A stretch of DNA of 64,000 nucleotides, taken from assembly GCF_004122165.1 (NCBI RefSeq), contig NZ_SBKO01000003.1, positions 62,001-126,000 on the forward strand, given 5' to 3'. The position numbers were made by a program, and so were the translations under genes. This document shows, in pieces, positions 1 to 64,000 of the stretch (its first letter is position 1; every line of letters begins with the position of its first letter). Origin of the DNA: Flavobacterium amnicola (lineage in GTDB: Bacteria; Bacteroidota; Bacteroidia; Flavobacteriales; Flavobacteriaceae). The notes beneath the pieces are model-generated. The model was not told the DNA's origin, made no database searches, and was given only the letters and a program-made list of their open reading frames with translations.

Positions 1-1028
1 TCTTTTAATAATTCGTTCGATTTATTTCTAATGATATTGTTTTTATATAACGACAAACTCAAAAGCGATAAAATCGTAATTAACGCAATACTCAAAATGT
101 TAATGAGTTTTGAAAATTTACCCGCTTTCTCTTGTTCTTTTTTATCCTTTTCCATTTTATCCATAGAACGCATAATATCGTCGACTTTTATTTGTTTGGA
201 AATAAAATGTTGTTGTTCGTTTGAGTTTACGGCGCTAAGGGAATCGGTAAGTTTTAAATGAATTTTTAAAAAAGCTAGCGAATTATTGGTCAAAGCCATT
301 TTATCATAGACTTCACTTAGTTTTTTAGTGACTTTAATCTGCATTTCAATATCGTCTTCTTTCTTACTTAGTTCATAAGCACTATTAAAATAGTTTAAGG
401 CTAGATTATTGATATTTTCTTTTGCTTTGATTATTCCTAAATAGTAATATGCTTCACATTGAAATTTCTCAGAATCATCTTTAATAGGTAATTGAGTAAG
501 GTCTATAAGTATTTTTTCGGCAGTTTTACTTTCGTTTTTTTCAATATACAAAATGGCCTTTTGAAGATTGACCATGTTTTTTGCATTCGATAAATCAATG
601 TTGTCATAAACAGCATTGGCTTTACTGAAATACGATTCTGCGCTTGAATAATTCCCTTTGTTGATGTAGCAAACACCTAAATTATAATACGTTAAAGCTA
701 ATTTGGAATTGGGTTCAAGTGTGTTAAAGACCGATACGGCTCGAATAAATTTTTCGGTAGCAATGTCGTATTTTTTTAATTCCAAAAAGATTAAACCCAG
801 TGTGTAATATCCGTTTGCTAAAGAAGAATTGTTGGAGGTTTTTTGAGCATACAGAATAGACTTGTTGGCGCTTTCTAACGCTTTTTCATATATCTTTTTG
901 TCTTTGAAATACATTGCCGATTCGGCATAAGCAAAAGAACTATCTATCACTCCATTATTTCCTAAAAAAGGCGGAATAGCAAATGAGTTGACACAAAAAA
1001 GTAATAATAAAAGTAGTTTCTTATACAT
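1..1028 (-). CDS. TPR-containing membrane sensor, probable histidine kinase (5' part, cut by window edge)
   Basis: Translating the minus strand from the ATG at 1028 gives an open frame of about 342 residues running off the window. It starts with a signal peptide (a run of Leu, then a CVNSFA-like cleavage region). It continues with several tetratricopeptide-like helical pairs (for example LANGYYTLGLIFLELKKYD and LALTYYNLGVCYINKGNY). A membrane segment follows at about residues 307-328, after a Lys/Glu-rich helix. This is the usual sensor half of flavobacterial TPR hybrid histidine kinases, but the catalytic part lies outside the window, so kinase activity is inferred. It starts 31 bases after the gapA stop and may be co-transcribed with it. 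Confidence 0.75.
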   Translation of the reverse strand, partial: MYKKLLLLLLFCVNSFAIPPFLGNNGVIDSSFAYAESAMYFKDKKIYEKALESANKSILYAQKTSNNSSLANGYYTLGLIFLELKKYDIATEKFIRAVSVFNTLEPNSKLALTYYNLGVCYINKGNYSSAESYFSKANAVYDNIDLSNAKNMVNLQKAILYIEKNESKTAEKILIDLTQLPIKDDSEKFQCEAYYYLGIIKAKENINNLALNYFNSAYELSKKEDDIEMQIKVTKKLSEVYDKMALTNNSLAFLKIHLKLTDSLSAVNSNEQQHFISKQIKVDDIMRSMDKMEKDKKEQEKAGKFSKLINILSIALITILSLLSLSLYKNNIIRNKSNELLK

Positions 1029-1059
1029 ACGGAATAACCCAAAAATAACCTAAATATAG

Positions 1060-2058
1060 TTAATTTTTAACAATATGAGAGATTAAGTCGATAATTCTCG
1101 ACGAATAGCCAATTTCATTATCATACCAGCCCACTACTTTTACCATTTTATCGATAACGGAAGTCAATTGCGAGTCGAAAACACAAGAATTTTGATTTCC
1201 AATGATATCTACAGAAACAATAGGATCTTCTGTATAGGCAAGGATGCCTTTGAGGTTGGTTTCAGCCGCTTTTTTAAAAGCAGTATTGATTTCTTCAATG
1301 GTCACTTCACGTTTTACATTGAAAGTGATATCGGTCAGAGAACCATCTGGAACTGGAACTCGAATACCACAGCCTCCCATTTTACCATCTAATTCGGTAA
1401 AAATTTTAGTCAAAGCTTTAGCAGCACCAGTAGTGGTAGGTACTATAGATTGAGAAGCGCCTCTGGCTCGACGTAAATCTTTGTGAGGTTGGTCGTGTAA
1501 ACTTTGATCGGTGGTGTAGGAATGTACCGTGGTGATATAGGCTTGCTCAATTCCACAAAGCTCCTGAATGACTTTAATCATGGGAGCTGCATTATTGGTG
1601 GTACAACTTGCATTGGAAACAATAATTTCAGAACCGTCTAAAATTGATTCGTTTACTCCTAAAACTACTGTTTTTATAGAATCAACTTCTGCGGGTGCCG
1701 ATAAAATTACTTTTTTTGCTCCCGACAAAATATGTTGGTGAATTTCTTCGTAGGTTTTGTATTTCCCAGTACTTTCAATTACAAAATCAATATCTAACGA
1801 TTTCCAATTCAGGTTTTTGATTTCTTTTTCGTGAAAAAACAACACTGACTTTCCATCAATAGAAATGGAGGTGTCGTTATGTGTAATATCATGCTGTAAA
1901 ACCCCGTGAATGCTGTCGTATTTCAGCAAATGTGCCATCGTTTTATTGTCGGCAATATCATTTATGGCTACAACTTCAATAGAAGGATGATTCAATAGTA
2001 ATCGGAATACGTTTCTTCCAATTCGTCCAAAGCCATTGATTGCAATTCTTGTTTTCAA
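1060..2058 (-). CDS. gapA: Glyceraldehyde-3-phosphate dehydrogenase, type I
   Basis: Glycolytic enzyme that oxidises glyceraldehyde 3-phosphate to 1,3-bisphosphoglycerate with NAD in the cytoplasm. The Rossmann motif NGFGRIGR is at residues 8-15. Asp34 sits in the position that favours NAD over NADP. The catalytic Cys152 is in SNASCTTNN, with its partner His179 in the TVHSYT segment. At 332 residues it has the normal length. The start codon appears to be TTG at 2058, because an in-frame TAA lies two codons upstream and no ATG is available before the conserved N-terminus. It begins 15 bases after lipA and probably shares its transcript. Confidence 0.95.
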   Translation of the reverse strand: MKTRIAINGFGRIGRNVFRLLLNHPSIEVVAINDIADNKTMAHLLKYDSIHGVLQHDITHNDTSISIDGKSVLFFHEKEIKNLNWKSLDIDFVIESTGKYKTYEEIHQHILSGAKKVILSAPAEVDSIKTVVLGVNESILDGSEIIVSNASCTTNNAAPMIKVIQELCGIEQAYITTVHSYTTDQSLHDQPHKDLRRARGASQSIVPTTTGAAKALTKIFTELDGKMGGCGIRVPVPDGSLTDITFNVKREVTIEEINTAFKKAAETNLKGILAYTEDPIVSVDIIGNQNSCVFDSQLTSVIDKMVKVVGWYDNEIGYSSRIIDLISHIVKN

Positions 2059-2073
2059 AGTTTACTTCGTAAA

Positions 2074-2946
2074 TTAAAGAATGTGTTTTTGAGCGTGGTA
2101 AGAAGAACGTACTAAAGCGCCACTTTCAACGTGACGGAAGCCTAATTCTTTTCCGATTTGCTCGTATTTTGCAAATTGTTCGGGGGTGATGAATTCCTTC
2201 ACAGGCAAATGTTTTTTACTTGGTTGAAGGTATTGCCCAATAGTCACAATATCTACATGGGCTTCGCGAAGGTCTTTCATCGTTTGGATGACTTCTTCTT
2301 CAGTTTCGCCTAATCCTAGCATGATACCCGATTTTGTGCGACGAATTCCGCTGTCTTTTAAGTATTTTAAAACCGCTAAACTTCTGTCGTATTTTGCTTG
2401 AATACGGACTTCACGGGTTAAACGACGAACGGTTTCCATATTGTGGGAAACTACTTCTGGGTTGGCTTCTACAATTCGATCGATAATTCTTTCAACCCCT
2501 TGAAAATCGGGAATTAAGGTTTCAAGTGTGGTTTCTGGATTCATTCTTCTTATGGCTTTCACTGTTTCCAACCAGATAATAGAACCCATATCTCTCAAAT
2601 CATCACGATCGACACTGGTAATCACCGCATGTTTAATCTTCATGATTTTAATCGAACGCGCTACTTTTTCAGGTTCGTCCCATTCTACATCTTCCGGACG
2701 GCCTGTTTTTACGCCACAAAAACCACAAGAACGCGTACATACATTGCCTAAAATCATAAACGTTGCAGTGCCTTCTCCCCAGCATTCACCCATGTTCGGG
2801 CAACTACCGGAGGTACAGATGGTGTTTAGTTTGTATTTGTCAACCAATCCTCGCAATTCGGTATATTTTTCACCAATGGGTAATTTTACTTTTAACCATT
2901 TGGGTTTGCCTACGGGTAATATATTTGATTGTGATGCCGTTTCCAT
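2074..2946 (-). CDS. lipA: Lipoyl synthase
   Basis: Radical SAM enzyme that inserts two sulfurs into protein-bound octanoyl groups to make the lipoyl cofactor of pyruvate and 2-oxoglutarate dehydrogenases. Counted from the ATG at 2946, the auxiliary cluster cysteines are at about 44, 49 and 55 ([12 protein letters not shown]). The radical SAM cysteines are at 70, 74 and 77 (CTRSCGFC). The frame could be extended to a TTG at 2967, but that codon lies inside a -7 promoter box, so the ATG at 2946 is chosen (290 residues). It is followed closely by gapA. Confidence 0.95.
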
Positions 2947-2964
2947 AAAATCGTTTTTGCCATG

Positions 2965-2972
2965 CAAAGATA
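2965..2972 (-). promoter_or_regulatory. Bacteroidetes -7 promoter box for lipA
   Basis: The minus strand reads TATCTTTG, matching the TAnnTTTG consensus. It lies 18 bases upstream of the lipA ATG, giving a short leader. No clear -33 TTG was found at the expected distance. Confidence 0.55.
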
Positions 2973-3016
2973 AGGAATGTAGTTTATTCGTTGATTTGTT
3001 TATTTGTTATATTTAA

Positions 3017-3055
3017 CAAAAAAAGCCATTCAAATTTATTAGAAATGAATGGCTT
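3017..3055 (-). terminator. Rho-independent terminator after the tonB-type gene
   Basis: Arms AAGCCATTCA (3023-3032) and TGAATGGCTT (3046-3055) form a perfect 10-bp stem with a 13-base loop. On the minus strand a run of T follows (3017-3024). It lies about 20 bases past the stop of the 3076-3897 gene and separates it from lipA. Confidence 0.85.
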
Positions 3056-3075
3056 CTGAGTTTTGATGTTTGGCC

Positions 3076-3897
3076 TTAGTTTGTTTTCACTACAATTGGT
3101 AAGGTATATTGAGTTCTCACAGGCTCTCCTTTGTAAATTCCTGGTTCCCATTTGGTCTTGATTGATTTTAAAACGCGAATGGCTTCTTTGTCTAATCCAA
3201 AACCTGGACTTCTTGGTACTGTTATATTTGATAAACTTCCGTCTTTTTCAACCACGAAAAGTACAATTACTTTTACCGTTTTTTCTTCTTCCATTTCTGG
3301 GGCTACGAATTTATTGCCTACAATTCTTAAAAAAGCATCGATTCCGCCGGGGAAAGATGGATTTTTTTCTACCATTGAAGTGTTTACAATAGTTTCTCCA
3401 TTTCCAGTTTTAGGCGTTTCTTTAACAGGTTCGATTGTTGTTCCTGTATTACTTCCAGTGGTGCTTCCATTAGCAGCCAATGGGTTTTCACTGGTGTTTT
3501 TACCTAAATTTTCATTTTTAGTTATTTCAGTCGGAGTAGCTTCTTCTGGTTTTACTACAGTGATATTTTGCAAATCTTTTGTTTTAGGTGTTTTCAACAC
3601 TTCGGCTTTTTTGATTTGCTTTTCAATTTCTTTCTGTTTTTCTTTTTCTGGAAAATGAACAAGGCTAACCTTAACTTCATCTAAAACGGTTGGTTGAACC
3701 GGTAATGCTTTTTCACCAAACGAACTTAAAATAAAAGGAATTGTTGCCAATCCAGTTAGTAATGCTAGGGCACTAAAAAAGGCTTTTAGCGTTGTTTTTC
3801 CTTCTTCTTGACGAAATTGGTAAGCTCCGTACTCTTTGTTTTTTCCTTCAAAAACGAGTTCTAACCACTCATTTTTGTTAATGTTTAATTTTGACAT
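3076..3897 (-). CDS. tonB: Energy transducer TonB family protein
   Basis: Couples inner-membrane energy (ExbBD) to outer-membrane TonB-dependent receptors. The protein has a short cytoplasmic N-terminus containing NKEYGAYQFR, which is typical of Bacteroidetes TonB. One membrane helix at about residues 38-58 is followed by a Lys/Glu/Thr-rich periplasmic linker. A C-terminal TonB domain (about 185-273) begins NPSFPGGIDAFLR and contains the PEMEEEKTVKVIVLFVVEKD strand pair. Flavobacteria carry several TonB paralogues, so its specific receptor partner is unknown. ExbB/ExbD are not adjacent. A strong terminator follows. Confidence 0.88.
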   Translation of the reverse strand: MSKLNINKNEWLELVFEGKNKEYGAYQFRQEEGKTTLKAFFSALALLTGLATIPFILSSFGEKALPVQPTVLDEVKVSLVHFPEKEKQKEIEKQIKKAEVLKTPKTKDLQNITVVKPEEATPTEITKNENLGKNTSENPLAANGSTTGSNTGTTIEPVKETPKTGNGETIVNTSMVEKNPSFPGGIDAFLRIVGNKFVAPEMEEEKTVKVIVLFVVEKDGSLSNITVPRSPGFGLDKEAIRVLKSIKTKWEPGIYKGEPVRTQYTLPIVVKTN

Positions 3898-4012
3898 AAT
3901 AATTTTGGTTTATAATTAATAATCTTTTATTGGTATGATTATTACTATGAAAAAACTATGCCAAAATTTCCCTACTACTGAATATTTCGTAAAATATTTC
4001 TTAAAAATATAA

Positions 4013-5257
4013 TTATTCGGTAAAATCTAAATCGCGATTATGCGTTTCTGAAATGGTTGTGGTAGCGTAAATACCTAATACAAAAGCAATTAGTCCTATA
4101 ATTGTAGCCGATGTGATTACAGATTGACTCTTTTTAAAAAAATCAAAACCAAGTAACATTAAAGGTAAAAGTCCACGAACCATATTCGGAATGGTCGTGG
4201 TAGCGGTACTTCTCACATTTGTTCCAAATTGTTCGGAGGCCACAGTCACAAACATTGCCCAATAACCCGTTCCTAATCCGAGCCAAGCACAATAGAAATA
4301 ATAGGTATTTTCCGTCATTTTTCCACTATATAACATTAGTACAATACCAACAATAGTGAATAACATCATGTATAAAATCGCTTTTTTACGAGAATGTAAT
4401 GCGTGGGAGATAAATCCGCTGGCAAAATCCCCAATGGAAATTCCTACATAGGCCCACATGATTGCTTTTCCAGGGACAACAGATGAAATGCCTAATTCGG
4501 GAGCAAATTGATTGGCCATAACCGCTAAAATTCCAATACAAAACCATGTTGGCAAACCAATACAGATGCACTTTATATAGCGTACAAATCGGTTCCAATT
4601 GGTAAAAAACGAAAAAAAGTTTCCTTTCGAAATGTATTCAGTATGTTCGATATCTTTATAAATACCCGATTCTACAACTCCTACACGTAAAAATAGTAAG
4701 AGCAAACCTAAAATTCCACCGATAAAGTAAGCGGTAGTCCAATTTCCGGATAATTCAACCGTAAGATTTGCTACTACAGCCCCAAACAATCCAAAGCCAG
4801 CCACGATAGAAGTTCCGATGGCGCGAAGTTGTTTGGGTAATGATTCGGAAACTAAAGTAATTCCGGCACCTAATTCGCCTGCTAAACCAATACCTGCAAT
4901 GAATCGTAAAATAGCATAGGTCATGGTTTTGTCTTCAAAGGGCAATTGAGGTAAAAAACCACAAGCTATATTGGCTAACGAATACACAATTATAGAACCA
5001 AAAAGTACTGAAAGTCTTCCTTTTTTATCTCCTAAAATGCCCCAAAGAATACCGCCTAAAAGCAAACCAATCATTTGGTAGTTCATGATAATAGTGCCTG
5101 AAATATCAGGGTTTAAACCCAAATCTTTTAAACTGGGTACCCGTACAATTCCGAATAAAAGGAGGTCGTAAATGTCTACAAAATAGCCTAGAGAAGCGAC
5201 AATAACTGGTAAAGAAAAAAGATGTTTTAGTTTTTCTTGGTTAGAGAATTCTTGCAT
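4013..5257 (-). CDS. MFS transporter
   Basis: A 414-residue polytopic membrane protein of about 12 hydrophobic segments. It has the major facilitator loop motif between helices 2 and 3 (GILGDKKGRLS) and a central hydrophilic linker. The helix with RFIAGIGLAGELGAGITLVSE resembles the sugar/metabolite:proton symporter branch. The substrate cannot be told from sequence. It stands apart from its neighbours: it has its own -7 promoter box and a 115-base gap before the tonB-type gene. Confidence 0.85.
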   Translation of the reverse strand: MQEFSNQEKLKHLFSLPVIVASLGYFVDIYDLLLFGIVRVPSLKDLGLNPDISGTIIMNYQMIGLLLGGILWGILGDKKGRLSVLFGSIIVYSLANIACGFLPQLPFEDKTMTYAILRFIAGIGLAGELGAGITLVSESLPKQLRAIGTSIVAGFGLFGAVVANLTVELSGNWTTAYFIGGILGLLLLFLRVGVVESGIYKDIEHTEYISKGNFFSFFTNWNRFVRYIKCICIGLPTWFCIGILAVMANQFAPELGISSVVPGKAIMWAYVGISIGDFASGFISHALHSRKKAILYMMLFTIVGIVLMLYSGKMTENTYYFYCAWLGLGTGYWAMFVTVASEQFGTNVRSTATTTIPNMVRGLLPLMLLGFDFFKKSQSVITSATIIGLIAFVLGIYATTTISETHNRDLDFTE

Positions 5258-5273
5258 TTGTTTTGGTTTTTGC

Positions 5274-5281
5274 CAAAGATA
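5274..5281 (-). promoter_or_regulatory. -7 promoter box for the MFS gene
   Basis: The minus strand reads TATCTTTG, 17 bases before the ATG at 5257. The next 60 bases upstream are purine-rich and show no good -33 box at consensus distance. Confidence 0.5.
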
Positions 5282-5347
5282 GAAGTTTTTACAAGAAGGG
5301 AAAAGGGAAAAGAGAAAAGGAAATTTAACTCGTACTTTTTTAGCTTT

Positions 5348-5896
5348 TTAGCTTTTCGAAATTATTTCTGCCAATAGTTTTTTAGCGCGAAGCAATTTGA
5401 TTTTTACGTTGTTGAGTGGTTCGTTAAGATCTTCAGCGATTTCTTGGTAACTCATTTCTTGAAAATAACGCATTTGAATAACTTCCTGATACGCCGGTTT
5501 GAGTTGCTTGATGAATTGCAACAAGCGATTTAAGTTTTGCTCGGTAATGATTTGGTCTTCTGCAGAGGGAGAATCGTCGGCAATACCATAAGCGATATCG
5601 TCTTCTTCGTCAGTAATATCAATGAAAAGGGAAGATTTTTTCTTACGCAATAAATCGATATGCACATTTTTGGCAATAGCAATTAGCCATGTGTTGAACT
5701 GGAATTCAGGATTATAGGCAGCGATTTTATCAAATGCTTTGGAAAATGTTTCGATGGTAATATCTTCTGCATCAGTTTCATTTTCGGTGCGTTGTAGCAT
5801 AAAACCGTAAACTTCATTCCAATAGTGGTCTAACAAAAAAGTGAATGCCACTTGATCGCCTTGTTTGGCTTTATCGATATACTGTTTTATTTCCAA
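5348..5896 (-). CDS. ECF-type RNA polymerase sigma factor
   Basis: A 182-residue sigma-70 family factor. Region 2 is at about residues 10-80 (FTFLLDHYWNEVYGFML then DAEDITIETFSKAFDKI and FNTWLIAIAKN). Region 4 is at about 120-175 (LKPAYQEVIQMRYFQEMSYQEIAEDL, a helix-turn-helix). The start is a TTG at 5896; no ATG precedes region 2. The first 10 bases overlap the end of the glycosyltransferase gene, which suggests coupled translation. No recognisable anti-sigma gene follows, so its signal is unknown. Confidence 0.88.
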   Translation of the reverse strand: MEIKQYIDKAKQGDQVAFTFLLDHYWNEVYGFMLQRTENETDAEDITIETFSKAFDKIAAYNPEFQFNTWLIAIAKNVHIDLLRKKKSSLFIDITDEEDDIAYGIADDSPSAEDQIITEQNLNRLLQFIKQLKPAYQEVIQMRYFQEMSYQEIAEDLNEPLNNVKIKLLRAKKLLAEIISKS

Positions 5897-6999
5897 GTAA
5901 CTGGTTTTGAGAAAATGTTTCTAAAAAACACATTTAATTGTGTGAAGATAAGAATTATTTCTAGAACTGGATACCAATACATTACGTCTTTTTCTTCTAA
6001 TTTTCCTGCCGAAAATCCTAAAGAAATCCAAGCGGTTAAATAACGAAAAGCAATTAAACTCAACACAATTATCCATTGGTATCGGAAGGCTAAAAGTGTA
6101 ATTGGTGTCACAAAAAACAGAAACTGTGAAAGGTAAAATAAAGCCAGCTGACTTCGGTCGAATGCTTTATAATGTTTTGCGGTAGAAGCATGGCGACGTT
6201 TTTGCATAAACCACTCTCCGAAGCTTGTTTTGGGAGCCGAATAGGTAAATCCGTCAGTGTTCCAAGCTATGGTTGTGTTTTCACCTCTAGCCGCTTCGTT
6301 GATGAATAAATCATCATCACCCGAACGAATTTTCATATGATTAATGAATCCGTTATTTTTGAAGAACTCGTCTTTTTTATAAGCTAAATTTCTACCTACA
6401 CCCATGTAAGGTTTGCCTAATTTTGCCCAAGAAAAATATTGCGTAGCGGTTAAAAGGGTTTCAAAACGGATTAATTTGTTTAAGAAACCAGGTTCTTTTT
6501 CGTAAGCACCATATCCTAAAACGATGGTTTTATGTAAGGTGAAGTGCGACGACATTTCGGCAATCCAATTTTCAGAATTTGGGAAACAATCGGCATCGGT
6601 AAGTAATAGATATTCTTTAGTAGCTGCTTTAATTCCAAGGGTTAAGGCGAATTTTTTATTCCCCCAAAAAGTCTCGTTATTGTCAACTTTAACCAATTTA
6701 ATGTTGGAGTAAATTTTTTGAAAATCTTCGACTAAAAAACGAGTATCGTCGGAAGAAGCATCATCAATAATTACAATTTCAAAACTTGGGTAATTTTGAT
6801 CGATTAATAGCGGAATTAATTTTTTTAGATTTTCCTCTTCGTTTTTGGCACAAACTAAAACCGAAATAGGAATGTGTTTGACTTTATTTTCTTCTGGTTT
6901 TGCAAAAGAAAATTTACCAAAAATAAATAAGTAATAGATTACTTGAATGGTAACTACTGCAATGAAAAAATAAAATAAAATAAGTAAAAATTGCTCCAT
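5887..6999 (-). CDS. Membrane-anchored family 2 glycosyltransferase
   Basis: A 370-residue enzyme that probably transfers a sugar from a nucleotide-sugar donor to an envelope lipid or glycan. It has an N-terminal membrane helix (about 5-27). The GT-A fold follows, with ISVLVCAKNEEENL, IVIIDDASSDDT and the metal-binding DADCFPNS (about 130-138). A GxDDDLF motif and a Q(K)RRH segment (QKRRHAS) come next, and three or so C-terminal membrane helices end the protein. This layout resembles processive GT2 enzymes. It has its own -7 box and overlaps the sigma factor gene downstream. Confidence 0.87.
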   Translation of the reverse strand: MEQFLLILFYFFIAVVTIQVIYYLFIFGKFSFAKPEENKVKHIPISVLVCAKNEEENLKKLIPLLIDQNYPSFEIVIIDDASSDDTRFLVEDFQKIYSNIKLVKVDNNETFWGNKKFALTLGIKAATKEYLLLTDADCFPNSENWIAEMSSHFTLHKTIVLGYGAYEKEPGFLNKLIRFETLLTATQYFSWAKLGKPYMGVGRNLAYKKDEFFKNNGFINHMKIRSGDDDLFINEAARGENTTIAWNTDGFTYSAPKTSFGEWFMQKRRHASTAKHYKAFDRSQLALFYLSQFLFFVTPITLLAFRYQWIIVLSLIAFRYLTAWISLGFSAGKLEEKDVMYWYPVLEIILIFTQLNVFFRNIFSKPVTWK

Positions 7000-7021
7000 A
7001 AACGCTTCTGAAATTCTGGTG

Positions 7022-7029
7022 CAAATGTA
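7022..7029 (-). promoter_or_regulatory. -7 promoter box for the GT2/sigma pair
   Basis: The minus strand reads TACATTTG followed by CACC, 23 bases before the glycosyltransferase ATG. It suggests that this pair is transcribed separately from the murB series upstream. Confidence 0.5.
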
Positions 7030-7070
7030 GTAAAAAAGTATTCAGTTTGCAGTATTCAGGAATTAGAATT

Positions 7071-7673
7071 TTATCTATTTTTTCGCATTTCAATAGCTAT
7101 TTGTTGATCACTATTGTCGTTTGATTTTTCAAGCTGATTGATAATATTTTTATAGTTTTTGTCATCTCGATTTTGAGATAATTTTTTCTTGGCCTGAATG
7201 TCCGTAATTTCAATTTCAAAGGCTAAAATACCACGAGCTTGACGCATTGTTTTTTCAGATAAATCTTCCACTCGAATGGGATTCTGTTGTGGTTTTTCGT
7301 ATTTATCGACTAGTTTTTTGAGTGATGCAACGGTTTCATCATAATCTAAAAGGCGTACTTTTCCATAAACGTGAACTGCTATATAGTTCCAAGAGGGTAC
7401 ATTTTCATGGTCGTACCAAGAAGAGGAAATATAGGTATGTGGTCCAGTGAAAATAGCTAAAATTTCATCACCATTTTGCAAACTTTGAGCTTGTGGATTT
7501 TCCCGAGAAATATGACCACTTAAAATTGGTTTATCCGCTTCCAAAAATAGGGGTGTATGGGTTCCCCAAAGTTTGCCATCGGTTTGATTAATCAAAATAG
7601 CAAAACCATTCTCGTGCAAAAATTGCTCGATTTCGTGTTGGTTTTCGTTTTTATAGAGGTCAGGGATATACAT
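7071..7673 (-). CDS. FMN-binding PaiB-like protein
   Basis: A 200-residue protein of the PaiB family (FMN_bind_2), a split-barrel flavin-binding fold. It begins MYIPDLYKNENQ and contains the family hallmarks LWGTHTPLFL, GHISRENPQ, ILAIFTGPHTYISSSWY and VPSWNYIAVHVYG. The founding Bacillus member was described as a negative regulator of sporulation and protease genes. In Bacteroidetes the role is undetermined and an FMN-dependent enzyme is equally possible. It starts 19 bases after the murB stop. Confidence 0.85.
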   Translation of the reverse strand: MYIPDLYKNENQHEIEQFLHENGFAILINQTDGKLWGTHTPLFLEADKPILSGHISRENPQAQSLQNGDEILAIFTGPHTYISSSWYDHENVPSWNYIAVHVYGKVRLLDYDETVASLKKLVDKYEKPQQNPIRVEDLSEKTMRQARGILAFEIEITDIQAKKKLSQNRDDKNYKNIINQLEKSNDNSDQQIAIEMRKNR

Positions 7674-7692
7674 TTTGATTAGCTATTTAAAA

Positions 7693-8706
7693 CTATATAA
7701 TATTCACTTCTGCCTCAATTGGAATTCCGAATTTTTCGAGAATCGTTTTCTGAATTTCTTTCGATAAGCTCACAATTTCTTGTCCAGTCGCATTGCCATA
7801 ATTGACTAAAACCAAGGCCTGATTTTTGTGTACTCCTGCGTCACCACGACGCATTCCTTTAAAGCCTGCTTGTTCGATAAGCCAACCGGCTGGAACTTTA
7901 ACTTCGGTTTCAGAAACATCATAATGTTTCATTTCTGGGTGTTGTGCTTTGGCCTTATTGAATAATTCTCTCGAAACGATTGGATTTTTGAAGAAACTAC
8001 CGCTGTTTCCTAATTCTTTCGGATCAGGTAATTTACTTTGACGAATCGCAATTACCGCATTACTTACTTCTTTTATCGTTGGGTTTGTAATGTGATGCTT
8101 TTCTAATTCTTTTTGAATATCACCGTAACCTGTATTGATTTTATGATTTTTCTTTGTGAGTTTAAATACCACCGAAGTAATGATGTATTGGTCTTTTACT
8201 TCTTGTTTGAAAATACTTTCACGATAGCCAAATTTACACTCATCTTTGGTGAACGTTTTCATTTCTTGAGTGGTAATTTTCATAGCATCGCAGGAAACGA
8301 AGGTGTCTTTAATTTCGGCGCCATACGCTCCAATATTTTGAACCGGTGTGGTACCAACATTCCCAGGAATGAGAGACATGTTTTCCAATCCGCCATAATT
8401 GTTTTCGATATTCCAAAGGACAAATTCATGCCAATTTTCGCCGGCTTGACTTTCTACCCAAACATAATCGTCGTCTTCTTTGATAACTTTTTTTCCTTTT
8501 AAATCGATGTGAATCACTAGTGCTTCAATGTCTTGCGTCAAAAGCATATTGCTTCCGCCACCCAAAATAAATTTAGTTTCGTTGGCGTGTTTTAGCAATA
8601 TTTCTTGCAATTCTGCTACCGAATGAACGGCTGCGAATTGTTTGGCTTTGGCATCAATACCAAAAGTGTTGTATTTTTTTAAAGAGAAGTTATTTTGGAT
8701 ATTCAT
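7693..8706 (-). CDS. murB: UDP-N-acetylmuramate dehydrogenase
   Basis: FAD enzyme of peptidoglycan precursor synthesis that reduces UDP-GlcNAc-enolpyruvate to UDP-MurNAc with NADPH. It has the FAD-binding FILGGGSNML motif, the type I segment FGYRESIFK with the conserved Arg, and the catalytic Ser in GNSGSFFKNP. The C-terminal Glu is in EAEVNII. The 337 residues from the ATG at 8706 fit the E. coli-like type I form. The frame also reaches a GTG at 8724, but MNIQNNFSLKKYNTFG is the natural N-terminus. Confidence 0.94.
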   Translation of the reverse strand: MNIQNNFSLKKYNTFGIDAKAKQFAAVHSVAELQEILLKHANETKFILGGGSNMLLTQDIEALVIHIDLKGKKVIKEDDDYVWVESQAGENWHEFVLWNIENNYGGLENMSLIPGNVGTTPVQNIGAYGAEIKDTFVSCDAMKITTQEMKTFTKDECKFGYRESIFKQEVKDQYIITSVVFKLTKKNHKINTGYGDIQKELEKHHITNPTIKEVSNAVIAIRQSKLPDPKELGNSGSFFKNPIVSRELFNKAKAQHPEMKHYDVSETEVKVPAGWLIEQAGFKGMRRGDAGVHKNQALVLVNYGNATGQEIVSLSKEIQKTILEKFGIPIEAEVNII

Positions 8707-8732
8707 AAAATCGTATTTACGCACAAAAATAA

Positions 8733-10580
8733 TTAAACAAACTTAGTAAAGTAGTTTTTTTGCCATTTATGTAGCATAAATAAAGGCATAACATACGGAA
8801 TGATTTGTTTGTTTCCTTTTCTAATTTCGGAAACTAATTTTTGCGCATTTATATTTTGTAAAAATGGTAAATTAAAGATGTCACTTTTAGCGAAATACTC
8901 TAGTTCTTCGATAAATTTTGGGTGTTCTAAAAAGTAATTACCCCAAGGAGTGCTCAATCCAACTTTTTTAAAATTAACGATGTCGGCCGGCAATTTATTT
9001 TCCATGGTGGCTTTAAGGATGTGTTTTCCTTTTTTTCCAGTAAAGAACCAATCGTCACTTAAAGTGCCTAATCCTGCAATTAGTCGTTGATCTAAAAAAG
9101 GTTCTCTACATTCAATGGAAGCACCCATGGTACATCTGTCATTACGATCTAGTAAGGAGCACATGTAGGTATGTTGGTCAAAATAAAGTGCTTGTCTTCT
9201 TAAATTATTTGGATAAAGCTCTTCTGCTTCTTTTAAGATTTCATAGCGATACTCGTTGTAGGGTTTGTGGGTGTTTTGATAGAAAGTATTAACGTCTTTT
9301 GGATAATTACTGGTTCCATTATAAATCACTAAATCACTTTCATTTTTAATTTTAGAATAGCGTAACAATTTATTGTAACGTGGATTTTTTAATGCAAAAT
9401 CAAAATGAGATAACTGTGAAATTACTTTTAAAAGATTTGGTCTTTGTAAGGCTTTGTAGCGCACATATCCACCCATAAGTTCATCGGCCCCTTCGCCGGA
9501 AAGTAATACTTTGACTTTGTCTTTGGCTACTTTTGAGATGGCTAATAAATGCGGCTCATTTAGGTGCATAATGGGCTCATCATTTATAAAAGATATTTCT
9601 CTTAAATCGGCATATAATCCTTCGTTTTCTAACCGAATAGAATTGAAATGATAGTCGTATTCTTCTGTAATTTGTTTGGCTAAATAGGATTCGTTATGTT
9701 CTTTTTCAGAAAAACCAATATTGAAGGTTTGAATGTCTTTATAGTTTTGATGGTACAAAGAAGATAAAATTGAACAAGAATCTAATCCACCACTTAATAA
9801 AATACCAACCGGAACATCGCTAACCATTCGCAAGCGAACCGATTCGAAGAAGGTTTCTTCGAACCATTTTTTTGGATCTATGATTGAGGAATGATTTTGA
9901 ATTTCTTCTTTTAAATTCCACCATTTATGACTTTTTATTTTTCCGTTTTCTTCAATTGTCATGTGATGCCCCGGTAGAATTTTTTTAATATTTTCATACA
10001 GGGTGTTTTCTCCAGCAACAAAGCGATTAAAAAAGTATTCTTCAATTCCGTCATCATTTAATTTTAGCGGAACCCCAGCCGTAAAAAGTGCTTTTTGTTC
10101 GGATGCAAAGTATAAAGTATTTTTATGAAAACTATAGTATAGAGGTTTGACACCCATTCGGTCTCGACACAAAACAAGTTTACGTTCTAATGTATCCCAA
10201 ATGGCGAAGGCAAACATGCCATTCAGCCTTTTTAACATTTCAAGTCCGTACATTTGGTACAAACAAAGTAAAACTTCAGTGTCGGAACCCGATTTTAAAT
10301 GAAATCCATAGTTTTTAATTTCTGGATAAAAATCTTTGTAGTTATAGATTTCGCCATTAAAAACAATGCTGTAGCGACCATTTTCAGATTGAAAAGGTTG
10401 ATGTCCAGCGCTACTTGTGTCTATGATTGACAAACGGCGATGACCAAGACCAAGATTTTGGTCAATAAAAATGCCAGCATCATCGGGACCACGATGCACT
10501 AGAGAATCTCTCATTTTTAGTAACTGGTTTTCATCTATCGTTGCTTTCGTTAGATGAAAAATTCCGTTTATTCCACACAT
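8733..10580 (-). CDS. asnB: Glutamine-hydrolysing asparagine synthase (AsnB family)
   Basis: A 615-residue amidotransferase. The class II glutaminase half begins with the nucleophile Cys2 (MCGINGIF) and has the HRGPDD and NGEIYN motifs. The synthetase half has the ATP pyrophosphate loop SGGLDS at 263-268 and GEGADELMGGY. It would convert aspartate to asparagine using glutamine and ATP. Its place between a GT4 gene and murB leaves open that it amidates a sugar or cell-wall precursor instead, as some AsnB-like enzymes do. It sits 14 bases after the GT4 gene. Confidence 0.88.
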   Translation of the reverse strand: MCGINGIFHLTKATIDENQLLKMRDSLVHRGPDDAGIFIDQNLGLGHRRLSIIDTSSAGHQPFQSENGRYSIVFNGEIYNYKDFYPEIKNYGFHLKSGSDTEVLLCLYQMYGLEMLKRLNGMFAFAIWDTLERKLVLCRDRMGVKPLYYSFHKNTLYFASEQKALFTAGVPLKLNDDGIEEYFFNRFVAGENTLYENIKKILPGHHMTIEENGKIKSHKWWNLKEEIQNHSSIIDPKKWFEETFFESVRLRMVSDVPVGILLSGGLDSCSILSSLYHQNYKDIQTFNIGFSEKEHNESYLAKQITEEYDYHFNSIRLENEGLYADLREISFINDEPIMHLNEPHLLAISKVAKDKVKVLLSGEGADELMGGYVRYKALQRPNLLKVISQLSHFDFALKNPRYNKLLRYSKIKNESDLVIYNGTSNYPKDVNTFYQNTHKPYNEYRYEILKEAEELYPNNLRRQALYFDQHTYMCSLLDRNDRCTMGASIECREPFLDQRLIAGLGTLSDDWFFTGKKGKHILKATMENKLPADIVNFKKVGLSTPWGNYFLEHPKFIEELEYFAKSDIFNLPFLQNINAQKLVSEIRKGNKQIIPYVMPLFMLHKWQKNYFTKFV

Positions 10581-10594
10581 ATGGCAAGTAGTTT

Positions 10595-11644
10595 TTAGTC
10601 GATAAGTTCGTGGTATTTGTCTGCAATAATTTTCATATTTATTGCATAATTAGCATTTTCTTCAATAAATTTTCGGTTAGCTTTTACAGCACTTTTTATT
10701 AGTATATCATTTTGAGAAGCCCAAATTATTTCTTCTGCAAGTTTTTTGTAATGTTCAGAGGTTACTAGAATTCCGTTTTCACGATTACTAATCCAACTTT
10801 TATTTCCAGGTAAATTAGTTACAATTGGGTAACAGCCACAAGCCATGGCTTCAAATAATGAAGCGGAAACTCCTTCGGTTGTAGGCATACTGATGTAAAA
10901 ATTTGATTCTTGAAGTAAAAGAGGTAAATCGGTATTTTTGATTCGACCAGTGAAAACTACTTCGTTTTCAATATTTAATTTTTTAGCTAAATTTTTCAGT
11001 GAATCTAATAATATTCCATCCCCAACTATGGTTAGCTTAAAAGGTAAATTGTTTTGTTTTAGTATGGAAAAGGCTTTTAAGATCACATCGTGTTTGTATT
11101 CCGGTAGGAGTGAACGGGTGACAATGGCATTGATAAATTGCGTGTCTTTGACTTCCTCAAATTGAAAAAAATCGAGATTGATTCCTTTGGGAAGTACCAG
11201 CACTTTATTCATATCTACATTGGAATTTTTCATATGTGTTGCCATCACAGGTCCCCAAGCGTGAATTAAATCGGCTTTTCTAAAGGCAATCCGCTGTAGT
11301 ATCTTTTTAAAAATATATAAAGGAGAATTTTCGGGCCATAAGTCGGTAATGCCTTGTTGTGCGATGGCTATAGGTTGAATTCCTGATAGTGCTGCTAAGA
11401 AACCGTAACTAGTTGTTCTTTCGGCAATTACCATGTCGGGATTGAATTTTTTGGCAATTTTTTTTATGGTGACAAACGTCTTTGCTAATTCAAAAATTCT
11501 TTTCAATCGGTTTATGCCATTACTGTTGGTTTTTAGTTCCCAAGAAACAATTTCAAAATCTCCAAATTGCTTTAACCCTTCAATCCAGGTAATAGCATCG
11601 GCTCTATAGGTTTCGCCAAGAAAGAGTATTCTTTTTTTTTGCAT
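10595..11644 (-). CDS. Family 4 glycosyltransferase
   Basis: A 349-residue GT-B enzyme. The N-terminal half has Rossmann-like strands (RILFLGETYRADAITW). The C-terminal donor domain has LTIVGDGILLDSL, NEVVFTGRI and the conserved ExACGCYPIVTNLPGNKSWI sugar-nucleotide site. It probably adds a sugar to a surface polysaccharide or lipid-linked glycan. The acceptor is unknown. It begins one base after the DUF2461 gene and is followed by asnB, so it belongs to the minus-strand series running from 13014. Confidence 0.85.
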   Translation of the reverse strand: MQKKRILFLGETYRADAITWIEGLKQFGDFEIVSWELKTNSNGINRLKRIFELAKTFVTIKKIAKKFNPDMVIAERTTSYGFLAALSGIQPIAIAQQGITDLWPENSPLYIFKKILQRIAFRKADLIHAWGPVMATHMKNSNVDMNKVLVLPKGINLDFFQFEEVKDTQFINAIVTRSLLPEYKHDVILKAFSILKQNNLPFKLTIVGDGILLDSLKNLAKKLNIENEVVFTGRIKNTDLPLLLQESNFYISMPTTEGVSASLFEAMACGCYPIVTNLPGNKSWISNRENGILVTSEHYKKLAEEIIWASQNDILIKSAVKANRKFIEENANYAINMKIIADKYHELID

Positions 11645-11645
11645 T

Positions 11646-12320
11646 TTATTCTTCGGTTTCTAAAGCGCGTGTCAGGAAATTATTAAAAGGTTTTATTAGG
11701 ATTAACTTTTCTGCTATTTTTTTTGAAAAATCTTTGTCCGTAAAAAATTTGTCCTCAATTTTTTGAGAAACAGTAAAACTTTTCAACTTTAAAAATTCAA
11801 TGGCAGGGTGATTGGGGTCGTATCCTTTTGGAGCCGTTTTTAAAATTTGACCTTCTTCAAAAGTAATGTTGTTAAAAGTCGATTTAAAGTTTTTATTGCT
11901 TACAATTTCTTCTAAATCTTCATAGAAAAAAGCAATTTCTTTGCGAATTTTTTTCAAGTCCTCAGCTTCAGGACACCAAACACCACCAGCAATAAATGAA
12001 TTTCCCTTTTCAAAATGGATGTAATAACCAGGACTATTTTTACGCAGTTTATTTGTCGTTAACCACACACCAATATTGGTTTTATACGGTGATTTGTCTT
12101 TGGAAAAACGAATATCACGATTGATGCGAAATGTGCAGTTTTTGACTTCTAAAGGTTCTAGAGAAGTATCCAACGGTTTCATGGCTTCTAAAATTGAAGC
12201 AATAAAACTATGATAGTCTTTTTTATAACTTTCATAGCGTTTTTTATTAGCATGCATCCATTCGGTAGCGTTGTTTTTACCTAAATCGGATATAAATTGA
12301 ATGGCTTCTGAAGTAAGCAT
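11646..12320 (-). CDS. DUF2461 (TIGR02453) family protein
   Basis: A 224-residue cytoplasmic protein of the widespread DUF2461 family. It shows the family signatures FLSDLxxNNxxxWM-like at the start (FISDLGKNNATEWMHANKKRYE), then CTFRINRDIRFSKDKSPYKTNIGVW and GYYIHFEKGNSFIAGGVW. The family has no established biochemical function. It is packed one base from its neighbours on either side, so it is surely part of the same transcript as the lipoprotein upstream and the GT4 gene downstream. Confidence 0.82.
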   Translation of the reverse strand: MLTSEAIQFISDLGKNNATEWMHANKKRYESYKKDYHSFIASILEAMKPLDTSLEPLEVKNCTFRINRDIRFSKDKSPYKTNIGVWLTTNKLRKNSPGYYIHFEKGNSFIAGGVWCPEAEDLKKIRKEIAFFYEDLEEIVSNKNFKSTFNNITFEEGQILKTAPKGYDPNHPAIEFLKLKSFTVSQKIEDKFFTDKDFSKKIAEKLILIKPFNNFLTRALETEE

Positions 12321-12321
12321 A

Positions 12322-13014
12322 TTACAATTTGCTTTTTAGTGCTTCTTCCGTAATGAATCCAAGGCTACTCCATTTTTCTTTTCCGTTTTCGTATAACTTT
12401 AAAGTAGGTAAACCTTCAATGTGAAGTTGTTGTGCTAATTGTTGGTTTTTATCGACATCAATTTTTACAATAGTAATTTTGCCTTTGTATTCTTCTTTCA
12501 TTTTAGCCAAATAAGGTGCCATTTTTTTACACGGTCCACACCATTCTGCATAGAAATCGATTAGTATTTTTTTGTCGGAGTTGATTAATTTTTGAAAATC
12601 AGCAGCAGTCATTCCACCAGCGTTTACAGGGTTTCCGAAACCTTCTGCATTCCATTTGGTAATTCCTCCCGATAAGTTGTAGACTTCCTTAAAACCCAAA
12701 TCACTCATTTTTTGAGCCGCTTTGGCACTTCTTCCACCTCCCAAACAATATACATATACAGGTTTGTTTTTATCTAAATTGTTGATTTGAGAATCAAAGT
12801 CACTACCATTAATATCAATGTTTACAGCATTTCCAATATGTTGACTAGCATATTCTTGCGATGTTCTTACATCAATTAAATAGATGTCGTTATTGGTGAT
12901 TTTTTCTGAAAAAACCTTTGGCTCAATGTTTTGGTTTATTTTATTAGTTTGTCCTTTGCAACTGTTGAATAGTAGTGAGGTTACACATACTAGACTTAAA
13001 ACTAGATTTTTCAT
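12322..13014 (-). CDS. Rhodanese-thioredoxin fusion lipoprotein
   Basis: A 230-residue two-domain redox protein. A signal peptide ends at a lipobox-like site with Cys19 (LLFNSC). A rhodanese domain (about 31-127) follows, with active Cys90 in the loop CLGGGRS. A thioredoxin domain (about 135-230) has the active site WCGPC (Cys159 and Cys162) and the cis-Pro region GLPTLKLY. It is predicted to be membrane-anchored on the periplasmic side. Both catalytic cysteines are intact, so it may move sulfane sulfur or reduce persulfides outside the cytoplasm. It is the first gene of the minus-strand series. Confidence 0.88.
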   Translation of the reverse strand: MKNLVLSLVCVTSLLFNSCKGQTNKINQNIEPKVFSEKITNNDIYLIDVRTSQEYASQHIGNAVNIDINGSDFDSQINNLDKNKPVYVYCLGGGRSAKAAQKMSDLGFKEVYNLSGGITKWNAEGFGNPVNAGGMTAADFQKLINSDKKILIDFYAEWCGPCKKMAPYLAKMKEEYKGKITIVKIDVDKNQQLAQQLHIEGLPTLKLYENGKEKWSSLGFITEEALKSKL

Positions 13015-13077
13015 TGGGATAATTTTTTAGGCTAAAGTACTAATTATGGATTAAATAGTTTATACAATTTTAGAAGT

Positions 13078-15216
13078 TTAACTACTGGTTTTCTTTGTTA
13101 GTACTTTGACTATTTTGGAATATAATTCTTCTTCATGAATTGGTTTTATCAGTAACTCATCCGTAAACTCTGGATTTGCTTCCGTGTTGTTGATGTAATT
13201 GTTTCCAGTAATAGCAATTATAGGAACTTGTTGATTGATGTTGCTTGTCGTTTTTATTTCCTTGGCTAATGTTAATCCCGAATCGGTGGAAATGTTTAAA
13301 TCGGTTATAATGATATCGACTTTATTTTGTGCCAAATAGTTTTTGATGTCTTGAACCGTGTTAAAATCGAGTAAAGTAAAATGTACTTTGTCCATTAATT
13401 TTTTCATGATAGAAAGAATAAAAAGGTCGTCATCTACTAGTGCTACCTTAATGTTTTGATCTTTATATTGACTTATTAGTTGTTTTTTTGCTGAATGTAT
13501 ATTTACGTTGGGTTGGTCTAAAAGCAGGTGAAATAATACTTCTGTACCTTCATTTTTTTGGCTTTTAACTTCTATAGTTCCTTGGTGTAAGGTTACAATT
13601 TCCTTGCATAAATTTAAGCCCAATCCAATGCCCAAACTTACTTTACTGGAAGAATGGTGACTTTGATAATACTTGTCAAAAATATGTTTTAGATCTTCTG
13701 GTGGAATGCCTATTCCGGTATCTTTTATGCTTATTTCTAATTTTAATTTAGCGTTTTCCTCCGTTAAATTTGCGCTAATGGTAACACTTCCTTTTTCGGT
13801 AAATTTAAGCGCGTTTCCGATAATGTTATAAAAAATCTGATGGATTTTAGTACTGTCAGCCCAAACCAGTCTGTCTAATTTAGGGTTAATATTAGCTATC
13901 AAGTCTATTTTTTTGGTTTCGCTTAAAGGTTTTAAAGAATCAATTATAGCATCAATTTCTGCTTTTAAATTAAACATAGAAGGGTATAAAATCAATTCGC
14001 TATTTTCTCTTTTAAAAAAATCTAAAATTTGATTTACTGTAATTTGAAGTGATTTAGAAGTAAAATGTAAGGTATTGGTGTATTGTTTTAATGTCTGGTC
14101 ATTATTTCGTTTTTTAATTTCGCTGGTTACAGTTGATAGGATTGAAAGTGGTGCTCGCATTTCATGACTTAACATGCCTATAATTCTGTTTTTAAAATCT
14201 AGATCTTTTTCTGTTTGAAGTTTAGCCATATTTATTTTTTCTTCATTCTGCATCGCATTGTAGGTGTAGTATAGCAATAAGATTGTGAAAAATGAAGTAG
14301 CTAGTAATAAGTAGAAAATAAAATCGTTTTGACGTTTATTGACGTCAAAATAAGTGCGTACGACATTTTGATATTTTGTGTTTTCAATTTCTTGTGCACT
14401 TTGAGAATATAATTTTATTAAATCTTGACTCTTATTTAAAATACGTTTGTTGATCGATAATAAATCTTCCCCTTTTAATTTTAAATTAACATACACATTT
14501 TTAATTTTATTTAAATCATAATGGGAAGTGTTATCGGTATCATTAAGATCATATTTAAATGGACTTTCTAGGCTTTTTTGTTTGTTTGCTTTTTCATAAG
14601 TGATGACGTAAAAAATTTTCAAGATTTCTTTTTCAGATTCTTTTTTGTTGGATATTGCATCAGATAATCTTCCAAACACGCCTTTTTTCTTTGCTTTTTC
14701 ATAAGTTCTTATCGTGTCTATTCGTACTGATTTTAGAACATTAGTAGCATCGTAATTTTTAAATTGCAGGGAGTTTTTTGAAATTAATTTAGCACTTTGA
14801 TGCCCAAGAATAATCAGTGAGTCTAATTGTTTTTTTAAAGTAACAACATCTCCTTCTGTTCTTTTCTTAGAAGAAATGATTTCCTTAAAATCTGCTTTTT
14901 TATTGTTTAACAAATACAAACTATCAAGATAGATTGTCATTTTTTGAATTCCTTTTTGGTAAGCTTGGAAAGAATTTGCACTATTGCTATTTAAGTAATC
15001 TTCAAAGTTGGATTGTGCTTCAAAATAATATTTATTGGCTTCGTTAGAAAAAAATAATGCCTTATTGGGTTGGTTCAGATTTTCAAAAGCAGTTGTAATA
15101 TCGTTTTGATTAGTATGATTGGTTTTCCAAAAGTAGAACAATAAAATTTGAATAATTATTAAAACAACAAACAAAGTCAAGTGTGTCTGTTTTCTTTTTT
15201 TGTAAGAGAACGGCAT
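13078..15216 (-). CDS. Hybrid sensor histidine kinase with C-terminal receiver
   Basis: A 712-residue membrane sensor. Helix 1 is at about 14-31, followed by an extracytoplasmic helical sensor region (about 35-300) and helix 2 (about 300-318). The HisKA domain carries the phospho-accepting His in MLSHEMRAPLS (near 351). The HATPase domain (about 450-560) has the N box IGNALKFTEKG and G boxes DTGIGIPP and GIGLGLNLCK. The receiver domain (about 590-705) carries the phosphoacceptor Asp in IIITDLNIS. The stimulus is unknown and no output regulator is adjacent. A possible -7 box lies 84 bases upstream. Confidence 0.9.
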   Translation of the reverse strand: MPFSYKKRKQTHLTLFVVLIIIQILLFYFWKTNHTNQNDITTAFENLNQPNKALFFSNEANKYYFEAQSNFEDYLNSNSANSFQAYQKGIQKMTIYLDSLYLLNNKKADFKEIISSKKRTEGDVVTLKKQLDSLIILGHQSAKLISKNSLQFKNYDATNVLKSVRIDTIRTYEKAKKKGVFGRLSDAISNKKESEKEILKIFYVITYEKANKQKSLESPFKYDLNDTDNTSHYDLNKIKNVYVNLKLKGEDLLSINKRILNKSQDLIKLYSQSAQEIENTKYQNVVRTYFDVNKRQNDFIFYLLLATSFFTILLLYYTYNAMQNEEKINMAKLQTEKDLDFKNRIIGMLSHEMRAPLSILSTVTSEIKKRNNDQTLKQYTNTLHFTSKSLQITVNQILDFFKRENSELILYPSMFNLKAEIDAIIDSLKPLSETKKIDLIANINPKLDRLVWADSTKIHQIFYNIIGNALKFTEKGSVTISANLTEENAKLKLEISIKDTGIGIPPEDLKHIFDKYYQSHHSSSKVSLGIGLGLNLCKEIVTLHQGTIEVKSQKNEGTEVLFHLLLDQPNVNIHSAKKQLISQYKDQNIKVALVDDDLFILSIMKKLMDKVHFTLLDFNTVQDIKNYLAQNKVDIIITDLNISTDSGLTLAKEIKTTSNINQQVPIIAITGNNYINNTEANPEFTDELLIKPIHEEELYSKIVKVLTKKTSS

Positions 15217-15299
15217 AAGATACTTCAGGTAATTTTATTAATTCGTTAGGAATTAAGGTTCTACATTTTTTTGAAGTAATATTAGTACAAAAAATGAAC

Positions 15300-15307
15300 C
15301 AAAATTA
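15300..15307 (-). promoter_or_regulatory. Possible -7 box for the hybrid kinase
   Basis: The minus strand reads TAATTTTG, fitting TAnnTTTG, and would give a leader of about 75 bases. No -33 box at normal spacing. The rest of the gap 15217-15369 is plain AT-rich sequence. Confidence 0.35.
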
Positions 15308-15369
15308 AATTTTAGGATAAAAAAAATATAAATTTAACAAGAAAGTACGTGTAAATGATTTTCAGGCGA

Positions 15370-16449
15370 TTACAAATTAAATATTTTATAACTCTGATGG
15401 GTTTGTTTGACGATCGTCTCAGTTCGCTCTGGATGCGTGTCGGAAATAAATAATTGACCAAAATCGTCATTATTTACCATCGAAACAATTTGGCTAACAC
15501 GTGTTTCATCTAATTTATCAAAAATATCATCAAAAAGCAGTATAGGTTTTTCACCGCTTTGCTTTTTTACAAATTCAAATTGCGCCAATTTTAACGCTAT
15601 TAAAAAAGATTTTTGTTGGCCTTGGGAACCAAATTTTTTAATGGGGAAGCCATCAATAGTAAACGTTAAGTCGTCTTTGTGAATACCAACACTGGTATAT
15701 TGTAATGCACGGTCTCTATTGATGTTTCCTTTCAAAAGGGAAAGTAAATTGCTATGGCCTAACTGACTTTCATATTCCAAATGCACATTTTCTTCCGAAT
15801 TGGAAATAAGTTTATAAAATTTGTCAAAAATCGGAATGAAATCATTTAGAAATTGCTTTCTTTTTTGATAAATAGTGGATCCAAAATTGGCTAATTGTTC
15901 GTCGTATATTTCTAAAGTGGTCGTTTCAAAAACGCGGTTGAGAGCAAAATATTTCAACAATGCATTGCGTTGCGCTACAATTTTTTGGTACTGAATCAAT
16001 TCATTTAAATACAAATGATCCAACTGTGACAAAACGGTATCGATAAATTTACGTCGAATGTCACTGCCTTCTCGAATTAAGTCGGCATCAGTGGGTGATA
16101 TGATTACTAAGGGAATAAAGCCTAAATGATCTGAAAATTTCTCATATAATTTCCCGTTTCGTTTTAGGATTTTTTTTTGTCCTTTTTTTAAGCTACAAAC
16201 AATTTGCTCGGTGCGATTTTGTTTTTCAAATGCACCATCTACAACAAAGAAGTCTTCGTTGTGTTTGATATTTTGAACCGAAAGGGTATTGAAATAGCTT
16301 TTCCCAAAGGCCAAATGGTATATGGCATCGAGCACATTGGTCTTTCCAATTCCGTTTTTACCGACAAAACAATTTATTTTATGCTCAAATTCGAAACTTG
16401 CTTCTTCGAAGTTCTTAAAATTGAATAATGAAAGTTTTTTTAAGTGCAT
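15370..16449 (-). CDS. recF: DNA replication and repair protein RecF
   Basis: A 359-residue SMC-like ATPase that helps load RecA at gapped DNA. Walker A is GKNGIGKT at 30-37. The ABC-type signature region is [18 protein letters not shown] and Walker B is [15 protein letters not shown]-loop and switch His follow (FISDTHPER). The N-terminus [14 protein letters not shown] is typical. It lies divergent to the TPR gene across a 129-base gap. It is not beside dnaA/dnaN here, which is usual in this phylum. Confidence 0.94.
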
Positions 16450-16526
16450 AAAATACTGACGGTTGCGGGTTTACAACGATTGTTGTTAAAGTGGTCGCAA
16501 ATTATTAAAAATATAACGAAAACTTG

Positions 16527-16556
16527 TTTTGTTTTTCAATAAAAATTTTATTTTTG
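16527..16556 (+). promoter_or_regulatory. Bacteroidetes promoter (-33/-7) for the TPR-ribH genes
   Basis: The -7 box TATTTTTG is at 16549-16556 and TTTTG at 16527-16531 is a -33 candidate, with a 17-base spacer. Another TTG at 16524-16526 gives a 22-base spacer. Transcription would begin about 17 bases before the ATG at 16579. Confidence 0.65.
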
Positions 16557-16578
16557 CACCTCATTAAATTAATAATAA

Positions 16579-17379
16579 ATGGCAACTTATAATAAAAGAG
16601 GATATAAATCTCCAAAACCAGAAGCTGAAAAGACAGAAAATTTAGACAATGTAGCTGATTTAGAGCAAAATGTTTCCATTGAAGAAAAAGACAGTACTAC
16701 AGCCTCTGTTTTTAATACGTTAGATGAAACTGCGAACAAAACAGAAGAGTTTATCGCAAAAAATCAAAACATTATTCTTTCAGTTTTAGGAGGAATTGCT
16801 CTTGTAGTTGTAGGTTACTTAATGTATAATAAATTTGTGTCTGGTCCTGCAGAAGATGAAGCGGCTAGTGATATGTTCCAAGCACAGAAATATTTTCAAC
16901 AAGCGGTTGACGCTCCTCAAGCGAACGATTCACTATACAATTTAGCATTAAATGGTGGAGAAGGAAAACAAGGATTTGTGGATATCGCCAAAAACCACAG
17001 TGGTTCAGATGCTGGAAACCTTGCTAATTATTATGCTGGAATGGCGTTTTTGAATACAAAACAATTCCAAAAAGCAATTGATTACTTAGGAAAATTCAAA
17101 ACGGAAGATCCATTTACAAATGCCTTAGCAATTGGTGCTATTGGTGATGCAAAATCAGAATTAAAAAAATCGGACGAAGCTTTAGAATACTATGTAAAAG
17201 CGTCTGAAAGTCATGCAAATGAATTAACGACGCCTCGTTTCTTATTAAAAGCAGGTCAATTAGCCTTTACTTTAGGTAAAAAAGCTGATGCTTTGAAATA
17301 TTTTACTGAAATTAAAGAAAAATACGAAGACGCTCCTGAAGCTCAAAATATTGATGCTTTAATCGGAATGGCGCAATAA
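16579..17379 (+). CDS. TPR-containing single-pass membrane protein
   Basis: A 266-residue protein with a charged cytoplasmic N-terminus, one membrane helix at about 64-82 (IILSVLGGIALVVVGYLMY) and a C-terminal domain of TPR-like repeats. The repeats include NYYAGMAFLNTKQFQKAIDYL, GDAKSELKKSDEALEYY and KAGQLAFTLGKKADALKYF. The topology resembles YfgM, a helper of the Sec translocon and periplasmic chaperones. That role is an analogy only. The gene precedes ribH and mutL, an order common in flavobacteria. Confidence 0.8.
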   Translation: MATYNKRGYKSPKPEAEKTENLDNVADLEQNVSIEEKDSTTASVFNTLDETANKTEEFIAKNQNIILSVLGGIALVVVGYLMYNKFVSGPAEDEAASDMFQAQKYFQQAVDAPQANDSLYNLALNGGEGKQGFVDIAKNHSGSDAGNLANYYAGMAFLNTKQFQKAIDYLGKFKTEDPFTNALAIGAIGDAKSELKKSDEALEYYVKASESHANELTTPRFLLKAGQLAFTLGKKADALKYFTEIKEKYEDAPEAQNIDALIGMAQ

Positions 17380-17386
17380 ATTTAGG

Positions 17387-17420
17387 ATTTTAGATTTTAG
17401 ATTTTAGAATTCTAAAATCT
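17387..17420 (+). repeat. ATTTTAG triplet repeat running into a 22-base perfect palindrome
   Basis: Three tandem ATTTTAG heptamers (17387-17407) lead into a perfect palindrome at 17399-17420 centred on GAATTC. It lies between the TPR gene and ribH. No T-run follows, so it is not a standard terminator. It could fold as an RNA hairpin. Confidence 0.6.
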
Positions 17421-17450
17421 GATTTCTACTATCTGCAATCTTATAGTAAG

Positions 17451-17957
17451 ATGGCTACAGAAAATAAAAACTTATCGAATTACGATAAAAACACAATCCC
17501 AAACGCGAAAGATTTTCGGTTTGGGATTGTTGTTTCAGAATGGAACGACAATGTAACGGAAGGGCTTTATAAAGGCGCTTTTGATGCATTGGTAGATTGT
17601 GGAGCAAAACCCGAAAATATCATTCGCACAAGTGTTCCTGGAAGCTTTGAGCTGATTTATGGGGCTAATCAAATGCATAAATCATATAAATTTGATGCGA
17701 TTATCGTTATAGGCTGCGTCATTAAAGGTGAAACGATGCATTTCGAATTTGTATGTGATGGTGTTACACAAGGCATTAAAGATTTGAATATTAAATACGA
17801 TATTCCAACAATTTTTTGTGTGTTGACTGATAATACCATGCAACAATCGATTGATAGAAGTGGTGGTTTACATGGAAATAAAGGAGTTGAAGCAGCGATA
17901 GCAGCTATTAAAATGATAGATTTCAAAAAAAATAATAGTAAGTATTTTTCCGAATAG
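17451..17957 (+). CDS. ribH: 6,7-dimethyl-8-ribityllumazine synthase
   Basis: Penultimate step of riboflavin synthesis, condensing the ribitylamino-pyrimidinedione with dihydroxybutanone phosphate. The 168-residue protein shows the family motifs [27 protein letters not shown] and [16 protein letters not shown]. It also shows [21 protein letters not shown] with the phosphate-binding Arg. The enzyme assembles as pentamers or an icosahedral shell in other species. A strong terminator follows. Confidence 0.94.
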
Positions 17958-17989
17958 TTTCAATTCAAAGAAATTTTTAAAAATATCTG

Positions 17990-18023
17990 AAAATCCATTC
18001 ATTACATTTGAATGGATTTTTTT
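17990..18023 (+). terminator. Rho-independent terminator after ribH
   Basis: Perfect 11-bp stem AAATCCATTCA (17991-18001) with TGAATGGATTT (18009-18019), 7-base loop, followed by a T-run to 18023. Confidence 0.85.
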
Positions 18024-18070
18024 ATCAATAATTAAGATTTCTTTGGCTATTAAAACCCATTCCTTTTACT

Positions 18071-18078
18071 TAAATTTG
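18071..18078 (+). promoter_or_regulatory. -7 promoter box for mutL
   Basis: TAAATTTG fits TAnnTTTG, 51 bases before the mutL ATG. A TTTG at 18042-18045 is a rather distant -33 candidate (25-base spacer). Confidence 0.4.
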
Positions 18079-18129
18079 CCAATATGTGTTGGATAATGAC
18101 AACTCATAATTCATAACTTATAATTTTCA

Positions 18130-19983
18130 ATGTCAAGCATCATACAATTACTTCCTGATCATGTGGCCAATCAGATTGCAGCTGGAGAAGTGGTTCAACG
18201 ACCGGCTTCGGTGGTCAAAGAATTACTCGAAAACGCCATTGATGCAGGTGCGACCGATATCAAGCTAATTTGTAAAGATGCTGGAAAAACATTAATTCAA
18301 GTCATTGATAATGGCAAAGGGATGAGTGTGACCGATGCACGCCTGTGTTTTGAGCGTCACGCCACTTCCAAAATTCGCAAAGCCGAAGATTTATTTGATT
18401 TACATACTAAAGGATTTCGTGGGGAAGCCTTGGCATCTATTGCGGCGATTGCGCACGTTGAACTTAAAACCAAACAAGAGCAAGAAGAATTAGGAAGTCA
18501 TATTGTTATTGAAGGCAGTAAGTTTGTTTCACAAGAGCCTGCGGTATTACCCAAAGGCACTTCCTTTTCAGTCAAAAATTTGTTTTTTAATATTCCGGCG
18601 CGTCGTAATTTCTTGAAATCCGATGTGGTCGAATTGCGACATATCATAGATGATTTTCAACGCGTGGCTTTGGCACATGCCAATATTCATTTTACGCTTT
18701 ATCACAACGGAAGCGAAGTGTTCAATTTACCACAATCGAATTTACGACAACGTATCGTTAATATTTTTGCAGGGAAAACCAATGAAAAATTGGTGCCTAT
18801 CAATGAAACGACCGATATTCTTTCCATTCAAGGATTTATTGGGAAACCCGAGTTCGCAAAAAAGAATAGAGGGGAACAGTTTTTCTTTGTCAATGACCGA
18901 TTTATAAAAAATGGTTATTTGCACCACGCAATTATGTCGGCCTATGAAGGCTTGTTAAAAGATGGAGCGCAACCGAGTTATTTCTTGTATCTTGATGTGC
19001 CACCACATACCATAGATATCAACATACATCCAACCAAAACTGAAATCAAGTTTGACGACGAGCATGCGTTGTATGCCATTTTACGTTCGGCAACCAAGCA
19101 TAGTTTAGGACAATTTAATGTCGCTCCTGTGTTGGATTTTGATCGCGATGCCAATTTAGATACGCCGTACAGTTATCAAAATAAAGAAGCGGATTATCCA
19201 ACGATTCAAGTAGACAGTACTTTTAATCCGTTTGCAGAAGAAAAAAAACAACCTGCTAGTTCGGGCAATTCATTCAGTTATAAAACCAAAACAACAGCTC
19301 CGTCGAGTTGGGATAGTTTGTATGTAGGGTTGAAAGATGCTTTTGAACCACAAGAAATGCAATTCGAATCGGAAGCGATTACAAGTTCGTTATTTGGTGA
19401 AAATGAAGTCGAAAAAGCGAAAACTGCCACCTATCAAATTCATAAAAAATACATTGTAAGTCCCATAAAATCGGGAATGTTAATCATTGACCAACAAAGG
19501 GCGCACCAGCGTATTTTGTACGAACAGTTTTTAAAAAATATAACGATACAGCACGCCAGCAGTCAACAATTATTGTTTCCGTTGACCTTATATTTCTCGG
19601 GGAATGAGTTGGCTTTGTTACAGGAATTGCGTTCTTCGCTTGAAAATACGGGGTTTGTTTTCGAAGACATTACCTCCGAATCCGTTCTAATTTCAGGTAT
19701 GCCCGTAACGGTTTCCGAAAGTGAAGTTTCGATTGTTTTGGAACAGTTAATTTCCGATTTACAAGATGAAATTCCAGACAGTAGTTTTAGTCAAATGGAC
19801 AGTATGGCCAAATCGATGGCGAAAAGTTTGGCGGTAAAAACAGGGACGTATCTGACCGAAACAGAGCAAGAAAATATAGTAAACAATCTTTTTGGTTGCA
19901 AAGAACAATCCGTTTCCCCTTTTAATAAACCGACTTTTATCACGTTGAGTGTAGAAGATTTAGATAAAAAATTTAGTATATGA
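18130..19983 (+). CDS. mutL: DNA mismatch repair protein MutL
   Basis: A 617-residue GHKL ATPase that links MutS mismatch recognition to strand removal. The N-terminal ATPase has the E31/N35 helix (ELLENAIDAGA), DNGKGM, the ATP lid ATSKI and GFRGEALASI. The middle domain ends near 330 and a flexible linker runs to about 430. In the C-terminal dimerisation domain, the usual endonuclease motif DQHA(x)2E(x)4E is replaced by DQQRAHQRILYE. The later CPHGRP motif is replaced by SPFNKP. Intrinsic nicking activity therefore looks absent or altered. It overlaps the next gene by 4 bases. Confidence 0.94.
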   Translation: MSSIIQLLPDHVANQIAAGEVVQRPASVVKELLENAIDAGATDIKLICKDAGKTLIQVIDNGKGMSVTDARLCFERHATSKIRKAEDLFDLHTKGFRGEALASIAAIAHVELKTKQEQEELGSHIVIEGSKFVSQEPAVLPKGTSFSVKNLFFNIPARRNFLKSDVVELRHIIDDFQRVALAHANIHFTLYHNGSEVFNLPQSNLRQRIVNIFAGKTNEKLVPINETTDILSIQGFIGKPEFAKKNRGEQFFFVNDRFIKNGYLHHAIMSAYEGLLKDGAQPSYFLYLDVPPHTIDINIHPTKTEIKFDDEHALYAILRSATKHSLGQFNVAPVLDFDRDANLDTPYSYQNKEADYPTIQVDSTFNPFAEEKKQPASSGNSFSYKTKTTAPSSWDSLYVGLKDAFEPQEMQFESEAITSSLFGENEVEKAKTATYQIHKKYIVSPIKSGMLIIDQQRAHQRILYEQFLKNITIQHASSQQLLFPLTLYFSGNELALLQELRSSLENTGFVFEDITSESVLISGMPVTVSESEVSIVLEQLISDLQDEIPDSSFSQMDSMAKSMAKSLAVKTGTYLTETEQENIVNNLFGCKEQSVSPFNKPTFITLSVEDLDKKFSI

Positions 19984-20720
19984 GAGAGATAACGCCAGTA
20001 GTAAAACAATTACTGATTCTAAATGTTATATTTTTTGCTGGAAGTCATTTTGTGCCGATGGCTGAAAAATTATTTGCACTCTATTATTTTCAAAATCCAA
20101 GTTTTAAATTTTGGCAACCTTTGTCGCATATGTTTATGCATGGAAATCTAATGCATATTTTTTTCAACATGTTTGCCTTGTATTCATTTGGTTCAACACT
20201 AGAACATTTTTGGGGCGGTAAAAAGTTTTTGTTTTTTTATCTTTCTTGTGGATTGGGAGCTGCTTTGATTCATTCGGGAGTGAATTTTTATCATTTTCAA
20301 GAAGGAATCAATGCTTTGGTGGGTAGTGGAGAAAACAAATCGGAAATACTTAAAATTTTAGCTACTGGCCAGTATAATTTGAATTGGGAGCAAGTATTGT
20401 CTAAAACTGATTTTGAAAACTTTATAGGATCTTATGCTACTCCAGCGGTTGGTGCCTCCGGTGCAATTTATGGTTTACTAGTAGCGTTTGCATTTATGTT
20501 TCCTAATGCAGAATTGATGATGATGTTTATTCCGGTTCCTATTAAAGCCAAATATTTTGTTCCGTTTATTGTTGGAATGGATTTGTTTTCAGGGGTAACG
20601 GGATATTCTGTTTTTGGGGGTGGTATTGCTCATTTTGCTCACATTGGTGGGGCCTTAATTGGTTTTATCATGATGTGGTATTGGAAGAAAAATTCCTTTA
20701 ATGATCGACGTTGGAATTAA
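19980..20720 (+). CDS. Rhomboid intramembrane serine protease (first of two)
   Basis: A 246-residue polytopic protease that cuts membrane helices of its substrates. The catalytic Ser160 is in GASGAIYGL and the His221 in HFAHIGGALIG. WQPLSHMFMHGNLMHIFFNMFAL marks the rhomboid second helix and its conserved HxxxN. A hydrophilic insert of about 40 residues (108-150) between helices 3 and 4 is longer than in short rhomboids. It overlaps mutL by ATGA and is followed directly by a second rhomboid. The substrates are unknown. Confidence 0.9.
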   Translation: MREITPVVKQLLILNVIFFAGSHFVPMAEKLFALYYFQNPSFKFWQPLSHMFMHGNLMHIFFNMFALYSFGSTLEHFWGGKKFLFFYLSCGLGAALIHSGVNFYHFQEGINALVGSGENKSEILKILATGQYNLNWEQVLSKTDFENFIGSYATPAVGASGAIYGLLVAFAFMFPNAELMMMFIPVPIKAKYFVPFIVGMDLFSGVTGYSVFGGGIAHFAHIGGALIGFIMMWYWKKNSFNDRRWN

Positions 20721-20790
20721 GGTTTCAATGACATATCAATGGCAATATCAAAAAAATCAATTTCAAGAATCAGTAGCAATTGTTAGCCTA

Positions 20791-21675
20791 ATGAATATTT
20801 TACAAGATTTAAAACAACAATATAAAATTGGCGATATCACCACCAAATTAATTTTTTGGAATGTCTTGTTATTTGCCCTTCCGAGTATTGTTTTTGGAAT
20901 ACTGAAATTATTTACCATTCAAATTGATTACTATCAATATGTTGGATTGTCAGATAGTTTTTCAGCACTTCTTACAAAACCTTGGACGATCATCAGTTAT
21001 AATTTCTTTCACAGTGGTATCATCCATTTGGTGTTTAATATGTTGATGTTGCGCTTTGCGGGTCAAATTTTCAGCACTTATTTTACGCAGAAGCAATTGT
21101 TTTCGGTGTATGTGTTGGGAGGTGTTTTTGGTGGTATAGTGTATATTCTGAGTTATTTGTTTTTACCCATGTTAGCCAATCAAAGTGCTTTGCTTGTGGG
21201 TGCTTCGGCCTCTATTATGGCGATTGTTTTTGCTACGACTACCTATCAACCCTATATGAATTTGCGATTGGCCTTAATTGGAAATGTCCAACTTTGGCAT
21301 ATTGCTGTTGTTTTTTTGGTGTTGGATTTGATTCAATTGCCACTTGAAAATACTGGAGGTCATTTAGCACATCTTGGCGGAGCGTTTTTCGGATTTATAT
21401 ACATCAAGGCGTTGAGAGGTGGAATTGACCTAGGAAATGGTTTAAATGCTATTTTAGATAGGCTTGCGACTTTGTTTTCGCCAAGAAACGCAACACCGTT
21501 TAAAAAAGTGCATAAAAACACGCAAGGGAAATCCAATACAAAATCGGGTTCAAGGATCATTACTAAAGATAAAACCCAACAACAAATAGATGAAATTCTG
21601 GATAAAATTAGTCAATCAGGGTACGATAGTTTGACCAAAGAAGAAAAAGAGTTTCTATTTAAAGCAGGTAAATAG
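20791..21675 (+). CDS. Rhomboid intramembrane serine protease (second of two)
   Basis: Counted from the ATG at 20791 the protein has 294 residues. The catalytic Ser139 is in VGASASIMA and His194 in HLAHLGGAFFG. The HSGIIHLVFNMLML segment carries the conserved His and Asn. A C-terminal cytoplasmic tail of about 80 residues is rich in Lys and Thr and ends with the DUF6576-like stretch DEILDKISQSGYDSLTKEEKEFL. The frame could start at 20701, overlapping the first rhomboid, or at 20728, but MNILQDL is the natural N-terminus. The two paralogues are clearly diverged. Confidence 0.88.
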   Translation: MNILQDLKQQYKIGDITTKLIFWNVLLFALPSIVFGILKLFTIQIDYYQYVGLSDSFSALLTKPWTIISYNFFHSGIIHLVFNMLMLRFAGQIFSTYFTQKQLFSVYVLGGVFGGIVYILSYLFLPMLANQSALLVGASASIMAIVFATTTYQPYMNLRLALIGNVQLWHIAVVFLVLDLIQLPLENTGGHLAHLGGAFFGFIYIKALRGGIDLGNGLNAILDRLATLFSPRNATPFKKVHKNTQGKSNTKSGSRIITKDKTQQQIDEILDKISQSGYDSLTKEEKEFLFKAGK

Positions 21676-21733
21676 TTTTGTAAAATTCTCACAAAATCGT
21701 TTATTTGTATTAGTTTCAATTGATTAATATAAA

Positions 21734-22786
21734 ATGAAGAACCTTTCTTGGTTTAATAAATTGGCCCTTTTTTGTAATGTAGTGCTAACGATTCTCACGT
21801 TTTTAGCGTACGCATTGCCGTTTTTGGCTCCCAAATGGTTTTCTCTTTTATCGGTTTTGACTTTAATTCTTCCTTTGTTTCTTATTCTGAATACCTTGTT
21901 TTTTATGTATTGGTTTCTGCAATTTAAAAGACAAATGATATTATCCGGGTTGGTTTTATTACTTGGTATTACGTTTATCAACAAGTTTTATAAGTTTTCG
22001 GAAAAGAATTTAGAAGATTCGGACAAGGATTTTGTGGTGATGAGTTATAACGTGCGATTGCTGAATCTTTTTAATTGGATTCCTCGTGACAATGTAGCCC
22101 AGGATATTTTGACGTTTGTGAATGATAAAAATCCCGATGTGCTTTGCATTCAAGAATACTCCACTTCGGCTTCCGCTAAAATTGATTTGAAAATTTATCC
22201 CTATCGTGCCATTTTTATGACTGGTGATCAAATCAAAACGGGTAATGCCATCTTTTCAAAATTTCCAATTGTAAATGAAGGGAAAATTGATTTTCCGTTT
22301 TCAAATAACAATGCCATTTTTGCCGATGTAAAAATTGGAAAAGACTTGATTCGCGTGTATAATTTGCATTTGGAATCGTTGAAAATTTCACCAGATGTGA
22401 ATGATATTTCCGAGAATGTGGAAGAAATCAAACAAAAAAATCCAAAAATTATTGCCAAACGAATAGGGGAGACCTTTGCCAAACAACAGCAACAAGCCGA
22501 AATTATTATGGAGCATAAAAAACTATGTCCGTATCCTAAAATCGTTTGTGGAGATATGAATAATAGTGCTTTTTCCTATGTGTATCGTATTGTAAAAGGC
22601 GATATGCAGGATACTTTTGAAGAAGCCGGACAAGGTTTCGGAAAGACGTATAATTTTAATCATTACCCTGCTCGAATCGATTATATTTTTGCCGACACTA
22701 AGTTTACGGTCAAAAATTTTCAGCATTTTCCCGAGTTTGTCAATTCTGATCATATGCCAATTATGGCTAGAGTGGAGATTGAATAA
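21734..22786 (+). CDS. Endonuclease/exonuclease/phosphatase family protein, membrane-bound
   Basis: A 350-residue protein. Three hydrophobic segments span about residues 8-85. The EEP (DNase I-like) fold follows, with the metal-binding QEY (VLCIQEYSTSAS), NLHLES, CGDMNNSAFSYVY and the final SDHMPIMARV. Related enzymes cleave phosphodiesters in nucleic acids, phospholipids or inositol phosphates. The membrane anchor and outward orientation suggest an extracytoplasmic substrate, but which one is open. It converges with wbqC with only 4 bases between the stops. Confidence 0.85.
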   Translation: MKNLSWFNKLALFCNVVLTILTFLAYALPFLAPKWFSLLSVLTLILPLFLILNTLFFMYWFLQFKRQMILSGLVLLLGITFINKFYKFSEKNLEDSDKDFVVMSYNVRLLNLFNWIPRDNVAQDILTFVNDKNPDVLCIQEYSTSASAKIDLKIYPYRAIFMTGDQIKTGNAIFSKFPIVNEGKIDFPFSNNNAIFADVKIGKDLIRVYNLHLESLKISPDVNDISENVEEIKQKNPKIIAKRIGETFAKQQQQAEIIMEHKKLCPYPKIVCGDMNNSAFSYVYRIVKGDMQDTFEEAGQGFGKTYNFNHYPARIDYIFADTKFTVKNFQHFPEFVNSDHMPIMARVEIE

Positions 22787-22790
22787 TTTG

Positions 22791-23402
22791 CTATAAAACT
22801 TGCTTGAGTAAGTATTCTTTCGCGAAACGTCCTTCGTTAAATAACAAATCCAAAATACTTAGATTGTTGATAAATCCGTGCTTTTCTTCAAAGACTTGAG
22901 TATAAGGCTCTAGTATAGTAGTGTCTTTTTTTCCGTTGGCCAAATGACGAAAATCGGTAAAATCAGTTACTTCGTGGAAGTATTCTGTGGTTTTGTTATT
23001 CCCAAAAGAAACCCCTAAACATTTGGATACAATTTCGATGGTTTCAAAATTCAAATCCATTAAAAAAGTATGTTTTTTTGTAAATATTGAAGAAATGGTA
23101 TCTTCATAATATTCAAAAAATGGCGAAGTTCTATAGGCCGCTTCTAAAGATTTAAAATGTTGTTTTTGCCAATCGAAAGCGGTTTCTAAACGTGTATCTT
23201 TTGTTTTTTGATGTGGTTCACTGCTGTGTTTGATAGGAATGTTTAATAACTGCAATCCGTTTGGACTATAGATATACATTCGATTTCGGTTGGTTTGCTT
23301 CTGGAAATTGTCTTCCATTTCAAACGTTACCGAATCAGCTTGAACCATAGCGGCTACTTGGCTTATAGAAGGAAAATAAGTGGGGTGGAGGAGAATGTTC
23401 AT
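22791..23402 (-). CDS. WbqC family protein
   Basis: A 203-residue protein of the WbqC-like family, named from O-antigen clusters. It begins MNILLHPTYFPSISQVAAM and has EMEDNFQKQTNRNRMYI and the conserved FEYYEDTI segment. The family is proposed to act in glycan or cofactor metabolism, possibly as a transferase, but no activity is established. Here it is the last gene of the parA-to-lepB block, 65 bases behind lepB, as often seen in flavobacteria. Confidence 0.82.
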   Translation of the reverse strand: MNILLHPTYFPSISQVAAMVQADSVTFEMEDNFQKQTNRNRMYIYSPNGLQLLNIPIKHSSEPHQKTKDTRLETAFDWQKQHFKSLEAAYRTSPFFEYYEDTISSIFTKKHTFLMDLNFETIEIVSKCLGVSFGNNKTTEYFHEVTDFTDFRHLANGKKDTTILEPYTQVFEEKHGFINNLSILDLLFNEGRFAKEYLLKQVL

Positions 23403-23409
23403 TTTTTAG

Positions 23410-23453
23410 AGTTTATTGTTTAAGGTTTATAGTTAGGCGTCAAACAATAAACT
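23410..23453 (-). repeat. Inverted repeat between lepB and wbqC
   Basis: Perfect 12-base arms (23410-23421 and 23442-23453) around a 20-base loop. The arm sequence on the plus strand is AGTTTATTGTTT. Transcripts from either side could form a hairpin there. No T-run follows on the minus strand, so its role in termination is doubtful. Confidence 0.6.
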
Positions 23454-23467
23454 ACAAACCATAAACT

Positions 23468-25027
23468 TTATGCATTTTTCTTCTTCTTATTTCTGTAAAA
23501 ATCGTAACCAAACCAACCTACTAAAAGGATTAAGAAATACTTAAAGTATGAAGTGGGTTGTCCGTCGCCACCAACAGTGCAAAATAATCGGTCCCAACGA
23601 ATTTTATCAATGGCTTTGCTCCAAGGTGTATTTGGGTCAATACTCCACCAAATAAAAACTGGTTTCCCTACTACGTGATCCATTGGAACAAATCCCCAAT
23701 AACGGCTGTCTTCCGAACGATGTCTGTTATCTCCCATCATCCAGTAATAATCTTGTTTGAAGGTGTAATTCGTCGCTTCTTTGTCGTTAATGAATATTTT
23801 ACCCCCTTTTTCTTCTAGTTTGTTACCTTCATAGACTGTGATTAGTCTTTTGTATAAAGGCAAAGTTTCTTTGTTTAAAACTACTGTTTTATTGGCTTCC
23901 GGAATATAGATTGGACCGTAATTGTCTTGTGACCATTTTTGGTTGTGTGGAAATAAACCTTTGTCAATTTCAGTTGGGAATGGTGCTATATTTCGTGTCA
24001 GTGATTTTACTGCTGGATTGTTTTTTAATTTTTGTGCTCCAGCATCAGTAAGTGCTCCAATGATATATTCGTTTGGATTTCCGGTAGGATACACTCCGTC
24101 CGTAATTCCAATTTCACGAACAATATAATTTTCGTCAAAAGCAGAACCATCGGTTAGTAAAGTATACGAGTATTGTGGTCGTGCTCTTTCTGGTAAAATT
24201 AATTTTTTATTGTTAATGTAAACAAATCCTTCTTTTATGGATAAGTTGTCTCCAGGTAATCCAACGCAACGTTTTACATAGTTAGAACGTTTGTCCTTAG
24301 GTTTGTCGATATGTCTTCCAGAGCGATCAAAAAATTGATACACAGTATCCGCAGGCCAATTGAAACACACAATATCATTATGTTCTATTTTTTGCAATCC
24401 AGGTAAACGGAAAGAAGGCAATTGTGGTTTGCTCAAATATGATTTTGCTTTGACCACCATCATACTATCATGAACCATCGGCAAGGCTACAGCAGTAGAC
24501 GGAGTTCTTGCGCCATAATGAAATTTACTCACAAATAAGAAATCACCTACCAATAACGATTTTTCTAACGAGGATGTCGGAATATTAAACGGTTGCATCA
24601 CATAGGTATGCACCAATGTAGCGACAATAATAGCATACAATAAAGAAGCAATGGTGTCGCCTGATTTAGTGGTGGGAACCAAACTTCTATTGCGTTTGTA
24701 AGTAACATCTTCAGCGTAATTGATGTAGTAAATGTAAAAACCAAGGGTAAGGACTCCTAATAGGGTATCTTTACTCGTGTTTTTGCCAAAACTTCTTAGC
24801 GTTTCTACCCAAACGACTATAAACATGATTAGGTTGACAATAGGTACAAACAATAAAGCCGTCCACCAAGTAGGACGATTTATGATTTTCATTAAGATGA
24901 TAGAATTGTACACAGGAATAAAGGCTTCCCAAGATTTTCTACCGGCTTTTTCATATAATTTCCAAGTCCCTAATCCGTGAATAAGTTGAACTACTAAGAA
25001 AAAAATTAACCACTGTAATGCTGTCAT
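23468..25027 (-). CDS. lepB: Signal peptidase I, long Bacteroidetes form
   Basis: Cleaves signal peptides from exported proteins at the outer face of the inner membrane. The 519 residues include three to four N-terminal membrane segments (to about 145) containing a TM-DUF region. The catalytic Ser153 is in IPTSSLEKSL and Lys252 in SNYVKRCVGLPGD. The late motif MGDNRHRSEDSRYWGFVP and a final membrane helix near the C-terminus follow. The protein is about twice the usual bacterial length because of a large insert between the catalytic Lys and the GDN motif, normal for this phylum. It lies downstream of dapB after a 136-base gap. Confidence 0.92.
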   Translation of the reverse strand: MTALQWLIFFLVVQLIHGLGTWKLYEKAGRKSWEAFIPVYNSIILMKIINRPTWWTALLFVPIVNLIMFIVVWVETLRSFGKNTSKDTLLGVLTLGFYIYYINYAEDVTYKRNRSLVPTTKSGDTIASLLYAIIVATLVHTYVMQPFNIPTSSLEKSLLVGDFLFVSKFHYGARTPSTAVALPMVHDSMMVVKAKSYLSKPQLPSFRLPGLQKIEHNDIVCFNWPADTVYQFFDRSGRHIDKPKDKRSNYVKRCVGLPGDNLSIKEGFVYINNKKLILPERARPQYSYTLLTDGSAFDENYIVREIGITDGVYPTGNPNEYIIGALTDAGAQKLKNNPAVKSLTRNIAPFPTEIDKGLFPHNQKWSQDNYGPIYIPEANKTVVLNKETLPLYKRLITVYEGNKLEEKGGKIFINDKEATNYTFKQDYYWMMGDNRHRSEDSRYWGFVPMDHVVGKPVFIWWSIDPNTPWSKAIDKIRWDRLFCTVGGDGQPTSYFKYFLILLVGWFGYDFYRNKKKKNA

Positions 25028-25032
25028 AATTT

Positions 25033-25056
25033 GATTTTTAGATTTTTAGATTTTTA
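25033..25056 (+). repeat. Three tandem GATTTTTA octamers
   Basis: Exact 8-base units at 25033-25040, 25041-25048 and 25049-25056 in the dapB-lepB spacer, just upstream of the lepB start. The remainder of the 136-base gap is AT-rich with no clear promoter box. Confidence 0.6.
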
Positions 25057-25163
25057 GACTTCTTAGATTTGAGAGAAGTTTTAAACATCTAAAATTTCAT
25101 TAATTTATATTTTTTATTTTTTGTTTGTCGCTAATTTTCTAAAGATCTAAGCAGTCTAAAGAT

Positions 25164-25868
25164 CTAACGACCTAGATTTAATACGTCCTTCATAGTGAAA
25201 ATACCTTTTTTACCGACCAACCATTCGGCGGCAATCACGGCTCCTAATGCAAATCCTTCACGGCTGTGAGCAGTGTGTTTGATTTCAATTTGATCAACTT
25301 CACTATCATAAAAAACACTATGTGTACCCGGAACAGTTCCAATTCGTTTGGCTTCAATATGAATTTGATGTTCCGTCGGATTTTCTAATGTCCATTCTTG
25401 GTAAGCCGAATTTTTGATTACTCCGTTAGCTAATGAAATGGCAGTTCCGCTAGGCGCATCTAACTTTTGAGTATGATGAATTTCTTCCATCGATACTTTA
25501 TACTGATTTAAATTCGCCATTATTTTGGCCAAGTATTCATTCAATTCAAAGAAAACATTTACGCCCAAGCTAAAATTTGAACCATAAATGAACCCTCCAT
25601 TTTTTTTCTTACAAAGCGCTACCATTTCATTGTACTTTTCCAACCAACCTGTGGTACCACTCACTACAGGAACATTAGTTGCAAAACATTCCGAAATGTT
25701 ACACACGGCACTATCAGGAACACTAAAATCGATAGCTACATCTGCAGTTTCTAGTCCGTCGAAAGAAGCGCTGCTTGATTTTTTCAAAACTATTTCATGA
25801 CCGCGTTCCAAAGCAATTCGTTCAATCACTTTGCCCATTTTTCCGTATCCTAGAAGTGCGATTTTCAT
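25164..25868 (-). CDS. dapB: 4-hydroxy-tetrahydrodipicolinate reductase
   Basis: Second committed step of the diaminopimelate/lysine pathway; needed for peptidoglycan cross-links. The N-terminal nucleotide motif is GYGKMGK (residues 7-13). The catalytic segment contains the His pair in EIHHTQKLDAPSGTA with the Lys two residues on. The 234-residue length is at the short end of the family. The start shares one base with the stop of the preceding small membrane-protein gene (TAATG), so translation is probably coupled. Confidence 0.94.
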   Translation of the reverse strand: MKIALLGYGKMGKVIERIALERGHEIVLKKSSSASFDGLETADVAIDFSVPDSAVCNISECFATNVPVVSGTTGWLEKYNEMVALCKKKNGGFIYGSNFSLGVNVFFELNEYLAKIMANLNQYKVSMEEIHHTQKLDAPSGTAISLANGVIKNSAYQEWTLENPTEHQIHIEAKRIGTVPGTHSVFYDSEVDQIEIKHTAHSREGFALGAVIAAEWLVGKKGIFTMKDVLNLGR

Positions 25869-26050
25869 TACGCTTTGTTTTTAAATTTTTCAATTAAAGT
25901 TAGCAGTAGCAAACCACTTAACAAACCAATTACAAATATGGAAAGAAATTCGATGGTTCGAATAGCTTCTGTGCCTTTAATTCTGGAATAATTCATTATC
26001 GATAATGATAAAAGAATAGCAATTATTGGAAGTTTTCTATTTTTCATCAT
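25868..26050 (-). CDS. Small two-helix membrane protein, unknown function
   Basis: A 60-residue protein with two hydrophobic stretches (about 7-20 and 36-53) and a basic C-terminus (EKFKNKA). It shares one base with the stop of the DUF5683 gene and one with the dapB start, so it is firmly embedded in the operon and very likely translated. I do not recognise the family. Two ATG codons stand at its start (MMKN). A membrane-bound role is all that can be inferred. Confidence 0.7.
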   Translation of the reverse strand: MMKNRKLPIIAILLSLSIMNYSRIKGTEAIRTIEFLSIFVIGLLSGLLLLTLIEKFKNKA

Positions 26051-26607
26051 CAGAAGTTATAATTTAAGGTTAAACCTACATTTTGTTTATATGTGAATTC
26101 GTTTTGTTGAATTTGTGGTCGTACTGTCAGTTTACCATTGACATTAAATTGTTGCAAATGCGCATCAACATTAGCGTCAACAATATTTAAAATGTATAAT
26201 GCGGAAGTGATTAATAATGATAAATCACGATTTCTTTGATAACCTTTTTGAGCCGTAAGTAAACGATCATCCGTCAATCGTGTTAGTTCAGGATTTAGAT
26301 TCGGATCGTTGGCAAGTCGTTTCTTGTATTCATCACGAACCATGTTGTATTGTTTTTGATTCCAAGTGTACGCATAAATACCCGTTCCAATTGCGGCATA
26401 GACAATTGGAATTTTCCAGTATTTTTTATTGTACGCTTGTCCTGCTCCAGGCAATAATGCAGAGAAAAAAGCCGCTTTGGCAGGTCGTAAAGGATCAATA
26501 GTTGTAGTAACAGTATCGTTGGCTACTAATTTGATTTCATCTTGACTAAATCCAGAAAAATTTCCAAAGCCTATACTAAACAGTGCTATGTATAACCAAA
26601 ATTTCAC
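26050..26607 (-). CDS. DUF5683 domain protein
   Basis: A 185-residue envelope protein of the Bacteroidetes DUF5683 family. It has a signal peptide, then RPAKAAFFSALLPGAGQAYNKKYWKIPIVYAAIGTGIYAY, the hallmark segment with a hydrophobic helix. A polar helix and a hydrophobic stretch near 127-140 follow, and the C-terminus (VGLTLNYNF) looks like a beta-strand. The start is GTG at 26607, sharing one base with the parB stop (TAGTG). The function is not known. Its steady linkage to parB and dapB in this phylum hints at a cell-envelope or division role. Confidence 0.82.
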   Translation of the reverse strand: MKFWLYIALFSIGFGNFSGFSQDEIKLVANDTVTTTIDPLRPAKAAFFSALLPGAGQAYNKKYWKIPIVYAAIGTGIYAYTWNQKQYNMVRDEYKKRLANDPNLNPELTRLTDDRLLTAQKGYQRNRDLSLLITSALYILNIVDANVDAHLQQFNVNGKLTVRPQIQQNEFTYKQNVGLTLNYNF

Positions 26608-27509
26608 TAACCTTTAATTAGTTTGATAATTCTGTTGAAATCTTCTTCGGAATGAAACGGAATAGTAATTTTACCTTTTCCATTACCCGCTACTTTTACG
26701 TCTACTTTAGTTCCGAAATAATCGTTGAAGGTTTTTTTCTCTTCAGTTCCAATTTCAAAAGAAGTAGCAGTAGTTTTTGTGTTAGTGGAAGGTTTTTCAG
26801 GCGTTCCTTCATGATACGCTTTCACCAAAGCTTCTGTTTCACGAACGGATAAATTTTCGCTTACGATTTTTTGGTAAATATCCGTTTGAACGTCGTGGTT
26901 GTCTACATTGATAATCGCACGCCCGTGCCCCATTGAAATGAATCCGTCGCGAATACCCGTTTGGATAATTGGGTCTAATTTTAATAATCGCATGTAGTTT
27001 GCAACGGTAGAACGTTTTTTTCCTACGCGATCACTTACTTGCTCTTGTGTTAATTGAATTTCGTCCATCAAACGTTGGTACGATAAAGCGATTTCAATTG
27101 GATCCAAATCATGACGTTGGATGTTTTCCACCAAGGCCATGGTTAACGATTCGTTGTCATCGGCTAAGCGAATGTACGCCGGAACCGTTTTTAATCCCAA
27201 TAATTTAGAAGCACGCAAACGGCGTTCTCCAGAAATTAATTGGTATTTGTTGAAATCCATTTTACGAACCGTAATCGGTTGAATAACTCCTAGTTCGCGA
27301 ATAGATGTTGCTAATTCTTGTAAAGATTCTTCGTTAAAATTGGTACGCGGTTGAAACGGGTTAATTTCAATCGAATCAATTTCCAATTCGATGATATTCC
27401 CAACTACTTTGTCAGCATTTTTATCGGTTACCGATTTAATATCGTTTTCAGGATCTTTCAAAAGTGCCGATAATCCTCTACCCATTGCTTGTTTTTTTGC
27501 CAATGCCAT
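26607..27509 (-). CDS. parB: Chromosome partitioning protein ParB
   Basis: A 300-residue CTPase clamp that binds parS sites near the origin. The N-terminal ParB/Srx domain has INPFQPRTNFNEESLQELATSI and the CTP-binding GERRLRASKLLGL. VENIQRHDLDPIEIALSY leads into the HTH (LTQEQVSDRVGKKRSTVANYMRLLKL). A linker and a C-terminal dimerisation segment (about 250-300) follow. It sits 18 bases after parA. No parS-like palindrome was noticed near the pair, though a full scan was not done. Confidence 0.94.
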   Translation of the reverse strand: MALAKKQAMGRGLSALLKDPENDIKSVTDKNADKVVGNIIELEIDSIEINPFQPRTNFNEESLQELATSIRELGVIQPITVRKMDFNKYQLISGERRLRASKLLGLKTVPAYIRLADDNESLTMALVENIQRHDLDPIEIALSYQRLMDEIQLTQEQVSDRVGKKRSTVANYMRLLKLDPIIQTGIRDGFISMGHGRAIINVDNHDVQTDIYQKIVSENLSVRETEALVKAYHEGTPEKPSTNTKTTATSFEIGTEEKKTFNDYFGTKVDVKVAGNGKGKITIPFHSEEDFNRIIKLIKG

Positions 27510-27527
27510 ATATCTTTCTCCTAAATC

Positions 27528-28292
27528 TTAACTATTCTTTTTAATAATTTCTTCTGCTAAGTGTAAGTAATTGGTTGCTCCTTTACTGGTAGCATCATAC
27601 CCAATAATACTTTCGCCATAACTTGGCGCTTCACTTAACTTGATATTTCTTTGGATTACGGTTTCAAATACCATGTTATTGAAGTGTTTTTGCACTTCTT
27701 CTACCACTTGATTTGACAAACGTAAACGAGAATCGTACATCGTAAGTAATAAGCCTTCGATGTCTAATTCTGGATTGTGTATTTTTTGAACACTTTTTAT
27801 CGTGTTTAATAATTTTCCTAAACCTTCCAATGCGAAATACTCACACTGAATTGGAATCACCACACTATTGGCAGCTGTAAGCGCATTTAAGGTTAGTAAT
27901 CCTAGTGATGGAGCACAGTCGATAATGATATAGTCGTATTGGTCAACCACACTTGCTAAGGCTTGTTTTAGCATGTATTCGCGGTTTTCTTTGTCGACTA
28001 ATTCTATTTCGATCGCCACCAAATCAATATGTGCAGGAATCACGTCTACATTGGGAGCACTACTTTTAACGATAGCATCGGCTGGGGTATTACTGTGTTC
28101 TAAAATTTGGTAGGTACCAATTTCCACACTTTCCACATCAATGCCTAAACCCGAACTGGCATTCGCCTGTGGGTCTGCATCTATTAACAGTACTTTTTTC
28201 TCTAAAACACCTAATGCGGCCGCTAAATTAATGGAAGTAGTGGTTTTTCCAACGCCTCCTTTTTGATTAGCAATTGCTATGATTTTACCCAT
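27528..28292 (-). CDS. parA: Chromosome partitioning ATPase ParA (Soj)
   Basis: A 254-residue deviant Walker ATPase that moves ParB-bound origins. KGGVGKTT is at residues 11-18 with the signature Lys. The Walker A' and B regions are DADPQANASSGLGI and YIIIDCAPSLGLLTLNAL. It heads the block parA-parB-DUF5683-small protein-dapB-lepB-wbqC. The region upstream (28293-28453) has no perfect -7 box; TATTTTTA near 28355 is the closest. Confidence 0.94.
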   Translation of the reverse strand: MGKIIAIANQKGGVGKTTTSINLAAALGVLEKKVLLIDADPQANASSGLGIDVESVEIGTYQILEHSNTPADAIVKSSAPNVDVIPAHIDLVAIEIELVDKENREYMLKQALASVVDQYDYIIIDCAPSLGLLTLNALTAANSVVIPIQCEYFALEGLGKLLNTIKSVQKIHNPELDIEGLLLTMYDSRLRLSNQVVEEVQKHFNNMVFETVIQRNIKLSEAPSYGESIIGYDATSKGATNYLHLAEEIIKKNS

Positions 28293-28453
28293 TTGATTTT
28301 TGAAATTTTGAGCCGTAAAAATACAATTTATTATGGGATATGAAAATGTATTTTGTTAACAATCTTGTAAAGTTTTGATTGGGAATGGTTTTGGGAGGGT
28401 TGAGTTATTGTTGATGAATTTAAAATTGAAAATGGAGGTATATTTGAAATAAG

Positions 28454-28487
28454 AAAACCAGCTGGGAGGCTGGTTTTTAGTTTTTTA
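28454..28487 (+). terminator. Orphan terminator-like hairpin left of the NUDIX-helicase pair
   Basis: A 9-bp perfect stem AAAACCAGC (28454-28462) with GCTGGTTTT (28469-28477), 6-base loop, followed by a T-rich tail on the plus strand. No plus-strand gene lies upstream, since parA is transcribed away from it. It may shield the downstream genes or be left over from a lost gene. Confidence 0.65.
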
Positions 28488-28502
28488 TTTAAAAGAAATA
28501 AA

Positions 28503-28510
28503 TACATTTG
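28503..28510 (+). promoter_or_regulatory. -7 promoter box for the NUDIX-helicase pair
   Basis: TACATTTG fits TAnnTTTG and lies 18 bases before the ATG at 28529. A TTG inside this box (28508) is an in-frame but unlikely start for the NUDIX gene. No good -33 box was seen; the orphan hairpin's tail occupies that place. Confidence 0.5.
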
Positions 28511-28528
28511 TTTTACTTACAAAAATAC

Positions 28529-28918
28529 ATGATGATAAATGTAACTTGTGCAATCATTAAGATTAATAATAAAATACTTGTAACTCAAAGAAGTGAAAAA
28601 ATGAAATTACCATTGAAATGGGAATTTCCAGGCGGAAAATTGGAAGAGGGTGAAAATGTTGTTGAATGTATTAAACGCGAAATCAAAGAAGAGATTAATA
28701 TTGAAATTGAAGTTGTAAAACAATTAACTAATAGCATTTATAATTATGAAATTTTTACTGTTAATTTGATACCATTTCTATCGGAATATGTGTCAGGAGA
28801 AATTATTTTATTTGAACATAATGACTACAAGTTACTTGAAAAATCTGAACTTTTGCAATTAGATTGGGCTGAAGCTGATTTACCGATTGTTAAAGAATTT
28901 CTAAAACTGGAACTATGA
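28529..28918 (+). CDS. NUDIX hydrolase, MutT/CTP pyrophosphohydrolase-like
   Basis: A 129-residue nucleotide pyrophosphohydrolase-type protein. Counted from the ATG at 28529, the Nudix box runs G36 to I58 with all metal-binding positions (Glu42, REIKEE 50-55); the late Gly is Asn57. The WEFPGGKLEEGE segment and QRSEKMKLPLKW before it resemble MutT-like enzymes that hydrolyse modified (d)NTPs. The stop overlaps the helicase start (ATGA), so the two proteins are probably made together. Substrate unknown. Confidence 0.85.
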   Translation: MMINVTCAIIKINNKILVTQRSEKMKLPLKWEFPGGKLEEGENVVECIKREIKEEINIEIEVVKQLTNSIYNYEIFTVNLIPFLSEYVSGEIILFEHNDYKLLEKSELLQLDWAEADLPIVKEFLKLEL

Positions 28919-31900
28919 ACCAAGGATTGTATGAAGAATTAGTTACTAAACTGATAAACTATAAATTAAACGAATTAAACAAAGACACTTTTCATATAAA
29001 GAAAACTTTAATTGACAAAGCAGAAGCTGCTCAATTATTATCTCAACATATCGGCAAAACTATAAAGCAAGCTTTTAATCTAATTAAAGGTGACGACATA
29101 CTTGAAACTCAAATTGAAATCGCTAATAAAATTATTTTCTTCTTAAAAGAAGAATTAAAAAGAGAAGAGTTTGCAAATGATTTGATAGAAACTGAAGGAA
29201 AAATATTAAAAGCTGTATTTACAAAAGTAGACAGTCATTTTGCTGATTTAGATTTACACCTAAAAGAAATTACACCTTACACTAGATTAATTCATAGTGA
29301 ACTTTTTACAGGCGGAAATTCTGGGACGACTTTAGAAAGTGAATTAAGAAAAGAAATTTTATCATCAGATGAAATTGATTTGTTAGTTTCATTCATAAAA
29401 TGGAAAGGGATTAGAATTCTAGAACGTGAATTGAGAGAATTTACTGAACGAGGTGGGAAGCTAAGAGTAATTACAACAACATATATTGGTGCAACAGATG
29501 CAAAAGCAGTTGAGTTTTTATCTTCTTTAAAAAATACTGAAGTCAAAGTTTCTTATAATACAGGAAATGAGAGGTTACATGCAAAAGCGTATTTGTTTCA
29601 AAGAAAAACAGGTTTTCATACAGGATATATCGGATCTTCAAATTTTTCTCGTTCTGCATTAACAGATGGATTAGAATGGAATTTAAAAATAACAACCAAA
29701 GAAGTTGGTCATATTATTGATAAATTCAAGAAAACATTCGAAGCATATTGGCAAAATTCAGAATTTGAATTGTATGATAAAAATATTCATTCTGTAAAGT
29801 TAGTTGAAGCTTTAAAGCAAGGAAAATTTTCTAAAGAATATACTTTTACAACATCTTATTTTGATTTAAAACCGTTTCATTATCAAAGTGAAATTCTTGA
29901 AAAATTAGAAGTTGAAAGATCAGTTCATAATAGATATAGAAATCTTTTAGTTGCAGCTACAGGAACTGGAAAAACAGTTATTTCTGCTTTTGATTATAAA
30001 AATTTTAGAAATAATAACCAATCATCGAAGTTACTTTTTGTGGCTCATAGAAAAGAAATTTTACAACAAGCAAAAGCAACTTTTCAAGGAATTTTAAAAG
30101 ACAATAATTTTGGCGATTTATGGGTTGATGGAATGGAACCAAACTCAAATGAATATGTTTTTGCTTCGGTTCAAACTTTAAATAATCGACTAAAAGAAAT
30201 TAAACTTTCACCGGAATATTACGATTTTATTATTGTAGATGAAGTACATCATATATCTGCATCAACTTATAGACCGATTATAAATTACTTTAAACCAAAA
30301 GTTCTTTTAGGGTTAACAGCAACTCCAGAAAGAATGGATGATGAAGATATTTTGGAGGATTTCTGTAATCGTATTGCTGCCGAAATTAGACTTCCTGAAG
30401 CTTTAAATAAGAAATTATTAAGTCCGTTCCAATATTTTGGAATTACAGATAGTATAGACTTAACTAATGTAAAATGGGAAAAAGGAAAGTACGTTGCAAG
30501 TGAATTGACGAGTTTATATACAAAAAATGATGTGCGTGTTGGTCAAATAATTTCAAATCTTGAGAAGTACACAAATGATATAAATGATGTGCGAGCAATT
30601 GGATTTTGTGTAACTGTCGAACATGCAATATTTATGACAGAAAAGTTCAATTTAGCGGGTTTAAAAGCAGAATGTTTGACAAGTAAAAATTCAAGTGAAA
30701 GAGATAGAATTAGAGCACAATTCAAGAAAAAAGAATTCAATTATTTATTTGTCGTAGATATTTTCAATGAAGGTGTTGATATACCCGAAATTGATACTGT
30801 TTTGTTTTTAAGACCAACAGAAAGTTTGACAGTTTTTCTTCAACAATTAGGACGTGGATTACGTTTGGCTGAAGGAAAAGATTGTCTAACAGTATTGGAT
30901 TTTGTTGGAAATTCAAGACCAGAATATGATTTTGAAAGTAAGTTTAGAGCATTGATTGGAAAAACTACTACATCTGTGCAAAAGGAAATAGAAGATGATT
31001 TTCCTCATTTACCCTTAGGATGTTCCGTTATTTTAGAAAAGAAGGCTAAAGAAAATATTTTAGAAAACATCAAAAGAGCAACATCACTAAATGTAAATCA
31101 GTTGATAGCAAAGATTAGAAATTTTCAACATCAAACAACGTTACCATTAACATTAGAAAATTTTATTAGTTTAAATCATTTATCAATTGAAACCATTTAC
31201 AAAAAAGATAGTTGGTCGAGATTATGTCAAAAAGCAGGAGTGATTGATGATTTTGAACCAATCAATGAAAAACAAATTTATTCGGCAATTGCAAAAAAAT
31301 GGCTTTCCACTAATTCGATAAGTTATTTCAATTTCATCTTACAGATAGCAAAACAAAATTTTGACATTAAAATTGATGATTTTAGTCAAAATGAAAAAAC
31401 AATGATATTAATGCTACATTACGATGTTTGGCAAAATGCAGGAGGGTTTGATTCGTTAGAAAAAAGTATAAATCAAATTGGAAAAAACAAAACTCTTGTT
31501 AAGGAAATTAATGAAGTATTAGAACTATTAGTTGATAAAATTGGTTTTAAAGAAATTGATATTAAACTTCCTTACGAACAACCTTTGAAGTTGCATGCCC
31601 GATATACAAGAGACCAAATATTAGTTGCTTTTGGATTAAGTACATTTAATAAAAAATCCTCTAATAGAGAAGGTGCAGCTTTTAATGCAAAATTGAATAC
31701 AGAGATTCTTTTTATTAATTTAATTAAATCAGAAGAAGATTTCTCACCAACCACAATGTATGATGATTATGCTATCAATGAAACTTTATTTCATTGGCAA
31801 TCTCATAATGCTTATGGACCAGAAACTTCTAAAGGACAATCATACATAAATCATCTTGAAATCAATAAAAAAATTCTTCTTTTTGTTAGAGAAAAAGCAA

Positions 31901-32055
31901 ACGACAAGAATGGAAATACAATGGGTTATGTATTTATTGGTGAAGGAAACTTTTTGGAAAGCGAAGGATCTAAACCAATGAATATCAAATGGGAGCTAAA
32001 TGAGCCTATGCCAAATTATTTATGGAAAGATTCTGCAAAAATGTCTATTGGATAG
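28915..32055 (+). CDS. PLD-nuclease / SF2 helicase / DUF3427 protein
   Basis: A 1046-residue protein. An N-terminal alpha-helical region (to about 130) precedes a phospholipase D-like domain with HxK at 222-224 (RLHAKAYLF) and GSSNFS at 240-245. This is a single HKD-type half site, so the nuclease would need to dimerise. An SF2 helicase follows: Walker A GTGKT (about 350-354), DEVHH at 442-446, GLTATPER and motif VI QQLGRGLR (643-650). The C-terminal 350 residues match DUF3427 architecture in general layout. The DNA is visibly more A-rich than neighbouring core genes. It is probably a DNA-processing enzyme of defence or repair; no partner methylase is present. Confidence 0.88.
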   Translation: MNQGLYEELVTKLINYKLNELNKDTFHIKKTLIDKAEAAQLLSQHIGKTIKQAFNLIKGDDILETQIEIANKIIFFLKEELKREEFANDLIETEGKILKAVFTKVDSHFADLDLHLKEITPYTRLIHSELFTGGNSGTTLESELRKEILSSDEIDLLVSFIKWKGIRILERELREFTERGGKLRVITTTYIGATDAKAVEFLSSLKNTEVKVSYNTGNERLHAKAYLFQRKTGFHTGYIGSSNFSRSALTDGLEWNLKITTKEVGHIIDKFKKTFEAYWQNSEFELYDKNIHSVKLVEALKQGKFSKEYTFTTSYFDLKPFHYQSEILEKLEVERSVHNRYRNLLVAATGTGKTVISAFDYKNFRNNNQSSKLLFVAHRKEILQQAKATFQGILKDNNFGDLWVDGMEPNSNEYVFASVQTLNNRLKEIKLSPEYYDFIIVDEVHHISASTYRPIINYFKPKVLLGLTATPERMDDEDILEDFCNRIAAEIRLPEALNKKLLSPFQYFGITDSIDLTNVKWEKGKYVASELTSLYTKNDVRVGQIISNLEKYTNDINDVRAIGFCVTVEHAIFMTEKFNLAGLKAECLTSKNSSERDRIRAQFKKKEFNYLFVVDIFNEGVDIPEIDTVLFLRPTESLTVFLQQLGRGLRLAEGKDCLTVLDFVGNSRPEYDFESKFRALIGKTTTSVQKEIEDDFPHLPLGCSVILEKKAKENILENIKRATSLNVNQLIAKIRNFQHQTTLPLTLENFISLNHLSIETIYKKDSWSRLCQKAGVIDDFEPINEKQIYSAIAKKWLSTNSISYFNFILQIAKQNFDIKIDDFSQNEKTMILMLHYDVWQNAGGFDSLEKSINQIGKNKTLVKEINEVLELLVDKIGFKEIDIKLPYEQPLKLHARYTRDQILVAFGLSTFNKKSSNREGAAFNAKLNTEILFINLIKSEEDFSPTTMYDDYAINETLFHWQSHNAYGPETSKGQSYINHLEINKKILLFVREKANDKNGNTMGYVFIGEGNFLESEGSKPMNIKWELNEPMPNYLWKDSAKMSIG

Positions 32056-32067
32056 TGTCTTTTGTAA

Positions 32068-32100
32068 ACAAAAAAAACACCAACATTTCTGTTAGTGTTT
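32068..32100 (-). terminator. Terminator between the helicase and mutase genes
   Basis: Arms AAACACCAACA and TGTTAGTGTTT (ending at 32100) pair with one C-A mismatch around a 4-base loop. On the minus strand an 8-base T-run follows (32070-32077), so it best serves the mutase genes. It can also stop read-through from the helicase side. Confidence 0.75.
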
Positions 32101-32109
32101 AATTATAAT

Positions 32110-32137
32110 GTGAGATTGCTTCGTGCCTCGCAATGAC
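32110..32137. repeat. REP-like palindromic repeat, copy 1
   Basis: Begins GTGAGATTGCTTCG and ends CGCAATGAC with ATTGC/GCAAT as inverted arms. A second copy with the same ends is at 36497-36525. Similar short intergenic elements of this sequence type are widespread in flavobacterial and other genomes. Confidence 0.75.
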
Positions 32138-32147
32138 TGGTTGAGAG

Positions 32148-34277
32148 TTACTCCTCCATCAAAACTTCCAAAATACTAATCGCTGCTTCACTAATTTTAG
32201 TTCCAGGACCAAAAACGGCAACCGCGCCGGCGTCAAAAAGGTATTGGTAATCTTGTGCTGGAATTACTCCACCTACAATCACCATAATGTCTTCACGACC
32301 GTATTTTTTGAGTTCTTCAATTACTTGTGGTACGAGGGTTTTGTGTCCCGCTGCCAAAGAAGAAACCCCTAAAATATGTACGTCGTTTTCCACGGCTTGT
32401 TTCGCTGCTTCTTGTGGCGTTTGAAATAATGGCCCAATGTCTACGTCAAAACCAACATCGGCGTAACCGGTGGCCACTACTTTAGCACCACGGTCGTGTC
32501 CGTCCTGACCCATTTTGGCAATCATAATTCGTGGGCGACGTCCCTCTTTTTTAGCAAAGGCATCTGCTAATTGTTTTGCTTTTTCAAAGCTTTCGTCGTT
32601 TTTGATTTCTTTACTATACACGCCACTAAAACTTCTAATTTGTGCTTTGTATCTTCCGAAAACCGTTTCTAAAGCGTCGCTAATTTCACCTAAAGTGGCT
32701 CTGTTTCGCGCCGCTTCTACGGCCAATTCTAATAAATTTCCACCATTTCCTTTGGCACATTCGATCAATTTTGAAAGGCTTGCTTGTACTTTGGCTGTAT
32801 CACGTGTCGCTTTGATTTGCTCCAAACGTTCAATTTGTTGTTTACGAACCGTTTGGTTGTCCACTTCTAAAATATGTAAGGGATCTTCTTTGTCTAATCG
32901 GTATTGGTTCACCCCCACAATAATATCTTGCCCACTGTCGATGCGCGCTTGTTTACGTGCTGCCGCTTCTTCAATACGTAATTTTGGAATTCCGGCTTCA
33001 ATCGCTTTGGTCATGCCACCTAATTCTTCTACTTCTTCCATCAAAGCCCAAGCTTTTTCGGCAATTTCAGCAGTCAGACTTTCTACATAATAACTTCCCG
33101 CCCAAGGATCAACCGTTTTGCAAATTTTGGTTTCCTCTTGCAAGAAAATTTGCGTATTACGCGCAATACGTGCCGAGAAATCGGTCGGTAAAGCAATAGC
33201 TTCATCTAAAGCGTTGGTGTGTAGCGATTGGGTTCCGCCAAAGGCAGCCGCAGCGGCTTCAATGGCAGTACGGGCTACATTATTAAAAGGATCTTGCTCG
33301 GTTAAACTCCAACCTGAAGTTTGACAATGCGTTCGTAAGGCTAAGGATTTGTCGTCTTTTGGGTTGAATTGTTTTAAGAGTTTTGCCCACAACATTCGAC
33401 CGGCACGCATTTTGGCAATTTCCATAAAATGGTTCATCCCAATTGCCCAGAAAAAAGAAAGGCGAGGAGCGAAGGTATCAATATCCATTCCTGCGGCCAA
33501 TCCGGTACGGATGTATTCTAATCCATCAGCTAACGTATAGGCCAATTCAATATCGGCGGTAGCTCCCGCTTCTTGCATGTGATAACCCGAAATCGAAATC
33601 GAATTGAACTTCGGCATCTTGTTGCTCGTATATTCGAAAATATCGGCAATGATTTTCATAGAAGGCGTAGGTGGGTAAATGTACGTATTACGTACCATGA
33701 ATTCCTTCAAAATATCGTTTTGTATGGTTCCCGACAATAGGTTAGGTGCCACGCCTTGTTCTTCGGCAGCGACAATATAAAAGGCCATGATGGGTAAAAC
33801 CGCACCATTCATGGTCATCGAAACCGACATTTCATCAAGTGGAATTTGGTCGAAAAGCACTTTCATGTCTTCCACCGAATCGATGGCAACACCCGCTTTA
33901 CCGACGTCTCCAACCACTCTTTCATGATCAGAATCATAACCACGGTGTGTGGCTAAGTCAAACGCAACCGACAATCCTTTTTGTCCCGCAGCAAGATTTC
34001 TTCTGTAAAAGGCATTACTTTCTTCTGCAGTTGAAAATCCGGCATACTGTCGAATTGTCCAAGGACGACGAACATACATGGTAGCGTATGGGCCTCGTAA
34101 GTTGGGCGCAAAACCTGCTCCGAACTCTAAGTGTTCTAATCCTTCGATGTCGGATACAGAATAGGTTGGTTTTATTTCGATCCCTTCAGCAGTTAGAAAT
34201 GGGCTCGAAACGATTTCTTCCGATTTTTGATTTCTGACTTCTGAATTTAAAGTAATATGTTGAATGTTTTTTCTCAT
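32148..34277 (-). CDS. mutB: Methylmalonyl-CoA mutase, large subunit with B12 domain
   Basis: Interconverts succinyl-CoA and methylmalonyl-CoA by adenosylcobalamin radical chemistry. The 709-residue protein has the TIM-barrel half ([58 protein letters not shown]). The C-terminal cobalamin domain has the base-off motif DGHDRG near residue 590, and a later [10 protein letters not shown]. It is the catalytic subunit of the pair. It follows the small exported protein gene by 9 bases and ends before a terminator. Confidence 0.95.
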
Positions 34278-34286
34278 AAATGATTA

Positions 34287-34739
34287 CTATTCCACAACTT
34301 TGAAAATATAGTTGCGATAAACCAATGTTTTATGTTTGTTGTTTACCAATGCACCAGTGATAGCTGTTGCTGTTCCTCCCATAAATAAAGCAAAAGCACT
34401 TCCACTTTTAGCAGCACCAGCTACTCCCGAACCTACGATAAGTCCAGCGCCCACTCCGTATAGAATGTTTTTTGCAGTACGGCCTCCTTTGGTGTAGTTT
34501 TTTATACTTCCAATGTTACTTAAAGCGACATCATTTCCGTTAACTGTAATGGTTTCAGCATCTTTTACGGCTAAATCTCCGACAAATTTCTTACGATCTA
34601 GCGTGGTTATTTTTACTCGAGTACCTGATTCAAAAAGTACCGTTTTGCCATTTACTTTGTTTGCCGCTTCTAGCTTTTTGTTTTGAGCTACTGTAGTTAG
34701 GGATAGAAATACTAATAGGATTGAAATTAATTTTTTCAT
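34287..34739 (-). CDS. Small exported protein with glycine-rich membrane segment, unknown function
   Basis: A 150-residue protein with an N-terminal signal peptide (MKKLISILLVFLSLTTVAQ). A beta-rich region of about 60 residues follows (VLFESGTRVKITTLDRKKFVGDL). A glycine-rich hydrophobic stretch (about 92-130, GVGAGLIVGSGVAGAA) resembles glycine-zipper membrane segments. I do not recognise a named family. It lies between the two mutase subunit genes (12 and 9 bases from them), an unexpected place for an envelope protein, so shared transcription does not imply shared function. Confidence 0.7.
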   Translation of the reverse strand: MKKLISILLVFLSLTTVAQNKKLEAANKVNGKTVLFESGTRVKITTLDRKKFVGDLAVKDAETITVNGNDVALSNIGSIKNYTKGGRTAKNILYGVGAGLIVGSGVAGAAKSGSAFALFMGGTATAITGALVNNKHKTLVYRNYIFKVVE

Positions 34740-34751
34740 GTTGTTGAAAGT

Positions 34752-36086
34752 TTATTGGTTTTCGGTGGCTAATCGTTCTTGTTCTAATTTTTCCGCCAAG
34801 CGTTTTTCAATGATTGGAGTAATTAGGGTTTTTCTGGGTTGTATTTTTACGAATGGATAGAGTTCTAAATCGTCTTTCATTCGGTCATTTTTATTTGGAT
34901 ATTTATTCGTTCCGAGTAAGGTTTCTTTTCCTTCATCAAATAAAGTTTGTTCTTTTTCGGCGCTTTCTTTTATTTTTCGTTGGATATTTCCTTCTATCAA
35001 TTGGGTAATAAATCCGCCATTGGCTTCTAATTCTTTAAATAAAAGTAAAGCTTTTTCGGCTAGTTGTTTGGTGATTTCTTCCACATAGTAAGCACCATCT
35101 GCTGGATTGTTGACTTTGTCAAAGTAACTCTCTTTTTTAAGCACTAATAATTGGTTTCTTGAAATTCGGTCTCCAAATTCGTTGTCTTTATGATAAATCG
35201 CGTCATACGCTAGATTCGAAACCGCATTGGCACCTCCTAAAATCGCACTCATGCATTCGGTTGTCGTGCGAAGCATGTTTACGTTATAATCGTATAAGGT
35301 TTTATTTCGCTTAGTTGGAGTAGCAATGATGTGGCAATCGAATTGATGATTGTATTCTTTTGCTAATGCATTGAATAGTTGTCGCAGCGCACGAAGTTTG
35401 GCAATTTCGAAGAAATAGTTGGTGCCGACAGCGACGTTTATCGTTATCGGTTTATCGATAGCTGAAACGCGGTTGAAATATTCATTCACATGTGCTAAAA
35501 TATAAGCCAATTGCTGTACCATGTTGGCACCAGCATTCTGATAGGTTTCGGCATTTACACTTAGCGTTGCATTGAGTTGATTGAGTGTAGTAAAGTCGGC
35601 ATCAAGATTGGAAAACCAATTGCCATCTTTTACTAATTGTCCGATTGGATCCAATTCTATAATGGTATCTGGTCTTACGGATTGTATGCTTTTTACGAAT
35701 TCAGCCTTTAAAAAAGTAGGTTTGATGTACACTTGAACATCGGAAGGAATAGCATGTAACAATTTCTCTACAGCAATAGTTTCGTCTGCAATAGTCAATC
35801 GAATACTTTCCGCACCACGCGATAAGGTGTCTAAGGCTCTTGTGATCGATTTGTCTACATCATGCACAAAAATATTTTGAACGATTTTGAAGTTGGTGGC
35901 CGACGTAGTGATTTGAGCCGGAGTTACGGTCTCATCGATATGATAAAATGGCTTGACTTTTATGCCTTCCGGACTTTCCCAAACCAATGTTTCGTTATAA
36001 TCGGCACCTTTCAGTTCGTACTGAATTTGTTGTTTCCATTGTTTGGAGGAAACCGCATCGAATTCGTTAAATAACTCTTTTGACAT
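34752..36086 (-). CDS. mutA: Methylmalonyl-CoA mutase, small subunit
   Basis: A 444-residue paralogue of the large subunit lacking the cobalamin domain. It forms a heterodimer with MutB and is catalytically silent. It shows LFNEFDAVSSKQWKQQIQYELKGADYNETLVWESPEGI at the N-terminus, typical of Bacteroidetes small subunits. Later segments include FEIAKLRALRQLFNAL, TECMSAILGGANAVSNLAYD and DGAYYVEEITKQLAEKAL. It is shorter than Propionibacterium MutA, as usual for this phylum. No GTPase chaperone (MeaB) is adjacent. Confidence 0.92.
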   Translation of the reverse strand: MSKELFNEFDAVSSKQWKQQIQYELKGADYNETLVWESPEGIKVKPFYHIDETVTPAQITTSATNFKIVQNIFVHDVDKSITRALDTLSRGAESIRLTIADETIAVEKLLHAIPSDVQVYIKPTFLKAEFVKSIQSVRPDTIIELDPIGQLVKDGNWFSNLDADFTTLNQLNATLSVNAETYQNAGANMVQQLAYILAHVNEYFNRVSAIDKPITINVAVGTNYFFEIAKLRALRQLFNALAKEYNHQFDCHIIATPTKRNKTLYDYNVNMLRTTTECMSAILGGANAVSNLAYDAIYHKDNEFGDRISRNQLLVLKKESYFDKVNNPADGAYYVEEITKQLAEKALLLFKELEANGGFITQLIEGNIQRKIKESAEKEQTLFDEGKETLLGTNKYPNKNDRMKDDLELYPFVKIQPRKTLITPIIEKRLAEKLEQERLATENQ

Positions 36087-36116
36087 TCTGTTATTTGTAT
36101 TTTATTATTTTGAAGC

Positions 36117-36446
36117 TTACTCGATGGTATCGCCTTCAAATTCTATGATGTAAATATCTTCGTTTTCTTTTTTCATGTAATATTTTTCGCGAGCATACCG
36201 TTCAATTTCGGCAGGATTTTTAAGCTTTTTGATGCTTTTTCTATCCTTAGTGATCTCGTCTTGGTAGTATTTTTTATTGTCTTCAAGCTCTTCAATTTCT
36301 TTGTTTAAAAGCCGATGATCTAAATAGGAATAATTGTCTAAAAAGAGTAACCATACAATAAAAAAAACGGTAACAATAAAGTATTTGTTCCCCAAGAATT
36401 GGAGCCAACTATTGTTTTCGATTATTTTTTTGAAAGGGTTTTTCAT
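36117..36446 (-). CDS. FtsB/DivIC-like septum formation protein
   Basis: A 109-residue single-pass protein: short cytoplasmic start, membrane helix at about 22-42, coiled coil (NKEIEELEDNKKYYQDEI) and the C-terminal motif PAEIERYAREKYYMKKENEDIYIIE. This last motif is characteristic of the FtsB/DivIC family that links FtsL and FtsQ in the divisome. It lies 30 bases upstream of mutA on the same strand, and may share a transcript with it. Confidence 0.87.
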   Translation of the reverse strand: MKNPFKKIIENNSWLQFLGNKYFIVTVFFIVWLLFLDNYSYLDHRLLNKEIEELEDNKKYYQDEITKDRKSIKKLKNPAEIERYAREKYYMKKENEDIYIIEFEGDTIE

Positions 36447-36466
36447 TTTTGAAATGCAATTACACT

Positions 36467-36555
36467 AGCCCTGATAATAGTGGAAATCCTGTTGGTGTGA
36501 GATTGCTTCGCAAGCTCGCAATGACAGATTGCAACGGATAGCAGGAAATAGCTCC
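36467..36555. ncRNA. Candidate structured intergenic element with REP-like loop
   Basis: Three nested complementary pairs are visible: AGC with GCT (36551-36553), CCTG (36471-36474) with CAGG (36542-36545), and ATCC-GTT (36486-36493) with AACGGAT near 36533-36539. A REP-like palindrome fills the terminal loop. The conserved-looking outer parts resemble a repeat often seen between flavobacterial genes and might correspond to the Flavo-1 RNA motif, but I cannot verify that. Which strand is transcribed is unclear, though both neighbours are on the minus strand. Confidence 0.4.
36497..36525. repeat. REP-like palindromic repeat, copy 2
   Basis: GTGAGATTGCTTCG to CGCAATGAC, sharing both ends with copy 1 at 32110-32137 and differing in the central bases (CAAGCT in place of TGCCT). 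It lies in the loop of the structured element at 36467-36555. Confidence 0.75.
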
Positions 36556-36571
36556 TAAAAATAGTAAATAT

Positions 36572-37180
36572 TTATGAAATACGCTGATTAATTACTGCTC
36601 GTACCACATCAATAGCCACCGTGTTGTATTTATCGTTCGGGATAATGATATCGGCATGGGCTTTGGTAGGTTCGATGAATTGTTCGTGCATTGGTTTTAA
36701 AGTCGTTTGATAACGGCTTAAAACCTCTTCCATGTCGCGACCACGCTCGGCAATATCGCGTTTTAAACGGCGAATTAAGCGTTCATCAGAATCGGCATGG
36801 ACATAAATTTTGATATCAAACATTTCGCGAAGTTCTGGATTGGTTAGGATTAAAATACCTTCGACAATCATTACCTTTCGGGGATGGGTATGAATAGTAT
36901 CGCCAGTACGGTTGTGCTTTACGAAAGAATAAACAGGTTGGTCAATGGGTTTGCCGTCTTTTAAATCTTTTAGATGTTGCACTAAAAGTTCAAAGTCGAT
37001 GGAACGCGGATGATCGAAGTTGATTTTGGTACGATCCTCAAGTGACAAATCACTAGTTTCTCTATAATAATGATCTTGAGAAATAATACCGACTTCTGTT
37101 TCGGGTAATTCGTTCATGATTTGATGAACAACAGTTGTTTTTCCTGAACCTGTTCCGCCTGCAATGCCTATTATTAACAT
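36572..37180 (-). CDS. udk: Uridine kinase
   Basis: Phosphorylates uridine and cytidine to UMP and CMP in pyrimidine salvage. Counted from the ATG at 37180 it has 202 residues. The P-loop is GGTGSGKTT. SQDHYYR, NFDHPRSIDFELL, VMIVEGILIL and DSDERLIRRLKRDIAERGR follow. The frame can be extended to a TTG at 37267, but a -7 promoter box lies between the two, so the short form is chosen. Confidence 0.93.
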   Translation of the reverse strand: MLIIGIAGGTGSGKTTVVHQIMNELPETEVGIISQDHYYRETSDLSLEDRTKINFDHPRSIDFELLVQHLKDLKDGKPIDQPVYSFVKHNRTGDTIHTHPRKVMIVEGILILTNPELREMFDIKIYVHADSDERLIRRLKRDIAERGRDMEEVLSRYQTTLKPMHEQFIEPTKAHADIIIPNDKYNTVAIDVVRAVINQRIS

Positions 37181-37205
37181 ATAAAAGTGTGTTGTGGGTA
37201 AAGGG

Positions 37206-37213
37206 CAAAAGTA
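37206..37213 (-). promoter_or_regulatory. -7 promoter box for udk
   Basis: The minus strand reads TACTTTTG followed by CCC, 25 bases before the udk ATG. It settles the choice of the short udk start. No -33 box at consensus spacing. Confidence 0.5.
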
Positions 37214-37269
37214 GGAAATATTTTTTAGAGTATTTTGTTTAGAATTTATGTTTTTTATCGGATTCAAAC

Positions 37270-37326
37270 AAAAAAATCCTCCTTGTAAACAAGAAGGATT
37301 TTAACTTTCGTCGGGGTGGCAGGATT
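37270..37326 (-). repeat. Duplicate of tRNA-Pro 3' end plus its terminator
   Basis: A 57-base near-copy of 37440-37495 with one indel and one substitution. It contains the hairpin AATCCTCCTTG (37275-37285) with CAAGAAGGATT (37290-37300), its T-run on the minus strand, and the last 16 bases of the tRNA gene with discriminator. Identity stops after the GGATT within the T-arm. About 113 bases with no gene separate the two copies. It resembles a tRNA attachment-site duplication. Confidence 0.75.
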
Positions 37327-37437
37327 GCATATCCTGAAATTGGTTTTGTTGCTAAAAGTGAATCCATTTCGGTTGTTACAAAACCGTAGTCTTTGTTTTA
37401 TTTAAAAATCACTTGGAATAAATTCAAGTATTTTAAA

Positions 37438-37470
37438 ATAAAAAAATCCTCCTTGTAAACAAGAAGGATT
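37438..37470 (-). terminator. Rho-independent terminator after tRNA-Pro
   Basis: On the minus strand, AATCCTTCTTG, TTTA loop and CAAGGAGGATT form an 11-bp stem with one G-T pair. A run of T follows (37440-37446). It begins about 10 bases past the tRNA 3' end. An identical hairpin is repeated at 37270-37300. Confidence 0.85.
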
Positions 37471-37479
37471 CTACTTTCG

Positions 37480-37554
37480 TCGGGGTGGCAGGATTCGAAC
37501 CTGCGACCTCCTGGTCCCAAACCAGGCGCGATAACCGGGCTACGCTACACCCCG
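37480..37554 (-). tRNA. tRNA-Pro (anticodon TGG)
   Basis: On the minus strand the acceptor arms CGGGGTG and CACCCCG pair. The anticodon arm CCTGG-TTTGGGA-CCAGG gives anticodon TGG, which reads CCA and other Pro codons. The T-arm contains GGTTCGAATCC. The discriminator base is A at 37480 and CCA is not encoded. The length is 75 bases. A -7 box lies just upstream and a terminator just downstream, so it is a single-gene transcript. Confidence 0.95.
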
Positions 37555-37564
37555 AAAGCGGGTG

Positions 37565-37572
37565 CAAATATA
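37565..37572 (-). promoter_or_regulatory. -7 promoter box for tRNA-Pro
   Basis: The minus strand reads TATATTTG then CACC, ending 11 bases before the tRNA 5' end. That spacing fits a very short precursor leader. Confidence 0.5.
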
Positions 37573-37689
37573 ATAAGTTTTTTCAGTAAAAAAAGAGTTT
37601 CTGATTTTTTTTTATGGCAAATATCAAGATTGTTTATAAAACTATTGATAACTGTGATTTGCATTTCTTTTTATCAGGTTTAATTTCTG

Positions 37690-37697
37690 TATTTTTG
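37690..37697 (+). promoter_or_regulatory. -7 promoter box for trxB
   Basis: TATTTTTG, 20 bases before the trxB ATG. The nearest TTTG upstream (37658-37661) is further away than the usual -33 spacing. Confidence 0.5.
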
Positions 37698-37717
37698 GAC
37701 TTCAAAATTTTTAAGTT

Positions 37718-38668
37718 ATGTCAAATTCAATTGAAAAAATAAAATGCCTTATTATCGGTTCGGGGCCAGCAGGATATACTGCTGCAATTTATGCTGCCAG
37801 AGCCAACATGAATCCCGTTTTATACCAAGGAACACAACCTGGCGGACAATTAACAACTACCAATGAAGTGGAAAACTTCCCAGGCTATCCTGAAGGAGTT
37901 ACCGGTCCGGAAATGATGGTGCAATTGCAAGAACAAGCCAAGCGTTTTGGAACTGATATTCGCAACGGTTGGGCTACTAAAGTAGATTTTTCAGGAGATA
38001 TCCATAAAGTTTGGATTAATGATAGCATTGAATTACACTGTGAAACGGTAATTATTTCCACCGGGGCTTCAGCAAAATATTTAGGATTACCTTCAGAACA
38101 AAAATACTTGAATCTTGGTGGTGGTGTTTCGGCTTGTGCAGTGTGTGATGGTTTCTTTTATCGCAATCAAGAAGTTGTCATCGTTGGAGCAGGAGATAGT
38201 GCTTGTGAAGAAGCACATTATTTGGCCAAAATGTGTAAAAAAGTAACAATGTTAGTGCGTAGCGAACAATTTAGAGCCTCTAAAATTATGGAAGCACGTG
38301 TTCGCAAAACAGAAAACATCGAAATTTTAATGCATACTGAAACCGATGAAGTGTTAGGTGATGGTCAAGTAGTTACTGGAGTTAGAGCTGTAAATAGAGC
38401 TACTGGTGAGAAACATGACATTCCAGCCACTGGTTTCTTTGTAGCTATTGGACATAAACCGAATACCGATATTTTTAAAGACTTTATCACGTTAGATGAA
38501 ACGGGCTATATTGTAAATGTTCCTGGAACTTCTAAAACAAATGTGGCAGGTGTATTTGTAGCTGGTGATGCTGCCGATCATGTATACCGTCAGGCAATTA
38601 CTGCGGCAGGAACGGGTTGTATGGCGGCTTTAGATGCAGAACGCTATTTGGCAGCTAAAGAACATTAA
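37718..38668 (+). CDS. trxB: Thioredoxin-disulfide reductase
   Basis: Flavoenzyme that reduces oxidised thioredoxin with NADPH. The 316 residues include the FAD motif GSGPAGYTAAIYAARA (15-30) and the redox-active CAVC (Cys140, Cys143). The NADPH motif is GAGDSACEEA and the C-terminal FAD segment is GVFVAGDAAD. This is the low-molecular-weight bacterial form. It may serve cytoplasmic thioredoxin; no thioredoxin gene is adjacent. A bidirectional terminator follows. Confidence 0.95.
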   Translation: MSNSIEKIKCLIIGSGPAGYTAAIYAARANMNPVLYQGTQPGGQLTTTNEVENFPGYPEGVTGPEMMVQLQEQAKRFGTDIRNGWATKVDFSGDIHKVWINDSIELHCETVIISTGASAKYLGLPSEQKYLNLGGGVSACAVCDGFFYRNQEVVIVGAGDSACEEAHYLAKMCKKVTMLVRSEQFRASKIMEARVRKTENIEILMHTETDEVLGDGQVVTGVRAVNRATGEKHDIPATGFFVAIGHKPNTDIFKDFITLDETGYIVNVPGTSKTNVAGVFVAGDAADHVYRQAITAAGTGCMAALDAERYLAAKEH

Positions 38669-38690
38669 TAAGCTTTCCTATATAGAATAA

Positions 38691-38720
38691 AAAAAACCAA
38701 CCTTTCGGTTGGTTTTTTTT
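38691..38720 (+). terminator. Bidirectional terminator between trxB and the GIN gene
   Basis: AAAAAACCAACC (38691-38702), TTTC loop, GGTTGGTTTTTT (from 38707), a 12-bp stem with A-run and T-run flanks. It can serve trxB on the plus strand and the converging 38729-39565 gene. Confidence 0.9.
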
Positions 38721-38728
38721 TATGTAGG

Positions 38729-39565
38729 TTATTGCTTTAATTTCTTTTGTAAAATTGCCTCATCAGCAAACTTCTTGATTTCTATTTTTGGATCTCCGTA
38801 AATGCTTAACTTACTTTTACCTGCAGCAGAAATACTCAAATTTCCATTAGAAAAAACGCCACATTCTGTTGTTCCTTCAATCGTAATACTGGTCATTTTT
38901 GACGTTAAATTGGTACCTGTATATTTCGAATTATTGTCCAAACGTAGTTTTAATTCATTGGTAGCACCATCTATAGTAGCTTCGGCTTTTTGATACAAGT
39001 CAAATTTCAATTTGTTTGAATTTATGATGGCTCTCAATTCGGAGTTTTTACTCATCTCTATAGAAGCATCATCGCTTTTTAAATTTAAATTGATTTCCGA
39101 CTTATCATTGGTAATTAAGGTAAAATTAGGCGCGTTTACATTTAATGAAGATTTAGAATAATCGAATGTTTTAACGGTAATATTCTTTACGTTTAATTCG
39201 CTAATTGCGCTTAGTTTGGCGTTGTGTTTTACCGAAACCAATTTTAAACTATCAGTATAGGTTACTCGAATTTCTAATTTTTTGAATCCCGAAATTTCTT
39301 TGTTGGTGTTTAATCGCAATATTTTACCATAATTTTTAAAATCGATAGCCGAATGCAAATTGTCATCCGTTTCAATTTCTATTGAGTTTTGATCTCCTTT
39401 TACTAAAAACACTTCTAAATTATCTTCAATTTCAATTTCTTGAAAAGAAGCAATTTCGTGTTTTTCGGTTTTAAGAATTTTGGTTCCTTTTACTTTTTCC
39501 TTCTTTTGAGCAAAAGCCAAAGTAGTACATAACAATGTTATAAGCAGAAAAGTAATTTTTTTCAT
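38729..39565 (-). CDS. Exported GIN-domain (DUF2807) protein
   Basis: A 278-residue protein: signal peptide (cleavage after about residue 19, LAFA-Q), then repeated short beta-strands typical of the GIN/DUF2807 beta-helix. It opens with the conserved IASFQEIEIEDNLEVFLVKGDQNSIEIETDDNL. It is predicted to be periplasmic or surface-exposed; the family's biochemical role is unknown, though it is often found with PspC-type stress genes as here. It has its own -7 box and lies downstream of a related GIN lipoprotein. Confidence 0.82.
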   Translation of the reverse strand: MKKITFLLITLLCTTLAFAQKKEKVKGTKILKTEKHEIASFQEIEIEDNLEVFLVKGDQNSIEIETDDNLHSAIDFKNYGKILRLNTNKEISGFKKLEIRVTYTDSLKLVSVKHNAKLSAISELNVKNITVKTFDYSKSSLNVNAPNFTLITNDKSEINLNLKSDDASIEMSKNSELRAIINSNKLKFDLYQKAEATIDGATNELKLRLDNNSKYTGTNLTSKMTSITIEGTTECGVFSNGNLSISAAGKSKLSIYGDPKIEIKKFADEAILQKKLKQ

Positions 39566-39587
39566 TTGTGCGGGTATTTGATTTGCA

Positions 39588-39595
39588 CAAATATA
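39588..39595 (-). promoter_or_regulatory. -7 promoter box for the first GIN gene
   Basis: The minus strand reads TATATTTG, 22 bases before the ATG at 39565. It abuts the T-run of the terminator belonging to the preceding gene. Confidence 0.5.
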
Positions 39596-39625
39596 AAAAA
39601 ATCATTCACGGATATGAATGATTTT
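39595..39625 (-). terminator. Rho-independent terminator after the GIN lipoprotein gene
   Basis: Perfect 10-bp stem AAAATCATTC (39598-39607) with GAATGATTTT (39616-39625). A T-run follows on the minus strand. It ends the operon that runs from about 44250. Confidence 0.8.
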
Positions 39626-39647
39626 AAATAAATTGAGTATTAATTTT

Positions 39648-40388
39648 TTAATGCCCGTCAACACTTCCTCCAGAAGATTCTTCTTTTGAAATTTGTTTCG
39701 GATTGGAATGATAATCAATACTACTTCCGCTAGAGGCTTTTGCTTTTAAAGAAAGTATGGGATGAACATCTGTATCACTTCCGCTAGAACTTTGTGCAAC
39801 GACATTATTGGCTAATAATTTTTGAGCATCTATATGACTGCCACTAGAGGATGCTGTTGTAACATCTATGGCTTTTCCTTCCACTTTTAAATCGCTTCCG
39901 CTGGTAGATTCTAAAGCTACTTTTTCCGATTCGATGTTGGCATATAAATCACTTCCACTACTTGATTTTAAAAGAATAGTGTTGCTTTTAATCACCCCGT
40001 TGGTTTTCAATTCAGATCCACTGGTCGATTCTAATGCGTCTATCACAGGTAATTGTACGTATACTTTTTTGGTAGCGTTATGGTAATTGTTGTATTCAGA
40101 GTTAATTTTTAATGTTCCATTTTCGACAGTCGTTAGAATTCCTTCTTGTAAATTGTCGTCGGCTTCCACTTCCACTTTAAAAGGATTTCCTTGCGTAACA
40201 ATGCATTCAATCCCTCTTTTGACTTCAATTTTAGTAAAATCTTTTACATTACGTTGTTGGGTAACAACATTGCCGCTTCCTTTTATGGACTTCCCATCAA
40301 AATTCATGTTCATATTACATGAACTAAATAATAACGCTACTACAAAAGCGATTACTATTTTTACTAAATGTATCATAACCTGTATCAT
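39648..40388 (-). CDS. GIN-domain lipoprotein with SGS-D repeats
   Basis: A 246-residue protein with a lipoprotein signal ending at Cys24 (LLFSSC). The conserved GIN start is VKDFTKIEVKRGIECIVTQG. Then come seven copies of a Ser-Gly-Ser-Asp/Glu type turn, starting at 123, 144, 163, 182, 202, 220 and 239. The 18-21 residue spacing predicts one turn per rung of a beta-solenoid. It is the last gene of the operon with the M23 peptidase, PspC protein, PadR regulator and DUF4870 gene. Function unknown. Confidence 0.85.
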   Translation of the reverse strand: MIQVMIHLVKIVIAFVVALLFSSCNMNMNFDGKSIKGSGNVVTQQRNVKDFTKIEVKRGIECIVTQGNPFKVEVEADDNLQEGILTTVENGTLKINSEYNNYHNATKKVYVQLPVIDALESTSGSELKTNGVIKSNTILLKSSSGSDLYANIESEKVALESTSGSDLKVEGKAIDVTTASSSGSHIDAQKLLANNVVAQSSSGSDTDVHPILSLKAKASSGSSIDYHSNPKQISKEESSGGSVDGH

Positions 40389-40407
40389 TTTTTAGTTGGT
40401 TTGTTGT

Positions 40408-41487
40408 TTATTGATTTGATTGAATTATATCTCCTGTATTTACTGTTCCTTTTTTAATTTCTTGTTTTAAGGCCCCTAAATGTAAGGAATAATTATTGAA
40501 ATAAGAAGGGATTCCTTCGGTCTTGTGATCGATACCATTTCTAACTTCAAAATGTAAATGAGGAAAAAACGAACTCCCCGAAGTTCCAATTTGTCCTATT
40601 ACTTGACCTTTTTTTATTTTGTCACCCACTTTTAAGGCTTCAGAACTTTTATTTTTTAAATGCGCATACATGCTTAAAACATTGTCGCTGTGTTTGATTA
40701 CGACATAGTTTCCATAAAGTGCTAACGGATTCTTTTTTAGTGAAGGAACATCAAAATTCTTGTCGTCTAACTTTAATGTTTCCAAAGCAACTATTTCTCC
40801 ATCGGCCACTGCCAACACTTCTTTTCCAAAACCAAACCAATCGGAATTGTTTTCCCCAGTTCCGGTATGTTGTTTGTTCTCATTGTTTACAACGGCAAAG
40901 TCGTAGGCATATCTCATAAAATTACTTTCAAAACCGAGTTGCTTGATGAATTCAAATTCATAATCGAAACGACGGTGATGTGAATTAAAATCATGGCCAT
41001 CATAAACCAATAGTTTTTCTTTTAATGGCAAAATAAAATTCGTTGTTTGAATGTATTCTTTCGGAATAACGGTTTTTTTAACTTCAATCGTATTATTGAA
41101 CGTAAAAATGTATTCCAACTTTACAGTAACCGAATGCATTTCAGGAAACGGATTAAACAAAAGCTTTTTAGAAACACCATCCCAATTTTTCGAAGGAATG
41201 GTGTTTATACTAGGAGCTGTACCATTATTGTCTAGGAACTTTTGCAGTACTAGGATGTTGTTTTTGTCAAAATGACGAACTTCCAGTTTTGTTAATTTCA
41301 AAGTGTCTTTCGACTGATTTTCGATGATAAAATCGAAATTCAAAACCGTTGAATTGTTGACTTTTTCAATTAAAGGTTGTTCTGGTTTGTGCGCAATTTT
41401 GATGAAGTCCTGCGCTACAAATGTTGTTCCAATAAATAAAGCAAATAAAGAAAAGAACGGATTGATTTTTTGATTGATGATTTTCAT
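40408..41487 (-). CDS. M23 family metallopeptidase
   Basis: A 359-residue exported protein. An N-terminal signal or anchor region and a beta-rich domain (about 25-165) precede the LytM-type peptidase domain (about 190-345). The domain has the zinc-binding candidates HTGTGENNSD and the catalytic HLHFE, plus GNYVVIKHSDNVLSMYAHL. Such enzymes cut peptidoglycan cross-links or regulate amidases. All key residues appear present. It starts 5 bases after the PspC gene. Confidence 0.85.
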   Translation of the reverse strand: MKIINQKINPFFSLFALFIGTTFVAQDFIKIAHKPEQPLIEKVNNSTVLNFDFIIENQSKDTLKLTKLEVRHFDKNNILVLQKFLDNNGTAPSINTIPSKNWDGVSKKLLFNPFPEMHSVTVKLEYIFTFNNTIEVKKTVIPKEYIQTTNFILPLKEKLLVYDGHDFNSHHRRFDYEFEFIKQLGFESNFMRYAYDFAVVNNENKQHTGTGENNSDWFGFGKEVLAVADGEIVALETLKLDDKNFDVPSLKKNPLALYGNYVVIKHSDNVLSMYAHLKNKSSEALKVGDKIKKGQVIGQIGTSGSSFFPHLHFEVRNGIDHKTEGIPSYFNNYSLHLGALKQEIKKGTVNTGDIIQSNQ

Positions 41488-41492
41488 TTTAA

Positions 41493-43211
41493 TTATTTGG
41501 TTTTGATGATAATCCCGTCTTCGTTAATTTTTAATTCTTTAATTTCTTTTGAATTTGTAATGGTAGTGTCTTTTTTAATTTGTACGCCATCTTCGTTAAT
41601 GATTACCGATGTGTTTTCATCGTCGCTATCTTCGTTATCCCAATCTTCTTCAATGTTTTTAGGGCAATTTAGACAGCTTATTTTGCTTTCGCCAACTTTA
41701 TAGATATAATCATTTGATTCTGGGTAAAAAGTAAAATAGTCGCCATCTGTGCTATCATAATTTCGTAAAGAAGCATCTGGTTTAATATGCGTTCCTTTTG
41801 GTAAATACAGATAGATTTTCACTTCTTGATCTCTAAATTTATCTTTTACATCCATTAAAATATAGTTGTCAAAAATTAAGGTATTTCCAACTTTTTCGAA
41901 CTTGTATTCAATAGTATTGGCTCTTTTTCTAGCTTCTGTCATTGAACTTCCATTAGCGATTTTTTCAATTTGGATATACGCTACATTTCCGTCAGTAGGC
42001 ATTATCTCTAAATTAACATCGTTAGAATAGATAAAATCGTGCCCTAAAGAGTCTTGTACAAATCGGAAGTCATCTCTGTCATCCACATCTTTTGCATAAA
42101 AATCACTGTTGCGAAACTTTAAGGTTAAAGTGTCATTTGGCGATAAGTCTAAAGTACTTTTGCTCATTACTTTGTTTTCAAAAGCAACTTCTTTAGATGT
42201 TTTTACACCGATTGTAATTAAACTTAATACAGCCAAAATCCAAACTGAAACTAATGTGTATTTAGCAATGTTTCCAATTGATCTTAAATTGTTTACCAAT
42301 ATTTTCAATCCTAATAGCACTAGGCAGAAAAATGGAATTCCGATCGCTAAAAAGAATAAGAAAGCAATTATCCACATGGATGTATTGGTGTAATTGAACG
42401 ATTGGAAATATTCTAACCATGGCATGTGAATGTGCTCTGTAGAACCCATAGTGAATAATGTGATTAACAAACTAATAAGGGTTACACCTCCAACAAGTAC
42501 CATTATTGCTCCTACAAATTTTGAAAATACTTTCATAATTGCAATGATGATATCACCTAATGTGCTTCCAATTTTTTGAGCTCCGTTTTTAGCTTCGGTG
42601 GCAATTTTAGAATGATCCAAATTGTTTAGAGTATCACTAAATTCGGAGAAGCCTTCCTTTACTTTTTTCTCTATATTGGAAATGTTAATCGGTTCCCCTT
42701 TCATTTCTAATTTTTCAGAGGTAGTAATGGCTTCTGGAGTTACGGCCCATAAAATGATATACGCTAAAATTCCAGTTCCAAATCCTGCAAACACTAATAG
42801 TACTAATGCTACTCTGATCCAAACAACATCTACTCCAAAATAATGCGCTAAACCAGAACATACCCCAGCCACTAATCCACTTTCTCTATCACGATACAGT
42901 TTTTTGTTGTTGCTAGTATTGGTATAAGCATAATTGGTAGGTTCGTCATTTTCGATTTTATAGTCTTCTGGTTGTCCCATAACGGCAATAACATCATCGA
43001 CATCTTTAAGGCTAAGAACTTGCTTGTTTGTAGTTAGTTTTTCAGAAAACAATTCTGAAATTCTACTTTCAATATCGTTCATAATTTCATCGCGACCATC
43101 TTTTGAGAGTGAAGCTCTAATCGCATCAAAATAGCGATTTAATTTTTGATAAGCGTCTTCATCTATGTGAAAGAAGAAACCTCCTAAATTCATATTTACT
43201 GTCTTGTTCAT
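41493..43211 (-). CDS. PspC domain envelope-stress membrane protein
   Basis: A 572-residue protein. The N-terminal region (1-90) has NMNLGGFFFHIDEDAYQKLNRYFDAI, standard for Bacteroidetes PspC proteins. The PspC domain follows at about 105-160 (YRDRESGLVAGVCSGLAHYFGVDVVWIRVALVLL). Three or more membrane helices come next, and then a large soluble C-terminal region (about 365-572) of beta-strands. PspC proteins sense or buffer inner-membrane stress in other bacteria. The gene directly follows the PadR regulator (5 bases), which probably controls it. Confidence 0.88.
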   Translation of the reverse strand: MNKTVNMNLGGFFFHIDEDAYQKLNRYFDAIRASLSKDGRDEIMNDIESRISELFSEKLTTNKQVLSLKDVDDVIAVMGQPEDYKIENDEPTNYAYTNTSNNKKLYRDRESGLVAGVCSGLAHYFGVDVVWIRVALVLLVFAGFGTGILAYIILWAVTPEAITTSEKLEMKGEPINISNIEKKVKEGFSEFSDTLNNLDHSKIATEAKNGAQKIGSTLGDIIIAIMKVFSKFVGAIMVLVGGVTLISLLITLFTMGSTEHIHMPWLEYFQSFNYTNTSMWIIAFLFFLAIGIPFFCLVLLGLKILVNNLRSIGNIAKYTLVSVWILAVLSLITIGVKTSKEVAFENKVMSKSTLDLSPNDTLTLKFRNSDFYAKDVDDRDDFRFVQDSLGHDFIYSNDVNLEIMPTDGNVAYIQIEKIANGSSMTEARKRANTIEYKFEKVGNTLIFDNYILMDVKDKFRDQEVKIYLYLPKGTHIKPDASLRNYDSTDGDYFTFYPESNDYIYKVGESKISCLNCPKNIEEDWDNEDSDDENTSVIINEDGVQIKKDTTITNSKEIKELKINEDGIIIKTK

Positions 43212-43216
43212 AGCAC

Positions 43217-43546
43217 TTAGTTTTGCGTGGTTATTGTGTTTACCGCCCCTGCGAGTTCATTCCAGGTTAGGCTTAATTCTTTTAAAAATTCTTTTCCGTC
43301 CTCGGTTAAACCGTAATATTTTCTTGGTGGTCCCGAGGTAGATTCTTCCCAACGATAGTTGAGTAATCCGTCATTTTTTAATCTTGTTAGCAGCGGATAT
43401 ACGGTGCCTTCTACAACAAGTAGCTTTGCGTTTTTCAGTGTGTCAAGTATTTCAGAAGTGTAGGCATCTTTTTCTTTTAAAACCGATAAGATACAGAATT
43501 CTAAAACCCCTTTACGCATCTGAGCTTTTGTGTTCTCAATGTTCAT
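43217..43546 (-). CDS. PadR family transcriptional regulator
   Basis: A 109-residue winged-helix repressor type protein. KGVLEFCILSVLKEKDAYTSEILDTL is the HTH entry, followed by VEGTVYPLLTRLKNDGLLNYRWEESTSGPPRKYYGLTEDG, the PadR recognition helix and wing. A short C-terminal helix ends it, as in the PadR-s2 subfamily. It heads the padR-PspC-M23-GIN string and is likely to regulate it. A long GATT microsatellite lies 85 bases upstream of its start. Confidence 0.9.
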   Translation of the reverse strand: MNIENTKAQMRKGVLEFCILSVLKEKDAYTSEILDTLKNAKLLVVEGTVYPLLTRLKNDGLLNYRWEESTSGPPRKYYGLTEDGKEFLKELSLTWNELAGAVNTITTQN

Positions 43547-43628
43547 AGGATTCCTTTTTTTGTGATTAAACTGTTCATTTTTTGATTTTTTCCGCTACGC
43601 TCCAAACAGTTCAGTTGCGCCTCGGGTG

Positions 43629-43713
<85 letters not shown>

Positions 43714-43722
43714 GATTAAAAC

Positions 43723-44187
43723 TTATTTTATAAAATTAATAGTCAATGGGTATTTGAAATATTTGCCTTCATTGGCTTTGATGGCACCATAAATGATTAG
43801 GAAGAATTCAGCTATTGTTAAAGCTCCTAGAATTACGATACAAAAAATTCCAAAAATACCTACACCAGTTAAGCTTGCAATGTTTGCTTCGTTCAACACT
43901 AAGTTGCCACTTTCTATTTCATTCCATGAAAAATTACTAAAGACTGTTGCCAAAATAGTTGGAATGGAAATTAATAATAACATAATGTTATATAAAAGCA
44001 TGCTCAATTGGAAATTGATAATTTGTTTTCCATTGTAATCAGCATAAGCGGATTCGTTTTTCTTTACTGTCCATAAAACGATAGGTAATATGTAATTCCC
44101 TAATGGAATAAAATATTTACTTAATGCGCTCAAATGAATAAATGAAGCGAAATTTTTTTCTTGTTTTGTTACTGTTAGTGTTTCCAT
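43723..44187 (-). CDS. DUF4870 membrane protein
   Basis: A 154-residue protein with three to four membrane helices, matching DUF4870. It shows the conserved start NFASFIHLSALSKYFIPLGNYILPIVLWTVKK and the ADYNGKQIINFQLSMLLYNI segment. The C-terminal helix ends with IYGAIKANEGKYFKYPL. The family's function is unknown. It leads the stress-type operon behind the best promoter of the window. Confidence 0.85.
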   Translation of the reverse strand: METLTVTKQEKNFASFIHLSALSKYFIPLGNYILPIVLWTVKKNESAYADYNGKQIINFQLSMLLYNIMLLLISIPTILATVFSNFSWNEIESGNLVLNEANIASLTGVGIFGIFCIVILGALTIAEFFLIIYGAIKANEGKYFKYPLTINFIK

Positions 44188-44258
44188 GATTTTTGATTTA
44201 TTTGATTAATGATGATTAAAACTGAATAATACTTTCTTTAGACTATTAATTTCTTATA

Positions 44259-44291
44259 CAAAGATAAGGTTAAAAACAAGTATTATGCAAA
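44259..44291 (-). promoter_or_regulatory. Full Bacteroidetes promoter for the DUF4870-padR-PspC operon
   Basis: On the minus strand the -33 box TTTG (44291-44288) and -7 box TATCTTTG (44266-44259) are separated by 21 bases. The leader to the ATG at 44187 would be about 65 bases. The rest of the 44188-44476 gap is AT-rich with no other firm signal. Confidence 0.7.
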
Positions 44292-44476
44292 GCAAAGTAC
44301 TAATTATTAACAAAATTTTAACAATTTAAAATTTTGAATATTTTCTAAAAAGTAGGGTTAAGTATATTAAATACTGGAGTTTTGTTAAAAATGAACTGTT
44401 TTTTTGCATTTTGATAAATTTTAAATTTATTAGGCATGCATAGTATTTTTTAGTACTTTAGCAAAAAAAATCAACT

Positions 44477-44932
44477 ATGGAATTTACTCCTGCAAAACTA
44501 AATACCTTCTTATTTTTCAAATTACCCTCTGCTTTTTGGAGTGGAGTACGTACGAAAGTAATTGCTGAAAACCATTGTGTGGTAACCGTAAAACACCGTT
44601 GGTTCAACCAAAATCCATTCAATTCTATGTATTTTGCGGTTCAAGCTATGGCGGCAGAGCTTACAACTGGGGCATTGGTAATGAAAAAAATCAAAGAAAG
44701 CGGGAAGAATATTTCAATGTTAGTACTTAATAATAAAGGTTCCTTTACAAAAAAAGCAACAGGGAGAATTACTTTTACCTGTACTGACGGCCATCTCATT
44801 ACCGAAGCAATAGAAAGAACTATTGCCACTGGTGAAGGACAAACCATCTGGATGAAATCTGTTGGTGTTGATGAAAAAGGCGACCAAGTTTCGGTTATGG
44901 AGTTTGAATGGACCTTACGAATAAAAAAATAG
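44477..44932 (+). CDS. DUF4442 hotdog-fold protein
   Basis: A 151-residue protein of the DUF4442 family, which is related to acyl-CoA thioesterases (hotdog fold). It shows LPSAFWSGVRTKVIAENHCVVTVKHRWFNQNPFNSMYFAVQAMAAE, the family's core, where Asn and Glu in the helix are typical catalytic positions. Substrate unknown. A TACTTTAG just upstream differs by one base from the promoter -7 consensus. Confidence 0.82.
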   Translation: MEFTPAKLNTFLFFKLPSAFWSGVRTKVIAENHCVVTVKHRWFNQNPFNSMYFAVQAMAAELTTGALVMKKIKESGKNISMLVLNNKGSFTKKATGRITFTCTDGHLITEAIERTIATGEGQTIWMKSVGVDEKGDQVSVMEFEWTLRIKK

Positions 44933-44977
44933 CGTTAAACTATTCACAATTAACTGAAAGTACTATTTTTCTGTAAT

Positions 44978-44985
44978 TAACTTTG
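44978..44985 (+). promoter_or_regulatory. -7 promoter box for the TIGR01777 gene
   Basis: TAACTTTG, 20 bases before the GTG start at 45006. No good -33 box seen. Confidence 0.45.
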
Positions 44986-45005
44986 TATAAAAAAAAGAAG
45001 TAGTC

Positions 45006-45920
45006 GTGAAAGTTTTAATTACAGGGGCAACAGGGCTAGTAGGAAAAGCGGTAGTAAAAGTTTTACATACCAAAGGAATTACGGTACATTATTTAACCAC
45101 CAATGCTTCCAAAGCTACTGTTAAGACTAATACCAAAGGTTTTTATTGGAATCCTAAAACAGGTGAAATTGATGAAAACTGCCTTTTAGGTGTCGATGCT
45201 ATCATTCATTTGGCAGGAGCCACAATTGCTAAACGTTGGACGACACACTACAAAGAAGAAATAGTAGAGAGCCGAGTACTTTCCTCTAATTTATTATTTC
45301 AAACACTTAAAAATCATCCAAATCAAGTCAAACAAATTGTTTCTGCTTCGGCAATTGGAATTTATCCTAGTAGTACCTCTAATTTATATACTGAAGAATT
45401 TACCGATTTTAAAGATATTTTCTTGAGTAATGTTGTGGTCAAATGGGAAGAGTCTGTCAATCAGTTTTCACGTTTGAATATCAATGTCTGTAAACTTCGA
45501 ATAGGTTTAGTATTATCCACCAAAGGCGGAGCACTTCCCAGTATGATTAAACCCGTACGGTTTGGATTGGGGGCTGTTTTTGGCTCAGGGAAACAATGGC
45601 AATCTTGGATTCATATTAAGGACTTAGCCCAGTTGTTTGTTTTTTCAATTGAAAATAACTGGACAGGTACTTACAATGCAGTGGCGCCAAACCCGGTTAC
45701 ACATCGTGAGTTTATGTTTGCTTTAGCACGCGAAATGAAAAAACCGCTGTTTTTCCCAAATATCCCTAAATTTATAATGAATTTGATTTTAGGTGAAATG
45801 CATGCATTACTTTTTGATTCACAAAAGGTATCTTCTCTTAAAGCAGAAAAAAGCGGATTTGAATTTCATTTTACGCAAATTGAATCTGCCTTTTCTAATT
45901 TGTTGAAGCAAAAAAAGTAA
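45006..45920 (+). CDS. TIGR01777 family NAD(P)-dependent oxidoreductase
   Basis: A 304-residue member of the extended short-chain dehydrogenase/epimerase group (SulA/YfcH-like). The N-terminal dinucleotide motif is GATGLVG. VDAIIHLAGATIAKRWT, the conserved KxxxxxSR-type segment YKEEIVESRV and the C-terminal DUF1731 region (NIPKFIMNLILGEMHALLFDSQKV) follow. The start is GTG. Physiological role uncertain. It converges with the YceI gene with 7 bases between stops. Confidence 0.88.
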   Translation: MKVLITGATGLVGKAVVKVLHTKGITVHYLTTNASKATVKTNTKGFYWNPKTGEIDENCLLGVDAIIHLAGATIAKRWTTHYKEEIVESRVLSSNLLFQTLKNHPNQVKQIVSASAIGIYPSSTSNLYTEEFTDFKDIFLSNVVVKWEESVNQFSRLNINVCKLRIGLVLSTKGGALPSMIKPVRFGLGAVFGSGKQWQSWIHIKDLAQLFVFSIENNWTGTYNAVAPNPVTHREFMFALAREMKKPLFFPNIPKFIMNLILGEMHALLFDSQKVSSLKAEKSGFEFHFTQIESAFSNLLKQKK

Positions 45921-45927
45921 AAGAAAA

Positions 45928-46590
45928 CTAACGTGTTGCCCTTATCTTGACTTGTATTTTAATATCGTCATTAATGAATTTGTCTTTCAAATCTCCAAAT
46001 AAAGACTTAGAAGCATATTTTACATTAAAATAGGTTCTATTTAAGGTTAATGTATCACTGTTGATAGTTACTTCCTTTTGATTAATAGTAAGAGTTGCTG
46101 GAAAATTAACAGCTTTTGTTATTCCTTTTATAGATAGATTGCCATAAATTAAAAAGTTGCCTTCAGCTTTTTCTACTTTAGTAATTTTAAAATCAGAGGT
46201 TGGATATTTGGTCACATTAAAGAAATGGTCTTTTTGCTTTTTGTCTCCTAATCCTTTTAAATGGTTTTCTAAATCTGTTTTTCCATCTTCAGGTTTTAAA
46301 TCGGTTACAGTGATGGTATTCATATCCATGAAAAAGCGTCCAGAGGTAATCACAGTATCTTTTAGTGTGATGAAGCCTTCTTTTAATTTAATAATACCGG
46401 TGTGTTTTCCTCCTGGTTTTGAACCCGACCAATTGACTACTGACTCATTTATATCTAAGGCATAGATCGTTCCATCTGTTGCCGAAGGTTTTGCAATTTT
46501 ATAAGGTTCATTCGGTTCTGATTTTTCTTTTTTGCAAGAAGTTGTGAATGTTACTACACCGAAAACTAGTGATAAGTATAAAATTTTCAT
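45928..46590 (-). CDS. YceI family lipoprotein
   Basis: A 220-residue protein with a lipoprotein signal ending at Cys19 (TFTTSC). A YceI-type lipocalin-like barrel follows, which in other bacteria binds polyisoprenoid lipids. YALDINESVVNWSGSKPGGKHTGIIKLKEG is the typical first strands, and ITVTDLKPEDGKTDLENHLKGLGD leads to KAVNFPATLTI. It probably sits in the outer membrane facing the periplasm. It is transcribed divergently from grpE across 149 bases. Confidence 0.88.
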   Translation of the reverse strand: MKILYLSLVFGVVTFTTSCKKEKSEPNEPYKIAKPSATDGTIYALDINESVVNWSGSKPGGKHTGIIKLKEGFITLKDTVITSGRFFMDMNTITVTDLKPEDGKTDLENHLKGLGDKKQKDHFFNVTKYPTSDFKITKVEKAEGNFLIYGNLSIKGITKAVNFPATLTINQKEVTINSDTLTLNRTYFNVKYASKSLFGDLKDKFINDDIKIQVKIRATR

Positions 46591-46691
46591 AAAGTCAATT
46601 TTTATGGTTTAAAAGTCGTAACGTATTAATAGCTACTAAGTTAAGCAAGTTAAGCGGTCTTTACAATACCAAATGAAAAAAAACAATGACA

Positions 46692-46726
46692 TTTTGACAT
46701 TTATATGTGATTTGGCAATACTTTTG
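46692..46726 (+). promoter_or_regulatory. Bacteroidetes promoter for grpE-dnaJ
   Basis: The -33 candidate TTTTG (46692-46696) and -7 box TACTTTTG (46719-46726) are separated by 22 bases. Transcription would start near 46732, leaving only about 8 bases before the first ATG of grpE at 46740. No CIRCE-type heat-shock operator was seen. Confidence 0.6.
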
Positions 46727-46739
46727 CAAGCTATAAACT

Positions 46740-47312
46740 ATGTTTAAAAAAATATTTAAAAATAATAAACAAATGACTACTGAGAATACTGAAATGGATA
46801 GCGAATTTGATGAAGCAACATTAGAACATAATGCTAATGGAGAGCAGATAATAGTAGAAGAATTAAGCGTTGAAGAACAATTGACAAATGATTTAGCTGC
46901 CGAAAAAGATAAATTTTTACGTCTTTTTGCTGAATTTGAAAATTATAAAAGACGTACATCGAAAGAGCGAATCGAGTTGTTTAAAACTGCCAACCAAGAT
47001 GTGCTTCAAGCCATGTTGCCAGTAATGGACGATTTTGACAGAGCTTGGGCTGAAATTTCTAAATCAGAGGATGAAGCTTTAGTGAAAGGTGTCGAACTAA
47101 TCCACGAAAAATTGAAATCTACTTTAATGTCTAAAGGATTAGAGGTTGTAGATATTAAAGCTGGCGATGTTTTTGATGCCGATTTTGCCGAAGCCATTAC
47201 TCAAATTCCTGCTGGTGATAAACTAAAAGGTAAAGTGGTAGATGTAATCGAGAAAGGATACAAATTAGGAGACAAAATTATTCGTTTCCCTAAAGTAGTT
47301 ACTGGAAATTAA
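46740..47312 (+). CDS. grpE: Nucleotide exchange factor GrpE
   Basis: Releases ADP from DnaK. The 190-residue protein has an acidic N-terminal tail and a long coiled helix with the GrpE core (LAAEKDKFLRLFAEFENYKRRTSKERIELFKTAN). The beta domain begins about residue 135. The last segment, GYKLGDKIIRFPKVVTGN, is the family end. Two starts are possible: ATG at 46740 (MFKKIF) or ATG at 46773 (MTTENTE). The promoter position favours the second slightly; the first is kept for family likeness. It is followed by dnaJ. Confidence 0.93.
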   Translation: MFKKIFKNNKQMTTENTEMDSEFDEATLEHNANGEQIIVEELSVEEQLTNDLAAEKDKFLRLFAEFENYKRRTSKERIELFKTANQDVLQAMLPVMDDFDRAWAEISKSEDEALVKGVELIHEKLKSTLMSKGLEVVDIKAGDVFDADFAEAITQIPAGDKLKGKVVDVIEKGYKLGDKIIRFPKVVTGN

Positions 47313-47321
47313 TACTAAAAT

Positions 47322-47347
47322 TGTCGCCCCGAGCATAGTCGAAGGGA
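47322..47347 (+). repeat. Short intergenic repeat-type element before dnaJ
   Basis: TGTCGCCCCGAGCATAGTCG followed by AAGGGA, ending just before the dnaJ ATG. This sequence type is common between genes in Bacteroidetes. Only one copy occurs in this window, so the label rests on general recognition. Confidence 0.45.
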
Positions 47348-47354
47348 TAGAATT

Positions 47355-48473
47355 ATGAGCAAGAAAGACTTTTACGAAATATTAGGCGTTAACAAAAACG
47401 CTTCGGAATCTGAAATTAAAAAAGCGTACCGCAAAAAAGCGATTGAGTTTCATCCTGACAAAAATCCAGGTGACAAAGCTGCTGAAGAAAAATTTAAAGA
47501 AGCCGCAGAAGCTTATGAAGTGTTAAGCGATGCCCAAAAGAAAGCCAAATACGATCAATATGGTCATGCCGCATTTGATGGTGCTGGTGGATATGGTGGC
47601 GGACATCACATGAACATGGACGATATCTTCAGTCAATTTGGAGATATTTTCGGAAGTGCTTTTGGAGGTGGATTTAATGGTTTTGGAGGTGGAGGCGGGC
47701 AACGTCGCGCCAAAGGAAGCAATCTTCGAATTAAAGTAAAACTTACTTTGGAAGAAATTGCCAATGGAGTAGAGAAAAAAGTCAAAGTTAAACGTAAAAT
47801 CCAAGCGGAAGGGGTAAGCTATAAAACTTGTTCCACTTGTAACGGGCAAGGTCAAGTAATGCGTGTTACCAATACCATTTTGGGTAGAATGCAAACCGCA
47901 ACAACTTGTCCAACCTGTAGTGGTTTGGGTCAAATTATTGATAAAAAACCAAACAATGCCGATGCACAAGGGATGATTTTGGAAGACGAAACTGTATCAA
48001 TCAAAATTCCGGCGGGTGTTGTAGATGGCATGCAATTGAAAGTTTCTGGAAAAGGAAACGATGCGCCCGGAAACGGAGTGGCAGGTGATTTGATTGTCGC
48101 AATCGAAGAAATAGAGCACGAAACATTAAAACGTGAAGGGGAGAATCTTCATTATGATTTATATATCAGTTATCCAGAAGCGATTTTAGGAGTTTCCAAA
48201 GATATCGAAGCCGTGAATGGAAAAGTGAGAATCAAATTGGAAGAAGGGATTCAATCGGGTAAAATATTGCGTTTGAAAGGAAAAGGAATTCCAAGTTTAA
48301 ATAGTTATGGAAGCGGAGATTTATTGGTTCATGTCAATGTATGGACACCTAAAAATCTTTCTAAAGAACAAAAGAAATTTTTCGAATCGAATTTAGAAGA
48401 CGCCAATTTCGCTCCACAACCTGAAAAATCTGAAAAATCATTCTTCGAAAAAGTAAAAGACATGTTTTCATAA
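47355..48473 (+). CDS. dnaJ: Chaperone DnaJ
   Basis: A 372-residue J-protein. The J-domain has HPD ([10 protein letters not shown]), followed by a glycine-rich stretch with repeated GGG and FGG motifs (about 76-120). The zinc region shows only two CxxCxGxG-type repeats (CSTCNGQG and CPTCSGLG) instead of four, so zinc centre I seems missing and centre II kept. The two C-terminal substrate domains are intact. It stimulates DnaK's ATPase. It is co-transcribed with grpE and is followed by a terminator. Confidence 0.94.
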
Positions 48474-48490
48474 GGTCAAATAAATATTTT

Positions 48491-48522
48491 AAAAAGTCCC
48501 ACAAAATAGTGGGATTTTTTTT
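48491..48522 (+). terminator. Rho-independent terminator after dnaJ
   Basis: Stem TCCCAC (48497-48502) with GTGGGA (48509-48514), 6-base loop, then eight T. It separates dnaJ from the ABC transporter genes. Confidence 0.8.
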
Positions 48523-48595
48523 GTAACATTTCCATTACAATTGTATCTAATCTAGCAATAAGATTAATACTTTTACATAAAATCAAACAAACATA

Positions 48596-49519
48596 ATGAA
48601 CAACATTCTTGAAGTCAAAAATGTAGTGAAGCAATATGGCGATTATACAGCCTTAAATTCGGTTTCATTACAAGTTCCTAAAGGAAGTATATACGGACTA
48701 TTAGGTCCGAATGGAGCGGGAAAAACCTCACTAATTCGAATCATCAATCAAATTACCTTACCCGATAGCGGTGAAGTATTGTTAGAAGGTGAAAAACTGG
48801 CACCCCATCACGTTTCCTATATTGGTTATATGCCGGAAGAGCGAGGTTTGTACAAGACAATGAAAGTTGGGGAACAAGCATTGTATTTGGCACAATTGAA
48901 AGGAATGCCGTATGACGATGCTAAAAAACAATTGAAGTATTGGTTCGAGAAATTTGAAATTGAAGGTTGGTGGAACAAAAAAATCCAAGAACTTTCCAAA
49001 GGAATGGCGCAAAAAATTCAGTTTATTGTGACCATTTTACATCAACCAAAACTTTTAATTCTAGACGAACCGTTTTCGGGATTTGATCCAGTTAATGCCA
49101 ATTTGATTAAAGACGAAATCATCGAATTAAACAAACAAGGGACTTCTATTATTTTTTCAACCCACCGAATGGAAAGTGTGGAAGAAATGTGTGATTACAT
49201 CGCCTTAATTCATAAATCGAATAAACTAATTGAAGGGAAATTGGAAGATGTAAAACGTCAGTATCGTACACACAAATTCCAAGTCGGAATTATTTCTCCC
49301 AATGTGGAAGGTTTTATGTACGATTTGACACAAAAATTCACAGTGGGTCAAACCAATTTCAAATCGTTAAATGATGATTTAAAACTAGAAATCGATTTAG
49401 GAAATCGCACGCAAAATGAATTGTTAGAAGTTTTGGTCAAAAACGGACAAGTCACTCATTTTACCGAAAATATTCCAAGTGTTAACGATATATTTATTCA
49501 AACTGTAAGTCAAAAATAA
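48596..49519 (+). CDS. ABC transporter ATP-binding protein (NatA-like)
   Basis: A 307-residue nucleotide-binding subunit. Walker A is GPNGAGKT, the signature is LSKGMAQKIQF and Walker B is LLILDEPFSGFDP. The switch His is in FSTHRMESVEEM. A C-terminal DUF4162-type extension (about 225-307) is typical of NatA-type exporters. It pairs with the permease encoded directly downstream; their stop and start share one base. Substrate unknown (sodium or a small drug-like molecule by analogy). Confidence 0.88.
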   Translation: MNNILEVKNVVKQYGDYTALNSVSLQVPKGSIYGLLGPNGAGKTSLIRIINQITLPDSGEVLLEGEKLAPHHVSYIGYMPEERGLYKTMKVGEQALYLAQLKGMPYDDAKKQLKYWFEKFEIEGWWNKKIQELSKGMAQKIQFIVTILHQPKLLILDEPFSGFDPVNANLIKDEIIELNKQGTSIIFSTHRMESVEEMCDYIALIHKSNKLIEGKLEDVKRQYRTHKFQVGIISPNVEGFMYDLTQKFTVGQTNFKSLNDDLKLEIDLGNRTQNELLEVLVKNGQVTHFTENIPSVNDIFIQTVSQK

Positions 49520-50829
49520 TGGGAGTTTTATCATTAATTATAAAGAGAGAATTTATTGCCAAAGTGCGTAATAAATCATTTATCGTAATGACTTTTTTAA
49601 GTCCATTATTGTTTGTTGGAATGTCTTTTTTAATAGCCTTTTTAACTAACATGAATAAAGGAGAAGTTAAAAAAATAGCCATTCACGACGAAATCGGACT
49701 CTTAAAATCGGATTTTAAAAATACTACCGATACAAAATATGTTGATTTGTCGCAGATGCCTTTGCAATTAGCAAAAGATACTGCTTCTAAAAATTATGAA
49801 GGTTTGTTGTATGTTCCAAAAGTTGGAAATCCAAAAGAATTAGTGAATTCGGTTCAATATATTTCAGATGAAAGTCCAAGTCTTGAATTTGTTTCCGGAA
49901 TCGAAAAAGTAATCGACAATCAACTCACCAACAATAACCTAAAAGAATTAGGATTTGATTCTACCAAAATTGAAAAAGCAAAAGTAGCTTCCGAATTACA
50001 CATCACTAAGTTCTCAGGAGAAGAAGGATTGAAATTTTTAAACGAAGTAAAAGTCTTTTTTGGAGGTGCTTTTGGCTACTTGATTATGATGTTTATAATC
50101 ATTTATGGAAACTTTGTCATGCGAAGTGTGATTGAAGAAAAAACGTCAAGAATTATTGAAGTTATCATTTCATCGGTAAAGCCTTTCCAATTGATGATGG
50201 GTAAAATTATTGGAAATGCGATGGCCGGAATTCTTCAGTTCATGATTTGGGTAATTATCGGATTAGTAGTGATTATTGGTGCATCCATGATTTTTGGAAC
50301 CAATCCTGCCGACGCTTCCACCGCTGCACAAGCCATGAATAATATTCCAGAAAATGCCAATGTTGTAGCTTCACTAATGCAAAAAATCAATTTATATTAT
50401 CAAGAAATTCCGGTATTATTGACGGTAAGTTTCTTTTTGATTTATTTCATTGGAGGATACTTTTTATACAGCTCGTTATATGCGGCGATTGGAGCTGCTG
50501 TAGATTCTGAAACCGATTCGCAACAATTCTTGTTACCAATCATTATGCCGTTGATGTTGGGTATTTATGTCGGATTTTTTACCGTAATTAATGATCCACA
50601 CGGAACCGTTGCCACTGTATTCTCTATGATTCCTTTCACTTCACCAATAGTAATGTTAATGCGTATTCCATTCGGAGTTCCGGTTTGGCAATTGATACTA
50701 TCCTTAGTGTTGCTTTTTGGAACGTTTTTAGGAGTGGTTTGGTTTGCTTCCAAAATTTACCGAGTAGGTATTTTAATGTATGGAAAAAAACCAACTTGGA
50801 AAGAATTATACAAATGGCTTAAGTACTAA
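49519..50829 (+). CDS. ABC transporter permease (NatB/ABC-2 type)
   Basis: A 436-residue permease with one N-terminal helix (about 20-45) and a large extracytoplasmic domain (about 50-165). Five more helices toward the C-terminus follow, with the ABC-2 signature region VIEEKTSRIIEVIISSVKPFQLMMGKIIG. This is the NatB-like layout. It forms the exporter with the ATP-binding protein upstream. An inverted repeat just after the stop may end the transcript. Confidence 0.88.
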   Translation: MGVLSLIIKREFIAKVRNKSFIVMTFLSPLLFVGMSFLIAFLTNMNKGEVKKIAIHDEIGLLKSDFKNTTDTKYVDLSQMPLQLAKDTASKNYEGLLYVPKVGNPKELVNSVQYISDESPSLEFVSGIEKVIDNQLTNNNLKELGFDSTKIEKAKVASELHITKFSGEEGLKFLNEVKVFFGGAFGYLIMMFIIIYGNFVMRSVIEEKTSRIIEVIISSVKPFQLMMGKIIGNAMAGILQFMIWVIIGLVVIIGASMIFGTNPADASTAAQAMNNIPENANVVASLMQKINLYYQEIPVLLTVSFFLIYFIGGYFLYSSLYAAIGAAVDSETDSQQFLLPIIMPLMLGIYVGFFTVINDPHGTVATVFSMIPFTSPIVMLMRIPFGVPVWQLILSLVLLFGTFLGVVWFASKIYRVGILMYGKKPTWKELYKWLKY

Positions 50830-50837
50830 ATTTGGTA

Positions 50838-50899
50838 ATTCGTTTATTTGTTAATTTGATTTTGTAATTTCGAATAACTGAATTAACAAATCCACGAAT
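50838..50899 (+). repeat. Long imperfect inverted repeat after the ABC permease gene
   Basis: Arms of 20 bases (50838-50857 and 50880-50899) match at about 17 positions, with a 22-base loop. It might act as a terminator hairpin but has no T-run. It lies directly ahead of the sigma-54 type regulator gene. Confidence 0.55.
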
Positions 50900-50915
50900 C
50901 CACATATAAACTGAT

Positions 50916-52079
50916 ATGTCAAAAATATTAATCATAGAAGACGAAGCAGCTATTCGAAGAGTTTTAGTAAAAATTCTTTCGGAAGAAAGCGATACTTATA
51001 AAGTAGATGAAGCGGAGGATGGTGTTCAAGGTCTTGAAAAAGCCAAAAACGACGATTATGATTTGATCCTTTGTGATATCAAAATGCCAAAAATGGATGG
51101 TGTTGAGGTATTGGAAGCCATCAAAAAAATAAAACCGGAAATTCCGATGGTCATGATTTCAGGTCATGGTGATTTGGAAACAGCGGTCAATACAATGCGA
51201 TTAGGCGCTTTCGATTATATTTCGAAACCGCCCGATTTGAATCGTTTGCTCAATACTGTTCGTAATGCTTTAGACAGAAAACAATTGGTAGTAGAGAATA
51301 AAATCTTGAAAAAGAAAGTTTCTAAAAACTACGAAATGATAGGGGAAAGCGAAGCGATCAATCATATCAAAGACATGATTGAAAAAGTTGCCACAACCGA
51401 AGCGCGTGTACTCATAACCGGTCCAAACGGAACAGGTAAAGAATTGGTAGCACACCAAATTCATGAAAAAAGCGAACGTTGTAATGCTTCTATAATTGAA
51501 GTAAACTGTGCGGCAATCCCTTCCGAATTGATTGAAAGCGAATTGTTCGGTCATATGAAAGGCGCTTTTACCTCTGCCGTAAAAGATCGTGCCGGTAAAT
51601 TTGAAGCTGCTGATGGAGGGACCATTTTCTTAGATGAAATTGGCGACATGAGTTTGCCCGCTCAAGCAAAAGTATTACGTGCTTTACAAGAAGGTTTGAT
51701 TCAACGTGTAGGTGCCGATAAAGACATTAAAGTAAATGTTCGAGTGGTAGCTGCTACCAACAAAGACTTGAAAAAAGAAATCGAAGAAGGACGTTTCCGT
51801 GAAGATTTGTACCATCGTTTGGCGGTAATTTTAATCAAAGTGCCAGCTTTGAATGACAGAAGAGATGATATTCCAGCTTTAATTGAACATTTTGCAAGAA
51901 AAATTGCAGATGAACATGGAAGCGCTCGTAAAGAATTTTCTAAAGCAGCCATTAAACTGCTTCAAGAATACGATTGGACCGGAAATATTCGTGAACTTCG
52001 CAACGTGGTAGAACGCCTTATTATTCTGGGCGGAAATGAAATTTCAGAAAATGATGTGAAGTTGTTTGCATCGAAATAA
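50916..52079 (+). CDS. NtrC-like response regulator without DNA-binding domain
   Basis: A 387-residue protein. A receiver domain (about 3-118) has the phosphoacceptor Asp in LILCDIKMP. The sigma-54 AAA+ domain (about 140-380) has Walker A GPNGTGKE, Walker B GGTIFLDEIGDM and sensor/Arg-finger segments (DLYHRLAVI). The sigma-54 contact loop reads GAFTSA (216-221) rather than GAFTGA. The protein stops at GNEISENDVKLFASK, right after the AAA+ lid, so the usual Fis-type HTH is missing. It could activate sigma-54 promoters from solution or do something else. No paired histidine kinase is adjacent. Confidence 0.88.
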   Translation: MSKILIIEDEAAIRRVLVKILSEESDTYKVDEAEDGVQGLEKAKNDDYDLILCDIKMPKMDGVEVLEAIKKIKPEIPMVMISGHGDLETAVNTMRLGAFDYISKPPDLNRLLNTVRNALDRKQLVVENKILKKKVSKNYEMIGESEAINHIKDMIEKVATTEARVLITGPNGTGKELVAHQIHEKSERCNASIIEVNCAAIPSELIESELFGHMKGAFTSAVKDRAGKFEAADGGTIFLDEIGDMSLPAQAKVLRALQEGLIQRVGADKDIKVNVRVVAATNKDLKKEIEEGRFREDLYHRLAVILIKVPALNDRRDDIPALIEHFARKIADEHGSARKEFSKAAIKLLQEYDWTGNIRELRNVVERLIILGGNEISENDVKLFASK

Positions 52080-52152
52080 GTTTACGGTTTACAGTTTTAA
52101 GTTTAAAAATTTCGAACTTAACTGTTAGCCGTTAACTGTTAACTTTAAACAT

Positions 52153-52788
52153 ATGAATTTAAAAAAAATAAATCCAAACCTTCAAAATGCCCTTATTGAA
52201 AACGGTATAACAGAAGCCACTGAAGTACAATCCGATTGTTGGAGTACCCTTAAAAGCGGTGCAGATGCTGTTGTTATCCTTCCGAAGGGGGAAGGGAAAT
52301 CGACTACCATTGTCTATACGGTGATTCAAAAATTAGAAAAAGCAGTCGGAGAATCAACTCGTGCTTTAATTCTAGTGAAAGATAAAGAGGCTGTTTTAGC
52401 CATGCTAGAAATGTTTGAAAAGTTTGCCAAGTACACCGATTTGCGTGTTTTTGGAACGCATGAAAAAGGCGATTTGGATTATGATAAAAATCAAATTTCC
52501 TTAGGGGTAGACGTATTGGTCGGAACTCCAACTCGCATCAATGCCATGTTCGCCACAGCAGGGTTTAACATGAATACCATTAAGATTTTCGTGGTAGATG
52601 ATGCCGATGAATTGTTCAAACTCCGAAGTGATACCATCGTGCAACGTTTGTCGATGAGTGTCGAAAAAACACAACGTATTTTCTTTTCTGCCGATTTGAC
52701 CGAAAGAGTAGAGGTATTAGCCGATAAAATCATGCTAGAGCCTTTCTTGTTTGGGGTGGAAGATTATGAAGAAGAGGAAGAAGATTAA
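52153..52788 (+). CDS. DEAD-box-like protein with one RecA domain only
   Basis: A 211-residue protein resembling the first half of a DEAD-box RNA helicase. It has a Q motif position Gln26, Walker A PKGEGKST (44-51), GTPTRI near 124-129, DDAD in place of DEAD (149-152) and FSAD (178-181) for the SAT motif. It ends in a Glu-rich tail with no second RecA domain. It therefore cannot be a complete helicase. It may bind RNA or ATP as an accessory protein. It is followed 13 bases later by the hydrolase gene. Confidence 0.83.
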   Translation: MNLKKINPNLQNALIENGITEATEVQSDCWSTLKSGADAVVILPKGEGKSTTIVYTVIQKLEKAVGESTRALILVKDKEAVLAMLEMFEKFAKYTDLRVFGTHEKGDLDYDKNQISLGVDVLVGTPTRINAMFATAGFNMNTIKIFVVDDADELFKLRSDTIVQRLSMSVEKTQRIFFSADLTERVEVLADKIMLEPFLFGVEDYEEEEED

Positions 52789-52800
52789 TATCTGTTAGCT

Positions 52801-53610
52801 ATGGTGAGAGCTCTAAAATTTGTTGCTATTTCGGTTGTGAGTCTTTTTGCAATCCTTTATTTATTTGCCGTTGGGTATTTTTATATCAACCAGCAAGAAA
52901 TGGTTTTCTTGGCTTCGAAGTTGCCGGCGGATTATAAATTTAATTTCAATCAGAAATTTGAAGAATTCTCCATTCCTTCTTTTGATGGAACCAAATTAAA
53001 TGGAGTTTTATTTAAAGCTGAAAATTCGAAAGGGCTCATTTTTTATCTGCATGGAAATAGAGGTGCATTAGATACGTGGGGAGATATTGCTGATAATTAT
53101 ACACAATTCGGATATGATATTTTTATATTAGATTATAGAGGTTTTGGTAAAAGTGAAGGGGCTATCGAAGATGAAGAGCAGATTTATAAAGATATTTCTA
53201 TCGCCTATCAAAAATTAATCAAACGATATGATGAGAAAAATGTCATCATAACAGGATATTCAATCGGCTCCGGTTTAGCCAGTTATTTGGCGGCTGAAAA
53301 TAACCCGAAAAAATTAATTTTATTGTCACCCTATTATAATGTCACCGAATTGTCTTCTGAAAGAGCTCCCTTTTTTCCAGATTTCCTGAAAAAATTCGCT
53401 TTCATGACGAATAATTTTATCCCTAAAATAAAAGCACCTATTTTTATTTTTCACGGCACTACAGACGCGGTCATTGGGTATAATCATGCGGTACGATTGA
53501 GCAAATTATTAAAGAAAAACGATAAGTTTTTTACATTAAAAGGACAAGGACATTCCAAGATGAATGACAATGTAGAGTATTTAAAAGAATTACAACAAAT
53601 ATTAAAATAA
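52801..53610 (+). CDS. Alpha/beta hydrolase, membrane-anchored
   Basis: A 269-residue protein with an N-terminal membrane helix (about 5-28) and an alpha/beta hydrolase fold. The oxyanion loop is FYLHGNRGALDTW and the nucleophile elbow is GYSIGS (Ser in ITGYSIGSGLAS). A catalytic Asp region (FIFHGTTDAVI) and a His near the end (GQGHSKM) follow. It resembles BAAT/YqkD-like esterases. Substrate unknown. It sits between the DEAD-like gene and the DUF2007 gene on one transcript. Confidence 0.85.
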   Translation: MVRALKFVAISVVSLFAILYLFAVGYFYINQQEMVFLASKLPADYKFNFNQKFEEFSIPSFDGTKLNGVLFKAENSKGLIFYLHGNRGALDTWGDIADNYTQFGYDIFILDYRGFGKSEGAIEDEEQIYKDISIAYQKLIKRYDEKNVIITGYSIGSGLASYLAAENNPKKLILLSPYYNVTELSSERAPFFPDFLKKFAFMTNNFIPKIKAPIFIFHGTTDAVIGYNHAVRLSKLLKKNDKFFTLKGQGHSKMNDNVEYLKELQQILK

Positions 53611-53614
53611 GAGT

Positions 53615-53833
53615 ATGGGATTAATGAAGGTGTTTTCAGGAAGTGAAATTTTAGCACAAGCCTTACAAGTTAAATTAGAAGAAGCAGGCGTAAATACAAT
53701 AGCTAAAAACAACATACAATCCGGAAGAGTTTCGGGTTTTGGTACTGCCGATCAAGCTGTTGAACTTTTTATTCAAGAAACCGATTTCGGAAAAGCAAAT
53801 CCTGTAATTGAAGAATTCCGATTGAGTATTTAA
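53615..53833 (+). CDS. DUF2007 domain protein
   Basis: A 72-residue protein of the DUF2007 (putative signal-transducing, ACT-like fold) family. It shows MKVFSGSEILAQALQVKLEEAGVNTIAKNN then a conserved Gly turn and VELFIQETDFGKANPVIEEF. The function is unknown. It starts 4 bases after the hydrolase stop and is followed by a terminator. Confidence 0.82.
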   Translation: MGLMKVFSGSEILAQALQVKLEEAGVNTIAKNNIQSGRVSGFGTADQAVELFIQETDFGKANPVIEEFRLSI

Positions 53834-53859
53834 AGTACTTAATTTGTAAAAAAAATATG

Positions 53860-53887
53860 AAAAGACTACTCTAAAGTGGTCTTTTTT
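53860..53887 (+). terminator. Rho-independent terminator after the DUF2007 gene
   Basis: AAAAGACTAC (53860-53869) pairs with GTGGTCTTTT (53876-53885) through a single G-T pair, 6-base loop, then T-run. It closes the 52153-53833 transcript. Confidence 0.8.
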
Positions 53888-53903
53888 ATTTTATTAATTC
53901 CCC

Positions 53904-53911
53904 TATCTTTG
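53904..53911 (+). promoter_or_regulatory. -7 promoter box for the ABC-F gene
   Basis: TATCTTTG then CACC, giving a leader of about 30 bases before the ATG at 53948. Confidence 0.5.
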
Positions 53912-53947
53912 CACCTTCAAAAAATCGAATAATCGAACAATCTTAAT

Positions 53948-55582
53948 ATGATTACAGTAAACGACATCGCCGTTGAATTTGGCGGAACCACACTTTTTAG
54001 TGACGTAACTTTTGCCATCAATGAAAATGATAAAATTGCCCTTATGGGTAAAAATGGTGCAGGGAAATCGACGTTGTTGAAAATTGTGGCAGGGGAAAAC
54101 AAACCGACTCGCGGTAATATTTCAGCACCAAGTGATGCAGTTATTGCCTATTTGCCACAGCATTTGTTGACCAAAGATGACTGTACGGTAATGGAAGAAA
54201 CTTCTAAAGCATTTGCGGATGTTTTGGATATGAAAGCAGAAATTGACGAAATCAATGAACAATTAACCATTCGTACCGATTACGAAAGCGATGCGTATAT
54301 GAAGTTGATTGAACGTGTTTCAGAACTTTCAGAAAAATACTATTCGATTGAAGAAGTGAATTATGAAGCGGAAGTCGAAAAAGTATTAAAAGGATTGGGT
54401 TTCGAACGCGAAGATTTTAACCGTAAAACTTCCGAGTTTTCAGGAGGTTGGCGTATGCGTATCGAATTGGCCAAAATTCTGTTGAAAAAGCCTGATTTGA
54501 TCTTATTGGATGAGCCTACCAATCACTTGGATATGGAGAGTATTCAATGGTTAGAAGATTTCTTAATCAATCAAGCCAAAGCGGTAATGATTATTTCCCA
54601 CGATAGAGCCTTTGTTGATAATATTACCAATAGAACCATTGAAGTAACAATGGGTAGAATTTACGATTATAAAGCGGTGTATTCGCATTATTTGGAATTG
54701 CGTAAAGACAGAAGAGTGCACCAACAAAAAGCCTACGACGAACAACAAAAATTTATTGCTGATAATCAAGCTTTTATTGATCGTTTTAGAGGAACATTTT
54801 CCAAAACGGATGCGGTGCAATCTCGTGTGAAAATGTTGGAGAAATTAGTGCTTGTGGAGGTCGATGAGGTCGATTCTTCGGCTTTAAAGCTTAAATTTCC
54901 GCCTTCGCCTCGTTCCGGACAATATCCAGTTGTGGTGGAAGACTTGACAAAATCGTATGGCGATCACGTGGTTTTTAAAGACGCTAATTTAGTAATTGAA
55001 CGTGGACAAAAAGTGGCTTTTGTAGGAAAGAATGGGGAAGGTAAATCGACCATGATTAAAGCCATAATGAAAGAAATTGATATTGACGGAGGTAGATTGG
55101 AAATTGGTCATAATTCACAAATTGGTTATTTTGCCCAAAATCAAGCCGCTTTACTCGATGGCGAAATGACCATTTTTGAAACCATTGATGCCATTGCAGT
55201 AGGAGATATGCGAACGAAAATAAAAGATTTATTGGGAGCCTTTATGTTCAAAGGTGATGATATTCAAAAGAAAGTAAAAGTACTTTCGGGTGGCGAAAAA
55301 ACACGTTTGGCCATGATTAAATTATTGTTAGAGCCTGTAAACCTTTTAATTTTGGATGAACCTACCAATCACTTGGATATGAAAACCAAAGATATTATTA
55401 AAGATGCTTTGAAAGATTTTGACGGGACCTTGGTTTTAGTATCACATGACCGTGATTTCTTGGATGGCTTGGCCGAAAAAGTTTTTGAGTTTGGTCATAA
55501 ACGTGTCAAAGAACATTTTGAAGACATCAAAGGTTTCTTAGCTCACAAAAAAATGGAAAGCTTGAAAGAAATAGAAAAATAA
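53948..55582 (+). CDS. ABC-F family ATPase
   Basis: A 544-residue soluble protein with two ABC domains. Walker A motifs are GKNGAGKST (first) and GKNGEGKST (second). FSGGWRMRIELAKILL and LSGGEKTRLAMIKLLL are the signatures. LDEPTNHLDMESIQ and LDEPTNHLDMKTKD are the two Walker B copies. The interdomain linker (about 230-320, rich in Lys and Arg) is the P-site tRNA interaction region of ABC-F translation factors such as EttA and YbiT. It likely relieves stalled ribosomes; no resistance role is implied. A terminator follows. Confidence 0.93.
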   Translation: MITVNDIAVEFGGTTLFSDVTFAINENDKIALMGKNGAGKSTLLKIVAGENKPTRGNISAPSDAVIAYLPQHLLTKDDCTVMEETSKAFADVLDMKAEIDEINEQLTIRTDYESDAYMKLIERVSELSEKYYSIEEVNYEAEVEKVLKGLGFEREDFNRKTSEFSGGWRMRIELAKILLKKPDLILLDEPTNHLDMESIQWLEDFLINQAKAVMIISHDRAFVDNITNRTIEVTMGRIYDYKAVYSHYLELRKDRRVHQQKAYDEQQKFIADNQAFIDRFRGTFSKTDAVQSRVKMLEKLVLVEVDEVDSSALKLKFPPSPRSGQYPVVVEDLTKSYGDHVVFKDANLVIERGQKVAFVGKNGEGKSTMIKAIMKEIDIDGGRLEIGHNSQIGYFAQNQAALLDGEMTIFETIDAIAVGDMRTKIKDLLGAFMFKGDDIQKKVKVLSGGEKTRLAMIKLLLEPVNLLILDEPTNHLDMKTKDIIKDALKDFDGTLVLVSHDRDFLDGLAEKVFEFGHKRVKEHFEDIKGFLAHKKMESLKEIEK

Positions 55583-55590
55583 ACTAAAGT

Positions 55591-55619
55591 AAAAAGGGAT
55601 GAATTTCATCCCTTTTTTT
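55591..55619. terminator. Bidirectional terminator between the ABC-F and vWA genes
   Basis: AAAAGGGATGA and TCATCCCTTTT form an 11-bp stem with A-run and T-run flanks. It separates the converging 53948-55582 and 55631-57184 genes. Confidence 0.88.
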
Positions 55620-55630
55620 ATCATTCATCT

Positions 55631-57184
55631 CTAGATTTTAGCACTTTTTGCTAGTCTAATAAATTCAGCTTTATAACCTTCAGAATCATTGTCAAGTCCT
55701 TCTTTTGCAAGACTAACAATATCTTCGATTTCTTTATTTTCGATATATTTTGAATCTCGTAGTTTCATCCCAAACCAAGCTACTGATGAAGCAAATTTGA
55801 AATCAGGACTTGTAGCTTTTAATGATTTAGAGGTATTCGGGATAACTTGTACCATTTCGATACTTTTTTCTCTATCTGGTTTTTTGTAACGGAATTTAAT
55901 TGTAGCCAACTCATCAGAATTTGATGTACTCACAGTTTCATTAGAAGTATATTTTAATTTTGAAGGAGTATAATTGCTTTCAACTCCTGTTGGGATAATT
56001 TCATATAAAGCAGTTACAGTATGCCCGCTTCCTAATTCGCCAGCATCAATGGCATCGTTTTTAAAGTCTTCATCGTTTAATTTTCTGTTTTCGTAGCCAA
56101 TTAATCTGTACGATTGCACATATTTAGGATTAAACTCTATTTGAATTTTTACATCTTTAGCAATAGCAAACATTGATCCTTTAAATTCTTTTCCTAAAAA
56201 GCGATTGGCTTCTTGCATGTTGTCTATGTAGACATAATTTCCATTTCCTTTATTAGCTAGGACCTCCATTTTACTATCCTTATAATTTCCCATACCGTAG
56301 CCTAAACAAGTTAAAAAGATGCCAGTTTTACGTCTCTCTTCAATTAAGTTTTCCATTTCTTTATCAGATGAAGCACCTACATTAAAGTCGCCGTCTGTTG
56401 CTAAAACAATTCTGTTATTTCCATCTTTTATAAAATTTTCCTCTGCAATTTTGTAGGCTAATTCGATTCCTTCACCTCCAGCAGTGCTTCCACCAGCTGT
56501 TAAGTCATCAAAGGCATTCATAATTTTACTTTTTTCATTTCCTGGAGTTGGAGGTAATACCATTCCAGCTGCACCTGCGTAAACTACAATAGAGACTTTA
56601 TCTTCAGAACGTAACTCCTTTACAAGAACTTTCATAGACTCTTTTAATAATGGGAGTTTATTTTCATCACTCATAGAACCTGAAACATCTACTAAGAAAA
56701 CAATATTTGAAGCAGGAAGATTGTCCGTTGCTATTTTTTTGCCTTGAAGTCCAATTTTTATCAGTTTATGTTCTGAATTCCAAGGACAATCACTGTATTC
56801 TGTATTTAGGGAGAATGGATGTTGGTCTTTAGGTTGCGGATAATTGTAGGAGAAGTAATTCATCATTTCCTCTAAACGAACAGCGTCTTTAGGAATTTCT
56901 TGTCCGTTATTAATGAATCGACGGATATTGGTATAAGAAGCATTATCAACATCTATTGAAAACGTGGATAGGGGTTTTGTCTTGGGGTTTTCAAACTTAT
57001 TTTCCTCTATTTCGGCATAACTTTCCTGGTTTTTACTTTCGGGAGTATACATTTCAGGGACTTCATTCATTGCATCTGTGACTATAATTTCACTGGCTGC
57101 TTCCGATTGATCTATGTATTGATTTTCTTTACACGATGCAAAGAACAATGCTAGTCCAGCTAGCATAAGGAAAGGCTTTTTCAT
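55631..57184 (-). CDS. von Willebrand factor A lipoprotein, DUF3520 type
   Basis: A 517-residue protein. A lipoprotein signal ends at Cys18 (FFASC). An N-terminal YfbK-like domain (about 70-155, PLSTFSIDVDNASYTNIRRF) is followed by a vWA domain (about 160-340) with the metal site DVSGSMS (Asp166, Ser168, Ser170). The C-terminal DUF3520 region follows. It is very similar over most of its length to the 57351-59243 product but lacks the carboxypeptidase-like N-terminal domain. It probably displays a metal-dependent binding surface in the envelope. Partner unknown. Confidence 0.88.
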   Translation of the reverse strand: MKKPFLMLAGLALFFASCKENQYIDQSEAASEIIVTDAMNEVPEMYTPESKNQESYAEIEENKFENPKTKPLSTFSIDVDNASYTNIRRFINNGQEIPKDAVRLEEMMNYFSYNYPQPKDQHPFSLNTEYSDCPWNSEHKLIKIGLQGKKIATDNLPASNIVFLVDVSGSMSDENKLPLLKESMKVLVKELRSEDKVSIVVYAGAAGMVLPPTPGNEKSKIMNAFDDLTAGGSTAGGEGIELAYKIAEENFIKDGNNRIVLATDGDFNVGASSDKEMENLIEERRKTGIFLTCLGYGMGNYKDSKMEVLANKGNGNYVYIDNMQEANRFLGKEFKGSMFAIAKDVKIQIEFNPKYVQSYRLIGYENRKLNDEDFKNDAIDAGELGSGHTVTALYEIIPTGVESNYTPSKLKYTSNETVSTSNSDELATIKFRYKKPDREKSIEMVQVIPNTSKSLKATSPDFKFASSVAWFGMKLRDSKYIENKEIEDIVSLAKEGLDNDSEGYKAEFIRLAKSAKI

Positions 57185-57301
57185 ACCAAATTGTTTAAAG
57201 GATTTTTAAATAAGTTTTTTCTTGTTATTGAAACAAAACACATGCCTATTTTTTAATAAAAATGTTAAATATTTGCGAAAATTTCAACACAAAATAGAAA
57301 C

Positions 57302-57324
57302 CCCTAAGAATTTAATTCTTAGGG
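57302..57324 (-). terminator. Palindromic hairpin after the larger vWA gene
   Basis: Perfect 11-bp inverted repeat (CCCTAAGAATT and its complement) around one central base, 27 bases past the stop of the 57351-59243 gene. It lacks a strong T-run, so termination is only likely. The rest of the 57185-57350 gap is AT-rich. Confidence 0.5.
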
Positions 57325-57350
57325 ATCTAACCAAACTATATAAAACACAA

Positions 57351-59243
57351 CTACAATCGTACATTTTCAATTAATCGAATCAATTCGGCTTTGTAACCAT
57401 CTGTATCATTTGATAATCCTTGTTTAGCAAGATTCTTAATGTCTTCCGTTGTACTGGTACTAATTAATTTTGATTCTCTCATTTTTAATCCGAACCAGGC
57501 TACAGCAGTCGCAAATTTGAAATCATCAGAAGCTTTTTCTATAGTTTTCGCTTGATTGGCAATCGTGCTTACCATTTCAATACTTTTTTCACCATCTGGT
57601 TTTTTATAACGGAATTTGATTGTTGCCAATTCATCACTATAATTGTTTTCATTTGAATTCACTTTGGAATATTTTAAATCGTTGGGTTCATCAAAGTACT
57701 TGCTTTTTACTCCAGTCGGAATGATTTCATACAAAGCCGTTACGGTATGACCACTTCCTAATTCGCCCGCATCGATGGCATCATTTTTAAAATCTTCCGG
57801 ACGTAATTTTCTGTTTTCATAGCCAATCAAACGGTACGATTGTACATGTTTCGGATTGAATTCAATTTGGATTTTTACATCTTTGGCAATCGCAAACATC
57901 GAGCCTTTAAATTCTTTACTCAAAAAACGATTGGCTTCTTGAATGTTATCGATATAGGCATAGTTGCCGTTTCCTTTATCGGCTAACGTTTCCATTTTAC
58001 TGTCTTTGTAATTCCCCATTCCGTAACCCAAACAGGTTAAAAATACCCCTGATTTTCTTTTTTCTTCAATTAATCGTTCCATATCATTGTCGGATGAAGC
58101 GCCTACGTTAAAATCACCGTCAGTAGCTAAGATCACACGATTGTTTCCTCCTTTAATGAAATTTTCTTCGGCAATTTTATAAGCCAATTGAATTCCAGCA
58201 CCACCAGCGGTACTTCCACCAGCGTTTAATTGTTCTAAGGCATTGATGATGGTTTCCTTTTTGTTTCCATTGGTTGGTGGAAGTACTAATCCTGCTGCTC
58301 CAGCATACACAACGATCGAAACTTTATCTTCTGCACGCAATTCGTTTACTAAAATTTTCATTGATTGAATTAGTAAAGGCAATTTGTTTTCATCGCTCAT
58401 CGAACCTGAAACATCAATTAAAAAGACAAAGTTCGAATTAGGAAGATTATCTGTTGGAATGTTTTTGCCTTGTAATCCAATGCGAACCAATTTGTTGTTC
58501 GGATTCCACGGACAATCGCTATAATCGGTCGTAATTGAAAACGGATCTTCACCTTTTGGTTGTGCATATTTATACTTGAAAAAATTCACCATTTCTTCCA
58601 CACGCACCGCATCGGTTGGCACTTTTTGTCCGTTATTGATAAAACGACGAATGTTGGTATAAGAAGCATTATCGACATCGATAGAAAAAGTGGAAAGCGG
58701 CGATTGCTTCGGACTTTCAAATACGTTTTCTAATAATACTCCATAATCCTCGTTTTCGTTTGGATTGTTTTTAGTCCCTTCATGCTTTTTATCGCGACCA
58801 AAATAAAAACCTTTGTCGTCGTGACTTATTTGAACTCCAGAAATAGGACTTCCCAATACTTGATGCACAGATTTTACTTTTTTCGAATTTCGATCGGCTC
58901 TACTTTCTTTTCTATATCCGACCGCAGTAACTACGACTTCACCTAATGCTTTGGAATCATCTTGTAATACTACATTGATTACGTTAGCTTTTCCTACCAC
59001 GCGTTGAGCATCTCGCATGCCCATAAAGCTATACACTAAAGTTTCTCCTTCTTTGGCTTTGATGGTATATGTCCCGTCAAATAATGTAGCAGTTCCTCTC
59101 TGCGTTCCTTTTACCATAACATTTACGCCAGGTAAGGGTCCAGATGCGTCAGAAACTGTTCCAGTAATAGTTTTCTCCTGTGCTAATGCTACGACACTTA
59201 TAAGCATAGCAATCCCTAATGAAATAATTTTGAAATTTTTCAT
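57351..59243 (-). CDS. von Willebrand factor A protein with carboxypeptidase-like N-terminal domain
   Basis: A 630-residue exported protein. The signal peptide ends about residue 22. A CarboxypepD-regulatory-like domain (about 23-108) has ITGTVSDASGPLPGVNVMVKGT and ends ALGEVVVTAVGY, the sequence that starts the plug in SusC-type TonB receptors. A linker follows to 180, then the YfbK-like domain (183-265) and the vWA domain (270-440) with metal site DVSGSMS (Asp277, Ser279, Ser281). DUF3520 completes the protein. It lies just downstream of the sigma/anti-sigma-like pair. The receptor-like start is on a protein with no barrel. Confidence 0.88.
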   Translation of the reverse strand: MKNFKIISLGIAMLISVVALAQEKTITGTVSDASGPLPGVNVMVKGTQRGTATLFDGTYTIKAKEGETLVYSFMGMRDAQRVVGKANVINVVLQDDSKALGEVVVTAVGYRKESRADRNSKKVKSVHQVLGSPISGVQISHDDKGFYFGRDKKHEGTKNNPNENEDYGVLLENVFESPKQSPLSTFSIDVDNASYTNIRRFINNGQKVPTDAVRVEEMVNFFKYKYAQPKGEDPFSITTDYSDCPWNPNNKLVRIGLQGKNIPTDNLPNSNFVFLIDVSGSMSDENKLPLLIQSMKILVNELRAEDKVSIVVYAGAAGLVLPPTNGNKKETIINALEQLNAGGSTAGGAGIQLAYKIAEENFIKGGNNRVILATDGDFNVGASSDNDMERLIEEKRKSGVFLTCLGYGMGNYKDSKMETLADKGNGNYAYIDNIQEANRFLSKEFKGSMFAIAKDVKIQIEFNPKHVQSYRLIGYENRKLRPEDFKNDAIDAGELGSGHTVTALYEIIPTGVKSKYFDEPNDLKYSKVNSNENNYSDELATIKFRYKKPDGEKSIEMVSTIANQAKTIEKASDDFKFATAVAWFGLKMRESKLISTSTTEDIKNLAKQGLSNDTDGYKAELIRLIENVRL

Positions 59244-59281
59244 GGCTTAATTTTTTTGTTGTTAATAATGATTTTTCTAGA

Positions 59282-60196
59282 CTATCTAGTAGATTTTATG
59301 GGTTTCCCATTTTTAGTTTTGACAATAACCACACCGTTTTTAGCCTTTTCACCATAACGTTCAATGGCTTCATCGTCTTGATAAATGGTTATCGATTCGA
59401 TTTCTTGTTTGTTGAGCGGATAATAAGGAGAAGAAGGGTTGGGCCCAAACATTTCCTTCTCGGTATATTCTACTCCGTTAATAATATAGAGCGGGTTTTT
59501 CAATTCAACGATGGTTTCTAAATCCTCTGAATTTTGAATGTCAGAAACTTTTTTATCCGTTGCTTTTCCATCCACGACTACCAAAGGCGCTGCTTTTCTT
59601 GCGACTTGTTTTTTACTTTCCGAATCTTGTCTAAGGTCAGCGACTTCTTCGGCTGCTTTAGCTTGTTTCACGCCAACGGCTCCGTACATTTGACCTTTTG
59701 AAAAAGAATCATCCTCTTTTTTATCCTTGGAAGGTGCTTCCATAGGACTTGCTGCGGCCTCTACTTTTTCTTCCATTGTTGCTGCCGAAATTTCATTGAC
59801 TGCTACAGGAGTTGGATTGTTTAGTTGTATTTCTAAAACTTTTTCTGCTTTTACTTTATCCAACGGACTTTCGTTTTGCGCCGCAACAATTGCTGTTGAA
59901 TCATTTTCAATGGCAGAAGAAATAGAATCATTGACCACAACCGTGTTTTGCGGCGTTGGTATTGTTTTTTCCTCTTCTTTTAAAAATTGATAAGCAAACA
60001 TAGTTCCCACTACTACAGAAGCCGCAATGGCAAACTTTTTCCAGGAAGTGTTAGTTCCTTTTTGTTCGACATACACTTGCGTATCGAGTTTGGCATCTAC
60101 GCGCGACCATACTTTTTCCATTCCAGGAAAATCTTTGGTTTCCGAGGTATCGGCTGCCTTTTTAAATTGTTCGAATAAATTATCTTGATGTTCCAT
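59282..60196 (-). CDS. Membrane protein with anti-sigma-like N-terminus and TonB-plug-like tail
   Basis: A 304-residue protein. The cytoplasmic N-terminus (1-52, FEQFKKAADTSETKDFPGMEKVWSRVDAKLD) is followed by one membrane helix (54-71) and a long acidic, low-complexity periplasmic region. The C-terminal segment (about 230-298) contains YIINGVEYTEKEM, IESITIYQDDEAIERYGEKAKNGVVIVKTK. That pattern is the plug-domain signature of TonB-dependent receptors. Its start overlaps the sigma gene's stop (TAATG), so it is probably the sigma factor's regulator. Not proven as anti-sigma. Confidence 0.75.
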   Translation of the reverse strand: MEHQDNLFEQFKKAADTSETKDFPGMEKVWSRVDAKLDTQVYVEQKGTNTSWKKFAIAASVVVGTMFAYQFLKEEEKTIPTPQNTVVVNDSISSAIENDSTAIVAAQNESPLDKVKAEKVLEIQLNNPTPVAVNEISAATMEEKVEAAASPMEAPSKDKKEDDSFSKGQMYGAVGVKQAKAAEEVADLRQDSESKKQVARKAAPLVVVDGKATDKKVSDIQNSEDLETIVELKNPLYIINGVEYTEKEMFGPNPSSPYYPLNKQEIESITIYQDDEAIERYGEKAKNGVVIVKTKNGKPIKSTR

Positions 60197-60732
60197 TACT
60201 TTGCTTTTTGATAATAAAGATTGTTTACTAAATCTTTTAATTTTGATTTTGCCGCATTCAATTGTGATTTGGAAGTGCCTTCCGAAATATTTAGCATAGC
60301 GGCAATTTCCTTGTGCCCGAAACCTTCAATAGCAAACAAATTGAAAACCGTTTTGCAACCTTCCGGAATAAAATTGAGTAAATTCAATAAGTCTTCTTCT
60401 TCCAATTGGGTATCCGTGGCGCTTTGTGGCTGAATTTTGAACGAATGGTCTTCCAAATACAAATTGAAATTCACATTTTTCTTCAATTGATGCAAGCATT
60501 GATTCACTGCAATTTTTCGAGCCCAACCTTCAAAGGCACCAATTTCTTTCAACTGATCCATTTTGGTAAAAATGATGTAAAAGGCATCGGCCAATACTTC
60601 TTCAATTTCTTCCTCTTTTTTGAGATAGCGCTTACACACCCGATATAATTTGGGTGCTAGTATCTCATACACCTGACGTTGTGCGTCTCGGTGCATTTTT
60701 TTACAGGCGATTATTAGATTTTCGTTTATCAC
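60196..60732 (-). CDS. ECF-type RNA polymerase sigma factor
   Basis: A 178-residue sigma-70 family factor. Region 2 has QRQVYEILAPKLYRVCKRYLKKEEEIEEVLADAFYIIFTKMDQ and FEGWARKIAVNQCL. Region 4 has LNFIPEGCKTVFNLFAIEGFGHKEIAAMLNISEGTSKSQL (about 115-165). The GTG at 60732 is chosen as start because no ATG precedes the conserved N-terminus and the frame's alternative is a TTG at 60762. It likely controls its own operon with the plug-tail protein and the vWA genes. Confidence 0.87.
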   Translation of the reverse strand: MINENLIIACKKMHRDAQRQVYEILAPKLYRVCKRYLKKEEEIEEVLADAFYIIFTKMDQLKEIGAFEGWARKIAVNQCLHQLKKNVNFNLYLEDHSFKIQPQSATDTQLEEEDLLNLLNFIPEGCKTVFNLFAIEGFGHKEIAAMLNISEGTSKSQLNAAKSKLKDLVNNLYYQKAK

Positions 60733-60861
60733 AATGAATGTCTTTATAACTAAAGAGAACAATATTTATAAAAAGGTTGGGAAGGATGTAAAAAAAATAA
60801 TTTTTACTGCAAAGCACCGTTTTTGATTTTATTAAAATTCGTTGATAGGTAAAGGTTTAAC

Positions 60862-61308
60862 TCACTTTACCATATTTAAAATTTCTTTTTCCAATCTGTC
60901 AAAATTTTCTTCATTTTTCGGTTCCGCAAATTTTCTAATTTTTTCACAGCCCTCAATGGTATCAAAAATCATCAAAAAGGAAATCTCTGTTTTTGAATCA
61001 TCTTCCTTTTTAAAACCAATTTCCATGTCAAAATAGGGTTGTGACACTCTTGTCCAAGCAATTAATTTAAGTGGTTCGATTATTTTAAAAACAGATGAAT
61101 TTTCATAATTACCAATTTCAGGACCATGCATGGTAAGAATCCATTTTCCGCCAAGCTTTAAATCAAATTCATGAATTGTATTGGTAAAACCTTCTGGTCC
61201 CCACCAATTTTTTAAATGTTTTGGATTTGAAAATGCTTCATAAACAGTTTCAATAGGATGATTTAAAACTCTCGAACTAAAAATTTCACGATCAGAATTT
61301 GGATTCAT
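60862..61308 (-). CDS. SRPBCC (AHSA1-type) domain protein
   Basis: A 148-residue START-like protein. It has the family pattern SRVLNHPIETVYEAFSNPKHLKNWWGPEGFTNTIHEFDLKLGGKWILTMHGPEIGNY and a C-terminal long helix. Such domains bind hydrophobic ligands; the biological role of this one is unknown. It starts 19 bases after the neighbouring propeller-like gene, so they may be co-transcribed. Confidence 0.85.
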   Translation of the reverse strand: MNPNSDREIFSSRVLNHPIETVYEAFSNPKHLKNWWGPEGFTNTIHEFDLKLGGKWILTMHGPEIGNYENSSVFKIIEPLKLIAWTRVSQPYFDMEIGFKKEDDSKTEISFLMIFDTIEGCEKIRKFAEPKNEENFDRLEKEILNMVK

Positions 61309-61327
61309 AATTTCAATCTTAGGTTGC

Positions 61328-62149
61328 TTATTTTGTGTTCAAAACCAACTTGTAAATAGTAGCATTCAAATCTTCCGTGTCGTTGTCTTCACAAAGTAAA
61401 AAAGTGAGCTCTTCTTTATTTTTTTGGTAGAGCGTCAGACCTTCAAATTTATGTTTGTCGGTAATTTGAATTGATTTCTCTAATTGAAAGGTTTCTAAAT
61501 CAATACGTCCAATAATACTTCCCAATACTTCACCATCTTCATAAGTGGACGTGGTATCTTCGGCAGCGGCAAGGAAATAAATCTTTTTGTCAACCAAAAT
61601 GGCATCTGTAAAACTGGTTTCTACATGTTTGATCTTCGGTAATTGTATTGGAAAAAATGTTATTTCATCGGGTTCTATGCCTATTTTAATAATTCCGTTT
61701 TTAGAATTTGCACCATTTCCGCGTTGAAACAACAATAATTCTTTTCTATAAAATAAAGCCCCTTCAATATTCAAATCATCATCTGAAATATTGAATTTGG
61801 TTTTGATATTTTGATAAATCGGACCTAAATCTTTCTCTTTTATTTTTTTATTTTCAAGATGGTACGAAAACGTTCGATTTCTATTTTTTGTAGAACCAGA
61901 ACCAAAAATATGTAAGTTATTGCCTTCTCTAGTAATTGCTTCAAAATCGGGTTTGTCTTTTTTTGCAATGTTTTCCTGTGGATTTTCAACTAGTTCAATT
62001 TTATGTAAATTCTTATCTATAATTTGATATTCATACAAATACGAACTGTTATCGGAAATGATATAAAGCGAATCGTTATAGTGTAGAATGCCACTGGCAG
62101 AACCAATTCCTTTGAGAGTAAGGTAAGCTAAAAGTTGAAATTTTTCCAT
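61328..62149 (-). CDS. Propeller-like protein, DUF6929-like, unknown function
   Basis: A 273-residue protein without a clear signal peptide. It has repeated blades of beta-strands such as ASGILHYNDSLYIISDNSSYLYEYQI, FEAITREGNNLHIFGSGS and HKFEGLTLYQKNKEELTFLLCEDND. The repeated DFEAI/KFEGLTL pattern recalls SdiA-regulated and phytase-like propellers. I place it in a DUF6929-like group only by general resemblance. A -7 box lies 20 bases upstream, shared in a divergent region with the PPK2 gene. Confidence 0.6.
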   Translation of the reverse strand: MEKFQLLAYLTLKGIGSASGILHYNDSLYIISDNSSYLYEYQIIDKNLHKIELVENPQENIAKKDKPDFEAITREGNNLHIFGSGSTKNRNRTFSYHLENKKIKEKDLGPIYQNIKTKFNISDDDLNIEGALFYRKELLLFQRGNGANSKNGIIKIGIEPDEITFFPIQLPKIKHVETSFTDAILVDKKIYFLAAAEDTTSTYEDGEVLGSIIGRIDLETFQLEKSIQITDKHKFEGLTLYQKNKEELTFLLCEDNDTEDLNATIYKLVLNTK

Positions 62150-62168
62150 ATATTTACTATTCTACTAA

Positions 62169-62176
62169 CAAATATA
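62169..62176 (-). promoter_or_regulatory. -7 promoter box for the propeller-like gene
   Basis: The minus strand reads TATATTTG. It is in the 37-base divergent gap with the PPK2 gene, which therefore has little room for its own promoter on the plus strand. Confidence 0.45.
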
Positions 62177-62186
62177 AATCAAAACT

Positions 62187-63062
62187 ATGGCTGTTTTTAA
62201 TCCAGACGATTTTAAAATTACCAAATCTTTTCAGTTGAAAGATTTTCCGACAGAATTGGACAACGATTTGAAAGACAAAGCAAAAGAAATTTTATTGGAT
62301 GAAGTTCAAAAGCCCTTGAGTGAATGGCAAGACGTTATGTATGCCCACAACCGCTATGGCGTACTTATTTGTTTGCAAGGGATGGACACTTCGGGAAAAG
62401 ACAGTTTGATTCGTGAAGTTTTCAAAGAATTTAATCCACGTGGGGTATTGGTACATAGTTTTAAAACACCTAATTCAACGGAATTGGAGCACGATTATTT
62501 GTGGCGTCATTATTTGGCTTTACCTGAAAAAGGGAAGTTTGCCGTTTTTAATCGAACACATTATGAAAATGTACTGGTGACTCGTGTACATCCGGAATAT
62601 ATTTTGAATGAAAATTTACCTGGAATCGAAAAAGTAGAAGACATTACACCGCAATTTTGGGAAAACCGTTTTGAGCAAATCAATAATTTTGAAAAGCACA
62701 TTACACAAAACGGCACGATTATTTTAAAATTTTTCTTTTACATGAGTAAAGAAGAACAACGCAAACGTTTGTTACGTCGCTTGGAAGAAGCCGAACATCA
62801 TTGGAAATTTTCGCCTGGCGATTTAAAAGAACGCGAACGTTGGGACGATTATATGAACTACTACGAAGAAGCCATTAATAAAACGTCCAAACCAAACGCA
62901 CCATGGTTTATCATTCCTGCTGATGACAAAGAAATGGCGCGCTATATGGTAGGAAAAATTATTTGGGAAGAAATGCAAAAATATACCGATGTCAAAGAAC
63001 CGGAATTAGACGAAAAAGTAAAAGCCAATTTTGCAGAATTTAAGAAACAATTGGAAGGTTAA
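62187..63062 (+). CDS. Polyphosphate kinase 2 family protein
   Basis: A 291-residue P-loop kinase of the PPK2 family that uses polyphosphate to phosphorylate nucleotides (NMP or NDP). Walker A is GMDTSGKDS (about 71-79). The lid module and PPK2 signature FNRTHYENVLVTRVHPEYI and the DLKERERWDDYMNYYEEAI segment follow. It is a single-domain protein, so its class (AMP or ADP as acceptor) cannot be told. It converges with the next gene and their stop codons overlap. Confidence 0.9.
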   Translation: MAVFNPDDFKITKSFQLKDFPTELDNDLKDKAKEILLDEVQKPLSEWQDVMYAHNRYGVLICLQGMDTSGKDSLIREVFKEFNPRGVLVHSFKTPNSTELEHDYLWRHYLALPEKGKFAVFNRTHYENVLVTRVHPEYILNENLPGIEKVEDITPQFWENRFEQINNFEKHITQNGTIILKFFFYMSKEEQRKRLLRRLEEAEHHWKFSPGDLKERERWDDYMNYYEEAINKTSKPNAPWFIIPADDKEMARYMVGKIIWEEMQKYTDVKEPELDEKVKANFAEFKKQLEG

Positions 63063-63532
63063 AGTTTGTAACCATAAGCCAATCGCAAGGCGAATTGTCC
63101 GGTATCGAATTTTTGCAAGTTTTCATAGCGTAAACTAATATCGATGTGTTTGGTGGCGATGCCAATTCCTGGATTCCAAAGGGGAGAAATACCCATTCCG
63201 GTAGTACTAAAGCCAGCGCCAATTTCGCCTAAAACATACACTTGTTCTCCTATATGGGATTTGAAACCTACTTTTGCTGGTACATATGCCAAATCGGGAA
63301 GTTCATTGCTGAAAAAATGGGTATAACCGGTGGTTCCAATTAAAGAAGTCTTTAAAGTGATATCATATTGAAAGCGTCCGTCTATGCCAACAGCCCCTGA
63401 ATAATTATTCATAGTGATGCCACCACTAATGCCATAGCCAAGACGCATATCACCTACTTTTTTTTGTCCGAAGACGGTTGTTGTTGCTAAAATGAAGAGG
63501 ATTAAGAATAAAGACTTTCCTTTAGAATTCAT
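63059..63532 (-). CDS. Small exported beta-barrel-like protein
   Basis: A 157-residue protein with a signal peptide (MNSKGKSLFLILFILATTTVFGQ) and alternating beta-strands such as MRLGYGISGGITMNNYSG, GIDGRFQYDITLKTSL and VGFKSHIGEQVYVLGEIGAGFS. It ends LRLAYGYKL with a terminal hydrophobic residue. It looks like a small outer-membrane beta-barrel or lipocalin-type protein. Family not recognised. It overlaps the PPK2 gene by 4 bases, tail to tail. Confidence 0.72.
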   Translation of the reverse strand: MNSKGKSLFLILFILATTTVFGQKKVGDMRLGYGISGGITMNNYSGAVGIDGRFQYDITLKTSLIGTTGYTHFFSNELPDLAYVPAKVGFKSHIGEQVYVLGEIGAGFSTTGMGISPLWNPGIGIATKHIDISLRYENLQKFDTGQFALRLAYGYKL

Positions 63533-63586
63533 ATTTTTATTGATTTAAAGTGTTTTTATTTAACTCGGAATCCTTGTTAATTATTG

Positions 63587-63594
63587 TATTTTTG
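63587..63594 (+). promoter_or_regulatory. -7 promoter box for the MATE gene
   Basis: TATTTTTG, 14 bases before the ATG at 63609. No good -33 box. Confidence 0.4.
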
Positions 63595-63608
63595 TCAAAA
63601 TTTCTAAA

Positions 63609-64000
63609 ATGAAACTTTCTACTTATACTCGAGAATTCAAAGAGAATATTCAACTGGCATATCCTATTATATTGGGAATGTTGGGGCATACGCTTGTGGG
63701 TATTGTAGATAATGTTATGGTTGGTAAATTGGGAGCTACCGAGTTAGCGGCGGCGTCTTTGGCCAATAGTTTTGTGTTTATTGGAATGTCACTTGGAATT
63801 GGTTTCTCGACAGCGATTACACCGCTTATTGCAGAAGCTGATGGTGAAAATAGCTTGGTGAAAGGACGAAGCGTGTTTCATCACGGATTGGTTTTGTGTA
63901 CGATATTAGGATTTTCGTTATTCGGATTAATTTACATAGCGAAGCCTTTGATTGTGTATATGGGACAGCCGAAGGAAGTAGTAGCATTAGCAAAACCCTT
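63609..64000 (+). CDS. MATE family efflux transporter (5' part, cut by window edge)
   Basis: The first 130 residues of a multidrug and toxin extrusion type transporter. ENIQLAYPIILGMLGHTLVGIVDNVMVGKLGATELAAASLANSFVFIG is the characteristic helix 1-2 start. It is followed by IGFSTAITPLIAEADGENSLVKGRSVFHHGLVL and a third helix. Antiporters of this family export cationic compounds or lipid-linked molecules using sodium or proton gradients. The last two-thirds lie outside the window. Confidence 0.9.
   Translation, partial: MKLSTYTREFKENIQLAYPIILGMLGHTLVGIVDNVMVGKLGATELAAASLANSFVFIGMSLGIGFSTAITPLIAEADGENSLVKGRSVFHHGLVLCTILGFSLFGLIYIAKPLIVYMGQPKEVVALAKP

What the first reader, a model, noticed from the sequence alone, without database searches (positions are those of the whole stretch)
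28454..32100. NUDIX plus PLD/SF2-helicase/DUF3427 pair as a candidate defence or repair module
Seen: two plus-strand genes overlapping by ATGA, a MutT-like hydrolase and a 1046-residue protein joining a single HKD phospholipase-D half-site, a complete SF2 helicase and a long C-terminal region of DUF3427 layout. The pair is bordered by terminator-like hairpins, lies between conserved core operons and looks more A-rich. Known: PLD nuclease with helicase combinations recur in phage defence (DISARM, Mokosh), but those use different helicases or separate proteins. Inference: a nucleotide-sanitising enzyme coupled to a DNA translocase-nuclease could sense or destroy modified foreign DNA, or repair oxidised DNA. 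I am not aware of a tested function for this pair.
Basis: partly seen in the sequence, partly recalled or inferred. Interest (0 to 1): 0.72.

Follow-up and report, generated by a model that had tools for sequence, protein, structure and literature searches.

The report
Restriction enzyme with nucleotide-pool guard
Two overlapping genes encode a SauUSI-like enzyme that probably shreds DNA carrying methylated cytosine and a small hydrolase that probably destroys the same methylated cytosine while it is still a free DNA building block, so a restriction enzyme may come with a partner that keeps its target out of the cell's own DNA.

Summary
In detail: a NUDIX gene and a 1046-residue PLD/SF2-helicase/DUF3427 gene overlap by ATGA, between core genes, in AT-richer DNA. 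The large protein is not of unknown kind: it is a SauUSI-type type IV restriction enzyme. The less-noticed part is the NUDIX. It sits beside such enzymes in 78 of 144 non-redundant loci with known flanks (not a random draw): upstream, downstream or convergent. In Staphylococcus aureus it lies one base before SauUSI and is the protein of PDB 5X1X. [quoted passage not shown] I propose a mobile restriction module with a nucleotide-pool guard that keeps modified dCTP out of host DNA, or starves phages of it. Against: many copies are solo, SauUSI works alone in E. coli, and a predicted scarcity of m5C methyltransferases holds in this genus but not outside it. The adjacency is in print for streptococci; I found no proposed function.

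The parts
28453..28478 (.). terminator-like hairpin, scored on both strands, left border of the unit
   Evidence: sequence
28503..28510 (+). TACATTTG, matches the Bacteroidota -7 element TANNTTTG (consensus recalled, not tested); possible promoter of the pair, which would rule out the TTG start at 28508
   Evidence: sequence; inference
28529..28918 (+). NUDIX hydrolase (ATG start preferred; TTG start at 28508 also open); Nudix-box glutamates intact, Asp at the NudG D118 / MutT N119 position
28915..32055 (+). SauUSI-type type IV restriction enzyme, 1046 aa, start overlapping the NUDIX stop (ATGA)
28915..29331 (+). N-terminal extension (residues 1-139), longer than the SauUSI N-terminus by about 100 residues; no Pfam match; low-confidence helical model
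29332..29754 (+). PLD nuclease domain (residues 140-280); H222-x-K224 codons at 29578-29586
29866..30927 (+). SF2 ATPase (residues 318-671); Walker A K353, D442, E443 and motif VI R650 kept in 156 of 156 rows
30928..31584 (+). coupler-like helical region (residues 672-890, by alignment with SauUSI)
31585..32040 (+). SRA-type domain (residues 891-1042, part of DUF3427); F933, I934, D951, W961 align with SauUSI pocket residues F841, I842, D858, W868
32075..32100 (-). terminator-like hairpin scored on the minus strand only, 48 bases after the mutase stop; right border, probably the mutase gene's own terminator

Best explanation
A mobile two-gene type IV restriction module. The large protein is a SauUSI-type enzyme: its SRA domain reads 5-methyl- or 5-hydroxymethylcytosine in double-stranded DNA, the SF2 motor translocates on ATP, and paired PLD half-sites cut (shown for SauUSI in print; inferred here by homology, fold and conserved residues). 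The NUDIX is a pyrophosphohydrolase for 5-substituted dCTP. [quoted passage not shown] The same base is thus removed at two levels: as a precursor and as DNA. Shown here: pairing, predicted fold, motifs, repeated juxtaposition. Inferred from relatives: substrate. Inferred only: self-protection as the main benefit. Separate confidences: type IV enzyme 0.92; NUDIX acts on 5-substituted (d)CTP 0.62 (lowered a little after the wider tree); self-protection is the main role 0.45.
For: Type IV enzyme: PADLOC mREase_IV 788.7 bits over 119-1043; SauUSI 7CLG E 2.6e-84, aligned over residues 142-1016; 7CLG is rank 1 in the fold search; for the C-terminal model 7CLG scores Z 13.5 (rmsd 2.7, 133 aligned), next SUVH6 Z 9.2, and rows 1-47 are modification-dependent restriction enzymes, SUVH or UHRF readers, plus four mouse cytoplasmic-lattice chains; D951 kept in 146, W961 in 152, F933 in 140 of 156 rows. 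Pairing: 14 of 16 genus carriers; 16 of 38 carriers elsewhere in the phylum sample; 25 of the best 80 named loci, 17 upstream and 8 downstream; 25 of the 30 best SauUSI-type loci in the class of G492, 19 upstream and 6 convergent; 78 of 144 non-redundant, with at least 19 paired/solo changes on one FastTree tree. Background: 2 non-adjacent NUDIX against 60 adjacent rows among 1354 ORFs, enzymes included, of 162 partly redundant loci. S. aureus: NUDIX ends at 2828, SauUSI starts at 2830 of L267; that NUDIX is 5X1X, identical over 130 residues. Substrate: in a 128-row NUDIX tree 3GWY lies in a clade (0.96) whose 17 other members include 15 enzyme-adjacent ones; its kcat/Km is 4.8e6 for 5-Me-dCTP, 4.4e6 for 5-MeOH-dCTP, 8.5e4 for 5-OH-dCTP; NudG 1.3e6 for 5-methyl-dCTP. 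SauUSI cuts m5C and hm5C DNA, not glucosylated hm5C or m4C. The window's genome has no m5C methyltransferase over the Pfam cut-off (one match at 19.2 bits below it) and no second PDC-S07-like NUDIX at E 1e-12.
Against: SauUSI alone restricts in E. coli, though E. coli has NudG. 66 of 144 loci are solo, including 18 of 18 gammaproteobacterial loci among the 80. Carriers without an adjacent NUDIX are not consistently compensated: 9 of 16 Firmicutes genomes have no PDC-S07-like NUDIX at E 1e-15 (two of the 16 have short flanks). m5C methyltransferases are rarer in genus carriers (1 of 16 against 53 of 85, p 4e-5) but not in the phylum sample outside the genus (17 of 38 against 142 of 333, p 0.86); the genus result is not corrected for relatedness. 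SauUSI positions M829/Y831 align ambiguously and vary, so the base read may differ. The window NUDIX is below the NudG equivalog cut-off (74.5 against 156) and lies on another branch than 3GWY and 5X1X; the row nearest to 3GWY (L210, 0.765) is not enzyme-adjacent. The Asp at the NudG 118 position is no mark of pairing: all 40 non-adjacent NUDIX rows have it too. Among 30 3GWY-like NUDIX loci from 247 genomes of one order only 3 sit beside the enzyme, though these include the two best matches.
Confidence: 0.48

Rival explanations
1. Offence rather than self-protection: during infection the NUDIX destroys the 5-hydroxymethyl-dCTP or 5-methyl-dCTP that a phage makes for its own DNA, while the nuclease cuts phage DNA that is already modified, so the phage loses either way.
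For: Same substrate evidence as the main reading; NUDIX genes travel with the enzyme on plasmids and beside an McrBC component in L109. A MazG-like pyrophosphohydrolase and an SLFN-g3 helicase follow the pair in L205.
Against: Removing the modified precursor would hide phage DNA from the partner nuclease; no infection data; solo enzymes are common.
Confidence: 0.25
2. The NUDIX binds a nucleotide and regulates the restriction enzyme (sensor or licensing subunit) rather than cleaning the pool.
For: ATGA-type overlap in 31 of 52 upstream rows (redundant loci counted), which often goes with complexes.
Against: Six copies are convergent, not co-transcribed; the Nudix-box glutamates are invariant in 40 aligned sequences; partner types are exchanged (L028, L033); SauUSI needs no partner in vitro.
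Confidence: 0.1
3. Oxidised-nucleotide cleaning or DNA repair (8-oxo-dGTP or 5-hydroxy-dCTP), only by chance coupled to the nuclease.
For: MutT similarity (72.1 bits); NudG also acts on 2-OH-dATP.
Against: Asp, not Asn, at the MutT N119 position in the window NUDIX and in all other rows but MutT; 3GWY is about 50 times weaker on 5-OH-dCTP than on 5-Me-dCTP; repeated juxtaposition with one enzyme family.
Confidence: 0.1
4. Hitch-hiking in defence islands with no functional link between the two genes.
For: Solo copies are frequent; NUDIX genes of this type are also common elsewhere.
Against: 2 non-adjacent against 60 adjacent NUDIX rows in the same loci (redundant); upstream, downstream and convergent arrangements; in S. 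suis PDC-S07 and type IV RM co-localised in 23 of 23.
Confidence: 0.07

Closest known systems
SauUSI (S. aureus type IV restriction enzyme; PDB 7CLG)
   Same: PLD-SF2-coupler-SRA order, HxK half-site, pocket residues F, I, D, W; a NUDIX gene directly upstream in S. aureus and in a close SauUSI relative of unnamed origin, L237
   Different: about 24% identical in the fold alignment; the window protein is longer by about 100 residues at the N-terminus; specificity untested
5X1X, 'Mutator mutT protein', encoded beside SauUSI in S. aureus
   Same: closest solved relative of the window NUDIX (E 1.7e-22) in the same gene order
   Different: no substrate data seen; another NUDIX branch
3GWY / Q5LBB1, Bacteroides fragilis 5-methyl-(d)CTP pyrophosphohydrolase
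   Same: E 3.1e-21 to the window NUDIX; its clade is mostly enzyme-adjacent NUDIX proteins (15 of 17 others); substrates match the bases SauUSI attacks
   Different: another NUDIX branch; its nearest row (L210) is not enzyme-adjacent; its own neighbourhood in B. fragilis was not seen
E. coli NudG (Orf135, PDB 2RRK)
   Same: Asp at position 118; acts on 5-methyl-dCTP
   Different: 30% identical; not next to a restriction enzyme
PADLOC PDC-S07 and mREase_IV models
   Same: each protein hits one (159 and 789 bits); the two co-localise in S. suis
   Different: listed as separate models; the PDC-S07 model also hits NUDIX genes in settings without the enzyme

Membership tests
SauUSI-type type IV restriction enzyme | PLD nuclease half-site HxK with S/N | tested here: met
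   H222, K224 in 155 of 156, S241 and N243 in 156 of 156 aligned rows; PLDc_2 46.9 bits. The E126 position of SauUSI is Q here and variable
SauUSI-type type IV restriction enzyme | SF2 ATPase with motifs I, II, VI | tested here: met
   K353, D442, E443, R650 in 156 of 156
SauUSI-type type IV restriction enzyme | C-terminal SRA fold | tested here: met
   predicted model of residues 842-1046, pLDDT 82.9; 7CLG Z 13.5, rmsd 2.7, 133 aligned; next rows SUVH, AspBHI, AbaSI, ScoMcrA, MspJI at Z 8-9
SauUSI-type type IV restriction enzyme | 5mC pocket residues | tested here: inconclusive
   F933, I934, D951, W961 match SauUSI F841, I842, D858, W868; M829 and Y831 align ambiguously
SauUSI-type type IV restriction enzyme | ATP-dependent cleavage of m5C/hm5C DNA and restriction in vivo | not testable with these tools
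   needs protein and phage or plasmid assays
NudG equivalog (NF007834) | score over the curated cut-off | tested here: not met
   74.5 against 156 bits
NudG-like 5-substituted dCTP hydrolases | Nudix-box glutamates and Asp at NudG 118 | tested here: met
   Asp in 56 of 56 adjacent rows (the window's own counted twice) but also in the 40 non-adjacent rows; E58, E61 and E62 among the invariant columns of 40 sequences
NudG-like 5-substituted dCTP hydrolases | hydrolysis of 5-methyl-dCTP over dCTP | not testable with these tools
   known only for relatives
MutT (8-oxo-dGTP) | Asn at position 119; equivalog cut-off | tested here: not met
   Asp instead; 72.1 against 97.9 bits
RadD repair helicase | equivalog cut-off | tested here: not met
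   126.2 against 720 bits
DISARM | drmA, drmB and methyltransferase genes beside a PLD gene (gene set recalled) | tested here: not met
   Pfam of the ten neighbours at 23468-37267 shows core genes (one without a match), none of that set; DrmC model only 30.2 bits on the large protein
Mokosh | helicase and PLD proteins of that system (recalled) | not tested
   no dedicated comparison; no Mokosh-named row in the PADLOC list

The most novel reading that the evidence does not exclude
SauUSI-type restriction is a substrate-matched two-level system: a nucleotide-pool arm (NUDIX) destroys 5-methyl- and 5-hydroxymethyl-dCTP, and a DNA arm destroys DNA that contains the same bases. It would be a restriction system whose self-tolerance rests on keeping the mark out of the precursor pool instead of on a methyltransferase, and it would include S. 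aureus SauUSI itself.
Probability: 0.43. Interest if true: 0.75.

Novelty: new variant of a known kind. Interest (0 to 1): 0.61.

Why it matters
Type IV enzymes are described, in the texts I read, as single-protein barriers. If a pyrophosphohydrolase beside them clears the same modified base from the dNTP pool, that would explain how a cell can keep an enzyme that shreds 5mC DNA while it salvages nucleotides from restricted DNA or is infected by phages that make modified dCTP. It would also give a function to PDC-S07 NUDIX genes that sit beside such enzymes, and to the S. aureus protein of PDB 5X1X. Both halves can be assayed with purchasable nucleotides and existing structures.

Tried and rejected
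Methyltransferase anti-correlation: strong in the genus, absent outside it, so it is not used as support beyond the genus. Compensation by an unlinked NUDIX: I gave 41 of the 80 named loci (18 gammaproteobacterial without adjacent NUDIX, 7 with a downstream NUDIX, 16 Firmicutes without one, two of these with short flanks). 9 of the 16 have no match, which speaks against compensation; all 18 gammaproteobacteria have one, but the model cannot tell MutT from NudG, so this is uninformative. PDC-S07 as a defence-specific marker: rejected, since its matches include open frames of about 360-400 aa (probably MutY C-termini, not tested) and stand-alone NUDIX genes beside other genes. A 4422-aa open frame with the helicase in G188 is an artefact, a run of unread bases. 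Flanking direct repeats or att sites: only short AT-rich matches. Neighbourhood of the B. fragilis 3GWY gene: not reached, since no named B. fragilis record came up. The whole-length structure model is mediocre (pLDDT 68.7), so its C-terminus was remodelled alone. Literature: SauUSI with Nudix gave 1 paper and SauUSI with MutT 2; a figure legend notes MutT homologues beside SauUSI homologues in Streptococcus. Further term searches showed nothing on the link, but only 40 of 606 hits and 15 of 74 were listed, and 30 of 52 SauUSI papers. Subscription papers are not in the library, and the original SauUSI paper is not held.

Dropped rows: protein rows were left out before the tree as fragments, assembly gaps or second helicases (a named list in the script plus rows under about 800 aa), and 11 rows with too little flank were counted as unknown; two solo rows (L162, L183) have a NUDIX 1.4-2.2 kb away. 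Loci are partly redundant. Of the 38 phylum carriers outside the genus, G146 was not fetched and some others lie at contig ends; these count as not paired. Of the 29 parA loci only 1.5 kb of flank was held and three (L281, L289, L290) stop at contig ends.


Full report
What is there. The two ORFs exist as described: a NUDIX gene and a 1046-residue gene that starts inside the NUDIX stop codon. Pfam finds NUDIX in the first and, in the second, PLDc_2, ResIII, Helicase_C and DUF3427 in that order. The pair is AT-richer than its flanks. A hairpin on the left scores as a terminator on both strands; the one on the right scores on the minus strand only, so it is probably the terminator of the mutase gene. 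The neighbours are core genes by Pfam: ParA, ParB, DapB and signal peptidase on one side, two methylmalonyl-CoA mutase genes on the other. The NUDIX is most likely read from an ATG at 28529 or 28532: a TANNTTTG-like box (a consensus I recall, not tested) overlaps the TTG at 28508.

The large protein is a SauUSI-type type IV restriction enzyme. PADLOC's mREase_IV model scores 788.7 bits over residues 119-1043. The PDB sequence that aligns along residues 142-1016 is 7CLG, which the fold library titles the ATP-dependent restriction endonuclease SauUSI. The passages I read of a review (PMC3874153) and of the SauUSI structure paper (PMC7913695) state that SauUSI is a single polypeptide that cuts m5C and hm5C DNA with ATP, with a PLD nuclease, a translocating SF2 ATPase, a coupler and an SRA-type target recognition domain whose pocket includes M829, Y831, F841, I842, D858 and W868. 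In the window protein F933, I934, D951 and W961 stand at the last four of these positions. Over 156 aligned rows D951 is kept in 146, W961 in 152, F933 in 140, the PLD H and K in 155 and the tested ATPase residues in all. The first two pocket positions align ambiguously, so the base that is read may differ from that of SauUSI.

The C-terminal domain was modelled alone (205 residues, 21 sequences, pLDDT 82.9). Foldseek's first hits are 7CLG, the hm5C enzyme AbaSI and the methyl-DNA reader SUVH6. VIA-align gives 7CLG Z 13.5 (rmsd 2.7, 133 aligned), then Z 9.2 and less for modification-dependent restriction enzymes and SUVH or UHRF readers; these fill rows 1-47, apart from four chains of mouse cytoplasmic lattices whose numbering looks like UHRF1. 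So DUF3427 here is predicted to be an SRA reader of modified DNA.

Mobility. In 101 genomes of the genus, 13 (own included) hold a full-length relative at 62-100% identity and 3 more a divergent one at 32-34%. I read the neighbourhoods of the 15 others: none lies between parA and the mutase gene (some contigs or stretches are short). A further relative, G353, has the pair directly beside the mutase gene but with another gene on the far side. Of 29 other genus loci around parA none has the pair within the 1.5 kb held (three stop at contig ends), and two show mutase gene, short-chain dehydrogenase, parA without it. Related pairs occur on plasmids of Hymenobacter canadensis, Lactiplantibacillus plantarum and Latilactobacillus curvatus. 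Some copies stand near other defence genes: an AAA and an McrBC component gene in L109, DndC in L029, and an Orf5/HEC-06 protein in L108, about 10 kb before the pair of L109.

The NUDIX partner. 14 of the 16 genus carriers have it directly upstream. In the phylum sample outside the genus it is beside the enzyme in 16 of 38 carrier genomes. In the best 80 named loci it is upstream in 17 and downstream in 8, 7 of these 8 in Firmicutes by record title. In the 30 best SauUSI-type loci of 250 genomes of another class (88 of them with a match) it is upstream in 19 and convergent in 6. In the combined non-redundant set 78 of 144 with known flanks are paired, the SauUSI-like clade in 37 of 42, with at least 19 changes between paired and solo on the tree (FastTree). 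This set is not a random draw. Inside the same loci only 2 non-adjacent NUDIX genes occur, against 60 adjacent rows, among 1354 ORFs (redundant loci and the enzymes counted). In a 128-row NUDIX tree all upstream and convergent partners lie in one clade (0.967), together with many stand-alone NUDIX genes, and 7 of 8 downstream partners lie outside it. Two window-type enzymes (L028, L033) carry a NUDIX of the 3GWY branch; the L028 NUDIX is 46% identical to the window's while its enzyme is 86% identical. So partners seem to have been exchanged or recruited more than once.

S. aureus. In a record of S. aureus strain 333 the gene annotated (deoxy)nucleoside triphosphate pyrophosphohydrolase, WP_000755954.1, ends one base before the SauUSI start, whose first residues match 7CLG. 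This NUDIX is identical over 130 residues to PDB 5X1X, the closest solved relative of the window NUDIX. The two depositions carry unlinked names.

Substrate. The window NUDIX falls below the curated cut-offs of NudG (74.5 against 156 bits) and MutT (72.1 against 97.9), so it is not filed under either. It has Asp at the NudG D118 / MutT N119 position, as do all other rows but MutT, adjacent or not: this sets it apart from MutT but does not mark pairing. The Nudix-box glutamates are invariant. The second closest solved relative, 3GWY from Bacteroides fragilis, lies in a clade (0.96) with 17 other rows of which 15 are enzyme-adjacent; its nearest row is not. The window NUDIX lies on another branch. 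In print (PMC5158307, passages and Table 2 read) 3GWY hydrolyses 5-Me-CTP at 6.7e6, 5-Me-dCTP at 4.8e6, 5-MeOH-dCTP at 4.4e6 and 5-OH-dCTP at 8.5e4 per M per s, with much lower activity on canonical NTPs; NudG is listed at 1.3e6 for 5-methyl-dCTP against 4.7e4 for CTP. SauUSI attacks m5C and hm5C, not glucosylated hm5C or m4C. The nuclease and the NUDIX relatives thus share their modified bases, one in DNA and one as the triphosphate. The title of another paper seen in a listing (PMC4491611) links the human MazG-type enzyme DCTPP1 to 5-methyl-dCTP metabolism and global hypomethylation, so such precursors may matter for DNA. A MazG-like gene follows the pair in L205.

Mechanism and limits. I favour self-protection: restricted foreign DNA yields 5-methyl-dCMP, and salvage or phage kinases make the triphosphate; once incorporated it would mark the host's own DNA for the enzyme, and the NUDIX breaks this loop. 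All of this is inference. Against it: SauUSI works alone in E. coli, though E. coli has NudG; 66 of 144 loci are solo; 9 of 16 Firmicutes genomes without an adjacent NUDIX have no PDC-S07-like NUDIX at all; and the expected scarcity of m5C methyltransferases is seen in the genus (1 of 16 carriers against 53 of 85, Fisher p 4e-5) but not outside it (17 of 38 against 142 of 333, p 0.86). A direct antiphage role by precursor destruction fits nearly as well.

What is known. PADLOC has both models. A Streptococcus suis study reports PDC-S07 and type IV RM co-localised in 23 of 23, within 20 genes (passage read), and a 2020 survey notes in a figure legend that MutT homologues lie beside SauUSI homologues in Streptococcus (section read). 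A 2020 eLife paper predicts DUF3427 to bind modified DNA (passage read). I found no proposal of the function of the NUDIX in what searches listed, within the limits of an open-access library.

Verdict. The window pair is a member of a widespread arrangement. Its nuclease is of a known kind; the NUDIX partner, whose assayed relatives act on the same modified bases, makes it a new variant worth a simple assay.

Noticed in passing
L085:4125-6497 (G228): A 790-aa single protein joins a PDC-S07-type NUDIX to a PDC-S41 protein (950.8 bits; Pfam SLFN-g3 helicase): an independent NUDIX-helicase fusion.
   Followed up: partly
L205:2493-7797 (L. plantarum plasmid NZ_CP028230): NUDIX, SauUSI-type enzyme, MazG-like pyrophosphohydrolase and a GIY-YIG + SLFN-g3 helicase protein in a row: two unrelated nucleotide pyrophosphohydrolases beside one type IV enzyme.
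   Followed up: partly
L109:2447-9128 (G319): NUDIX and SauUSI-type enzyme followed by an AAA_5 gene and an McrBC component gene, apparently two 5mC-dependent systems side by side.
   Followed up: partly
PADLOC PDLC04899 (PDC-S07): The model is unspecific: in 395 genomes it matches 270 at E 1e-12, many in frames of 360-400 aa (probably MutY, not tested) or stand-alone NUDIX genes, so defence counts of PDC-S07 may be inflated.
   Followed up: partly
L161:7122-7958: NUDIX directly downstream of the enzyme, fused to a GNAT acetyltransferase domain.
   Followed up: no
L175:1279-3870 and L180:893-3370: A second, divergent PLD-helicase-like gene lies upstream of the SauUSI-type gene.
   Followed up: no
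L267 (NZ_CP077890, S. aureus strain 333): A record filed as a plasmid carries chromosomal-looking genes (scrA, phospho-sugar mutase) and the SauUSI gene in fragments.
   Followed up: no
window 28915-29331: The N-terminal extension of the window-type enzyme has no Pfam match and a low-confidence helical model.
   Followed up: no
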